From: a virus
IMG/VR virus record: IMGVR_UViG_3300025154_000246
Location: 1 to 37,775 of that record
Strand: one strand, 5' to 3'
Length of the DNA stretch: 37,775 bases
Shown piece by piece: positions 1 through 37,775 of the stretch. The notes beneath the pieces are model-generated. The model saw only the letters and a program-made list of their open reading frames with translations, searched no databases and was not told the DNA's origin. Every line of letters begins with the position of its first letter. Positions within the stretch are counted from its first letter, which is position 1. The position numbers were made by a program, and so were the translations under genes.

Positions 1-224
1 GGGCCTCCCTGATCGCCAAGATCACGGCCAATGAGCGGAATACCTTCAATGAGGACCAACTCAAGGGCATGGATATGGGGATGCTCGAATCCATTTCCAA
101 TCTCCTCCCGGCTCCTGCCCCGAACTATTCCGGTCAGGCTCCTGCGGGTCAGGTTGTCAATACTGGTCATGTCGAGGAAGCGTATATCCCGGTAACTCTT
201 TCCCAGAATCTCGGCAAGAAGTAA
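1..224 (+). CDS. C-terminal end of a phage head-morphogenesis protein (partial)
   Basis: Reading from base 3, an open frame runs to TAA at 222-224 and the gene begins outside the window. The visible 73 residues start with a helix-like segment (LIAKITANERNTFNEDQL, then MDMGMLESISNLL), followed by a Pro/Gly/Gln-rich stretch and end in GKK. Segments of this type, a hydrophobic helix with N-x-F-x-E-x-x-L and a weak low-complexity tail, are often found at the C-terminus of phage prohead protease or scaffold proteins. Its position just before the decoration and major capsid genes agrees. The exact family cannot be fixed from the tail alone. Confidence 0.6.
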   Translation, partial: ASLIAKITANERNTFNEDQLKGMDMGMLESISNLLPAPAPNYSGQAPAGQVVNTGHVEEAYIPVTLSQNLGKK

Positions 225-281
225 TCAGTAATTGAAATTGATGCAGTAAACGAATAACTAAAATATAATGGAGGGCTACAA

Positions 282-773
282 ATGGCCGCTACAAATGCAA
301 AAACGATCATCTTGATCGGACGAGGAATCCGGAAAGAGCGAGTGGCAAATGCCGCTATCACTCCGGGACATCTGGTTGAAGTTATGACCACTGGTAAACT
401 GCGAGTTCATGCCACTGCTGGTGGACATGCACAGAAGGCTTTTGCTATCGAAGACGATATGCAGGGTAAGACAATTGCCGATGCTTACGCCGCCAATACT
501 CGCGTACAGTATGAGATCATGGAGCGTGGGGCTGAGGTTAATGCTATTATTGCCAACGGCCAGAATATCGCTATCGGTGACCCCCTGCAGTCTGCTGGCG
601 ATGGCACTTTGGCCAAATACACGGCTCCAACTGAATCAGTATGGGATGATTCTAGCGCCGATACCACCCCGATTGCAGACAACTGTATTGTTGCTTATGC
701 AATGGCAGCTTGTGATATGTCCGGATCGTCTGCTGCTGATCCGACTGGTCGTTGCCCCGTAGAAATCGCGTAA
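282..773 (+). CDS. Head decoration / capsid cement-like protein
   Basis: A 163-residue protein starting at an ATG with GGAGG at 270-274. It is rich in Ala, Gly, Thr and Ile and reads as an all-beta protein (TPGHLVEVMTTGKLRVHATAG, NIAIGDPLQSAGDGTLAKYT). The IAIGDPL...G.G.L.KYT pattern and the rising use of short beta strands resemble small decoration or capsid-stabilising proteins such as the DUF2190/lambda gpD-type group. It sits directly before the major capsid gene, the usual position of such proteins. No signal peptide or membrane segment is seen. It could alternatively be a head fibre subunit; the assignment rests on composition and position. Confidence 0.6.
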   Translation: MAATNAKTIILIGRGIRKERVANAAITPGHLVEVMTTGKLRVHATAGGHAQKAFAIEDDMQGKTIADAYAANTRVQYEIMERGAEVNAIIANGQNIAIGDPLQSAGDGTLAKYTAPTESVWDDSSADTTPIADNCIVAYAMAACDMSGSSAADPTGRCPVEIA

Positions 774-833
774 TATTTCGCTGCCTGGTTGGTGGCATAA
801 AAGTTTTTTGAGATAAACTCGTAGGAGGAAGCA

Positions 834-1907
834 ATGAATAAAACGTATGGAAATGCTGGGATTGAATTTATCCAGAATGGTGCCGGGTCTGGCCCCGTAT
901 CGCAGAAACTGATGGCTGGCGGAATGTCGGTTGGTCTGCTCAAACCCTGGATTGGCGCTGATGGAAATCCATATGCCGTTGTCTATAATAGTGGACAGCC
1001 GCAGGTAGTTCGAGTTAACGCCGCTACTCTCCGCAAAGACGAATGGAAGGAACTCGACTCTGCAGTCATGTTTGCTGCCCAGGAAAGGCTTGTTGGCGTA
1101 GCTGATCTATATTCCCGGAATCTGGTATATCGGATTGGCAATGGTCTTGGGAAAACCGTTCTTGAGTATGAGGACATCTCCGAGTTGACCGCCGCCGAAC
1201 TGACCATGGATGCGGTTACTCCGAGCAAGCGCGACCGGCCCGAAACAACCTTGAAGTATTTGCCACTGCCCATCGTTCATAAAGATTTTCAGTATAATAT
1301 CCGGACCCTGACCGCCTCCCGGAACGGCAGCACTCCTCTGGATACCACCACGGCCACCATGGCCGCTCGGGTTGTTGCAGAGAAGATCGAGGAGATGCTG
1401 TTTGCTGGTGTTTCTTCCTATGCTTACGGTGGCGGAACGATTTATGGCTACTTAGACCACCCCCAGGCCAATGATGTCACCTTGACGGCAAATTGGGACG
1501 CCTCCGGCAAGACTGGTGAGCAGATTCTTGATGACGTTCGGGAAATGAAACAGGCTTCCATCGATTCCCATTTCTACGGTCCCTGGGTTCTATATGTGCC
1601 GACTTCGTATGAGACTGTTCTCGACGATGATTACAAGGCTGAATCCGACAAGACCATTCGTCAGCGCATCCTGGAAATCGCCGGCATTACCGAGGTCAAA
1701 GTCGTTGATAAACTGACCGCTGATAACGTTATCCTGGTCCAGATGACTTCGGATGTTGTTCGGATGGTCGAAGGTCTGCCCCTTACCACTGTTGAGTGGA
1801 CTGAGGGTGGTGGGATGACTACGAATTACAAGGTCATGACGATCATGGTGCCGCAGATTCGGGCTGATCAGAATGGCAATTGTGGTGTAACGATCCTGAA
1901 GGCTTAA
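834..1907 (+). CDS. Major capsid protein (HK97-fold, encapsulin-like family)
   Basis: A 357-residue protein with a strong ribosome site (GGAGGAA, 824-830). It forms the head shell. After a variable N-terminus comes a helix with LRKDEWKELDSAV and then a long E-loop/P-domain region. The C-terminal third carries the pattern seen in HK97-fold shells of the encapsulin-like type: a helix with IRQRILEIAGITEVKVVDKL, then NVILVQMTSDVVRMVEGLPLTT, a Gly-rich EGGGMTTNYKV turn and VPQIRADQNGNCGV at the end. No N-terminal delta domain or protease site is obvious. Placed between the decoration gene and the neck genes, it is the only shell candidate in the window. A hairpin follows the stop codon, consistent with high separate expression. 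Confidence 0.88.
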   Translation: MNKTYGNAGIEFIQNGAGSGPVSQKLMAGGMSVGLLKPWIGADGNPYAVVYNSGQPQVVRVNAATLRKDEWKELDSAVMFAAQERLVGVADLYSRNLVYRIGNGLGKTVLEYEDISELTAAELTMDAVTPSKRDRPETTLKYLPLPIVHKDFQYNIRTLTASRNGSTPLDTTTATMAARVVAEKIEEMLFAGVSSYAYGGGTIYGYLDHPQANDVTLTANWDASGKTGEQILDDVREMKQASIDSHFYGPWVLYVPTSYETVLDDDYKAESDKTIRQRILEIAGITEVKVVDKLTADNVILVQMTSDVVRMVEGLPLTTVEWTEGGGMTTNYKVMTIMVPQIRADQNGNCGVTILKA

Positions 1908-1938
1908 TCCGCGCCCACAAAGAAGGCAAAATGATATT

Positions 1939-1965
1939 AGAATGGTGGGCGCAATCCACCATTCT
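1939..1965 (+). terminator. Hairpin after the major capsid gene
   Basis: A perfect 10-bp inverted repeat (AGAATGGTGG, 7-nt loop, CCACCATTCT) lies 31 bases after the capsid stop. It is followed by ATTTC rather than a long T tract, so it is probably a weak or partial terminator, or an RNA-stabilising end that sets capsid mRNA level. Confidence 0.55.
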
Positions 1966-1997
1966 ATTTCATCCAAATAACCAGCAAGGAGGATCTT

Positions 1998-2471
1998 ATG
2001 GACCTTTTAAAATACAGAAAGAAAGCGAAAACAGGCCGGCACTGCTTCAAGTTTGATGGAAAGAGGTATTCGGTAGTGCCAGGCGATGTAGTTGAAGTTG
2101 AGGAATCTGCTCTTGGTTCTTTTGTCGAGGATTATGATTCTTTGACTCCGGTAACCAAAAGGACCAGTTTGCCGATAGCAAAAGAGGCAGATTTAACCGA
2201 TACATCCAGCGGTCTGGCTTTGGTTAAAGTATCCAGGTGGATGTACAACATTATCAATCATGACAATCCCGGCAAGCCTTTGAATGACAAGCCAATGAAA
2301 AAGGCTGAGGCTGAAAAGATTATTGGTGAGATGCGAGAAATCAAAAAAGAACTCAGTGAACTCGACTGGGATGCTCTGATCGGTATTATGGAAGAGGAAG
2401 AAATTGAGATCCTCGAAGAGTATGAAACCGAAGATCAACTGCGTGAAGCAATCCTGATCGCCCGTGGCTGA
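1998..2471 (+). CDS. Hypothetical acidic protein downstream of the capsid
   Basis: A 157-residue protein with AAGGAGG at 1985-1991. The first 35 residues form a basic beta-rich segment (LLKYRKKAKTGRHCFKFDGK, then YSVVPGDVVEVEE), a type seen in small phage head-associated proteins. The rest is charged and helical, ending in a strongly acidic helix (EEEEIEILEEYETEDQLREAI). No family is recognised. The gene overlaps the next by eight bases and follows a hairpin, so it is the first gene of the segment carrying the sugar cassette. A head-completion or assembly role is possible from position only. Confidence 0.75.
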   Translation: MDLLKYRKKAKTGRHCFKFDGKRYSVVPGDVVEVEESALGSFVEDYDSLTPVTKRTSLPIAKEADLTDTSSGLALVKVSRWMYNIINHDNPGKPLNDKPMKKAEAEKIIGEMREIKKELSELDWDALIGIMEEEEIEILEEYETEDQLREAILIARG

Positions 2472-3129
2472 TTTCTGGGAAATCCCGGCATTATGGCCAG
2501 GGTCAACTGTCTTCATTATCGGTGGTGGAGTCAGTCTTTTAAAACAGGATTTATCACTCATCCATAATCACCGAGTGGTTGGAGTGAATCAGGCATACAA
2601 ACTCGGCCCTTGGATTGACGCCTGCTGGTTCGGGGATAAGGGATGGTACGAAGAGAACTTGCCGGCAATAAGTAAATATGGTGGGTTGATTGCTACTTGT
2701 GCAGCCACCCTTCCAGAACAAAGAAAAGCCAGGGTGAAATATGTTGGTAGAAGCAAACCATCTGGAATTGAGGTCAAAAGAAGAAATGGCATTGCCTGGA
2801 ATGGCAACTCCGGTGCTTCGGCGATCAATTTTGCCTACTGGCTTGGAGCAAAAACTGTCGTCCTACTCGGCTTCGATATGCAGAACCCGGATGATCCAAA
2901 GGATACGCAGTCTCATTGGCACAACGACTATGAAGTCAGGTTCGACAAAAAAGCGGGAAGACTTCATGACCCATACCCAAAGTTTATGAAGTACTGGCCA
3001 GCAATAGCCAGGGATGCAAATCAGGTAGGATTGAAAATTATAAACGCAACAATTGGCGGCGCTCTTGAAACATTTGAACGAAAACCATTAGAGGCCATAT
3101 GTCAGGATTTATTAGCCCATACGTTGTAA
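2464..3129 (+). CDS. Rossmann-fold MptE/DUF115-like protein
   Basis: A 221-residue protein starting at a GTG inside the end of the previous gene. It contains FIIGGGVSLL near the N-terminus (a Rossmann glycine loop), VVGVNQAYKLGPWIDACWFGD, then GNSGASAINFAYWLGAKTVVLLGFDM and an aromatic/His segment SHWHNDYEVRF. This combination (G-x-G-x-S-L, N-x-x-x...D, N-x-G-x-x-A, L-L-G-F-D) marks the family annotated as DUF115 or 6-hydroxymethylpterin diphosphokinase MptE-like, which in phages and bacterial surface loci accompanies glycosyltransferases and sugar modification of proteins. The true reaction in phages is not established. It overlaps the acyltransferase gene by 31 bases and opens the sugar cassette. 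Confidence 0.75.
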   Translation: MADFWEIPALWPGSTVFIIGGGVSLLKQDLSLIHNHRVVGVNQAYKLGPWIDACWFGDKGWYEENLPAISKYGGLIATCAATLPEQRKARVKYVGRSKPSGIEVKRRNGIAWNGNSGASAINFAYWLGAKTVVLLGFDMQNPDDPKDTQSHWHNDYEVRFDKKAGRLHDPYPKFMKYWPAIARDANQVGLKIINATIGGALETFERKPLEAICQDLLAHTL

Positions 3130-3596
3130 TTGATCGAGGGGTCAAGTTAGCTCTGACTACTAAAGTCTTCCATTTTGTTGTCCTGAGAGACAACGTGGAG
3201 ATTGGTGAGAACTCGATTGTCGGCCATAATGTAGTGATTGAAAGAGATACCAAGATCGGCAACAATACGACGATTCAGTCTCAATGCCACATTACAGCAG
3301 AAGCAATCATTGGGGATAATGTTTTCTTTGGTCCGGGAGTAGTAATGACCAATGAGAAGAATATTGCAAATCAGGGTCGGGCAGTTCCAAAGATCGAGCG
3401 GGCTGTTATTGGAAATGGCGCTCGGATTGGAGCTGGTGCTGTGCTTGCCCCTGGTGTCAATATCGGGGAAAATGCTTTTGTTCATGCCAATGCTTTTGTT
3501 ACGAAAGATATCCCGGCTGGTGAAATTTGGGGAACACCTCATGGAAAGAGCAGGGCGGTCAAGATTGGAACAGTGCCGGAGAGTGAATGGCTATGA
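3099..3596 (+). CDS. Hexapeptide-repeat (left-handed beta helix) acyltransferase
   Basis: A 165-residue protein built mostly from [LIV]-G-x4 hexapeptide turns: VEIGENSIVGHNVVIER, TKIGNNTTIQSQCHI, AIIGDNVFFGPGVV, then AVIGNGARIGAGAVLAPGV and IGENAFVHANAFVTKD. An IPAGEIWGTPHGKSR segment closes the helix, as in sugar O- or N-acetyltransferases (WbbJ/PglD-like) where the IPAG...GxPA motif ends the repeat. Members are trimeric and transfer acetyl groups, usually from acetyl-CoA, to sugars or nucleotide sugars. The loop TNEKNIANQGR probably borders the active site, but a definite catalytic His cannot be chosen (candidates in GHNVV and CHI). It lies between the MptE-like and glycosyltransferase genes, which supports sugar modification as its job. 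Confidence 0.88.
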   Translation: MSGFISPYVVIDRGVKLALTTKVFHFVVLRDNVEIGENSIVGHNVVIERDTKIGNNTTIQSQCHITAEAIIGDNVFFGPGVVMTNEKNIANQGRAVPKIERAVIGNGARIGAGAVLAPGVNIGENAFVHANAFVTKDIPAGEIWGTPHGKSRAVKIGTVPESEWL

Positions 3597-4222
3597 TTGA
3601 TCAGATCCCCTCAATAGTCGTTTGCCTTCGCTCTGGCGGTGATTATTACCCAGGCCATGTAAGAGCACTCGCAAGACAGATTGAACGCAATGCGACGATT
3701 CCTTATCGTTTTGTTTGCTATACAGATCAGGTTGATGAACTCCTGGAAATAGAGACCGTCGAACTTGAAAAGAATTATCCCGGATGGTGGTCTTGTGTCG
3801 AGCTTTGGAAACACCAGGGGCCGACAATTGCCATTGGCTTGGACACGTTGGTCCTGAAGAACATCGATGACCTCCTAAAGATGGTCTGCCATATTCCGGA
3901 AGAGGATTTCTTTTTGTTGGATTCGTTCTTTCATCCCGGTGAGTTTATAAATGGAATGCAGGCTTGGAATGGTGATTGGTCTTGGTTGTATGACGAGTTT
4001 GACTTTGAGAAGGAATCAAAACTCCATCGTGGTGATGAAAATTACCAGATAGACGCTCTGCTGATTAAAGGCATTGATATTACGGCAATTCAGGAATACT
4101 TCGAAGGGATTTGTAGTTATAAGCGCCATGTCCGAAAAGGCCTTGTAAAAGATCCAGGAATCATCATTTTTCATGGAGATCCTAAGCCATGGCGGACGAA
4201 TCTGTGGAGGTTAGTGGAATGA
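3587..4222 (+). CDS. Glycosyltransferase-like protein, first paralogue
   Basis: A 211-residue soluble protein. The start at 3587 has GGAG five bases upstream; an ATG at 3593 that overlaps the preceding stop is the alternative. The layout is that of a GT-A-type transferase: SIVVCLRSGGDYYPGHVRAL at the N-terminus, ATIPYRFVCYTD, NYPGWWSCVELW, then GPTIAIGLDTLVLKNIDDLL at the usual nucleotide-sugar/metal site, AWNGDWSWLYDEFD and FHGDPKPW at the end. The site expected to be D-x-D reads L-D-T-L, as in some GT8-like and DUF5672-type proteins. It is clearly homologous to the next gene. Substrate is unknown; position suggests glycosylation of a virion or host-surface target. Confidence 0.78.
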   Translation: MAMIDQIPSIVVCLRSGGDYYPGHVRALARQIERNATIPYRFVCYTDQVDELLEIETVELEKNYPGWWSCVELWKHQGPTIAIGLDTLVLKNIDDLLKMVCHIPEEDFFLLDSFFHPGEFINGMQAWNGDWSWLYDEFDFEKESKLHRGDENYQIDALLIKGIDITAIQEYFEGICSYKRHVRKGLVKDPGIIIFHGDPKPWRTNLWRLVE

Positions 4223-4866
4223 GGTCAACAATGCCGGTATTTGCCTGTGTACTGAAGCTTGGGGGAGATTATATAGAAGAGCACGTCCGACAAATACCGG
4301 CGCAGGTACGAGCAAATACGACGATTCCTTATGACTTCATTTGTTTTACAGATTCCAAGGAAAAGATTGATGGCGTTGTCTCTATTCCCTTGATCAATAA
4401 CTGGCCTGGCTGGTGGTCTGTACCTGAGGTATTCCGGAATGTCGGCCCGACAGTTGTGACTGGGATTGACACGATGATCAGAGGGAATATTGACGACCTG
4501 TTCAAGGTGGCTACTGACTCCACCGAAAAAGACTTTTGGATGATTCGTTCTTTCCGGCCACCAGTTAGAACTATCTCAGGGATTATGGCCTGGAATGGGG
4601 ATTGGTCCTGGCTGTATGAACAATTCGATTATGAGAAATTTTCCAAGCAGCTTCGTGGGGAAGAGGATTATACGAACGCCAAACTGAGAGAGAAAAGAGT
4701 TATTCCGAAAATATTACAAGACGCTTTCCCGGAGAGCATCTATTCATACAAGCGGCACTGTTCTGGTGGGATATCCTCGAACTGTAAAGTTCTTGTTTTC
4801 CATGGCAAACCCAGGCCGTTTGAAGTTCCAACCCTTTGGCAAGAAATCGTAAAGGAGCATGCATGA
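4219..4866 (+). CDS. Glycosyltransferase-like protein, second paralogue
   Basis: A 215-residue product from the ATG at 4219, chosen because it overlaps the preceding stop as ATGA and has GGAGG at 4206-4210; an in-frame ATG at 4189 lacks such support. It shares every block with the previous protein: LGGDY, NTTIPYDFICFTD, NWPGWWSVPEVFR, GPTVVTGIDTMIRGNIDDLF, AWNGDWSWLYEQFDYEK, IYSYKRH and VFHGKPRP. The pair therefore arose by tandem duplication and then diverged. As in its partner, the metal-binding D-x-D is replaced by I-D-T. Two transferases in a row could add successive sugars, or one may act on a different acceptor. Confidence 0.78.
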   Translation: MRSTMPVFACVLKLGGDYIEEHVRQIPAQVRANTTIPYDFICFTDSKEKIDGVVSIPLINNWPGWWSVPEVFRNVGPTVVTGIDTMIRGNIDDLFKVATDSTEKDFWMIRSFRPPVRTISGIMAWNGDWSWLYEQFDYEKFSKQLRGEEDYTNAKLREKRVIPKILQDAFPESIYSYKRHCSGGISSNCKVLVFHGKPRPFEVPTLWQEIVKEHA

Positions 4867-5540
4867 AAGATCCGATTTTAGTAGTTGGTTGCGCCCGTTC
4901 TGGAACGTCTATGACGGCAGGCATGCTTAATATCTGTGGGGCTTTTGGTGGGGAGATGTATGGCCCTAGTATTGATGCCCAGAAGGGGATGTTCGAGAAC
5001 TGCAAACTCCGAAACGATATTGTAAAACCATATCTGAAGAAGATTGGCGCTGATCCAATGGGCCAGAAGCCACTCCCGAACAATCGCCAGGTCTTTGAAG
5101 TTTCCCAGCCGGAAGCTGATCACTGGAGAGATATCGTTCAACGGCTTATGATGTCTCAGGGGTATAAAAGTGGTGAATGGTTTTGTAAATGCACCAAGGC
5201 TGCTGGAATGTGGTACATGTGGCATAAAGCCTTTCCAAAAGCGAAGTGGATCATCATTCACCGGAACCACAAAGATATTATTAGGAGTTGCCAATTAACG
5301 CGATTCATGCGAGCATACCGGGATGAAGCCGGCTGGCAGTCTTGGATAGATCAGCACGAGAAAAGATTCGCAGAAATGCATACTGCCAAGCTTGATATTT
5401 TCGGCTTCTGGCCGTCTCGTCTTTGTGCTGGAGATTGGGATTACGCCAGGCAGCTGATAGAGAGCGTTGGGTTGGTGTTTAATGAACCGATGGTCAAGGC
5501 ATTTATCGAGCCAAAATGGTTCAATGAGGAGGGCAAGTAA
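4863..5540 (+). CDS. PAPS-dependent sulfotransferase family protein
   Basis: A 225-residue product from ATG 4863, which overlaps the previous stop as ATGA and has AGGAG just upstream; the longer in-frame ATG at 4836 would overlap more and has no site. Residues 9-16 are GCARSGTS, the 5'-phosphosulfate-binding loop of sulfotransferases. Residues 133-142 (HRNHKDIIRS) give the R-x7-S 3'-phosphate-binding motif (R134, S142). The length fits the family. Such enzymes move sulfate from PAPS to a hydroxyl or amino group on sugars, proteins or small molecules. As last gene of the sugar cassette it may sulfate the glycan made by its neighbours. The acceptor cannot be read from sequence. Confidence 0.87.
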   Translation: MKDPILVVGCARSGTSMTAGMLNICGAFGGEMYGPSIDAQKGMFENCKLRNDIVKPYLKKIGADPMGQKPLPNNRQVFEVSQPEADHWRDIVQRLMMSQGYKSGEWFCKCTKAAGMWYMWHKAFPKAKWIIIHRNHKDIIRSCQLTRFMRAYRDEAGWQSWIDQHEKRFAEMHTAKLDIFGFWPSRLCAGDWDYARQLIESVGLVFNEPMVKAFIEPKWFNEEGK

Positions 5541-5908
5541 TGGCTCGCGTAACTGATATCGAAGTCTTTGCCATTATCGATACCACTTTGACCGATATTA
5601 ATGTTTTTATCAATACAGCAAATATGATGGTAACTTCCTGGCTGGAAACGGCTGGGTTGACTGATGAAACCTTGAAGGAGATTGAGAGATATCTTGCTGC
5701 CCATGCATTGAGCGTGCAGGATCAGAGAGTGAAATCAGTTGGCGTTGATGTCCTTTCCGAATCTTATCAGGGACAGTGGGGGATGGGCCTGAATGGCACT
5801 AGTTATGGCCAGATGGCAATCCTTTTGGATACTTCCGGGACTCTCGGAAAGATAGCCAAAAACGGGTATAGCAAATCTGCCTCTCTAAATACGATTGGGT
5901 ATCACTGA
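5540..5908 (+). CDS. Head-tail connector (gp6-like adaptor)
   Basis: A 122-residue protein coupled to the sulfotransferase gene by TAATG. The N-terminal half is helical (TDIEVFAIIDTTLTDINVFINTA, WLETAGLTDETLKEIERYLAAHAL) and matches the small helical adaptor that docks onto the portal, HK97 gp6 / SPP1 gp15 type, in which an AH-rich helix ends with RYLAAHxL. The second half is Gly/Ser-rich (GQWGMGLNGTSYGQMAILLD), again as in these adaptors. It is first of a run of four neck genes. Confidence 0.78.
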   Translation: MARVTDIEVFAIIDTTLTDINVFINTANMMVTSWLETAGLTDETLKEIERYLAAHALSVQDQRVKSVGVDVLSESYQGQWGMGLNGTSYGQMAILLDTSGTLGKIAKNGYSKSASLNTIGYH

Positions 5909-6264
5909 TGAACCTCGGAAAGTTCTTCAATCAGAAAGCTGTTTACTGGGGAGCACCAACTCCGGATGGGTATGGTGGATATACTTATGGCGAGCCGGTT
6001 GAGGTAGATGTTCGCTGGACTGTAAAGCAAGAGAAGTTTTTGACTTCTCAAGGTGCTGGAAATGGAGTTGAAGAAATCCTTTCCAGGGTTGTAGTTCTTT
6101 CTGAAACCGATTTTGATATGAAAGGTAGAATGGCTTTGATGTTATTGGCGGATGTCGATAGTAGCGGAACTCCAGAAACAGAAGATGCACTGACCATCGA
6201 AGGTTTTGAGAAGATCCCGATAATCAAAGCGGATCAATTTTTACGGAAAGCATTTTTGGTATGA
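5908..6264 (+). CDS. Head-closure protein (SPP1 gp16-like)
   Basis: A 118-residue beta-rich protein that begins on the A of the previous stop codon. Features are an N-terminal KAVYWGAPTPDGYGGYTYGEPVEVDVRW, typical for the phage head-tail joining family (SPP1 gp16 / phi-type head closure) where a conserved P-D-G-x-G-x-x-x...V-x-x-R-W leads into a beta barrel, then SRVVVLSETDFDMKGRMALM and IPIIKADQFLRKAFL. It would seal the connector after packaging and offer the tail-docking surface. Assignment by motif and order is strong. Confidence 0.78.
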   Translation: MNLGKFFNQKAVYWGAPTPDGYGGYTYGEPVEVDVRWTVKQEKFLTSQGAGNGVEEILSRVVVLSETDFDMKGRMALMLLADVDSSGTPETEDALTIEGFEKIPIIKADQFLRKAFLV

Positions 6265-6725
6265 GCGAACTGAAAGGATTATCGCTGGTTTTGAAGAATC
6301 TGAACAAAGCCATTTCAGATATCGAACTCCATACCAAGGAAGGTTTGACCGAAGCTGCTCTGGTAGTAAAATACGATTCTGTTAAAGGAACACCAATTGA
6401 CCTTGGTAATCTTAGAAATAGCGCATTCATTCTAGTAACTGATCAACGAGAAGATAATCCGACACCAAACTTTACAGGATCTGATGCCGGTAAAATGGCA
6501 AGTGATCATTCAAGTCAAATATCTGAAGGAAGAGGCATTGTAAATAAAGGAAAACATAAATTCAATGCGATAGTAGGATATACAGCTAATTATGCTTTAT
6601 GGGTTCACGAGATGCCGTCGCATTACAATTTCAATTCTGGTTCAAATAAGTTTCTTGAAAAGGCGTTGTTCAAAAATAAAAATCGAATTCTTCAGATCCT
6701 GGTTAAGCACGCAAAACTGAAATAA
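6261..6725 (+). CDS. HK97 gp10-like tail-completion protein
   Basis: A 154-residue protein overlapping the previous gene by four bases. It has an N-terminal helix (LKGLSLVLKNLNKAISDIELHTKEGLTEAALVVKYDSVKGTPIDLGNLRNSAF), the arrangement of the HK97 gp10 family: a long helix, then T-P-x-D-x-G-x-L-R-x-S. The C-terminal half has VGYTANYALWVHEMPSHYNF and FLEKALF, also family hallmarks (Y-A-x-x-V-H-E). It acts at the head-tail joint. Confidence is high for the family. Confidence 0.85.
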   Translation: MSELKGLSLVLKNLNKAISDIELHTKEGLTEAALVVKYDSVKGTPIDLGNLRNSAFILVTDQREDNPTPNFTGSDAGKMASDHSSQISEGRGIVNKGKHKFNAIVGYTANYALWVHEMPSHYNFNSGSNKFLEKALFKNKNRILQILVKHAKLK

Positions 6726-6726
6726 T

Positions 6727-7128
6727 ATGAATTCTCCTTCTAAAGACATAAAAGATTACCTACTGGATAAATCGGACGATTCCAATTCAATCCTTGATTT
6801 TACTTTCGGAACAAATCTTTTCATTTCTCTTTTACCAGAAACTCCCGTATTGGCCACAGCCATATTCGATACATCAGGAATGACCCCCGATCCAACCAAT
6901 ATCAGGAATCCCACTATTCAGATATTGGTTAGAGGGAAGGTTGGTGGATATGAAGCGGCTTGGGCAAAGATGGAAGCAATCATGGCTGAACTTCATGCTT
7001 TAGCAAATACAACGATAAACAGTACACTTTACATATTGATTTGGAAATTAACAGAACCATTTCATGTTGGGAATGATACACAAGGAAGGCCGATTTTTTC
7101 GTGCAATCTGCGGATCAAAAGGGCGTAA
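6727..7128 (+). CDS. Tail terminator-like protein
   Basis: A 133-residue protein starting at ATG 6727, one base after the preceding stop. It has SPSKDIKDYLLDKSDDSNSI at the N-terminus, a central IRNPTIQILVRGKVGGYEAAW and a C-terminal NSTLYILIWKLTEPFHVGNDTQGRPIFSCNLRIKR. The order helix, P-x-x-Q-I-x-V-R, Y..a...a..i...L, then I-x-x-x-x-P-x-x-x-G-x-D-x-x-G-R-x-x-x-S-x-N fits the minor-capsid/tail-terminator family (lambda gpU, SPP1 gp17 group). Placement immediately before the tail tube gene agrees. Confidence 0.8.
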   Translation: MNSPSKDIKDYLLDKSDDSNSILDFTFGTNLFISLLPETPVLATAIFDTSGMTPDPTNIRNPTIQILVRGKVGGYEAAWAKMEAIMAELHALANTTINSTLYILIWKLTEPFHVGNDTQGRPIFSCNLRIKRA

Positions 7129-7152
7129 CAGTTAAAACAATAGGAGGACATT

Positions 7153-7566
7153 ATGTCAAATGCGGTATCTGGTGTAGGAACGACCTTCAAACGGTCGAAC
7201 ATGTTGAGCAGCGCGACCTTTGCAGCAATTGCAGAGATCAACAGCATTAAAGGCCCAGACAAGAAACGGAATGTTATTGATGTTACCAGCCTGGATTCGA
7301 CTGGTGGATATCGGGAGTTCATTGCTGCCTTCAGGGATGGCGGTCAGGTAGTAATGAACTTTACCCGGGATGGTTATGACGACATGAATGATGACTTCGA
7401 GATTGAAACTCTCGTTGATTATCAGATCGTCTTCCCTGGATCAATTGGTACATTCGAGTTCTCCGGCCTTGTAACCGACATCGGCAATTCTATTCCATTG
7501 GACGATAAGATTACTATGTCAGTAACGATCAAAGTCAGCGGCCAGAGTGGATTCCAGTCCACCTAA
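7153..7566 (+). CDS. Major tail tube protein
   Basis: A 137-residue protein with a very good ribosome site (TAGGAGGACATT). The beta-sandwich pattern IAEINSIKGPDKKRNVIDVTSLDSTGGYREFIAAFRDGGQVVMNF is a recognised signature of siphovirus tail tube proteins (I-x-x-I-x-G-P, V-T-x-x-D-S/T, G-x-x-E-F-I-x-G-x-x-D-G-G). A second half with YQIVFPGSIGTFEFSGLVTDIGNSIPLDDKITMSVTIKVSG completes the fold. It polymerises into the hexameric tail tube. Its place before the tail chaperone and tape measure genes is canonical. Confidence 0.9.
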   Translation: MSNAVSGVGTTFKRSNMLSSATFAAIAEINSIKGPDKKRNVIDVTSLDSTGGYREFIAAFRDGGQVVMNFTRDGYDDMNDDFEIETLVDYQIVFPGSIGTFEFSGLVTDIGNSIPLDDKITMSVTIKVSGQSGFQST

Positions 7567-7609
7567 AAAGTAGTTCAACCAGCAACAAATAACCAAGAAG
7601 AGGGAAAGA

Positions 7610-8011
7610 ATGAGCGAAAAAGTATTGGGTAAATTTGATGTACTGAAGGCCACCGAACTGAAGAGAGAATTGGTGCCTGTTCCTGAGTGGGGCGGTTCTG
7701 TTTGGGTCCAGGAGATGGATGCCGCTACAAGAGATCGGTTTGATGCCTGGGTGGTCAAGAAGGAAAGTAATGAAGTCGGTGGGATGAGGCTCAGGGTCTT
7801 GATTGCAACGGTTGTTAATGAAGATGGCACCTTGATGTTTTCGGATCTTGATATTCCGGATCTGATGAGCAAGTCTTCCAGGGCCACCAGTCGTCTTTCT
7901 GATGTTGGTATGAGACTTTCCGGAATGAATGAGGAGGCAGATGCGGCAACAACAAAAAACTCCGAGCCCGTTCCGAACGAAGATTCCTCTTCCGACTCTG
8001 TCGTGAACTAG
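7610..8011 (+). CDS. Tail assembly chaperone, short form (gpG-like)
   Basis: The unshifted product is 133 residues, with GAGGGAAAG before ATG 7610. N-terminal residues (VLGKFDVLKATELKRELVPVPEWGGSVWVQEM) and DRFDAWVVKK match the first part of siphovirus tail assembly chaperones. Reading passes the slippery site at 7954-7960 and ends at TAG 8009-8011 after a low-complexity acidic tail (SEPVPNEDSSSDSVVN). In lambda-type phages this abundant short form and the rarer shifted form together coat the tape measure during tail assembly and are absent from the virion. Confidence 0.87.
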   Translation: MSEKVLGKFDVLKATELKRELVPVPEWGGSVWVQEMDAATRDRFDAWVVKKESNEVGGMRLRVLIATVVNEDGTLMFSDLDIPDLMSKSSRATSRLSDVGMRLSGMNEEADAATTKNSEPVPNEDSSSDSVVN

Positions 8012-8340
8012 GATACCCGCACCCTGATTATCTACTCCAACACTTAACGGCAAGTCAGGTAGCGGAGTGGATAGCATATGCGGAGTTAGAACCGTTTGGG
8101 GCGGTACACGAATCGAAGTTGTTTGGAATGATTTGCGCAACGGTAGGGAATTTTTCAGTATTAGAAGGCAAGGATGAGGATACAGGGAAGAGAAGATACT
8201 GGGTGCCAGAAGACTTTGTCCCGAATCCTTTGATTGAACCGAAAATAGTTGAGAAAAAGAAGCAGACCCCGGAAGAGATGGCGGCAGCATTGAAATCAGC
8301 ATTTGGTAGCAGAAAAAGTAAACAAAGGCGCAAGAAATGA
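7610..8340 (+). CDS. Tail assembly chaperone, -1 frameshift long form (gpGT-like)
   Basis: A -1 shift at 7954-7960 lets ribosomes go on in the frame that is open from 7933 to TGA 8338-8340, giving about 243 residues. The extension reads FRLCRELGYPHPDYLLQHLT, ASQVAEWIAYAELEPFG, LFGMICATVGNF and ends with a basic AFGSRKSKQRRKK. The HPDYLL..LT..Q..EW.AY..LEPFG pattern is the classic T-domain of these chaperones, and it only appears in the shifted frame and upstream of the first ATG of that frame (8119), so independent initiation would lose it. The T-domain binds tape measure and tail tube subunits. The tape measure ATG at 8337 overlaps the stop. Confidence 0.9.
7954..7960 (+). other. -1 programmed frameshift slippery heptamer A AAA AAC
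   Basis: In the zero frame (codons starting at 7952) the text is ACA AAA AAC, giving the X XXY YYZ heptamer A AAA AAC. Shifting back one base places the ribosome in the frame that encodes the tail-chaperone T-domain. The zero-frame stop is 49 bases further on. A clear downstream stem was not found by eye. Confidence 0.88.
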
Positions 8341-11066
8341 TCGATATTGGTTCATTGTATACCAGGATTGAGGCTGATACTTCCGGCTTGAATAAAGCCG
8401 AAACGAATATCGCCGCTTTTGCCAAACGAGCCGCTGGATACTTTGCTGGTATAGCCTCTGTTGCTGCTATCGGCGCCGCCATTAAAGAAGTTACCTTTGC
8501 CACAGCCAGGTTCGACACACTTGGTGTGGTGATGGAAGTAGTCGGCAAAAATGCTGGGTATTCAGCTCGGGAGATGGCCAAGTACGAGCAGGAGTTGCGG
8601 AAGACTGGTATCTCCATGACTTCTGCTCGCGAGACTTTGACCAAGATGTCTCAGGCTCAGATTGATCTTTCCAAGAGTTCTGAACTTGCCAGGATAGCCC
8701 AGGATGCGGCGGTAATCGGCAATATCAATTCGTCAGAAGCATTTGAACGGATGATTATGGGTATCCGCTCTGGCGAGATTGAGATCCTTCGTACTATCGG
8801 GTTGAATGTAAGTTTTCAAAACTCTTATGTTGAAATGGCCGCATCTCTTCATAAGACAACAGCCGAATTGACAGAGAGTGAAAAAGCAACGGCCAGGATG
8901 AATTCGGTACTTGCTGAGGGGCCGAAAATAGCCGGTGCTTATGCTGGGGCGATGGAAACCCCAATGAAGAAGTGGTTGTCACTTCAACGTTATGTTGACG
9001 ATATCAAAGTCAAATTAGGAGTTTTGTTTCAACCGGCTTTTGGAGTTCTTGTCGATTCTATTACAGACGGACTTAAAAAATTTGGTAACGTTCTTAATGA
9101 AACAAATTTAAAAGGTTGGGGAGAAAATATAAAGTCGGTTCTGGAAGGAACTATTGCTTTTGGGAAAGCGATTCAAGACCTTTCAAATGCATTAGGGACT
9201 CCAGGGATAGGTCAGCTTGCTATTGTTGGTGGGGTACTTGCCAAGTTTGGACCTCAAGCGGCTATTGCAGCCGCAGGGGTTTTGACTCTTAATAATGAAT
9301 TGGAAAAGACGCAGACTGGGAGTATTCAGCAAGGGGCCAGGGCTTATAAAGGGTTTGCCGAAAACATTCAAAACTTGCTTGATGTAGCCGCTGGAACGAG
9401 GGATTTTAATACTGGCAGAATTCTTACTGAAGTTGAAAAAGTCGAAAGAAAAATTGCTGGACTAAAAAATCAAAAAGCTACTTGGTCGCTCTTTCCCGAT
9501 CCTGGGGAGATGGAAAGGCAGGCCAGCATTGTAAAGGCTAAAATTTCTGAACTTGAGAAGTCTATTCTCGATGCCAAGATCAAGGATGCTATTCAGGAGA
9601 GTATTTCCGATCCTTGGAAGTCTGCTCCTCGTGAGGCCGCTATTGCTCAGAGAGCAATGGAAAACTCCCTGAAGTCTTTTAAAGACAATCAGACAAGATC
9701 CTTGAAGACTCTCCAAGATGAATACGAGAAACACGCTGATGCTATAAAGAAGATTTCCGATGAAATAGCCCAGAATCAAATGTCTGGTGAAGAACTTATC
9801 CGTTCACTTCGACAGTCCGGGATGGATGATTTCTCTGCTTGGAAAGATATCAAGAAAGAGGCTCAGGAATATGAGCAGGCTGCAGAGAAAGCGGCCAAGG
9901 CAGGGAATTTTGACGAGGCTGTTAAATATGCCGATATGGCACAAGAGCGCTTTGTCAAATTGAATAAAGAAGTAAAGGAAGGGGATAAAACCCTCGTCAG
10001 TACAAAGCAGGGCGTTGCTGAGGCCATTGCTGGCGTTGAGCGAATGATCCAACTCAGGGATGAGGCCTTAAAAGGTAGCAAACAGATTGAGATAGATGCC
10101 GCAAATTCTGTAATTAAAGAAAGCAATTTTACTGTTGCTGCTCAACTTTTTGAAGATGTAAAAACCAAATCAAACGAAATAACAATGCAGACTTTTCCAG
10201 CTATGGGAGCTGCTTTTGATAAGGCCTGGAAGGATGGGGCCAATTCGGCCAATGTTGTTTTTACAAATATAGATCAATCTCTCAATAAGACGGCCACCAA
10301 AGTCAGTGAAACTTTATGGGCTGTACCGAAAGATGCTGCTGCCGGTATAGAGACTGAGGTCAGAAAGATTGGGGAAACATGGACCAATGTTTCTGATACG
10401 GCAAAGAAGGGGTCAACTGAAAATGTCAAAATGCAAACCGCTGACTCCAAGAAAATTGTAGATAAAGTACAAGAAGTTGGAAAGGGTTGGGAAGGTGTTT
10501 GGGAATCGGCAACTAAAGCAGCGGAAGCATCAATTGATAAGATGTTGGATGGGATAAAGAAAGTCCAGACAGAAGCCTCCAAAATAAAGATCAGTGAGAA
10601 GTCGGCAGGGGGCTCCGTAGCAGGCTATATGCTCGGCGGGACTATCCAGGCCCTTAGATTCGGTGGACAAGCGGTACATGCAGCTGCAGGGCAGTACTTC
10701 CCCGGATATGGCGGAGGGGATAAGATTCCGATTATGGGGGAAGCTGGGGAAGTGATGATCCGGAAGGAAAGGCAGCGGGAAGTCGGTGTTGGAACGACTC
10801 TTGCTTATAACGCCGGTGACTGGAAAACAGTGGTCCAGAATCTTCTCCCAAAACTCCGGATGGGTGGGCCTGTAATGCCGGGATTTCCTCGTCAGGCTTT
10901 TGCAATGGGTGGACCGATTCAACAGGTATCCCAGGAATCGACTTCAGAGTCAATCAGAAAATACTTTATTGCCGGCAGTCCAGAACCGATAACAGTACGA
11001 GCAGATAATCGAAATGGGGATAGACTTTTCTCCGAACTTCAACGGAAATTCCATAGGAGATCATAA
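8337..11066 (+). CDS. Tail tape measure protein
   Basis: A 909-residue protein beginning on the last bases of the chaperone gene (ATGA). It has the usual tape measure build: N-terminal TRIEADTSGLNKAETNIAAF, a hydrophobic stretch AAGYFAGIASVAAIGAAIKE (about residues 33-52), long Ala/Lys/Glu coiled-coil regions, a second hydrophobic part near residues 295-325, and a Gly/Ala-rich C-terminus (GGSVAGYMLGGTIQALRFGG and GEAGEVMIRKERQREVG). At about 1.5 angstrom per residue the tail would be near 135 nm. No peptidase or lysozyme motif is evident within it. Confidence 0.92.
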   Translation: MIDIGSLYTRIEADTSGLNKAETNIAAFAKRAAGYFAGIASVAAIGAAIKEVTFATARFDTLGVVMEVVGKNAGYSAREMAKYEQELRKTGISMTSARETLTKMSQAQIDLSKSSELARIAQDAAVIGNINSSEAFERMIMGIRSGEIEILRTIGLNVSFQNSYVEMAASLHKTTAELTESEKATARMNSVLAEGPKIAGAYAGAMETPMKKWLSLQRYVDDIKVKLGVLFQPAFGVLVDSITDGLKKFGNVLNETNLKGWGENIKSVLEGTIAFGKAIQDLSNALGTPGIGQLAIVGGVLAKFGPQAAIAAAGVLTLNNELEKTQTGSIQQGARAYKGFAENIQNLLDVAAGTRDFNTGRILTEVEKVERKIAGLKNQKATWSLFPDPGEMERQASIVKAKISELEKSILDAKIKDAIQESISDPWKSAPREAAIAQRAMENSLKSFKDNQTRSLKTLQDEYEKHADAIKKISDEIAQNQMSGEELIRSLRQSGMDDFSAWKDIKKEAQEYEQAAEKAAKAGNFDEAVKYADMAQERFVKLNKEVKEGDKTLVSTKQGVAEAIAGVERMIQLRDEALKGSKQIEIDAANSVIKESNFTVAAQLFEDVKTKSNEITMQTFPAMGAAFDKAWKDGANSANVVFTNIDQSLNKTATKVSETLWAVPKDAAAGIETEVRKIGETWTNVSDTAKKGSTENVKMQTADSKKIVDKVQEVGKGWEGVWESATKAAEASIDKMLDGIKKVQTEASKIKISEKSAGGSVAGYMLGGTIQALRFGGQAVHAAAGQYFPGYGGGDKIPIMGEAGEVMIRKERQREVGVGTTLAYNAGDWKTVVQNLLPKLRMGGPVMPGFPRQAFAMGGPIQQVSQESTSESIRKYFIAGSPEPITVRADNRNGDRLFSELQRKFHRRS

Positions 11067-11446
11067 TGTCCATTTCACTTGGTGGTGTATCGCTTAATGA
11101 TCATGTTTCCTGGAGAGGAAGATTCAATCAGTCTATCGTTTCTGGCAACGAAAGAGTAACGCTTGGTGGCAAGGTTATTCCTCAGCGTGGGCCTGCAGGT
11201 ACTTCTGAAATAGTTCTTGAGGCTATTGAGGAAGACGATATCAGAAAGGGCTATTTTACCCAGGCGCAACTTACCTCCCTTGAGGCCTTCCGGCAGTCTG
11301 GTGAAACTATCTCCCTGAGTTATCATGGAGAGACAATAAATGTAAAGATTAAGATTGACGGCTTTGCTGTTGAAAAAACCCTGTGGCAATCGACTTTTAC
11401 GGCTAACGAAAGATATATTGGAACAATTACATTGATGAGGGCATAA
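11066..11446 (+). CDS. Small distal-tail-type protein
   Basis: A 126-residue beta-rich protein coupled to the tape measure gene by TAATG with AGGAGATC ahead. It starts SISLGGVSLNDHVSWRGRF and ends TFTANERYIGTITLMRA, with RGPAGTSEIVLEA in the centre. Small proteins in this position with an N-terminal I-x-L-x-G-x-x-L-x-x-x-x-x-W are often distal tail or baseplate components that cap the tube. No specific family is confirmed. Confidence 0.6.
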   Translation: MSISLGGVSLNDHVSWRGRFNQSIVSGNERVTLGGKVIPQRGPAGTSEIVLEAIEEDDIRKGYFTQAQLTSLEAFRQSGETISLSYHGETINVKIKIDGFAVEKTLWQSTFTANERYIGTITLMRA

Positions 11447-12480
11447 TGCAGAATTCTGATCTAAAGGTTTATAAACAAAAAGCCAATGGCCGAATGGATG
11501 GTGCTGCTCCGGTTACCAGCGGAGTTGTTCAGAACGTTTTCCCTCATGTGACCAGCGCTCAGAGGACTGCTGGGTTTTTCGATTACAAGAAGACGTTCTG
11601 GAAAGTTGCTGATGATGCCGATGGAACTTTAATTGATCCTTCTGTTTATACCGATGCTCCAACCCTTTCGGCTACTGATTATGTGACTATGTTTTTGATG
11701 GGGCAGAGGGATGCCATTGAGGATTTGACTGGATATTCAACTGGTGCCGATACGGAAAGAAAATTCGGCACTGCCTATCTTGCAGAGAATATTACTGCTG
11801 GTGCTCAGACCATTGTCGTGGTCGTTAAAAATGCTGCTTTGGCTTCTGGTGCTGATTTGATTTTTGCTGATGGTGACAAGATCAAACTCACCGATAAAGC
11901 AACTGCCGATGCTCTGACCGGAAATGAAGAAGTTTTGACCATTAATGGAACCCCGACTGTTGATGGTCTTGAAATTACAATTACGGTTGATGAGTTAATT
12001 GCCAATAATTATACTGCTGCTGGAACTCCGACTATTTCTTCTCCAAGGGTTTCAAGCCTGATTGTACCAACAGCGGATATAGAAACTTCTGTAACTACTC
12101 CGGTAGTTACGAGCACTGCTGGGACTCTTGATACATCGACTTATCCAATCATCCTTGATAATATTGGGACTGTTGATGAGGACTGGACGTTGACCTTTAC
12201 TGATGCCACTCATTATTCATTAACTGGCGATTCATTAACTGGGACGATTGGAACTGGAACAACTGGTGGTGATTTTGCTCCAAACAATACCACATTTACT
12301 AAACCGTATTTTACCATTGAATTGGAGGCGTGGGGTGGAACTTGGGAGGCTGGCGATACCGTCACTTTTACCACTCATCCGGCTGCTATTGGTATTGGTC
12401 AGAAGCGAGTTGTCCCTGCTGGGTCTGCCAGTTTAGCCAATAACAAAACCACTCAGGTGATTGTAGGAGAGGCCGTATAA
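11446..12480 (+). CDS. Virion structural protein, tail-tip region, beta-rich
   Basis: A 344-residue protein starting on the last base of the previous gene. It is poor in Cys and His, rich in Thr, Ala, Asp and Gly, with repeating beta-strand stretches (AGAQTIVVVVKNAALASGADL; VLTINGTPTVDGLEITITVD). Residues around 225-320 (TSTAGTLDTSTYPIILDNIG, EDWTLTFTDATHYSLTGDSL) look like an Ig-like or carbohydrate-binding insertion, with TGDSLTGTIGTGTTGG as a linker. No enzyme motif is visible. Position after the tape measure and before a set of tail proteins suggests a baseplate or tail-tip component. Confidence 0.65.
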   Translation: MQNSDLKVYKQKANGRMDGAAPVTSGVVQNVFPHVTSAQRTAGFFDYKKTFWKVADDADGTLIDPSVYTDAPTLSATDYVTMFLMGQRDAIEDLTGYSTGADTERKFGTAYLAENITAGAQTIVVVVKNAALASGADLIFADGDKIKLTDKATADALTGNEEVLTINGTPTVDGLEITITVDELIANNYTAAGTPTISSPRVSSLIVPTADIETSVTTPVVTSTAGTLDTSTYPIILDNIGTVDEDWTLTFTDATHYSLTGDSLTGTIGTGTTGGDFAPNNTTFTKPYFTIELEAWGGTWEAGDTVTFTTHPAAIGIGQKRVVPAGSASLANNKTTQVIVGEAV

Positions 12481-12481
12481 A

Positions 12482-13243
12482 ATGGCTTCGAAGCAACATA
12501 CACTCCGGATTTCAATTGCTCAGCCAAGGCGAAATAGAAATAATGATGATTTCGTTTTGCTTGAGCAAGATCCCTGGGAACCTCTCCTTGGGTATGTGAC
12601 GAAGTTCGGAGTGTATGCAACTATAAATTCGATTCTTTTCCAGGAGGATGAACCCGAACCGAACTGTCCCCCTACGATTATTGACGGCAATGTATATGCA
12701 TATCCATCGAGGGAAGACCTCAACTATATAATCGGCTGTTCTTGGGGGTCATTATCGCCAAGGCGCGTTCAAATTTTAGAGCTTAGTGAAGAGATCCAAG
12801 TCGATCTTGAATTAGAATTAGGGCTCAAATACCCGGCTTTGGAGATCGTTTCGTCCGGGTGGATAGGACCAGTTTATACTTCTGATGGAGATATAGTAAA
12901 TCCAAATCCAGAAGCGACCGTTACAACCGATGGGGCTTCTCTTCCTGAAAAGGTATATGGAACACTCATTATAACCTATAAGGTCTGTCGGCATACTTAT
13001 AATTTAAATATTCAGCCCAGGCCGGATGCTAATGAGAATCAACTTCAGTCTTTTGTTTATGCTTGTTGGGATGGTGGAAATACTTATATGGAAATGGATA
13101 TCCCGGAAGGATCTGAGACCGGAGAGTGTAATTATGGGAATGCTGATCTTGATATAATTCCAGATGATCAACCACCGGACCATGTTCCGCCAGAAGATGA
13201 ATATGTTGATATTGATTATTGTACCGGCCTTGAGGCAATTTGA
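12482..13243 (+). CDS. Tail protein, first of three related proteins
   Basis: A 253-residue protein. Its N-terminus, LRISIAQPRRNRNNDDFVLL then EQDPWEPLLGYVTKFG, has the same design as the next two genes (L-x-x-R-x-x-x...L...E-x-x-x-W-x-x-L/I-E/G). The middle has VSSGWIGPVYTSDGDIVNP and a beta-rich KVYGTLIITYKVCRHTYNL segment. The C-terminus is acidic and Pro-rich (PDDQPPDHVPPEDEYVDIDY). Cys residues are scattered and could form disulfides outside the cell. No known domain is recognised; a tail-tip or receptor-contacting role is inferred from position. Confidence 0.6.
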   Translation: MASKQHTLRISIAQPRRNRNNDDFVLLEQDPWEPLLGYVTKFGVYATINSILFQEDEPEPNCPPTIIDGNVYAYPSREDLNYIIGCSWGSLSPRRVQILELSEEIQVDLELELGLKYPALEIVSSGWIGPVYTSDGDIVNPNPEATVTTDGASLPEKVYGTLIITYKVCRHTYNLNIQPRPDANENQLQSFVYACWDGGNTYMEMDIPEGSETGECNYGNADLDIIPDDQPPDHVPPEDEYVDIDYCTGLEAI

Positions 13244-14187
13244 TGAGTGAAAAAAACCTCCAGATAAGGATCAGTCCAGATTCAAGTTTGCTTCTCGATA
13301 GTGAACAAGAACCTTGGGTGAAACTTGAACAGAAACTGGAGTCAAAACTCTCTTATTATGCCTCAATTCGTGATATCTACAAAATGTGGACTTTGGCAGC
13401 AACTGGTGTGTCGGCCAGAACTTACAAACCGATTGGATGCCCTGTTGAGTTTATTGGATCTGATATTTATGTTTATTTGGGCTTTTATGCTTGGCCGAGT
13501 GATCCTGCTTTGCTTTATAACCTTGCTGCTTCATTGGGGACTATTGGACCAGTTCAGATCGTTAATTTACCAAGAGAGTTTTCCGGGTTCGTGAATAACT
13601 CAAATACCTGGGATCTTCCGTATTACATGGAGGATGTTTCTGTTGAATGGGAAACACCAACTTTCAATTCTTATGGTGATAGCATTCCCACTCCGAGCAT
13701 TACCATAACAAATAAGAGGCTTGAATTTTCTACAGAAGTATTTGGGGCATTTCGAGTTAAAGGAAAAGCCATTGGGGGTTATTATCTTTTAACGATTGTC
13801 CTCAACAAGCCCATGACTCAGGAAGAAATAACCGAAGAGGATTTGAAAAACAATATAATTCAGCAAATTCAAGACAGAAAAATTGTATTTTCTCCACCGC
13901 CAATTGTTAAATTGAATAGTTATAAAATAGAGAATCTGGAAAGCACCATTACTGCTGATTGGCTGTCTTTAGATGGCGCTACTCAAACAGAAGAATTAGA
14001 AATTGAGATTCCCCAGTGCGTAAAAGATATTCTGGAATTTTGCCCCAATATGTATGAGACTCTAGTCCATCTCTGCGAAGAAGTATCAACCAGGCGAGTT
14101 TATTATTCAACCTGTAAAGAAGACACCATTGTGGCAATTATAGATGGAAAAGATCCTTTCAACTTCTGCCAGGATCTGACCCCATGA
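13243..14187 (+). CDS. Tail protein, second of three related proteins
   Basis: A 314-residue product from ATG 13243, which overlaps the previous stop as TGATG; a TTG three bases earlier is less likely. The N-terminus (LQIRISPDSSLLLDSEQEPW, VKLEQKLESKLSYYAS) parallels its neighbours. A core SVEWETPTFNSYGDSIPTPS followed by EVFGAFRVKGKAIGGYYLL matches the KVYGTLIITYKV block of the first protein. The C-terminal CVKDILEFCPNMYETLVHLC region is Cys-containing. Function unknown; likely a tail-tip component. Confidence 0.6.
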   Translation: MSEKNLQIRISPDSSLLLDSEQEPWVKLEQKLESKLSYYASIRDIYKMWTLAATGVSARTYKPIGCPVEFIGSDIYVYLGFYAWPSDPALLYNLAASLGTIGPVQIVNLPREFSGFVNNSNTWDLPYYMEDVSVEWETPTFNSYGDSIPTPSITITNKRLEFSTEVFGAFRVKGKAIGGYYLLTIVLNKPMTQEEITEEDLKNNIIQQIQDRKIVFSPPPIVKLNSYKIENLESTITADWLSLDGATQTEELEIEIPQCVKDILEFCPNMYETLVHLCEEVSTRRVYYSTCKEDTIVAIIDGKDPFNFCQDLTP

Positions 14188-16049
14188 GTTACAAAAATTT
14201 AATTCTCAGATATCAATTACCACTTTCCGAACTGACTCCGGAAGATGAGTATTGGTTGACTATCGAGCAGGTAGTTGAGGATGAGCGGGCAACTGTTGGT
14301 TTTGTTGCTGATACCATTGACGCCCTTTTTGATACGACTTTATGTGTAGAAAGTCAGGATGAAGAACCTGTCGTCCCAGATGAGCCTGTTACTTCGGATT
14401 CTTTCGAGGATATGGATGAGGTTCTTGATAAGATAGCTGAGAAGACAGAAGTTGATATGTCGGCTTGTGAAATGCTGAGGTCCGGAACTTATCAAACTGA
14501 TTTAAAGATTATTAGAAGCCACCCTGATGTTCCATATACATTACGGCTAAGTGTTGGCAAAATCATTAAAACAGTTCTTTCTTCAGAGCAGGTAAGCGTT
14601 AATCAAAACGTAAAAAATGAATCTTTTACTGTTCTCCCCTTTCCGGTTCAAACCGGATTGAGGGTTTCTTGGTTGGGACAGGTAATTGGTAAAAATGGCG
14701 TGATTACTCCACCACCAATACAGGCATTAGGAAATACTTTGTTTTGGGGAGTTGAGGTAACAGGATCTCTTCGTGCTGAGTTTGGAACTCTTTACGATAT
14801 TGTTACTGTAGAAATTCCAGGTGTACCAAATTATGTTGGGTCTGAACTTGGCGAGTCTCAGAGTGCGAATATTTTGGCTTTTTATCATTATCATGTTTAT
14901 CGAGCGGATATAAATCCTCCTGAAGTAGACGAAGGATTGCTTGAAGAGGTATGTGGATATTTAACTTCAACCGGAGTTCCACCGGACGAAGATCCCGAGC
15001 CAGAACCACCGCCAGAACCTGTTCAGCAATATGGTTGTATTGATTATTTTCCGCTTCCTCCATTCGGATCTCCGGTTACTGAACCTTGGTTCTTTAGTGA
15101 GAAATGTTGCGTTGATGGTCAACATGATGGCTGTAGAGTACGAAGCTTTAGGCTAGAAGGTGGGAAAAAGTTATCAGATGAAATTATCAACAGAATGACT
15201 TTAGAATGGCCTGGACCAATTGAGTTTATCGGTCTTGGCCCAATTACTCCAGAGGGGTGCGGAACTCGATATGAAGAGACGGTAATTCGTCAACAAAATT
15301 GCTGTGAAGATACTACTACGATTGTTTGGGATAGTGAAAATTCGGTTGAAGTTTTAGCTCCTGGGACTAATGGATGGGTCTTTGTTGTCGGCGGTACCGC
15401 CCCCTATCATTGGTCGGTCCAAGGGATAGATTTTACCTTTGATGGGCATTCACTACGTAATGCTGATACGTCTGTGCCTTTTATCAAAATTTATGCTGGC
15501 CCACTGGCCTGCGGCTCTGCACCTATTGAGGTGACAGATGGATGCTCAATTGCATCTGGATGGATACGAGCCACGGTCGGCAGATGGAGTTTGGCATATC
15601 AGACCGCTGGAGGTCTTAACGGTGATGATTCAACGCCCGCGTTACAACATGCGTCCTCCTTTATAAATGCATTTGATAGTCCAGGTGCGACCGGCGTTAA
15701 AACTGGCATTAAGGGAAAATATAAAGTGGTGCAGAACTATGTCGAGTTCTGCCAGTTAGATTCATCGTTTTTAACTCTGGAAGCGGCCATCGAGAGGTGT
15801 GCCCTTGAAAGCAACAGCCCCAGCTGTTCGATTCCTTGGTATCACAAAACCGGGGGAGCATTCTATGATTCTTCCTTGGATGGCAGGATATGCGGGGCAA
15901 TCTCTGCCACATGGCCTGAAGGATTTCCCAACTTTAAGTCCGGAAACCTTGGGTTTAGCAACTATACATACATTGCACTGCCGTGGTATTCATCCCGAGG
16001 TATATGGATAAACGTAGTATTAACTCAGGCTTATGAATGGATATGCTGA
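14184..16049 (+). CDS. Large tail protein, third of the related set, with Cys-rich C-terminal domains
   Basis: A 621-residue protein overlapping the previous gene by ATGA. Residues 1-260 repeat the plan of the two proteins before it (LILRYQLPLSELTPEDEYWL at the start; QVIGKNGVITPPPIQALGNT and GSLRAEFGTLYDIVTVE further on). An acidic Pro-rich linker (PPDEDPEPEPPPEPV) leads to Cys-rich domains. One contains VEVLAPGTNGWVFVVGG, then TAPYHWSVQG, ACGSAPIEVTDGCS and WIRATVGRW; the G-x-x-P-Y-x-W-x-V ... A-C-G-x-A-x-I-x-V-T-D-x-C pattern is familiar from extracellular beta-sandwich modules in phage tail and surface proteins. The last 150 residues form another Cys-bearing, aromatic-rich domain. A receptor-binding function is plausible but not shown. 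Confidence 0.65.
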   Translation: MSYKNLILRYQLPLSELTPEDEYWLTIEQVVEDERATVGFVADTIDALFDTTLCVESQDEEPVVPDEPVTSDSFEDMDEVLDKIAEKTEVDMSACEMLRSGTYQTDLKIIRSHPDVPYTLRLSVGKIIKTVLSSEQVSVNQNVKNESFTVLPFPVQTGLRVSWLGQVIGKNGVITPPPIQALGNTLFWGVEVTGSLRAEFGTLYDIVTVEIPGVPNYVGSELGESQSANILAFYHYHVYRADINPPEVDEGLLEEVCGYLTSTGVPPDEDPEPEPPPEPVQQYGCIDYFPLPPFGSPVTEPWFFSEKCCVDGQHDGCRVRSFRLEGGKKLSDEIINRMTLEWPGPIEFIGLGPITPEGCGTRYEETVIRQQNCCEDTTTIVWDSENSVEVLAPGTNGWVFVVGGTAPYHWSVQGIDFTFDGHSLRNADTSVPFIKIYAGPLACGSAPIEVTDGCSIASGWIRATVGRWSLAYQTAGGLNGDDSTPALQHASSFINAFDSPGATGVKTGIKGKYKVVQNYVEFCQLDSSFLTLEAAIERCALESNSPSCSIPWYHKTGGAFYDSSLDGRICGAISATWPEGFPNFKSGNLGFSNYTYIALPWYSSRGIWINVVLTQAYEWIC

Positions 16050-16402
16050 TAAATATTGAGGTCTATAATCTCAGAGATCTGCAAAACACCAGGGCACTGT
16101 TACAGGCGGCAAATGCCGCTGGGCAGACTATCCCTGCAACAATTACAGTCATCGATACCGCCATTAGCCGATACATACCCGCCGGTGAACTACATATAAC
16201 CCCAACCAAACGTCGCCGACCAGATAACATCACCACCTGCTCTGTCTGTGGTGGGTCGGCGGTCATTGTGCCGCTTGCGTCTGCCGACCGCAATCCATGC
16301 GCCTCCCACGCCATCCAGTGCCAGAACCGCCCGGCCACCGATCAACCGTGGAGGGCTGGAATGTGCGGCCATACCGAGTATATCGTGCGAGGTGACAAAT
16401 AA
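16043..16402 (+). CDS. Small protein with two possible metal-binding Cys clusters
   Basis: An open frame of 119-121 residues; ATG at 16037 or 16043, neither with a good ribosome site, both within the end of the previous gene. The N-terminus (MLINIEVYNLRDLQNTRALL) and the middle are ordinary. CSVCGGS near residue 67 and CQNRPATDQPWRAGMCGHTEY near the end could form a zinc-ribbon-like site. Base composition is richer in G+C than the neighbours on the left. It is directly followed (ATGG on the stop codon) by the LamG-hub gene. Function unknown. Confidence 0.6.
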   Translation: MLINIEVYNLRDLQNTRALLQAANAAGQTIPATITVIDTAISRYIPAGELHITPTKRRRPDNITTCSVCGGSAVIVPLASADRNPCASHAIQCQNRPATDQPWRAGMCGHTEYIVRGDK

Positions 16403-18675
16403 TGGCTCTCTGGACACCATCGGAAATTACTACTGATCTGTGGCTTGATGCCAGCGATGCCAGTACGATCACTATCGCCACCGGTGTCAGCCAGTGGGCC
16501 GATAAATCCGGCAATAATCGCCACGCCACACAGGCCACCACAACGAATCGGCCAGCAGTCGCACCCGGAGCAGTTAATGGCCTAAATGCCATTAATTTTG
16601 ATGGCACTAATGATGTGCTGCGATTAGCTGCATCAATTTTTTCCAGCAAGACCAGTTATTCAGTTTTTTTGGTCTGTAAAAATGACGATGCAGGTGCAGG
16701 GGCTCGAATAGCATTTGGCGAACGCATAGCTGGTAACGGTGCTGGTGTGTTTATGGCGAAGATTGATAACACCAGCATTATCTACAGACGGGGAGGGATA
16801 ACAGCATCAACCAATGCTGATATCACTGAAAGTGCGGGATTTCCCACTACACCACAACTTTTGGAGATGGTTACTTCTGCCTCTTCCGGACAAGCATTCC
16901 GCAATGGAAATAGTGTTGGAACCAATGCAAGTACCATTTCGACATTTACGCTTAATCCATTAGCAATTGGGGCGAACCTGACTGACTCTAATGGAGTTCA
17001 GCAGTTTTGGGATGGGTATATTTGTGAGTTTATAGTAATTTTTTCAGCGCTTTCGACCAATGATCGGCAACAGATAGAGGGATATCTGTCCTGGAGGTGG
17101 GGCCTCCAGGCTGGCCTTCCTGTGGATCATCCGTATAAATCAGCTGCGCCGACCATCCCCAATATTACCAGCGTCCGCGCCATCCTCGACCAGCCCTACA
17201 GCCTCATAGGAGGTCTGGTCCGCTCAATCCTCGACCAGACCTACCACATCACCAACCGCCAGGTCGCCGTCCTGATCCAGGTCTACAGTCTGCGTATGCT
17301 CGCCGTCCTGGCCCAGCACTATGGCAACGTGCCGGTGGTGCGGGCCTACCTGGAGCAGTATTACGGCTCGGCCGATCTACTGCGGCGTTTACTATCCCAA
17401 CTCTTCGGTGATGCCCTGCAGCTGCGACAAAGTTTGGTTGAGAGTTGGAATTTGCCTGGCGATTTACTGGCCATTATGGAGATGAGGTATTTTATTTCAG
17501 AAGGAGATTTACGAGTTTTAATGTCATATAATTATGATCTTTCTGAATACACTTTACTTCGACAAAAACTCGAACAGATTTTTATTGCCGGACCAGACGC
17601 TGAAGAGGCACAAGAGCCATTATTTTCTGCAACTACAGATATTGGCGATTCATTAAACCCACATCATATTAATATTGAAATTGATGAAGGTGAATATGCA
17701 ATAAAAGGTGAAATCCATCTTGCAGACCAAAATGAATTTCTTCTTTGCAAACATATTGAAACTGAAATTATTATTCCGATAGATTCAACGGAATATCATT
17801 TACTTGTTGAGGGACCAAGGCAATCAAGACCAGAAGGGGGCAGAGTTGAATATTATATTCCTCTTGCTTCAAAAACGATCCTTCTTGATAGCCCATATGC
17901 AACGCCAATAGATCAAGAATTTACTGGAGCATTAGCTTCTGTAATTGTTGCCGGCCTTGCTGCTATTAAATCAATTACGGTGGTTTGGCAATTGATTGAT
18001 TGGTATATCCCAACAGGGGTTTTAACAGCAAACAATGAATCGCCATTATCCATAATCAGAAGGATTGTTAATGCTGTTGGTGGAATACTTCAATCATCTC
18101 CGGCTGGTGAATTAATTTGCCTTCCGGAATATCCTATATCAACAACAGAATGGGAAACTGCAACTCCGGATTTTTATTTAACTGATATGGATAACTTCTT
18201 TTCTGTAGATTCGACTTCTGATATTCGGGAAGGATATAACAGATTCTTAATTTCTGATAAAGTAATTGATGAAAGCGGATTGACTCTTGAACAAGTAGAT
18301 ATTGATGAGAACACCAAAGATATTTATGTTTATCAGGTTCCCTGGAATCCATTGGAGCAGGTTATTCTTCATACTTCTGGTGGAGCTTGGGTATCAATAG
18401 TTGCTGAAGGAATTACCACAGAAAAAATAACAGAAATAGTGGAGATAATTGCCGGCGAAGGAATGACCCAGAAGCCTTTTTACGGCAAGATTTCCCATGA
18501 CTATAAAGAAACCGAACTTGGATTAATTACCATAAACGAAGATAAAACAGTATCTACAGACTTGAGCCAGAATTCGTTAGTCGAAGTGGTTTACAATACA
18601 AAATATTGGAAGTTCAGAGTTCGTGATGCAGAGATAGAGAAGGTTCAGTTCTTTCCGGAGGCAATAGCAATATGA
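16402..18675 (+). CDS. LamG lectin-like - short-repeat - tail hub fusion protein
   Basis: A 757-residue protein with three parts. Residues about 8-245 form a concanavalin/LamG-like domain (LWLDASDASTIT, WADKSGNNRHATQ, GLNAINFDGTNDVLRL, FWDGYICEFIVI). Residues 258-394 consist of about ten 12-15-residue repeats of the type R-x-x-L-x-Q-x-Y. Residues 420-757 are a hub-like domain of the kind that closes the tail tube: GPRQSRPEGGRVEYYIPLAS, WQLIDWYIPTGVLTANNES, PLSIIRRIVNAVGGILQSSP and STSDIREGYNRFLISDK. The hub part is conserved in many siphoviruses. The lectin part may bind host surface sugars. N-terminal half is G+C-rich and the hub is A+T-rich, a sign of mosaic origin. Confidence 0.8.
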   Translation: MALWTPSEITTDLWLDASDASTITIATGVSQWADKSGNNRHATQATTTNRPAVAPGAVNGLNAINFDGTNDVLRLAASIFSSKTSYSVFLVCKNDDAGAGARIAFGERIAGNGAGVFMAKIDNTSIIYRRGGITASTNADITESAGFPTTPQLLEMVTSASSGQAFRNGNSVGTNASTISTFTLNPLAIGANLTDSNGVQQFWDGYICEFIVIFSALSTNDRQQIEGYLSWRWGLQAGLPVDHPYKSAAPTIPNITSVRAILDQPYSLIGGLVRSILDQTYHITNRQVAVLIQVYSLRMLAVLAQHYGNVPVVRAYLEQYYGSADLLRRLLSQLFGDALQLRQSLVESWNLPGDLLAIMEMRYFISEGDLRVLMSYNYDLSEYTLLRQKLEQIFIAGPDAEEAQEPLFSATTDIGDSLNPHHINIEIDEGEYAIKGEIHLADQNEFLLCKHIETEIIIPIDSTEYHLLVEGPRQSRPEGGRVEYYIPLASKTILLDSPYATPIDQEFTGALASVIVAGLAAIKSITVVWQLIDWYIPTGVLTANNESPLSIIRRIVNAVGGILQSSPAGELICLPEYPISTTEWETATPDFYLTDMDNFFSVDSTSDIREGYNRFLISDKVIDESGLTLEQVDIDENTKDIYVYQVPWNPLEQVILHTSGGAWVSIVAEGITTEKITEIVEIIAGEGMTQKPFYGKISHDYKETELGLITINEDKTVSTDLSQNSLVEVVYNTKYWKFRVRDAEIEKVQFFPEAIAI
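17170..17581 (+). repeat. Tandem 12-15-residue protein repeats R-x-x-L-x-Q-x-Y
   Basis: Within the LamG-hub protein, successive units read VRAILDQPYSL, VRSILDQTYHI, VAVLIQVYSL, LAVLAQHYGN, VRAYLEQYYGS, LRRLLSQLFGD, LRQSLVESWNL, LLAIMEMRYFI, LRVLMSYNYDL and LRQKLEQIF. The early units are close to each other and the later ones decay. They form a flexible or solenoid-like spacer between the lectin-like domain and the hub. Confidence 0.82.
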
Positions 18676-19220
18676 AGTCTGGTGGACCAACAATAGTTGT
18701 AGATTTTGGTGAATCTGTAGCTGAATCAGATCGTCAGTTTATTATCGAGTTGGATGAGATAATGAATGTCGATGATCAAAGTGAAGTAAAAACTGAATTC
18801 TATAAAGACGATTTTATTTGGTTTCGGACTCATTACAATAGATCCAAATTACAAGTCACCGCCATCAAGACTACCGCTGGCCAAGTAGTAAATCAGGGCC
18901 AGGTATCAAGATCAAAAACAGATGAGATGTTATTTGTCAATAACGATACTCCGGTCAGTGTAAATTATGAAATAGATGGTTCGCCAAGCGCAGTTTGGTA
19001 TGGCAATGAGGCTTCATTAACAAAAACAGAAGGTGGACTGAAAGCCTCTAACTCTCCTTGTATTGGAGATATTACATATTCGTTTTCTTGCACTCTTTAT
19101 CAGTTCAGGCCACCTCCGCTTTCCACTTCTGACTTTCAGAAAGTAGCAGATAGTTGGGATATCGAATTGGATGAGGCACAATATCCTATAGCCATAGTTT
19201 TTACCGTCGAGGCCGTATGA
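18672..19220 (+). CDS. Tail protein downstream of the hub
   Basis: A 182-residue protein coupled to the hub gene by ATGA. It is beta-rich: QFIIELDEIMNVDDQSEVKT, DDFIWFRTHYNRSKLQVTAI, PVSVNYEIDGSPSAVWYGNE and a C-terminal YPIAIVFTVEAV. This size and place, right after a hub, are usual for a small baseplate component. No known family is recognised. It is one of three small genes joined by four-base overlaps. Confidence 0.65.
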   Translation: MKSGGPTIVVDFGESVAESDRQFIIELDEIMNVDDQSEVKTEFYKDDFIWFRTHYNRSKLQVTAIKTTAGQVVNQGQVSRSKTDEMLFVNNDTPVSVNYEIDGSPSAVWYGNEASLTKTEGGLKASNSPCIGDITYSFSCTLYQFRPPPLSTSDFQKVADSWDIELDEAQYPIAIVFTVEAV

Positions 19221-19531
19221 GAATTCAAGTTGCCAGACCCCCAGGCAATAATCAAGGCCCAGACATCGTAGAATCGCTTCTAACGACGGATCAGGCCGGC
19301 ATAGCTAGAGGTACAAGGGAAATAGATTATCACTGCAGTAATCGCAGTGTAGAGCGCGGGAATTGCACTTTGCTTCCTTATATGCCGGTTGGAAAACTGA
19401 TGAATGTAACCGAAGAGTCTGGCCAGTATCGAGGGAAGTTAAAACTATATGCCATAACGATTGATATCTCTGAAAATGGAAGGCAGTTTTCGGCCACCAC
19501 TTCCATAGCAATTGAGCGGGAAATGAGATGA
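19217..19531 (+). CDS. Hypothetical tail-tip protein
   Basis: A 104-residue protein overlapping its neighbours by ATGA on both sides. Its features are IQVARPPGNNQGPDIVESLL at the start, a YHCSNRSVERGNCTLLPYMP segment with two Cys, then VTEESGQYRGKLKLYAITID. The pattern P-x-x-x-P-G-x-x-v...Y-x-G-k is seen in small phage proteins next to the hub. No firm family. Confidence 0.6.
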   Translation: MRIQVARPPGNNQGPDIVESLLTTDQAGIARGTREIDYHCSNRSVERGNCTLLPYMPVGKLMNVTEESGQYRGKLKLYAITIDISENGRQFSATTSIAIEREMR

Positions 19532-19761
19532 AAAAAGAAACTCTCATAAAGTTGTTTTCTCCAGAACAACAGGTAAGTATTATTGCCACTATTCAGAAAA
19601 GGATATCCGGTGATCTTTATCAACTGATTGATGATTCCGGAAGGCTTTTGCAGGCCAGAGGATCAATTCCGAGATATTCTGGCGATCGAGTTATTGTTCA
19701 AAATGAGATAATTATTTCGGCAATTGGCAAAGGAAAAGAAGTAAAAACATTTATGGTGTAG
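19528..19761 (+). CDS. Small beta-rich hypothetical protein
   Basis: A 77-residue protein beginning within the last codon of the previous gene (ATGA). It carries VSIIATIQKRISGDLYQLID, GRLLQARGSIPRYSGDRVIV and IISAIGKGKEVKTFMV, which together suggest a small OB-like beta barrel of the type at the end of tail operons. Function unknown. Confidence 0.6.
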   Translation: MKKETLIKLFSPEQQVSIIATIQKRISGDLYQLIDDSGRLLQARGSIPRYSGDRVIVQNEIIISAIGKGKEVKTFMV

Positions 19762-19769
19762 GTGAGCAA

Positions 19770-20291
19770 ATGAAAACCAGTTCTATTTTAACAATATTGG
19801 CGGTTGCTCTGATTGCTTTAATTATCATTGCAATGACTTCCAGTTGTTCTAGTGATAATGATAACAAGCAGACTGGGCCAGGGGATATCACTGCAAAGTA
19901 TGATCCATTTGCTCAAGATGATACCGATAAAGCTATTGAGCTAGATATCGATGCTGAGGAACTCGAAGGAGTTGACTGGGTAGAGGCGCAACCAGTTCCT
20001 TATTCTGGTGCTGGTGAATTTGCAGCAGGCGTAAAGAGCACTGGGACATATGGGGTGCGGAATGGTAATCGTCAAGCATTCCGTACTTTCCCTATGTTTA
20101 GAGGGGGCACTGCTATCGTTGTGTTTTCTGATCGACCGCGAGAAGGATACCGAGTTCAATTAGGTAGGGCAAACCGAATCAGCAGCGGCCCCCATAATGG
20201 CTTTGTTGTAAAGAATTCCAAAGATAAAACCAATACATTTGCCCATTCACCGTATGGTAGGCATCCATCTCGGATAACTTATTACTTTTAA
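19770..20291 (+). CDS. Putative lipoprotein or membrane-anchored secreted protein
   Basis: A 173-residue protein with a typical signal region (residues 6-23, ILTILAVALIALIIIAMTSS) followed by C-S-S. The T-S-S-C site is a weak lipobox because the -3 position is not Leu or Val, so a simple anchor is also possible. The mature part is acidic at first (DDTDKAIELDIDAEELEGVD) and then has RTFPMFRGGTAIVVFSDRPR. It ends in ITYYF, an aromatic end of the kind found in outer-membrane or baseplate-binding proteins. It could act in superinfection exclusion or tail-receptor masking, but this is inference from type and position. Confidence 0.65.
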   Translation: MKTSSILTILAVALIALIIIAMTSSCSSDNDNKQTGPGDITAKYDPFAQDDTDKAIELDIDAEELEGVDWVEAQPVPYSGAGEFAAGVKSTGTYGVRNGNRQAFRTFPMFRGGTAIVVFSDRPREGYRVQLGRANRISSGPHNGFVVKNSKDKTNTFAHSPYGRHPSRITYYF

Positions 20292-20303
20292 GGAGGAACC
20301 AGT

Positions 20304-20930
20304 ATGAAAAGAATTGCTGCAGTAATTTTAGTTTCATTGTCTGTATTATTGGCTGGGTGTGCTCCACATCAGTTTGCCGCTACGGATGGTGCTGTCCAGG
20401 TCGAACTGAACAAGGAACACTCTCGTACGGCCTGCTATCAATCTCTGGCGATGAATGGTCCGGACTACTCCAAACTGAGCGACATGGCCATTGTCATGAT
20501 CGAGCAGCAGAAGGCAACCGCGCAACTCGTCGGGGCATTGACTGGCAAGCAGATTGACCCCTGCGGTGGGGGGACGAACTTGAACGATGTCTTAATCGCT
20601 GACTCCAACAATCGTAATAGGAGCGTCCAGGTTCTCGGAGGCGGAGTGTTGAATGCGGTGAAGTGGGTAGCAGGGGCATGGGCTGCAACCGAGATTGTTG
20701 ATAGTATAGGCAAGAATGCCGGGAATAGTACAACGAGCAATACGGAAGGTGGTGATGTGTCGGTAACTAATTCAAGGACCAACTCAGAGACTAATACCGA
20801 TGTAACCAATACCGGTGAGGAAGGCACAGCGACTACCAGCGGCAGTTTTGATGCAACTACTCCAGTAGCTGATCCCGTAGCCCCTGGCGTAGATATCGTT
20901 GATACTCCGGTCGTAGTAACCGATAACTAA
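20304..20930 (+). CDS. Lipoprotein with canonical lipobox
   Basis: A 208-residue protein with a very strong ribosome site (TAAGGAGGAACC). The signal is KRIAAVILVSLSVLLAGC, an ideal L-A-G-C lipobox with Cys19. The mature part contains a helix YSKLSDMAIVMIEQQKATAQ, a second hydrophobic segment (LGGGVLNAVKWVAGAWAATE) and a Ser/Thr/Asn-rich tail (SNTEGGDVSVTNSRTNSETN) ending in VVVTDN. Phages of Gram-negative hosts carry lipoproteins near lysis genes as outer-membrane spanins or superinfection-exclusion factors; the long Ser/Thr tail does not match a typical o-spanin. TAATG couples it to the next gene. Confidence 0.78.
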   Translation: MKRIAAVILVSLSVLLAGCAPHQFAATDGAVQVELNKEHSRTACYQSLAMNGPDYSKLSDMAIVMIEQQKATAQLVGALTGKQIDPCGGGTNLNDVLIADSNNRNRSVQVLGGGVLNAVKWVAGAWAATEIVDSIGKNAGNSTTSNTEGGDVSVTNSRTNSETNTDVTNTGEEGTATTSGSFDATTPVADPVAPGVDIVDTPVVVTDN

Positions 20931-21118
20931 TGTCATATATTTGCAAGACCTGTCAGCATTTACATATTGACAGGTCCAAATGCCCAGTCTGCAATTATCC
21001 AAATGAGGAAACTCATGAACGACTATCCGCCTCCACCAAAAGACAAGATAATTGGGATAAAAGTGGATCTGAAGAAGTTGGTGAAACTAATAAAACAGTT
21101 ATTTCAAAAGAAGGGTAA
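20930..21118 (+). CDS. Small zinc-ribbon-like protein
   Basis: A 62-residue frame starting on the last base of the lipoprotein stop codon (TAATG). The first 22 residues hold two C-x2-C pairs (CKTC and CPVC, 10 residues apart), a compact zinc ribbon. The remainder is polar and low-complexity and overlaps the 38-residue gene in another frame from 21015, so it may be less constrained. Function unknown. Confidence 0.55.
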   Translation: MSYICKTCQHLHIDRSKCPVCNYPNEETHERLSASTKRQDNWDKSGSEEVGETNKTVISKEG

Positions 21119-21131
21119 GAAGCAAAAATGA
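21015..21131 (+). CDS. 38-residue cationic amphipathic peptide, overlapping gene
   Basis: An ATG at 21015 has GAGGAA five bases upstream, and the frame ends at TGA 21129-21131, overlapping the next ATG as ATGA. The product starts MNDYPPPPKDK and continues IIGIKVDLKKLVKLIKQLFQ with a lysine-rich end. Hydrophobic residues are spaced as in an amphipathic helix, with about twelve lysines in all. It lies within the second half of the zinc-ribbon gene but in a different frame. Size and charge resemble membrane-active or membrane-adhering lysis accessory peptides; function is inferred. Confidence 0.55.
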   Translation: MNDYPPPPKDKIIGIKVDLKKLVKLIKQLFQKKGKKQK

Positions 21132-21397
21132 AGTTCTGTTTTGTTGGTTTCACAATATTTTTATTTTGTTCATGTGTTCCTAGGGCAATGACTGGGGATG
21201 ATTACATCAGGCTGATTATAGGAGACGAAGCGTATTATGAGATGGATCTCACTGATAAAAAACGTAGGGCAATTCAAGGAGGCTTTGGAAGCTGGGCAGC
21301 AGGTTTCGGACCCAGCAGGCTGGAAGAATGTTGCCATTACTGCGAATCAAATTGCTCTTATTCTAACCGCAATTGTTCTTGGGTTGGAAGCCATTGA
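21128..21397 (+). CDS. Putative small lipoprotein/signal-bearing ORF overlapping the holin-like gene
   Basis: An 89-residue frame coupled to the previous one by ATGA. Residues 1-16 are a hydrophobic signal (KFCFVGFTIFLFCSC) with Cys16, a loose lipobox. Residues 17-45 (MTGDDYIRLIIGDEAYYEMD) look like real coding sequence. Beyond about 21257, however, the text looks like the out-of-frame shadow of the holin-like gene (ECCHYCESNCSYSN). One explanation is a small gene with a meaningless overlap; the other is that it is joined to the holin-like frame at the six-A tract 21257-21262 (see findings). Confidence 0.45.
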   Translation: MKFCFVGFTIFLFCSCVPRAMTGDDYIRLIIGDEAYYEMDLTDKKRRAIQGGFGSWAAGFGPSRLEECCHYCESNCSYSNRNCSWVGSH

Positions 21398-21557
21398 TGT
21401 TAAATTGCCGGTAAATGATGAGGTGATAATCATCGTTTCTGGATCACTTGCTGGGCTTTTAAATGCCGTAAATATCGTTCTGACGATTGTCACTACGAGA
21501 AAACTGAAAGGGGCAGATGCCTTAACTATTGGAACCCTAGAGGAGAAAAAACCATGA
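21237..21557 (+). CDS. Holin-like membrane protein
   Basis: A 106-residue frame with two hydrophobic stretches: ANQIALILTAIVLGLEAI (about 36-53) and VIIIVSGSLAGLLNAVNIVL (about 63-82). Both ends are charged. The preceding FKEALEAGQQVSDPAGWKN and the N-x-V-L-T-I-V-T-T-x-K ending are typical of small two-helix holins in siphoviruses of Gram-negative hosts. No good ribosome site precedes ATG 21237, so the true start may differ or it may be translated from the upstream frame. It stands just before further membrane and cell-wall genes, as expected of a lysis cassette. Confidence 0.65.
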   Translation: MRWISLIKNVGQFKEALEAGQQVSDPAGWKNVAITANQIALILTAIVLGLEAIDVKLPVNDEVIIIVSGSLAGLLNAVNIVLTIVTTRKLKGADALTIGTLEEKKP

Positions 21558-21823
21558 AGTACATCTTAATGTTCTTGCAGATGGTGCCGGCTATTATCGA
21601 GGCAGTACAAAAGATTGAGGAGTTCATCCCGGCTTCTGGTTGGGGAAAAGAAAAGATTACGGCTATCCGGGAAAGTCTCAGTGTGATTTTCAAGGAGATC
21701 GATTCAGTCTGGCCAGCTATCGAGGTCTTTGTTTCCGCAATGGTGAAACTGGCCAATCTCACCGGTGTATTCAAAAAGCCCGAAGTTGTTGAGCCTAAGG
21801 ATGAACCTGTTCTGAAAGAATAA
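21554..21823 (+). CDS. Small lysis-region protein with N-terminal helix
   Basis: An 89-residue protein coupled to the holin-like gene by ATGA. The N-terminus KYILMFLQMVPAIIEAVQKI is an amphipathic or membrane-touching helix. Next come EEFIPASGWGKEKITAIRES and a hydrophobic helix VFVSAMVKLANLTGVF, then an acidic tail. Proteins of this form are common next to phage holins but their role is not settled. The strong hairpin at 21837-21886 follows the stop. Confidence 0.65.
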   Translation: MKYILMFLQMVPAIIEAVQKIEEFIPASGWGKEKITAIRESLSVIFKEIDSVWPAIEVFVSAMVKLANLTGVFKKPEVVEPKDEPVLKE

Positions 21824-21836
21824 AAGAGATTTTATC

Positions 21837-21886
21837 AAATTTATATGGGTCTTTAACAAATCAACAATAAAGACCCATATAAATTT
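21837..21886 (+). terminator. 18-bp perfect hairpin, probable transcription terminator
   Basis: Arms 21837-21854 and 21869-21886 are exact inverse complements around a 14-base loop. The last bases before the stem centre are TTT/AAA, so it could work on either strand; the base of the stem is A+T rich. It is placed 13 bases after a stop codon and before a new ribosome site at 21911. Confidence 0.75.
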
Positions 21887-21921
21887 ATAATGAAATTCGC
21901 AATCATCAAAGGAGAGGGTTG

Positions 21922-22353
21922 ATGTCAGAACATGAGGACGAGAAAGAAAGCGGGAAATGTAACTTTGGAATTGATGGGCAATGTGCTTTACATGGCATTG
22001 AGGTAGAGCGGAGAAAAAATATGCAGGCATTAACCGATAATATTCCAAAAATACTTACCTGGCAAAATCGAATTTTTGGATGGTCACTTCTCGTTACATT
22101 ATTTGTTGGTGGATCTTTTGTATACATCAAAGAAGTAAAAGATGATATGAAAGCCCAGTATACATCCAATGTCGGATCAACAGCAGCTGATATCAAAAAC
22201 CTTTCCAAACAAATTGATCTATTGGTTACTGGGCAGGCCAGAACAGAAGAAAGATATGAAGCTTTACTCCGATCAATAACAGATATGAACGTAAATATTT
22301 CCACTCTTACATATCTTCAATTCGACAAAAAAGACAGTCTCAAAAAACCTTAA
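21922..22353 (+). CDS. Single-pass membrane protein (holin/i-spanin-like candidate)
   Basis: A 143-residue product from ATG 21922, with AAAGGAGAG ahead; a TTG three bases earlier is less likely. Residues 1-45 are cytoplasmic (EHEDEKESGKCNFGIDGQCA). One membrane helix follows (about 50-66, GWSLLVTLFVGGSFVYI). The rest is a coiled-coil-prone polar region (AADIKNLSKQIDLLVTGQAR, EERYEALLRSITDMNVNIST). Such an N-in, one-helix, periplasmic-coil arrangement fits an inner-membrane spanin or a class III holin. Which one cannot be decided by sequence alone. Confidence 0.65.
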   Translation: MSEHEDEKESGKCNFGIDGQCALHGIEVERRKNMQALTDNIPKILTWQNRIFGWSLLVTLFVGGSFVYIKEVKDDMKAQYTSNVGSTAADIKNLSKQIDLLVTGQARTEERYEALLRSITDMNVNISTLTYLQFDKKDSLKKP

Positions 22354-22365
22354 TTGGTGGATATA

Positions 22366-23088
22366 ATGTTGTTCAGAGATGGAAAAACAGAAACTCTTGA
22401 TTATCGATGTGGATTAATTCCAGAAGCAAATCCTAATGCTTCATTATATCCGTTATATGCTGCAGCCCCACCTGATGGTGGTATTGATCTTAGCAGGAGG
22501 GAACTGATCAGCAAAAGAAGGGTCAAAAAGTTTGGTGACCCCATTCTTAACCAAGATGAATGGTCTGCCTGTGGTGGTATGGCAATGACTGGGGCTCTTG
22601 AACACGAACCTGGCATACAATCGCTTGGTTCTCTCTGGGCGCTTAATTTCTATTTTGATACTCAGGATCATGACCAATTCCCCGGAAGCGAAAGGCCTGG
22701 AGATCCAATTCAGGGCAAGGGAACCAGTTTAATTGCGCTTTGTCGAGAAGCCAAAAGAAGAGGCTTGATCAAAGGCTGGTATAACGCAAGAACCATTGAA
22801 GAGGTTATCATTGGTCTCGGATATTATGGTTGTCCTATATTCGGTTTTGATTGGACAGATGGGATGTCCAATCCTGATCATAAAGGATTGTGTCATCCGG
22901 TTGGAAGATCAATTGGTGGCCATGCTCATATAGGTACTTTTGTTAATTTGAGAGATGATCTAATGGGTGGTCCTAACTCCTGGCCTCAATGGAACAGAAT
23001 AATGCACGGATTCTGGGTAATGAGAATCCCGGATGTTGAAAATAGGTTGAAACGCGGTGGGGAATGCGTTTTTATTGACAAGGTATGA
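22366..23088 (+). CDS. Papain-like (C1-type) cysteine peptidase
   Basis: A 240-residue product from ATG 22366, with GGTGG five bases upstream; a GTG at 22357 and a TTG at 22354 are alternatives. The catalytic set can be read: Gln63 and Cys69 in NQDEWSACGGMAM (papain Q-x-x-x-x-x-C), His186 in SIGGHAHIGTF and Asn204 in GGPNSWPQW, matching the N-S-W motif of C1 peptidases. No signal peptide is seen. It sits between a membrane protein and the endolysin gene and overlaps the latter by four bases. A role in cutting peptide links of the wall or host proteins during lysis is possible; some phages carry C1-like proteins as virion or lysis enzymes. Confidence 0.8.
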   Translation: MLFRDGKTETLDYRCGLIPEANPNASLYPLYAAAPPDGGIDLSRRELISKRRVKKFGDPILNQDEWSACGGMAMTGALEHEPGIQSLGSLWALNFYFDTQDHDQFPGSERPGDPIQGKGTSLIALCREAKRRGLIKGWYNARTIEEVIIGLGYYGCPIFGFDWTDGMSNPDHKGLCHPVGRSIGGHAHIGTFVNLRDDLMGGPNSWPQWNRIMHGFWVMRIPDVENRLKRGGECVFIDKV

Positions 23089-23564
23089 CGATGAAACTAT
23101 CCGATGTTTTACAAGTCGTAATTTATCCTGGCCTGGCTTTACTGCCAAAGCAAATGAACTCTCCAGCCGCAATAGCCATGCTGTTGACAATAGGCATGCA
23201 AGAATCAAGATTCACTTATCGTCGACAAGTTGGTGGACCAGCAAGAGGATTTTATCAGTTTGAGCAAATGGGTGGCGTAGCAGGAGTTTTAAAACATTAT
23301 CAAACCAGTATGATCATGAATAATGTACTTGATCGGCTCCAATACGATAGAAGTGTTTCTACAAGTTACTCGGCTATCGAACATAACGATGTTTTGGCTA
23401 CGGCATTCGCTCGTCTATTGCTTTGGACACTACCAGATACCCTACCTCAAAAAGACGAGTACGAGCGATCCTGGGAGCAATACATCGAAGCCTGGAGGCC
23501 GGGGAAACCACATCGACAGACTTGGAATGAATTCTACAGGCAGGCATGGGGGATTTTTGAATAA
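23085..23564 (+). CDS. Lysozyme-like endolysin (lytic transglycosylase/glycosidase)
   Basis: A 159-residue protein overlapping the peptidase gene by ATGA. It has the lysozyme-superfamily start: AAIAMLLTIGMQESRFTYRR with Glu40 as the probable catalytic acid, then GGPARGFYQFEQMGG, the G-x-x-G-x-x-Q-F motif of lysozyme/transglycosylase enzymes. ATAFARLLLWTLPDTLP and WEQYIEAWRPGKPH complete the fold. No signal peptide is seen, so release through a holin is expected. This is the likely main murein-cutting enzyme. Confidence 0.85.
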   Translation: MTMKLSDVLQVVIYPGLALLPKQMNSPAAIAMLLTIGMQESRFTYRRQVGGPARGFYQFEQMGGVAGVLKHYQTSMIMNNVLDRLQYDRSVSTSYSAIEHNDVLATAFARLLLWTLPDTLPQKDEYERSWEQYIEAWRPGKPHRQTWNEFYRQAWGIFE

Positions 23565-23779
23565 TGGGAAAGAACAATGCTGATGAACTATTGACCCTGG
23601 AAATAAATAAAGCGCTTTGCAAGGACTGTAAAGAATGTGAAAAACTTCTCCCTAAATTCAGGTCTGTTTATAACGGGAAGATAAATATTTCAGCATGGGC
23701 ATATAAGAGAGAAGACGTCCGGAGAGGGGTAAAATCGGTTATTGAAATATGTAAACAGAAAGCAATTTCATTATATTGA
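23564..23779 (+). CDS. Ferredoxin-like 4-Cys protein
   Basis: A 71-residue protein joined to the endolysin gene by TAATG. Its Cys19-x2-Cys22-x2-Cys25 and a distant Cys63 (EICKQKAISLY) match the plan of a single-cluster 4Fe-4S ferredoxin (C-x2-C-x2-C ... C-x-x-x-A-I). The usual Pro after the last Cys is a Lys here. ISAWAYKREDVRRGVKSVIE forms the region between. It could hold an iron-sulfur cluster and carry electrons, or use the same Cys set for zinc. Its placement beside lysis genes is unusual. Confidence 0.65.
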   Translation: MGKNNADELLTLEINKALCKDCKECEKLLPKFRSVYNGKINISAWAYKREDVRRGVKSVIEICKQKAISLY

Positions 23780-23788
23780 GAAGAATTA

Positions 23789-24103
23789 ATGCAAGCCCCC
23801 CCACCAGCTTTGTTGGCATTATACCATATTGGAGTTATTGGAAAGATCGAAATAGACTACCGACATATGCATACTCCTTCGAAAAGTACATACGTTCGCC
23901 TTCATGGGAATCTCGGTAGTATAGATGGAAGATGGGATGAATACAAAGAGTTTCTTGAAGTGTCAGTGAATTGGAATAGCGTAGCGAATATTAAACCAGA
24001 ATACAGTAAGCAGCTTGAGGCCTGGTATATTTTTGCTGAGACAGAAAAGAAGGAGTTGAAGGAGTTTGAGAGATTAAAAAAGAAGTTTAAAGGGATTTTA
24101 TAA
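23789..24103 (+). CDS. Hypothetical protein, last rightward gene
   Basis: A 104-residue protein with no recognised domain. It starts QAPPPALLALYHIGVIGKIE and ends in a lysine/glutamate-rich helix (AETEKKELKEFERLKKKFKG). The central part (STYVRLHGNLGSIDGRWDEY) is beta-like. Its stop overlaps the stop of the leftward gene by six bases; no clear intrinsic terminator is seen at this junction. Function unknown. Confidence 0.6.
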   Translation: MQAPPPALLALYHIGVIGKIEIDYRHMHTPSKSTYVRLHGNLGSIDGRWDEYKEFLEVSVNWNSVANIKPEYSKQLEAWYIFAETEKKELKEFERLKKKFKGIL

Positions 24104-24412
24104 CTTCTCTATAAACTCATAGCAATTACAATATTTACAACCAACAGCAGCATAATTATCTGCCCAATCGAAATGTCTATAATAAACATGACCGCATTTA
24201 CAAATTCTATCGTCCCCGTATTTCGGATTATATTTCAACGACTCTGTATTTATATCTGCTATATATGGTTCTTGTTTATTTGCCTCAATGATTTTTGATA
24301 TTTCTATATTAAAAAATTCCATAAATTCTTCTCTGAATCCCTTAAATAATACCAAACTTATCCCCACCCCAATATTCATTCCAATAACAATAAAGAATAA
24401 ATCACGTAACAT
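24098..24412 (-). CDS. Membrane-anchored protein with Cys/His cluster
   Basis: A 104-residue protein with one N-terminal membrane helix (LFFIVIGMNIGVGISLVLF, residues 5-23). The C-terminus has CKCGHVYYRHF and GCKYCNCYEFIEKL, six Cys and two His that could bind zinc. It is the last gene of the leftward operon. Function unknown. Confidence 0.65.
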   Translation of the reverse strand: MLRDLFFIVIGMNIGVGISLVLFKGFREEFMEFFNIEISKIIEANKQEPYIADINTESLKYNPKYGDDRICKCGHVYYRHFDWADNYAAVGCKYCNCYEFIEKL

Positions 24413-24671
24413 TTTTCTGTTCCTCTATTTTTCTCAATAATCTTTCTGATCTTTTCCATTGCCGGTAATGGTTTTTAACTATTGCTGCTTGCAGTTTAAC
24501 CAGTTCTGCCTTTGCCTCTTCCCAGGTATCCCGGACTTTAATGTAATCGGTGTCTTTGGATATCGGTTTGCCGGCCAGAAAAATAACATCTTCATTCTCC
24601 CTGACGATATCCACTTCGACAATTACTGGGTCAACTTTATCTGACCACATTCTGATGATATAGCGTTTCAT
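24402..24671 (-). CDS. Hypothetical protein
   Basis: An 89-residue protein: a beta-rich start (RYIIRMWSDKVDPVIVEVDI, VIFLAGKPIS) and a charged C-terminal helix (WEEAKAELVKLQAAIVKNHY, QWKRSERLLRKIEEQ). It overlaps both neighbours by a few bases. No family is recognised. Confidence 0.6.
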   Translation of the reverse strand: MKRYIIRMWSDKVDPVIVEVDIVRENEDVIFLAGKPISKDTDYIKVRDTWEEAKAELVKLQAAIVKNHYRQWKRSERLLRKIEEQKNVT

Positions 24672-24856
24672 TTCTTCTCCATAAATGAAACAAGTCGAGT
24701 CCAGGTATAATGACTTATTTGATTGTCATTTTCCAGTTGTTCATAAATGTCTGATAAAAGGCCTTTGGCCTCTTCCAAGTCATTTAACTCTTCCCGGATT
24801 TTATCGAGAATATTATTCAAATCCTGTTTCTCGGGTAAGGAATTTACTTTTCTCAT
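24668..24856 (-). CDS. Small coiled-coil hypothetical protein
   Basis: A 62-residue, mostly helical protein (LNNILDKIREELNDLEEAKG, LLSDIYEQLENDNQ). It is coupled by ATGA overlaps to the Rad50 C-terminal gene upstream and to the next gene downstream. It may be a small regulator or partner; no function can be assigned. Confidence 0.55.
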   Translation of the reverse strand: MRKVNSLPEKQDLNNILDKIREELNDLEEAKGLLSDIYEQLENDNQISHYTWTRLVSFMEKK

Positions 24857-25497
24857 TTTAACCTCTTGACTATTGTCTGCCGGCCCCGCATCGAAAATTC
24901 ATAAATACAATCCGCCACTTCAAGCAGATCCTCCCGGCTGGCTCGCTCATCGGCAATCATCACAATCTGCAGTCCCGGCCAATTCTTTTCCGGCCTTGGC
25001 TTGCAAATCTCCGACAACATAGCCAAGGCTCGCCGATTGGCCTCTGCCCCCTTGAGATGCTTGAAGGGTTCATCAAGCCAGATACTGGCGCGGTTACGGG
25101 GCGATCTAAGGGACCAGAGAGCAGGGCGCAGGGCCAGGCCGGCAATATCGACGGAACCAAGCCCGCTATTGTCTTTGGGGTTAATTCTCGCCCCCTCCCG
25201 GACAAACCAGAAGTCGACCTCGACCTTGCTTCGCTTAATTTCAAAAGATACCTCGAAATCATACGGGTCTTCGAAGACTGATTGCAGAGCCAGTTTAGGT
25301 AGCTCAGATAATTGATACCGAAGTTCATCTTGAGTTGATTGGGCGGTTAACTGGATGATCACCTGCGCCTTTTCCGCATTGCGGAGTTCGCGGCGGTGGA
25401 CCTTGGCGGCGGTCTGGGAGGCGGTAAGTTCCTCCTGGATCTTTTGCCGGCGACCTTTCAGTTGCTGGATTTTGTCTTTGTAGGGTTGCAGGTTCAT
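24853..25497 (-). CDS. Rad50/SbcC-like ATPase, C-terminal half (split gene)
   Basis: A 214-residue protein. Residues 1-60 are a coiled coil (KDKIQQLKGRRQKIQEELTA). Residues 80-128 carry a beta segment and a signature-type motif DNSGLGSVDIAGLALRPALW; phage Rad50-like proteins often have a G-G-G-x-x-D-V variant in place of LSGG. Residues 137-144 (ASIWLDEP) are Walker B with D142 and E143, and IVMIADERA stands where the switch region lies. There is no Walker A. The matching N-terminal half with Walker A is encoded at 27435-28469, so the two chains must join to make ATP sites. Base composition is richer in G+C than the HNH gene next to it. Confidence 0.82.
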   Translation of the reverse strand: MNLQPYKDKIQQLKGRRQKIQEELTASQTAAKVHRRELRNAEKAQVIIQLTAQSTQDELRYQLSELPKLALQSVFEDPYDFEVSFEIKRSKVEVDFWFVREGARINPKDNSGLGSVDIAGLALRPALWSLRSPRNRASIWLDEPFKHLKGAEANRRALAMLSEICKPRPEKNWPGLQIVMIADERASREDLLEVADCIYEFSMRGRQTIVKRLK

Positions 25498-26141
25498 AAA
25501 GTATTAAACATTTTATTCGTCCATATTGAAAAAGTAGATGATTTTACCGATTTCGGACATTCATCCATCCATTTAAACCAATCATATTGTTTTTCTTTAT
25601 TCCATTCTGGGGAATATGCCCAAAAATGTTGTAGATTATGGCAACTTTCGCATAATAAAATTAAATTATCAGGATGTAGACTGCCGCCATCACTTTCCGC
25701 TCTTATGTGGCATTTTTCTAAATAAACCGAAGATTGACAACACCAGCATTTATTTGAATCTTTATTAAAAAGAAGTGCAGAATGAGCAGCTATTATTTCT
25801 TCAATTGGCGTTGTTATTGATTTTCTTTTGCCATTTTCCCTTTTTGTTTTTAGGTATCGGTCTTCGTATTTATAGTTTAATTTTTTCTTTTTTCTTTCAA
25901 TAATTCTTCTTGATTTTTCTACATCAACAAAAATAGCTTTTTTCTTATCAATATAGATGATTTTATATATTAATTTTTTCGATTCTTCTTTCTCTTTTGC
26001 CGTCCAAGGAATTCCAAACCTCGAATTATGTCCTGGTTTAAACAAAGATTTAGATGTTCTCCAATGTGAATTTTCATCATTCCCTACTTTTTCGCCGCAA
26101 CCACAAAGGCAAAAAGGTCTTTCAAAATCTTTATATTGCAT
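25494..26141 (-). CDS. HNH endonuclease
   Basis: A 215-residue protein. The N-terminal FCLCGCGEKVGNDENSHWRT and FKPGHNSRFG form a C-x-C-G-C-G...G-H-N-x-R region often found in phage HNH proteins. The catalytic part is CWCCQSSVYLEKCHIRAESD, then GGSLHPDNLILLCESCHNLQ, a zinc-stabilised HNH (C-x-x-C...H-I...D-N-L-x-L-L-C-x-x-C-H). The gene is strikingly A+T-rich compared with the genes around it. It separates the small coiled-coil gene from the Rad50 C-terminal gene, which suggests arrival as a mobile (homing-type) element. Confidence 0.87.
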   Translation of the reverse strand: MQYKDFERPFCLCGCGEKVGNDENSHWRTSKSLFKPGHNSRFGIPWTAKEKEESKKLIYKIIYIDKKKAIFVDVEKSRRIIERKKKKLNYKYEDRYLKTKRENGKRKSITTPIEEIIAAHSALLFNKDSNKCWCCQSSVYLEKCHIRAESDGGSLHPDNLILLCESCHNLQHFWAYSPEWNKEKQYDWFKWMDECPKSVKSSTFSIWTNKMFNTL

Positions 26142-26147
26142 TTTTAA

Positions 26148-26381
26148 TCAACTCCAATCATAATCCGCTTCCAGACTTTCAACCGCAGCCTCGATTTCGG
26201 TATTAATCTTTTTGATCTTCCGTTCTTCCTTGGAGATTTCCCGTTCAATATCCTCAGCGGTTTCACAATCATCTGCCGCCATTTGCTTCTGGATCTGGGT
26301 CTTCTCCCCACGCAGTTCGGCCAGTTCGGTTTTCCGCTTGGCGACTTTTTTCAACATGTCAGCTATTTTTTGTTCGCTCAT
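26148..26381 (-). CDS. Small coiled-coil protein, possible Rad50 arm fragment
   Basis: A 77-residue protein that is almost all coiled coil (KIADMLKKVAKRKTELAELR, EDIEREISKEERKIKKINTE). One Cys occurs in the middle (ADDCETAED). It overlaps the Mre11 gene by ATGA. Since it lies between Mre11 and the Rad50 C-terminal gene it may supply part of the missing coiled-coil arm, or be an independent small partner. This role is inferred. Confidence 0.6.
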   Translation of the reverse strand: MSEQKIADMLKKVAKRKTELAELRGEKTQIQKQMAADDCETAEDIEREISKEERKIKKINTEIEAAVESLEADYDWS

Positions 26382-27316
26382 TTCAATCCCTCATAATAAT
26401 TCCATACCTTATCCCGGACGCCCTGGGTTATCAGTCTGTCGCTGACCGCCGCCTCCAGGTTATCATGGAAGTTAATCCCTGATACAACCTGCTCACCAAG
26501 TTTCTCTACAAAAGCATCCAGGCGGTTTTCCTTGGCCTTCTTGATATCGATATAATCTCGATTGATAACCCCTTCCTCAATCGGTACGTAAATTCTTTTA
26601 ATTGTATTGGTATCTGCAAACCACAAAAAGACACTGGGCTTAAAATCAATCTGGTCGGCATCATTCCGCATCAAGGAACCGGGATTGACAAGAACCCGCC
26701 CATCTTCTTCCCGGGTAAAGGTCTGGTGATTATGGCCGCAAACAATCAGATCAAAGTCCGGCAGCAGATCCATTACTTCCTTGGCAGAATAACCGACACA
26801 GCCGGGGAATGGTTCAAACTCTTCGTAGACCATGGCGTGGACGAGGGCGATATATTTTTCTTCAATTACGGGTCGAATTAACGGCTGTTTTATTTCCAAT
26901 CCCCAAGGATAACCAAAAAGATGAATTTCCGCATCAACAGTTGTTTTCCATGGATATGTCACTTTTATAGCTCCGGCTCTTTGCAGAACCGCCATTGCTG
27001 AATTGGAATAATTATCGATTGATTTCCCCGGCAGATCGTGGTTACCAGGAATGGTATAAAACCTCTCTGGCAAATTCTCCATTGCCCAACCAAGCAATTC
27101 GTGGCTCGGATTGGATTTATATCGCTTATCAAAAAGATCCCCAGCATCCAAGATAGGACAATTATCATTCTCCATCTGCAACTGGCAAAGCCATTTGATT
27201 TTCCTTTCCTGCGCCGCCCAGTGATCATCTGTCCGGCAGGTCGGTTGGAAGGCCCTCAGTTCAATATCGGCGGTCAGGATGGCGTCGGCTTTTTTGGGAT
27301 GATTGCTTCGTCTCAT
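26378..27316 (-). CDS. Mre11/SbcD-like nuclease with altered motif I
   Basis: A 312-residue metallophosphoesterase. Motif II is AGDLFDKR (D60, D63), motif III GNHD (91-94), a lone His in LVHAMV (His160) and motif V GHNH (194-197). Motif I, normally D-x-H (T-A-D-x-H-L), reads TADIEL with D17 and Glu19 in place of His. The CRTDDHWAAQERKIKW segment after it is the usual phage-type continuation. It should form the nuclease half of an Mre11-Rad50 end-processing complex (T4 gp47, T5 D12 type), acting in recombination and repair. The start overlaps the stop of a 41-residue gene. Confidence 0.87.
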   Translation of the reverse strand: MRRSNHPKKADAILTADIELRAFQPTCRTDDHWAAQERKIKWLCQLQMENDNCPILDAGDLFDKRYKSNPSHELLGWAMENLPERFYTIPGNHDLPGKSIDNYSNSAMAVLQRAGAIKVTYPWKTTVDAEIHLFGYPWGLEIKQPLIRPVIEEKYIALVHAMVYEEFEPFPGCVGYSAKEVMDLLPDFDLIVCGHNHQTFTREEDGRVLVNPGSLMRNDADQIDFKPSVFLWFADTNTIKRIYVPIEEGVINRDYIDIKKAKENRLDAFVEKLGEQVVSGINFHDNLEAAVSDRLITQGVRDKVWNYYEGLK

Positions 27317-27438
27317 GATTGATTCATTTCGCGTAAATTATTCATATTTTCAAAGAACCATTCAATCGGAACTCCCATTCTAAGACAAGTTTTCGCATGA
27401 TTGTAGTTATTTTGCCAGAAGATTTGAAAACTTGTCAT
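27313..27438 (-). CDS. 41-residue protein between the Rad50 N-half and Mre11 genes
   Basis: A small frame that starts on the last bases of the Rad50 N-half gene (ATGA) with GGGAGGGA a few bases upstream, and ends within the ATG of Mre11 (ATGA again). The product is MTSFQIFWQNNYNHAKTCLR plus a further 21 residues with GVPIEWFFENMNNL. It is aromatic and lacks any known motif. Both overlaps suggest it is truly translated, perhaps to couple the two genes. Confidence 0.55.
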   Translation of the reverse strand: MTSFQIFWQNNYNHAKTCLRMGVPIEWFFENMNNLREMNQS

Positions 27439-28469
27439 AATTCCCTCCCACACTCGCTACATATATTTGGAATCTTCGCCTGCAGGTCTTTTAACTTTTC
27501 CTCGACCTCGACAATCTCTTTACCTATTATACTAAAATCCGACAATAATCTTTTCAGTTTTTTTACTCTGGTGGAAGATAATTCCAAGGCCCCTGTACTG
27601 ATCCTGATCTTTTCAAATCGATCCTCAATACCATCAAAGTTTTCCGCCGCTTCCTTCCTTTTTATAGCGGCATTCAAAGTCAGGATTCTATTCAACCTCG
27701 CAATCCGCGATTCCGCAGCCTGTACCGCCTGTAATTTCGCTTTTAAACCCTCAAGCGTAGATTCGGCTGCAAGTAACCCTTCCTTGCCTATAATCGCATC
27801 CTCAAGCGTTTTTAGGCTATCCCGCAATTTCTTCAGATTTTGAATCCTGGAGCCGGAGAAGGCTTGCAACTTTTGCATGGTATCAATCTGGCCGACCCGC
27901 TCTTCCATATCCTCAATATCGGCAAACTCTTCTAACTCTTTTTCCTTGGCTTCTGCCGTTGCTTTCTCGGCTTTCCATAATTTATCGAGTCGGTTTACAT
28001 CTTCCTTGGCATTGGAAAGAGTTTGTTCTATTTCATCCAGGCCGGCAATCCGATTGAGTATGCGGCCTCGCTCCCCGGAAGTTTCGAACATGAGGAAAGC
28101 CCGTTCAATCTGAGTCTGCAAATTGACATCATCCAGATCCAGCAGGGTGGCTATATTGCCCGGAACGGAAGTCCCGGCATTGATTGGCTTCTCCTCATTG
28201 AGTACATAGCTGTTTTCCGACTTATCCCGGACTCTCTTGAGGATAAAGCCGGGATTGATAAACTCGCCAGTGACGGCCGTTGTACCATCCCAGTACAGGG
28301 GCCTCATCCACTCACCACCTGGATTATTCTGGGTCAGCCATTTATAGGCTCGGAATGATCCTGATTTCCCCCGGTCGGTTTCCCCGACAAAAACATTCAA
28401 GCCGGGGGAGAACTCAAAAAAGGTATCTTTGTGGGATTCAAGATTTTCTATCCGGAGTGACTTGATCAT
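27435..28469 (-). CDS. Rad50/SbcC-like ATPase, N-terminal half with half zinc hook
   Basis: A 344-residue protein. Residues 29-36 (GETDRGKS) are the Walker A loop of an SMC-like N-lobe, preceded by MIKSLRIENLESHKD, the usual start. A Q-loop-like TQIERAFLMFETSGERGRIL follows near 120-140. From about residue 150 the chain is coiled coil. It ends abruptly in IPNICSECGREL, with Cys337-x2-Cys340 at the zinc-hook position. A full Rad50 would turn back here and continue to Walker B, but the gene stops, and the second lobe is encoded at 24853-25497. It opens the Rad50-Mre11 segment. Confidence 0.85.
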   Translation of the reverse strand: MIKSLRIENLESHKDTFFEFSPGLNVFVGETDRGKSGSFRAYKWLTQNNPGGEWMRPLYWDGTTAVTGEFINPGFILKRVRDKSENSYVLNEEKPINAGTSVPGNIATLLDLDDVNLQTQIERAFLMFETSGERGRILNRIAGLDEIEQTLSNAKEDVNRLDKLWKAEKATAEAKEKELEEFADIEDMEERVGQIDTMQKLQAFSGSRIQNLKKLRDSLKTLEDAIIGKEGLLAAESTLEGLKAKLQAVQAAESRIARLNRILTLNAAIKRKEAAENFDGIEDRFEKIRISTGALELSSTRVKKLKRLLSDFSIIGKEIVEVEEKLKDLQAKIPNICSECGREL

Positions 28470-28879
28470 ACCGATTCACCAGATAAAATGAGTGGAGATT
28501 TTGGTTCAATATATTTTCCGGCCGGGATTGTTCTTTTCAAAGAAATGATTCCTGGGGTAAGAGAAAGTTCCGATTCATTCATAGCAATTTGCGCCTCATA
28601 TGTCGTCGTAATTCTTCCTGGAGAATTATAAATATTGGGAATCTTTATCTCATGGATGAATTTATCCCCATTTTGAAACATCTTTATTACATATGTCTCG
28701 ATTGGCTGGCCATTGAAGGCTATTTCAAAATCCAGTAACTCTGAATCTGGAGTACTCAGATAAAGTGTAATTGCATCGTCAACCCACGATCCCCTTGGCA
28801 TTAATGGGGCCGGCAGTTTTTGAATCAATGAGCATCCCAAAACTAGAATAGATGTTTTTATGAATTGTCTTCTGTTCAT
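28466..28879 (-). CDS. Exported lipoprotein-like protein with a twin-arginine signal
   Basis: From ATG 28877-28879 (just after the upstream stop) the product has 137 residues. It begins MNRRQFIKTSILVLGCSLIQ: R-R-x-F-I-K is the Tat motif, with a hydrophobic core and an L-G-C lipobox at Cys17 or so. The mature part is beta-rich (AITLYLSTPDSELLDFEIAF, FIHEIKIPNIYNSPGRITTT) and resembles the small sulfur-oxidation SoxY/SoxZ-like sandwich in some short motifs, but this is weak. An exported protein in the replication operon is unexpected. The longer start at 28912 would bury the signal. Confidence 0.65.
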   Translation of the reverse strand: MNRRQFIKTSILVLGCSLIQKLPAPLMPRGSWVDDAITLYLSTPDSELLDFEIAFNGQPIETYVIKMFQNGDKFIHEIKIPNIYNSPGRITTTYEAQIAMNESELSLTPGIISLKRTIPAGKYIEPKSPLILSGESV

Positions 28880-28880
28880 T

Positions 28881-29360
28881 TTATTTCCCGTAAAATTTTG
28901 GCCTGATCCCATACTCCCGGAAAAGGCTTTTTAATTTAACCGTCAATATTCCCGACTTTGGATACTCAGGAAATTTTGCTTTCCCGGAATAATTTGCTTT
29001 CAGACTATTATACGAAGATTTCATCAATTTTGGGGACTTTTCTTTTTCGCTTGGGTGAATAAATGGTTTGTGGTCTTCCCGCAGGTAATCGGCCGTCCTT
29101 GATAAGAAGTTTGGCAGACGCATTCGGCTAATTCCATATCGCCGGCAATTATTTTCCATTTTCCCCAAGAAGGTATTACAGGCCCGACAAAGAACCCCCC
29201 GGATCTGGCCAGTCCCTTTTACTTTCTTTTTGTGCTCATGATCCAAGCAAATTTCATATTCATTTATTTGTCTTCGGCAGATGGGGCACCGGCCATCTTG
29301 GTCAAGAAGAATATCGTTGCGAAGTTGCGGGAGTTCCGAATGTTTGAGTTGCTTGATCAT
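28881..29360 (-). CDS. Endonuclease VII-like nuclease (His-Me finger)
   Basis: A 159-residue protein. It has CPICRRQINEYEICLDHEHK with the zinc-binding Cys pair and the D-H catalytic motif, then GQIRGVLCRACNTFLGKMEN with the second Cys pair and an Asn that completes the active site, the order found in T4 endonuclease VII (gp49) and related phage nucleases. The C-terminal 70 residues are basic. It likely resolves branched DNA before packaging, or acts with the recombination genes on both sides. Confidence 0.85.
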   Translation of the reverse strand: MIKQLKHSELPQLRNDILLDQDGRCPICRRQINEYEICLDHEHKKKVKGTGQIRGVLCRACNTFLGKMENNCRRYGISRMRLPNFLSRTADYLREDHKPFIHPSEKEKSPKLMKSSYNSLKANYSGKAKFPEYPKSGILTVKLKSLFREYGIRPKFYGK

Positions 29361-29608
29361 CTTTTAAAAAGTGGGATTAATGCCTCTTTTAATTTTCGAT
29401 ATTCTTCTACTTCTTTTACCAAACTTCTGATATCATCGGCCATATTTCTAATACTGGGATCATATCCACCAATTTCTTTATAATCGGCATAGCCATATCC
29501 ATAAAAATTTGGCCTTTCATTTCCCGTCAGAGCGCAATTAATTTCTTCAAGTGCTTTTACAGCGGCTCGATGCGATATAACTATACGATAAAAAGATTTA
29601 TCCCTCAT
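29357..29608 (-). CDS. Hypothetical protein
   Basis: An 83-residue protein with FYRIVISHRAAVKALEEINC, a Tyr/Gly-rich centre (PNFYGYGYADYKEIGGYDPS) and a C-terminal helix DDIRSLVKEVEEYRKLKEAL. It overlaps the endonuclease gene by ATGA. No family is recognised. Confidence 0.6.
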   Translation of the reverse strand: MRDKSFYRIVISHRAAVKALEEINCALTGNERPNFYGYGYADYKEIGGYDPSIRNMADDIRSLVKEVEEYRKLKEALIPLFKR

Positions 29609-29619
29609 AATTTCCCCTT

Positions 29620-30450
29620 TTATTTAAACATCATCTCCCAATCATCGACTTTCTCCGCCAACTTCTCCAGGCCAAACAGATCGCAGATAGCCCCAAACCC
29701 TTCCGGGCTGAATTCATCCTTCTGGATCTCAACCGATTGCGTTTTCGGGAATGGTAAATTAACGAGGATGCCATTTTTCTTTTTCATGGCTCGCTTTTCA
29801 TCATCAATAACCATGCTGACAATTGTATCTTTATTGAGGGTTCCGTTCAGGTATTTCAAAACCGTTTTCTCCCCGACCATACTAATGCCGGGAATCTTAT
29901 CGGAAGAGCAACCAGCCAGGGCCTTGACAATCCGCCAATCTCTTGGGGCAATGCCGTATTTCTTCCGGAAGGTTTTTTCATTCATTAAAGTTTTTGTCGT
30001 TGGCGAATACCAAGTACATTGATCGACCAATTGCAAAAGATCCTCGTCTCCGGTCAGGACGATTACTTGGTGGGGATTATCTCGGACCAGCCTGGCCATA
30101 ATATCATCCGCTTCAATTCCAGTTTGTTGGCAGATATTTTTGAATCCCATAGTCGGCAGGACAAGGGTTCTGATTGTACTTATCTGCTTGACTATTTCGT
30201 TCCGTTCCAGTTTTTCTTTATGGCTGGCAGGCGGTCTATGTTTATACCCGGGGAATATTTCTTTCCGGTAGTTCTTGCGGGAATCAAAACAAAAGAGTGG
30301 GGATGAAATACCAAACTTTTTACAATGGAAATAGATGGCCGTCAGGAAGGATTGAATAGCTCCGGTCCCGACTCCATTGTATTGCATATTGCCGGTTGAG
30401 TGGAATCCCCGCCAACAAAAGAAATTGACATCAAAAGCAAGGTATTTCAT
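29620..30450 (-). CDS. 5'-3' exonuclease / flap endonuclease (PIN-FEN family)
   Basis: A 276-residue protein of the DNA polymerase I exonuclease/T5 D15 family. Conserved acids: Asp7 in LAFDVNF; FDSRKNYRKEIFPGYKHR (55-72), the helical arch segment; GIEADD (111-116); LTGDEDLLQLV (132-142); and the H3TH motif near residues 185-200 (GCSSDKIPGISMVGEKTVLK). It removes RNA primers and flaps in replication. Its position in a group with RecA-like, SSB and nuclease genes is typical. Confidence 0.92.
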   Translation of the reverse strand: MKYLAFDVNFFCWRGFHSTGNMQYNGVGTGAIQSFLTAIYFHCKKFGISSPLFCFDSRKNYRKEIFPGYKHRPPASHKEKLERNEIVKQISTIRTLVLPTMGFKNICQQTGIEADDIMARLVRDNPHQVIVLTGDEDLLQLVDQCTWYSPTTKTLMNEKTFRKKYGIAPRDWRIVKALAGCSSDKIPGISMVGEKTVLKYLNGTLNKDTIVSMVIDDEKRAMKKKNGILVNLPFPKTQSVEIQKDEFSPEGFGAICDLFGLEKLAEKVDDWEMMFK

Positions 30451-30665
30451 TTTATTTTTTCTACACCAATATCCATATGAGGAGTAATTTTAAATTTTCC
30501 CTTACAACTTTCACATTCATGGTTAAATACGCATTCGTCTTTCCGTCGGCCAGAATCAGTTCCGTGGATTATTACCGAGACTTCAATATCAGATATTTCA
30601 TTATATTCTTCACAATGGGGGCAAATAAAATCAAGAGAATGTAAAATGCTAACTATACTGCTCAT
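30447..30665 (-). CDS. Small protein with two zinc-type Cys pairs
   Basis: A 72-residue protein with FICPHCEEYNE and HECESCKGKF (two C-x2-C pairs), beta strands between them (ISDIEVSVIIHG). This is a zinc-ribbon-like or rubredoxin-like small protein of unknown role. It overlaps the exonuclease start. Confidence 0.65.
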   Translation of the reverse strand: MSSIVSILHSLDFICPHCEEYNEISDIEVSVIIHGTDSGRRKDECVFNHECESCKGKFKITPHMDIGVEKIK

Positions 30666-30686
30666 AATAATTTCTCCATTAATATT

Positions 30687-30899
30687 TCATGATCGGAGGG
30701 CTTTCATTTCATTGAAGAGGGATAACATCGATTCATGGTGTCTTTCTTTGCTGGCGATCTCGGCCCGGATTATTATGTCATTTAAACTGAAAACATAGTC
30801 CTTGGCAATTATCCCATTGGCGGAACAGGCATCGACTTTTCTCCGGCACTTCTCAATCTCTTTTAGGAATTGGATTTCGAAGTCAATTTTCTTTGACAT
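30687..30899 (-). CDS. Small helical hypothetical protein
   Basis: A 70-residue protein from ATG 30897-30899, preceded by AAGGAGATAAT; the longer frame from 30962 lies within the RecA-like gene and is not preferred. It is helical: IDFEIQFLKEIEKCRRKVDA, DYVFSLNDIIIRAEIAS, ESMLSLFNEMKAL. No domain is known. Confidence 0.6.
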   Translation of the reverse strand: MSKKIDFEIQFLKEIEKCRRKVDACSANGIIAKDYVFSLNDIIIRAEIASKERHHESMLSLFNEMKALRS

Positions 30900-30900
30900 A

Positions 30901-32031
30901 TTATCTCCTTTTCGGCTTCCGATCCTTCTTGAATTTATCTTGGATCTCTTCCCACAAATCAATGACCGCTTCTTTCAGTTCCAATTCAAGACCATCCTGC
31001 TCAATCATTTCAATGGCATCTTCCAGACTATTATCCCCGGTCCAGTATTTTGAGCCTGGAGTAAACTTTTTCAGGTATTGGAGATTGGCCGTAATATCAT
31101 CGATGCCGTAGTCAACTACAATCTGTATCTCCGCCGAACCCTTCTGACCAGAAACTGTATTTTTGATGATTTTGACTTTGGAGCAATGACCATACTCGAC
31201 ATATACCTTTTTGCCATTGATTGTCTTTTCATCCCGGAGCCTGGCTGCAGGGGAAATCTCCAAACGAAGGGAAGCGGCATGCGGAACAGCATTACCACCA
31301 GGGGTTACGTATTTCGGGTCAAAATCGGTCTTGGCTTTTTGATTATCCCGGATCTGATTGCTGCCGACAATCAACCATTTATTTGCCGTAATCTTCGGGG
31401 CAAGTTTCCTCATCCATTGGCTGAACTCCTTTGCCCTGGCAGATCCCCGCTTATCGATTTCCTCATCGCCCTTCTCCAATTCTCCGCAGAGTTGGGCAAA
31501 GGAATCGATGAATACGCCGTTAATTGGTCGATTATCGAGGTCAAAATCAGAGCAGGTATCCGAATCCCCGCACTCCCGGCATTTCTTCTGACGGCGATTA
31601 TACTGGCCGATACAAGGCGGGCCATCGGGGTTCCAGGTCATAAGGGGCAAGAAGACATCGGCTACCTGATTTGGTACCCCGAACTCGCAATCATCAACGG
31701 TAAAATCAAATATCTCGGCAAACTTTTTGCTCAGGCGGGCTTCCGCATCAAAAAACTTGACCTTCCCTTTCTGGCGCTGGATACCGCCGGCAATCTCCGA
31801 CATCAAAACGGTTTTCCCACCTGAATTGGGGCCATAGATTTCCACCAATATTCCACCGGGAATCCCGCCGCCCCGTACCCGCTTGCCCATTATTTCCAAA
31901 TCAAGAAGAGTCGACCCGGTGGAAATCACCCTGGAGATATCCCCATCATATTTCTCCGGGACCGGGACTTCTTCTTCAAGATTTTCCTTGATTGCTTCGA
32001 TGTATCCTTCGTTTGGTGAATTACGCCGCAT
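30901..32031 (-). CDS. RecA-like recombinase with a Cys-cluster insertion
   Basis: A 376-residue product from ATG 32029-32031 (AGGA upstream; a TTG 33 bases earlier is less likely). Residues 67-74 (GPNSGGKT) are Walker A, VKFFDAEARL (91-100) the acid motif after it, GVFIDSFAQ (172-180) Walker B, and GSNQIRDNQ the L2-type region. A C-terminal part with KVYVEYGHCSKVKIIKNTVS continues the core. Between residues 139 and 161 an insertion reads PCIGQYNRRQKKCRECGDSDTC, with Cys140, 151, 154 and 160, likely a metal site, not a normal RecA feature. It pairs with the SSB and UvsY-like proteins in strand exchange. Confidence 0.88.
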   Translation of the reverse strand: MRRNSPNEGYIEAIKENLEEEVPVPEKYDGDISRVISTGSTLLDLEIMGKRVRGGGIPGGILVEIYGPNSGGKTVLMSEIAGGIQRQKGKVKFFDAEARLSKKFAEIFDFTVDDCEFGVPNQVADVFLPLMTWNPDGPPCIGQYNRRQKKCRECGDSDTCSDFDLDNRPINGVFIDSFAQLCGELEKGDEEIDKRGSARAKEFSQWMRKLAPKITANKWLIVGSNQIRDNQKAKTDFDPKYVTPGGNAVPHAASLRLEISPAARLRDEKTINGKKVYVEYGHCSKVKIIKNTVSGQKGSAEIQIVVDYGIDDITANLQYLKKFTPGSKYWTGDNSLEDAIEMIEQDGLELELKEAVIDLWEEIQDKFKKDRKPKRR

Positions 32032-32350
32032 AACGATTCCTGACCTCTTGGATGATTCGTTCAATATAGTATTGAGATATTTTCTTCTGTTCCAACCAAA
32101 TGCCGGCAGACCTTAAAAAGTCATCAAAATTGACATTTGTTTCACAATAATTGGCTACAACTCTTTCTGCAATTGCCCGGATTGAAGCATCAATATCAGA
32201 ATGATCAATTATGAGTTTAGCGAACATGGCAGAGCGGGTAGTCTGATGATGAAGGGAAAGAAGATCCAATATTTCCAATTGCTCTTTTGAAACGGAAGCG
32301 GAAATAATGATTGGTTTGCCAATATTGAGTTTTATTTTTTTATCTGCCAT
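32021..32350 (-). CDS. Ribbon-helix-helix-like small protein
   Basis: A 109-residue protein. A beta strand (PIIISASVSKEQ) is followed by two helices (LEILDLLSLHHQTTRSAMFA, KLIIDHSD), an arrangement like a CopG/Arc ribbon-helix-helix DNA-binding unit. The C-terminal part (RVVANYCETNVNFDDFLRSA) is helical. It precedes the RecA-like gene with an overlap of 11 bases and follows a terminator-like hairpin, so it may regulate this unit; that is an inference. Confidence 0.6.
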   Translation of the reverse strand: MADKKIKLNIGKPIIISASVSKEQLEILDLLSLHHQTTRSAMFAKLIIDHSDIDASIRAIAERVVANYCETNVNFDDFLRSAGIWLEQKKISQYYIERIIQEVRNRYAA

Positions 32351-32367
32351 GACTTGAATTCCTATTT

Positions 32368-32403
32368 AAAAAGGGGCAAGAGGTTAATTCCCCTGCCCCT
32401 TTT
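32368..32403 (-). terminator. Intrinsic terminator after the SSB gene (leftward)
   Basis: On the minus strand the arms AAAAGGGGCA and TGCCCCTTTT pair over 10 bp with a 15-base loop, and the second arm continues into a run of five T. It lies 27 bases after the SSB stop. It may lower read-through into the RecA-like gene. Confidence 0.72.
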
Positions 32404-32429
32404 CTATTACCGATTGTTGAAGTTAACGG

Positions 32430-33740
32430 TTAATTTCCGGCTTCCATTTCCTCCTGGCGGTCCATGCAAGCATCCCATTTCGGGCAATCATTACATTCTG
32501 GTTTATTGTCGCAATCGGTACCGAATTTATGGCCGCTCGGACATTCATCTTCATCATCGACCTTTGCTTTCCCCTTCCGGCCGGCACCGGCAGTTGATTT
32601 ACTCTCCTTTTCTGACCGCTTTTCAGCCGGTTTGCTTTGAGAATCGAACTCCGCTTCGCAAGAGTCAAAGACCTTGCACTTGGTGCATTTCCCCTTGGTA
32701 TCAAAATCATCCCCAAAGACGAAACCATGCGGGCATTCATCTTCCGGCTCAACCTTGCGGCCCCGGCGTGCAGGCCTTTCCGGTTCTGGTTCTTCCTCAG
32801 GCTCTTCCCGTTTGCTCGCCCTGGTCCGTCTGGCCGGTTTTTCTTCATCTTCCTCCGGCTCGGGTTCTGATTTTTGCCGGCGACCCCTAGCTGGTTTCTC
32901 TTCCGGCTCCTCTTCGGCATCTGCTGATTTCTTTCTCCGGGCCGGCTTTTCTTCCGGCTGGTCATCATCCTTGTCATCCTTGTCATCCTCTTCCTCATCA
33001 ATCTCAAGGAAGATATTCTGCAGCTCCTTGTAAGATTTGACAACAAGAACTTCATCCAGATTGATCACTTCATCCAATATTTCTTCCGGAAGATCATCCC
33101 GCTCAATGAATGAAATGTTTCCAGCAGCCAGGAAATCATGGCCGGCAAAAGACTCCTTCTCCCAGCGAACCCGGATATCAAATCCACCTTCCAGATCCAT
33201 GAAGGTCAGATATTCCTCATTGTCGGGGTCCATCAACTCTTTCTTGAATGGCTTTTCAAAGCAGGCGTACGAGAAGAACCAGAACATTGGATCTGACCAT
33301 TTTTTGGTCTTGGGGTCCAATACCTGCACATTATACATGACCATGTCCTGCGGCTTGGCTCGATCCGCTTCCTTATCGGGGATCGAGGGATCGGCCTTGG
33401 CGGCGGAATAATACTCTATTATGGGACATGGTTTGCCGATTGACTTCGGGCTGATGTAGGGCTTCTTGTCGAGGCCGATCTGCCGGAAGCGCTTGAATGG
33501 ACGCTTGTACCAGATATCGCCGGCCGGGGCCATTTCACCATCCGGATGCTTCGGGTCGCTGACTACATAAGGTAGAATTCTGAGTGTGGCTTTGCCCTCC
33601 TCAGGGCTGTAAAATTGAGTTCCTTGCGGGATATTCTGGAACATCGTCCCGCCCCCACCTCCCGGTCCGGCTACTGCGGCCGCTGCTTTTGCCCGGTCCG
33701 CTGCCGAACCATATTTACGCTTTGTTTCCTTCCTTGCCAT
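32430..33740 (-). CDS. gp32-like single-stranded DNA-binding protein with long charged and Cys-rich tail
   Basis: A 436-residue protein with a near-ideal ribosome site (AAGGAGG). Residues 34-245 form the OB-fold core of T4 gp32-like phage SSBs (KATLRILPYVVSD, GDIWYKRPFKRFRQIGLDKK, FWFFSYACFEKPFKKELMDP, GGFDIRVRWEKES). Residues 248-335 are a low-complexity linker in which EEKPAR(R/G) recurs three times and ERPARRGRK once, in an acidic background. After it come two copies of C-x15-C-x2-C-x5-C (Cys336-361 and Cys400-425) with a Lys/Ser-rich spacer. Phage SSB tails are normally acidic and short, so the linker and the double Cys motif are unusual. It coats single strands for replication and recombination. 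Confidence 0.87.
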   Translation of the reverse strand: MARKETKRKYGSAADRAKAAAAVAGPGGGGGTMFQNIPQGTQFYSPEEGKATLRILPYVVSDPKHPDGEMAPAGDIWYKRPFKRFRQIGLDKKPYISPKSIGKPCPIIEYYSAAKADPSIPDKEADRAKPQDMVMYNVQVLDPKTKKWSDPMFWFFSYACFEKPFKKELMDPDNEEYLTFMDLEGGFDIRVRWEKESFAGHDFLAAGNISFIERDDLPEEILDEVINLDEVLVVKSYKELQNIFLEIDEEEDDKDDKDDDQPEEKPARRKKSADAEEEPEEKPARGRRQKSEPEPEEDEEKPARRTRASKREEPEEEPEPERPARRGRKVEPEDECPHGFVFGDDFDTKGKCTKCKVFDSCEAEFDSQSKPAEKRSEKESKSTAGAGRKGKAKVDDEDECPSGHKFGTDCDNKPECNDCPKWDACMDRQEEMEAGN

Positions 33741-33930
33741 CTGTACTTACCTCCTTATGGTTGTTTTGATTGCTTTTGGTGTAACTATTCATTTCTTTTA
33801 TAATATCGAACTGGCCACGGAACCAAGCAGTCGAAGCCATTTTAATGACAATATAAAACCAGATGGGGAATACTATCCAGATAAATACCCCCAGCCCTAC
33901 TGATTCCAAAGCTGTAATATTATTCATCAT
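33715..33930 (-). CDS. Small single-pass membrane protein
   Basis: A product of about 71 residues from ATG 33928-33930, inside the end of the UvsY-like gene; the longer frame from 33981 is not favoured. It has one membrane helix (SVGLGVFIWIVFPIWFYIVI) and a polar C-terminus (KEMNSYTKSNQNNHKEVSTD). The end overlaps the first bases of the SSB gene. It may be a membrane anchor for replication or an exclusion factor; function unknown. Confidence 0.6.
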   Translation of the reverse strand: MMNNITALESVGLGVFIWIVFPIWFYIVIKMASTAWFRGQFDIIKEMNSYTKSNQNNHKEVSTDGKEGNKA

Positions 33931-34498
33931 CGACGGGTGGCCGACTTCTCCGCGCCCTCCTTTGTTCTCGCTTTTCATCAACCTTGGCCCTTACCAGGCC
34001 ATCGGTGCTTTTCAGTTTTGCCTCCTCGATTTTTTGAACCAATTCCTTGAGAGGCCGGGGAATCAATGGGGCCGAGAACCAACCGGCCAGACTCAACTTC
34101 GTGGCCTCTTCAAGAATTGTTTTTCGATTATAGGCCTTGGATTTCTGGCCGTTGACGAGATCGCAAATATATTGCGCTTCGATCCATTCCGTCTTGGCTT
34201 CCAAGTAATCATCATTGGTCCGATAATAGGCTTCGATGGTCGCTCCGGTGGCTTTTTGACCTTTACCCAGGCACCCGTCCGGATCTTGAGAAACTTCCAG
34301 GACAAGAGTAGATCGCAAGAACTTGATTTTCTCTTCTGCCTTCCTGACCAACTTCTCGCAATAAGCGGAGGCCTTGAGGTACTTATCAAGGACCGAATTC
34401 TGCTTGCCCCACTCAACATCGAGTTGGTCGAAATCAATTTCCAGCTCGGCAGGATCAAGGCCAAACTTTTCGGCTATTTCATTTTCTGTCGTTTCCAT
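33920..34498 (-). CDS. UvsY-like recombination mediator candidate
   Basis: A 192-residue protein with AAGGA before ATG 34498. It contains the pattern DVEWGKQNSVLDKYLKASAY then CEKLVRKAEEKIKFLRSTLV, LEVSQDPDGCLGKGQKATGA, TIEAYYRTNDDYLEAKTEWI, and a basic C-terminus (REQRRARRSRPPVDDE). This W-x-x-Q...KY..A....A....AEEKIK..RS.L..EV...P...LG.G-K-x-T family occurs in phages next to RecA-like and SSB genes and is thought to load the recombinase, as T4 UvsY does. The link is from family context; the sequence is not similar to UvsY by simple reading. The tRNA-like RNA region lies right upstream. Confidence 0.65.
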   Translation of the reverse strand: METTENEIAEKFGLDPAELEIDFDQLDVEWGKQNSVLDKYLKASAYCEKLVRKAEEKIKFLRSTLVLEVSQDPDGCLGKGQKATGATIEAYYRTNDDYLEAKTEWIEAQYICDLVNGQKSKAYNRKTILEEATKLSLAGWFSAPLIPRPLKELVQKIEEAKLKSTDGLVRAKVDEKREQRRARRSRPPVDDE

Positions 34499-34518
34499 TT
34501 TAGATTCCTTTTTAAGAA

Positions 34519-34694
34519 GGTTGGAAATAGGCCGGAATCGAACCGGTCTGAACTGCTGCTCAACTCCCCGTTATTTATCACTCACCACCCCAGTCCCATT
34601 TGGAGTTTCCGGAATTTCCAAATTATCTGCGATGAGCCGTTGTTCTTTCCCCACGGGGCTAGCGGGGGAGTGGATACCATCCACTTCTATTTCC
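34519..34694 (-). ncRNA. tRNA-like structured RNA 2 with enlarged anticodon arm
   Basis: Read on the minus strand from 34694. 8-bp acceptor-like stem (GGAAATAG, 34694-34687, with CTATTTCC, 34530-34523), then AA, a D-like hairpin (GTGGA, loop TGGTA, TCCAC), an anticodon-like stem (CTCCCCCG at 34670-34663 with CGGGGAG at 34570-34564) closing a 92-nt insert, immediately a variable-type arm (TTGAGC, tetraloop AGCA, GTTCAG), then a T-arm with loop TTCGATT, and AACC at the 3' end. The insert has its own hairpin (ATTTGGA/TCCAAAT). The T-loop matches TTCRANY. One T-stem pair is A-C. It is not a normal tRNA: no 7-base anticodon loop exists. Fold read by eye. Confidence 0.55.
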
Positions 34695-34700
34695 ATATTT

Positions 34701-34852
34701 GGTTGCCGGCGGACAGGATTTGAACCTGCAATTATTGAATTAACCCGCTTTTCAATCGGTGGTATGAAACCAACAACGAAGTTCGTTCATTATTGGTCTG
34801 CGGCTCACGTTATCATACACCAACCGCTAGATGCTTTCTAGCTTCCGCCAGC
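34701..34852 (-). ncRNA. tRNA-like structured RNA 1 with enlarged anticodon arm
   Basis: Read on the minus strand from 34852. 8-bp acceptor-like stem (GCTGGCGG with CCGCCGGC, 34712-34705, one G-T pair), AA, a D-like hairpin (GCTAG, 7-base loop, CTAGC), an anticodon-like stem (TGGTGTATGA at 34822-34813 with TCATACCACCG at 34767-34757, one bulge) enclosing 45 nt with an inner hairpin (ACCAA/TTGGT and AACGA/TCGTT), then a variable-type arm (ATTGAA, 11-nt loop, TTCAAT), a T-arm (GCAGG, loop TTCAAAT, CCTGT) and AACC at the end. The element order equals that of RNA 2, and only six bases lie between the two. Confidence 0.55.
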
Positions 34853-34868
34853 AAATTTATCTTCTATC

Positions 34869-34977
34869 CTATTATACTTTTTTCAATCGGTTTTCTGCCG
34901 ATTTATTTTTGATTGACCGATTAAAAAGGAATATCTGTTCGTTCGTCATTGAAAACCGATTGAAAAAAGTATAATAG
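34869..34977 (-). repeat. 27-bp perfect inverted repeat spanning the end of the clamp-loader gene
   Basis: Arms 34869-34895 and 34951-34977 are exact inverse complements with a 55-base spacer. The right arm is part of the clamp-loader coding sequence, encoding LLYFFQSVF near its C-terminus; the left arm lies after the stop codon at 34921-34923. In the leftward transcript this forms a long hairpin directly before tRNA-like RNA 1. The A+T-rich stem contains the motif CAATCGGTTTTC. Confidence 0.85.
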
Positions 34978-35892
34978 CAACCCCGCCTTGCCGGTATCAT
35001 AAAACGGCTGGGAGAACTCATCCATGGTCAGGAAAGCATGGAGGCTATTCTGTTTCAAAAGGATTGAATTGCAATAACTCAATACCAGTCGCCGGATACC
35101 TTCCTCGTCCTGGTTCTTCAAGCCACTCAAGATCTTCGCAATCTTTGACCAGGAGGTTTGGCTTTTTGCCTTCAGGAGCTCCCGGCACAATTCGATTCCT
35201 TCTGAAGTAAACCGTTCTTCCTCATCAATAATCTCCTGCGCCTGCTCTTCGGTCAAGCCAATTACTTTTTCCAGCAGCTTCATGGCATTGCGGGGGTGAC
35301 CACCGGCCTTCTCGACAATCATCTCCACGACCGCATCCGATACCGGCGACTTCTCCCGCCTGGCGGTCTTCTTAACAAGGCCGGCCATCAAGTCCCGGTC
35401 AATTGTTGATACCTCAAAGCTGGTACAGCGGCCCCTGACGGTTGGTAATAAACGTTGCGGATCGGTAGTGCAGAGAATGAAGTAAACATGGCTGGGGGCA
35501 TCCTCAAGCATTTTCAGGATGGCGTTCTGCGCCTTATTCTTCTCGCTAGCTCCGCCAGTCCCGAGCATATGGCACTCATCTATAAGCCAGACTCTGCAGG
35601 TGCTTTCGGGATGCCTGGGCTTGAAGCGCATCTGATTCTTGATTTCTCGGACAGTATCGATTCCATTGAATTGTGCCGAATCGATCTCCCGGTAGTCATC
35701 GCTCTTGGCCCCCAACATATTGGTTATGATTCTACCAATGGTTGTTTTCCCGCAGCCAGTCGGGCCTGAAATAAGTAAGGCATGGGGGAAGTTTTCCCGG
35801 CGATCAAAAAGGCCTTGAATGGCCGCAATGGTGGTTTTATTGCCGACCATCTGCTGCAGGGTTGCCGGGCGAAATCTGGTATCAAGTGACAT
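34921..35892 (-). CDS. AAA+ clamp loader subunit (DnaX/gp44-like)
   Basis: A 323-residue protein. Residues 1-12 (RFRPATLQQMVG) are the classic start of a clamp loader ATPase. Walker A is GPTGCGKT (43-50), Walker B VWLIDECHML with D-E-C-H (105-108), sensor 1 is in FILCTTDPQRLLPTVRGRC with the arginine-finger R-G-R-C near 153-156. The four-Cys zinc module of cellular DnaX is missing and the C-terminal collar is short. It would load the sliding clamp for the DNA polymerase III alpha protein encoded upstream. Its end carries one arm of a 27-bp inverted repeat. Confidence 0.9.
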   Translation of the reverse strand: MSLDTRFRPATLQQMVGNKTTIAAIQGLFDRRENFPHALLISGPTGCGKTTIGRIITNMLGAKSDDYREIDSAQFNGIDTVREIKNQMRFKPRHPESTCRVWLIDECHMLGTGGASEKNKAQNAILKMLEDAPSHVYFILCTTDPQRLLPTVRGRCTSFEVSTIDRDLMAGLVKKTARREKSPVSDAVVEMIVEKAGGHPRNAMKLLEKVIGLTEEQAQEIIDEEERFTSEGIELCRELLKAKSQTSWSKIAKILSGLKNQDEEGIRRLVLSYCNSILLKQNSLHAFLTMDEFSQPFYDTGKAGLLLYFFQSVFNDERTDIPF

Positions 35893-35901
35893 TATCTCTC
35901 C

Positions 35902-36165
35902 TTAATTATCCATAAATGAACAAAATTCTGTTTCGGTTCTTTTTTCTGCCCCTCGCCCGGGTGGCGAAGTTCGCAGGCGGGTATTTCTTTCCAAACCACA
36001 CCAATAGAATTCAAGATGGCCATTCTTCAGGAGTTTTTCTTTCCATCCCTTCCGGATCTCATTATCTTTCCGGCTGGTAAATTCTTCAAGGGATTCGACG
36101 GTCTTGATAACTTTCTGTTTGCAATTGAAGCAATCCCGGCAATGGAGTGACCAAAAAAGGCTCAT
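35902..36165 (-). CDS. Small 4-Cys protein
   Basis: An 87-residue protein with Cys9-x2-Cys12-x2-Cys15 near the start and Cys56 (FYWCGLER) later, plus Cys82 near the end. C-x2-C-x2-C with a distant Cys can hold an iron-sulfur cluster or zinc. The rest is basic and helical (KVIKTVESLEEFTSRKDNEI, GWKEKLLKNG). It lies between the polymerase and clamp-loader genes. Function unknown. Confidence 0.6.
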   Translation of the reverse strand: MSLFWSLHCRDCFNCKQKVIKTVESLEEFTSRKDNEIRKGWKEKLLKNGHLEFYWCGLERNTRLRTSPPGRGAEKRTETEFCSFMDN

Positions 36166-36171
36166 ATTTCC

Positions 36172-37775
36172 TCAAAAAATAAATAGTGATTTAAACTTCT
36201 TCAGATCATCTCTTGTTGTCACATAATCAGGATCAAATGCATTTATCTGGGTCAGGATTGCGGTTACGTTTTTATTCACGCCGGGGATCTTTTCACTTGG
36301 GGTCGATGAGAAAAAGCCTTTCCGCTGCTTCTCCCCGAGTTTGGCTGCAGCAATCTTTTCAGCTACGGTTTCGCCGACGCCATTAATGGAAATAAATGGG
36401 GCATACAAATTACCTTTCTTGTCACAATTCCATTTGACCGCATCTGAAATACCAATTTTTGGCAGATTGATCTTCAAACCAAGCCGCCTGGCTTCCCTGA
36501 TATATTCAATGTTTTTTGTCTTATCTCCAAGGGTCAGGCAGGAAGCAAGGAACTCATTGGGGAAATATGTTTTGCTAAACATGTCCCAATATGTAATCAT
36601 TGAATATTCTACAGAATGAGAAAGATTGAAGCCGTAACCACCGAATTTCGACATCATATCCCAGATTTGTATGGCCTTCTTTTCCGGGATCGTTCCTTGA
36701 TTTTTACAACCCTGCAGGAACTCGTCTTTATATTTATCGAAAGCGGCGTGACCCATACTCTTGCCCATGACCTTCCTGATCTTATTGCAAGTTGACATAG
36801 GGATGCCAGCCAATTGATTGACCGCTTTCATGACCTGTTCCTGATAAACAATGACCCCGAATGTTTCCTCCGTCAGTTTATCAAAAATAGGATGAATCTT
36901 TTCGACCTTGGCCTTTTCCCGTTTCCGCTTGGAATATAACTCGGTCATCCCTGATTGCATGGGACCAGGACGCCACAAGGCCGTTACTGCATAGAGCATT
37001 TGAAAATTTTCAACCCCGAGTTCCTTGCAATAATTGGTCAGGCCATTTGAACCAATCTGGAAGGCCCCGACCGTATTGCCCTCGGATATTTCGGCAAAGA
37101 CTTTTGGATCATCGAAGGTAATTTTTTTATAATTGATATCAATCCCGTGATTCTGTTTTACCATCCGTCGGCATTCATTCAAGATGGTTAGGGCTGAAAG
37201 TCCAAGGATATCCAGTTTCATCAAACCACAATACTCTGCATTCCTCATATCCCAATTGGCCACTATGGTACCGGCCCGGGTAACGAGATTGCAATTGTGA
37301 CCTTCCCGGAGATCCTTTTCGGAAATACAGACGCCGGCCGCATGCTGACCATGGCCTCTGATCTGTCCTTCGATGGATTGGGCAACCTCAATCACTTCTG
37401 GATATTTCTGACCGAATCTCCGGCACTCCGGAACCTCACTGAAAGACTTCTCGATCTCCTGGCCTACTTCGGCCTCTACCATCGCCTTGGCGGCAAAGTC
37501 GACCTCTGATAAGGGGATATCGAAAACGCGGCTTACATCGCGAAGTACGCCCTTTCCTTTCATGGTCAGGAAATTGGAAAGGCCAACTACATTATACTCC
37601 CCATATTTTTCAGAAAGATATTTACGAACATCATCGCGGCGGATGTCCTCAAAATCCATATCAATATCAGGAAGGTCGCAATTTTTTGTTATTATTTTGT
37701 TTTCTAAACAGTAAGACGGATCATTCTTAACTTTTAAAGAATAGACTAACCCTTCAAAATCAAACTCTTCTATTT
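36172..37775 (-). CDS. DNA polymerase III alpha subunit, C-terminal part (partial, C-family)
   Basis: The frame stays open to the right edge of the window, so the N-terminus (PHP domain and start of palm) lies outside. About 530 residues are visible. The palm motif LPDIDMDFED holds the catalytic Asp pair. Other C-family signatures are FLTMKGKGVLRDVSRVF, LWRPGPMQSGM, YQEQVMKAVNQLAGIPMSTC and GGYGFNLSHSVEYSMI. A helix-hairpin-helix-like GVGETVAEKIAAAKLG follows, and the C-terminus is short (KKFKSLFIF) with no OB or tau-binding domain of normal length. It copies phage DNA together with the clamp loader. Confidence 0.92.
   Translation of the reverse strand, partial: IEEFDFEGLVYSLKVKNDPSYCLENKIITKNCDLPDIDMDFEDIRRDDVRKYLSEKYGEYNVVGLSNFLTMKGKGVLRDVSRVFDIPLSEVDFAAKAMVEAEVGQEIEKSFSEVPECRRFGQKYPEVIEVAQSIEGQIRGHGQHAAGVCISEKDLREGHNCNLVTRAGTIVANWDMRNAEYCGLMKLDILGLSALTILNECRRMVKQNHGIDINYKKITFDDPKVFAEISEGNTVGAFQIGSNGLTNYCKELGVENFQMLYAVTALWRPGPMQSGMTELYSKRKREKAKVEKIHPIFDKLTEETFGVIVYQEQVMKAVNQLAGIPMSTCNKIRKVMGKSMGHAAFDKYKDEFLQGCKNQGTIPEKKAIQIWDMMSKFGGYGFNLSHSVEYSMITYWDMFSKTYFPNEFLASCLTLGDKTKNIEYIREARRLGLKINLPKIGISDAVKWNCDKKGNLYAPFISINGVGETVAEKIAAAKLGEKQRKGFFSSTPSEKIPGVNKNVTAILTQINAFDPDYVTTRDDLKKFKSLFIF

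Follow-up and report, generated by a model that had tools for sequence, protein, structure and literature searches.

A hypervariable gene slot with glycan-type enzymes and a sulfotransferase between the capsid and connector genes of uncultivated phages

Genes of the locus

The window analyzed here is the 37,775-nucleotide stretch comprising positions 1 to 37,775 of IMG/VR record IMGVR_UViG_3300025154_000246, a siphovirus-like fragment. Five overlapping open reading frames occupy positions 2464-5540 (coordinates include stop codons); they and all flanking genes named below lie on the plus strand. Upstream lies the capsid gene block, with a head decoration protein (282..773; PHROG 766, E 3.3e-17), the major capsid protein (MCP, 834..1907; PF19774, E 1.9e-25; PHROG 771, E 9.3e-30) and a 157-aa protein (1998..2471) that has a counterpart in nearly all relatives. 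Directly downstream, the DUF4054 head-tail connector (5540..5908; PF13262, E 4.4e-5; PHROG 302) forms the right border of the slot. It is followed by a 118-aa protein, a neck protein and a head-tail connector (5908..7128; PHROG 5 and PHROG 2595, and synteny, the order being conserved after the slot) and by the tail genes, among them the major tail protein (7153..7566; PHROG 158, E 2e-16). The decoration protein, the MCP and the major tail protein are possible acceptors of a modification. A sequence-only reading had described five tightly overlapping genes inserted into the head-neck gene order beside the capsid genes; the overlaps and the position stand, although the 157-aa gene intervenes.

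The first gene (2464-3129) matches PHROG 4603, 'alpha-2,3-sialyltransferase', in a profile search (E 1.3e-34), while its match to the MptE-like family PF01973 (E 0.0044, 17.2 bits) lies under the curated cut-off of 34.6. Foldseek alone gave no match with E under 0.001 for the AlphaFold2 model of the protein (pLDDT 97); comparison with VIA-align then resolved the fold, with Z 15.1 against Maf (5mu5, 190 residues aligned) and Z 12.3 against CstII. The protein is DUF115-like, as first read, and on its predicted structure it is Maf-like by fold and is not filed as a PF01973 member; the pterin kinase MptE, named in the same reading, ranks behind Maf and CstII. The fold of the Maf flagellin glycosyltransferases (PF01973) and of the GT42 enzymes CstI and CstII extends over nearly the whole phage protein, which, unlike these, is a single 221-aa domain. 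Maf transferases carry out O-glycosylation of flagellin and have a CstII-like domain in common (PMC11339370).

The second gene (3099-3596) encodes a hexapeptide sugar acetyltransferase of NeuD/PglB/VioB type, with a match to Hexapep PF00132 above the curated cut-off (E 1.9e-28) and a match to TIGR03570 (E 1.2e-21) under the cut-off of that model. The third and fourth genes, GTa (3587-4222; GT8-like) and GTb (4219-4866; GT8/glycogenin-like), are paralogues with 42% identity and match PHROG 1962, 'glycosyltransferase', with E 1.4e-24 and E 5e-28, respectively. The start of GTb was corrected to the ATG at 4219, which is preceded by GGAGG and overlaps GTa by ATGA. Structure and profile comparison both gave the GT-A fold of GT8: the GTb model (pLDDT 95.7) matched glycogenin in Foldseek (E 3.1e-7, probability 1.00, TM 0.63), and the profile match to GT8/glycogenin had E 1.8e-5. 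An intact DxD metal motif is absent from both proteins, in which the first Asp is missing (GLD in GTa, GID in GTb); this Asp is kept in 25 of 42 family members and replaced by G in 17.

The fifth gene, the sulfotransferase (ST, 4863-5540), begins at a corrected ATG at 4863 that is preceded by AGGAG and overlaps GTb by ATGA. It matches Sulfotransfer_3, PF13469, with E 1.6e-9 and 38.8 bits (curated cut-off 27). The 5'-phosphosulfate loop GxxRSGTS (PSB) and the 3'-phosphate site R..S (3'-PB) are conserved, and residues G9, R12, S13, R134 and S142 are invariant across 22 divergent members. These motifs place ST in the PAPS-dependent class, and APS kinase genes that adjoin it in relatives support the predicted use of PAPS. 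The enzyme classes first read from the sequence (acyltransferase, two glycosyltransferase-like paralogues, sulfotransferase) were supported, and the structure prediction proposed as a check gave the Maf/CstII fold for the first protein and the glycogenin fold for GTb. Against close relatives the cassette genes have dN/dS of about 0.005-0.12, lowest in ST, which denotes purifying selection; together with the same arrangement in dozens of divergent contigs, this argues against a chance grouping.

The slot in relatives and its APS kinases

The slot was compared among 41 non-redundant loci sampled by the MCP alone. ST counts were taken from profile hits, since tiling of the slot with open reading frames undercounts ST where long reverse frames displace real genes (L125, L126). 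The DUF115/Maf-like gene is present in 41/41 loci and ST in 31/41 (10/41 lack it); in 30 of the 31 ST-bearing loci ST ends at most 15 nt before the connector. The middle of the slot changes completely between alleles; in other alleles, sugar-nucleotide enzymes and enzymes of glycosyl-, methyl- and sulfotransfer account for most of its genes. In Brevundimonas-type relatives the gene order is kept and the slot is empty, which bears out the insertion. The window therefore carries one version of a hypervariable slot that is widespread and consists of a DUF115 gene, a free middle and usually ST as the last gene. The five-gene cassette ending in ST, as first described, holds as to its usual last gene and is not a one-off. 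Nor is it a complete set, as had been claimed: for donor sugars and PAPS the window must rely on the host or on genes not present in the fragment. A few slots carry non-glycan cargo, namely an SLT transglycosylase (L139) and a laminin-G/lectin-like protein (L172). At one further locus (L183) ST stands alone in the slot and DUF115 is found nowhere in the metagenome-assembled genome (MAG), so that ST can act without the core glycosyltransferase.

APS kinase forms PAPS. When loci were sampled by the kinase, ST had a short APS kinase gene as its neighbor in 36 of 44 non-redundant ones, which ties ST to PAPS. PF01583 was the best match, over its cut-off, in 10/10 of the ST-adjoining kinases tested. 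In a kinase alignment the P-loop, DGDxxR and FxxxGRxxN motifs are retained. The short forms lack the usual lid RDxKGLYKKA and fall under the TIGR00455 cut-off (64.2 against 138.7 at locus L014), and one contig (L113) encodes a full-length CysC elsewhere. Viral cysC genes have been read as serving assimilatory sulfate reduction (PMC10914622, PMC9529941); those described as auxiliary metabolic genes likewise belong to the APS kinase family and include short forms, modelled at 109-135 residues (PMC9529941). Unlike in that reading, the subfamily described here has a sulfotransferase and the head connector as its neighbors, and this gene context suggests that some viral 'cysC' genes serve sulfation and not sulfur assimilation. 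This gives a testable alternative reading of short viral cysC genes.

A DNA-level search of the first 25 kb of the window against phages gave no match. When 50,697 phage records were searched with single sequences, the window ST, the ST of locus L029 and the second ST of L014 had no match, and thus no cultured phage with a window-type ST was found there. A host scan of the genomes matched only three MAG contigs (Deltaproteobacteria, Bacteroidota and Clostridium sp.); host assignment from these was dropped, as they may themselves be of phage origin and have entered the MAGs through binning.

Proposed function and alternatives

The reading preferred here, at a probability of about 0.6, is that the locus is a modular, phage-coded unit, continuous with the late head genes, whose cytoplasmic enzymes build a sulfated glycan, most likely on virion proteins. 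The virion is favored as target by where the cassette lies, by the Maf-like fold of its first enzyme, and by the lack of both membrane proteins and an integrase. Only 10 of 444 cassette proteins, none of them in the window's cassette, have a transmembrane-like segment, in each case single and marginal, which favors cytoplasmic action. Integrase PF00589 was found in 0/27 contigs, which may be incomplete, and in 14/14 controls, a result that disfavors lysogenic conversion.

From its fold and constancy, the Maf/CstII-like enzyme would attach a sugar to a head, neck or tail protein, comparable to bacterial Maf on flagellin. The two glycogenin-like glycosyltransferases would then extend this sugar, the class being established and the order presumed; the hexapeptide enzyme may acetylate a sugar; and ST, assigned to its class by motifs, would add sulfate from PAPS, as the kinase genes of relatives support. 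The middle genes would be swapped between phages in the manner of capsule or O-antigen loci, and related phages would consequently differ in the surface chemistry of their particles. The gain may, speculatively, be evasion of host factors that sense glycans or capsids, or altered adsorption and charge. Counting against this virion-glycan model are the locus with ST and no DUF115, the 10/41 loci without ST, the imperfect DxD motifs of the window's glycosyltransferases and the lid-less APS kinases.

It is possible, if unlikely, that late in infection the enzymes instead alter the LPS, capsule or S-layer precursors of the host surface, thereby blocking superinfection or keeping virions off debris. 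Glycan loci with changing middles do resemble O-antigen or capsule loci, cytoplasmic glycosyltransferases can use lipid-linked or nucleotide-sugar precursors, and CstII itself acts on lipooligosaccharide. However, the cassette sits inside the late structural block, its core enzyme is structurally closest to the protein glycosyltransferase Maf, and no flippase, polymerase or GtrA/GtrC-like membrane protein occurs among the 444 cassette proteins. The marks of Gtr-type serotype conversion, a membrane flippase with a membrane glucosyltransferase and an integrase, were accordingly absent from the cassettes and from the 27 contigs, respectively.

Direct sulfation by ST of a protein side chain such as tyrosine, on a virion or host protein and independent of the glycan genes, appears improbable. 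The solved structures closest to ST by profile are protein-tyrosine sulfotransferases, a weak match (E 0.0011), and the locus with ST alone in the slot would agree with such a role, but DUF115 accompanies ST in 31/31 of the ST-bearing MCP-sampled loci. The window's 157-aa neighbor has an acidic tyrosine site, EILEEYETEDQ; it was rejected as a substrate because the site is seen in close relatives only and is lost beyond them.

That the genes put a sulfated glycan on phage DNA as a hypermodification is very improbable: phage glycosyltransferase clusters of that kind exist (Pyle 2024, as cited in the available text of PMC12619734) and thymidylate-synthase-family (PF00303) matches occur in 4/27 contigs, yet 23/27, the window's among them, have none, and the cassette sits with head genes, away from the replication block. 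A Tet_JBP search of the genomes gave zero matches, and zero in controls as well. That the slot is a moron hot spot, a cargo site for unrelated genes in which the glycan genes do not work together, is likewise very improbable, as the transglycosylase and lectin-like cargo that would suit it is set against a constant DUF115, an ST that when present is nearly always the last gene, Pfam-named middle genes that are mostly glycan-type enzymes, and the linkage of APS kinase to ST.

Relation to known systems

The sulfotransferases of OM43 phages and of Synechococcus phage S-SRM01 likewise belong to PF13469; the available text of PMC10580990 describes no glycan cassette or link to the capsid block for them and states that the role of phage sulfotransferases is unclear, an open question to which sulfation of a virion glycan offers a concrete answer.

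Virion glycosylation is already known. Mycobacteriophages Che8, Corndog and Myrna encode glycosyltransferases that act on their capsid and tail-tube proteins (Freeman et al. 2023, via the available text of PMC12363180 and PMC12619734); a sulfotransferase, a Maf-like core or a bracketed variable slot is not mentioned in those portions of the two sources. No comparable locus, sulfated and switchable, turned up in the literature searched. Whether a large uncultivated phage lineage carries such a 'virion coat locus' is judged an even call: it would have a Maf-like opener, ST as usual closer and sometimes its own PAPS-supplying kinase, its changing middle would yield a different sulfated glycan per phage, and part of the viral cysC genes would be particle-decoration genes. 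If so, phages would possess a capsule-like, switchable, sulfated surface chemistry, with a bearing on adsorption, on evasion of capsid- or glycan-sensing defenses and on particle survival in the environment. Thanks to the conserved bracket, loci of this type can be searched for by sequence in any virome.

The 'sugars' of an Acinetobacter cystovirus were rejected as a parallel, as they concern a host-derived envelope. Distant relatives of DUF115 and GTb are encoded in one late operon by pmgO and pmgQ of phage P1 and by hdmB and hdmD of P7; unlike the slot genes they do not lie between MCP and connector, and no sulfotransferase is annotated there. Citrobacter phage phiNP and phage PAJU2 also carry a relative of DUF115. 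The P1 and P7 genes are given as nonessential in a CRISPRi screen (PMC10695390).

Gene layout and enzymes of the cassette

In the window, an IMG/VR virus record of 37,775 bases, the five open reading frames at 2464-5540 are present with the overlaps that the sequence-only reading had claimed. Two starts were corrected, that of GTb to the ATG at 4219 and that of the sulfotransferase (ST) to the ATG at 4863, each with an ATGA overlap and a Shine-Dalgarno-like GGAGG or AGGAG ahead. The cassette is followed on its 3' side by DUF4054, 118-aa protein, neck, connector, major tail and tape-measure genes. The reverse-strand part of the window carries SbcCD-, exonuclease-, UvsX-, clamp-loader- and DNA-polymerase-like genes; the genome is incomplete, since the polymerase frame runs past the record end. 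Two adjoining genes at 19770-20930 have transmembrane-like segments, are without a Pfam match and are possibly lysis proteins.

The first cassette gene matches PHROG 4603 (E 1.3e-34), and PF01973 below the cut-off only. The AlphaFold2 model of its product (pLDDT 97, built on 54 sequences) aligns best with a Maf flagellin glycosyltransferase (Z 15.1, 190 residues aligned), followed by CstII (Z 12.3) and MptE/HPPK (Z 10.4); unrelated-looking rows begin near Z 5. The proposed MptE/DUF115 likeness was recovered, with Maf and CstII nearer in fold. The remaining assignments hold. The hexapeptide acyltransferase is nearest to the NeuD/PglB/VioB acetyltransferase families, with a score below the family cut-off. 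The two glycosyltransferase-like paralogues, GTa and GTb, share 42% identity, and the model made for GTb (pLDDT 95.7) has a match in glycogenin. Both proteins are without the first Asp of the DxD motif, as are 17 of 42 family members. The last gene encodes the full sulfotransferase signature.

The slot between capsid and connector genes

A scan with the ST gave 31 viral loci; an alignment scan gave 209 candidates, and the 80 best were retained. Among 70 non-redundant ST-sampled loci with sufficient downstream sequence, the connector gene lies at most 700 nt behind the ST in 68 and at most 60 nt behind it in 52. Because ST-based sampling is circular, a second sample was drawn by the major capsid protein (MCP) alone (best 80 of 530 relatives). 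All 41 non-redundant loci of this sample covered from MCP to connector hold a DUF115 gene in the slot, a figure valid for the closer relatives, with MCPs at about 50% identity or more, and not for the whole MCP family. The ST is present in 31 of the 41, with a gap to the connector of at most 15 nt in 30 and of 175 nt in one. Slot length ranges from 1.0 to 9.6 kb.

An empty site is seen in the Brevundimonas phages MaInes and StAshley, whose MCPs show about 40% identity, and in four viral contigs close to them. The order there is the same (MCP, short gap, DUF4054, 118-aa protein, neck, connector), and no DUF115, GT or ST gene was found between MCP and connector. The cassette is therefore an insertion in an otherwise conserved head-neck gene order, as had been proposed.

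Like capsule and O-antigen loci, the slot has a changing middle between fixed ends. Three loci (L113, L116 and L117) have MCPs 67-70% identical to that of the window, yet their middles differ. Middle genes of other alleles (Pfam and NCBIfam) include GT2, GT11, GT9, FkbM and other methyltransferases, and further sulfotransferases; sugar-nucleotide synthesis is represented by WecB, over its cut-off, and by a PseB-like dehydratase and a fucose-synthase-like epimerase, both below theirs. Radical SAM proteins (6/128) and transketolase/E1-like proteins (4/128) among the slot middle genes of several loci possibly reflect unusual sugar chemistry. Two slots without ST hold an SLT transglycosylase (locus L139, 4872-5483) and a laminin-G/lectin-like protein of 667 aa (locus L172, 15482-17482).

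APS kinase genes and PAPS supply

Short genes for APS kinase (CysC), which makes the sulfate donor PAPS, adjoin the ST in several loci, in L014 directly behind it. The contig of L113 (L185) carries a full-length CysC outside the slot, at 4796-5356 (-), and the slot of that phage has an ST. A search of the window found no APS kinase. PF01583 was the best family for 10/10 kinases tested; the short kinases keep the P-loop, DGDxxR and FxxxGRxxN and differ at the C-terminus. When an alignment of the kinases was used for a scan, 44 non-redundant loci were obtained. The ST lies within 300 nt of the kinase in 36 of the 44, a count that applies to this subfamily and not to all viral cysC, since the seeds were ST-bearing loci; two loci end too early for a decision, and six have full flanks and no ST. 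Short viral APS kinase genes with no ST within 4 kb were seen in L224, L232, L238, L240, L241 and L243.

Viral cysC is viewed in the literature as serving assimilatory sulfate reduction (PMC10914622, PMC9529941); for the short ST-linked subfamily, PAPS for sulfation fits better. Phage sulfotransferase function is stated as unclear in PMC10580990, and phage-coded virion glycosylation is known in mycobacteriophages (cited in PMC12363180 and PMC12619734). No description of an ST-closed, APS-kinase-supplied, exchangeable glycan slot beside a capsid gene was found among the open-licence papers searched, which does not prove its absence.

Proposed working and alternatives

Alongside the enzyme classes, the common slot and the linkage to PAPS synthesis, the observations comprise purifying selection on the cassette genes, the near-absence of membrane segments (marginal in 10 of 444 cassette proteins) and no integrase in the 27 contigs searched. 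In the proposed working, the Maf-like enzyme would begin a glycan on a virion protein, the glycosyltransferases would lengthen it, and the acetyltransferase and ST would complete it. According to PMC11339370, Maf enzymes O-glycosylate flagellin at Ser/Thr and have the CstII-like domain in common, so that a soluble route of protein modification has a precedent. A possible acceptor is the 157-aa protein encoded before the cassette (1998-2471). It is 65-67% identical to its counterparts in close relatives with MCPs 95-99% identical, and has therefore changed faster or been exchanged.

The strongest rival is modification of the host surface by the same enzymes. Direct protein sulfation by the ST has some support: the enzyme is weakly similar to protein-tyrosine sulfotransferases, and a MAG contig labelled Bacteroidota (L183, 9983-10690) has a slot with the ST alone, and the 5.8 Mb assembly as a whole gave no match to DUF115. 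DNA glycosylation by the cassette has little support; the Tet/JBP search, whose controls were silent, carries no information for or against it.

In phage P1, pmgO and pmgQ, distant relatives of the DUF115 gene and GTb, lie in a late operon and are nonessential (PMC10695390), more in keeping with an accessory modification than with an assembly factor. In the cultured Citrobacter phage phiNP (4469-5654), an 'alpha-2,3-sialyltransferase' gene and a GTb relative stand in tandem close to the gene for the small terminase, and in Pseudomonas phage PAJU2 a DUF115 relative lies between the head-closure and tail-terminator genes.
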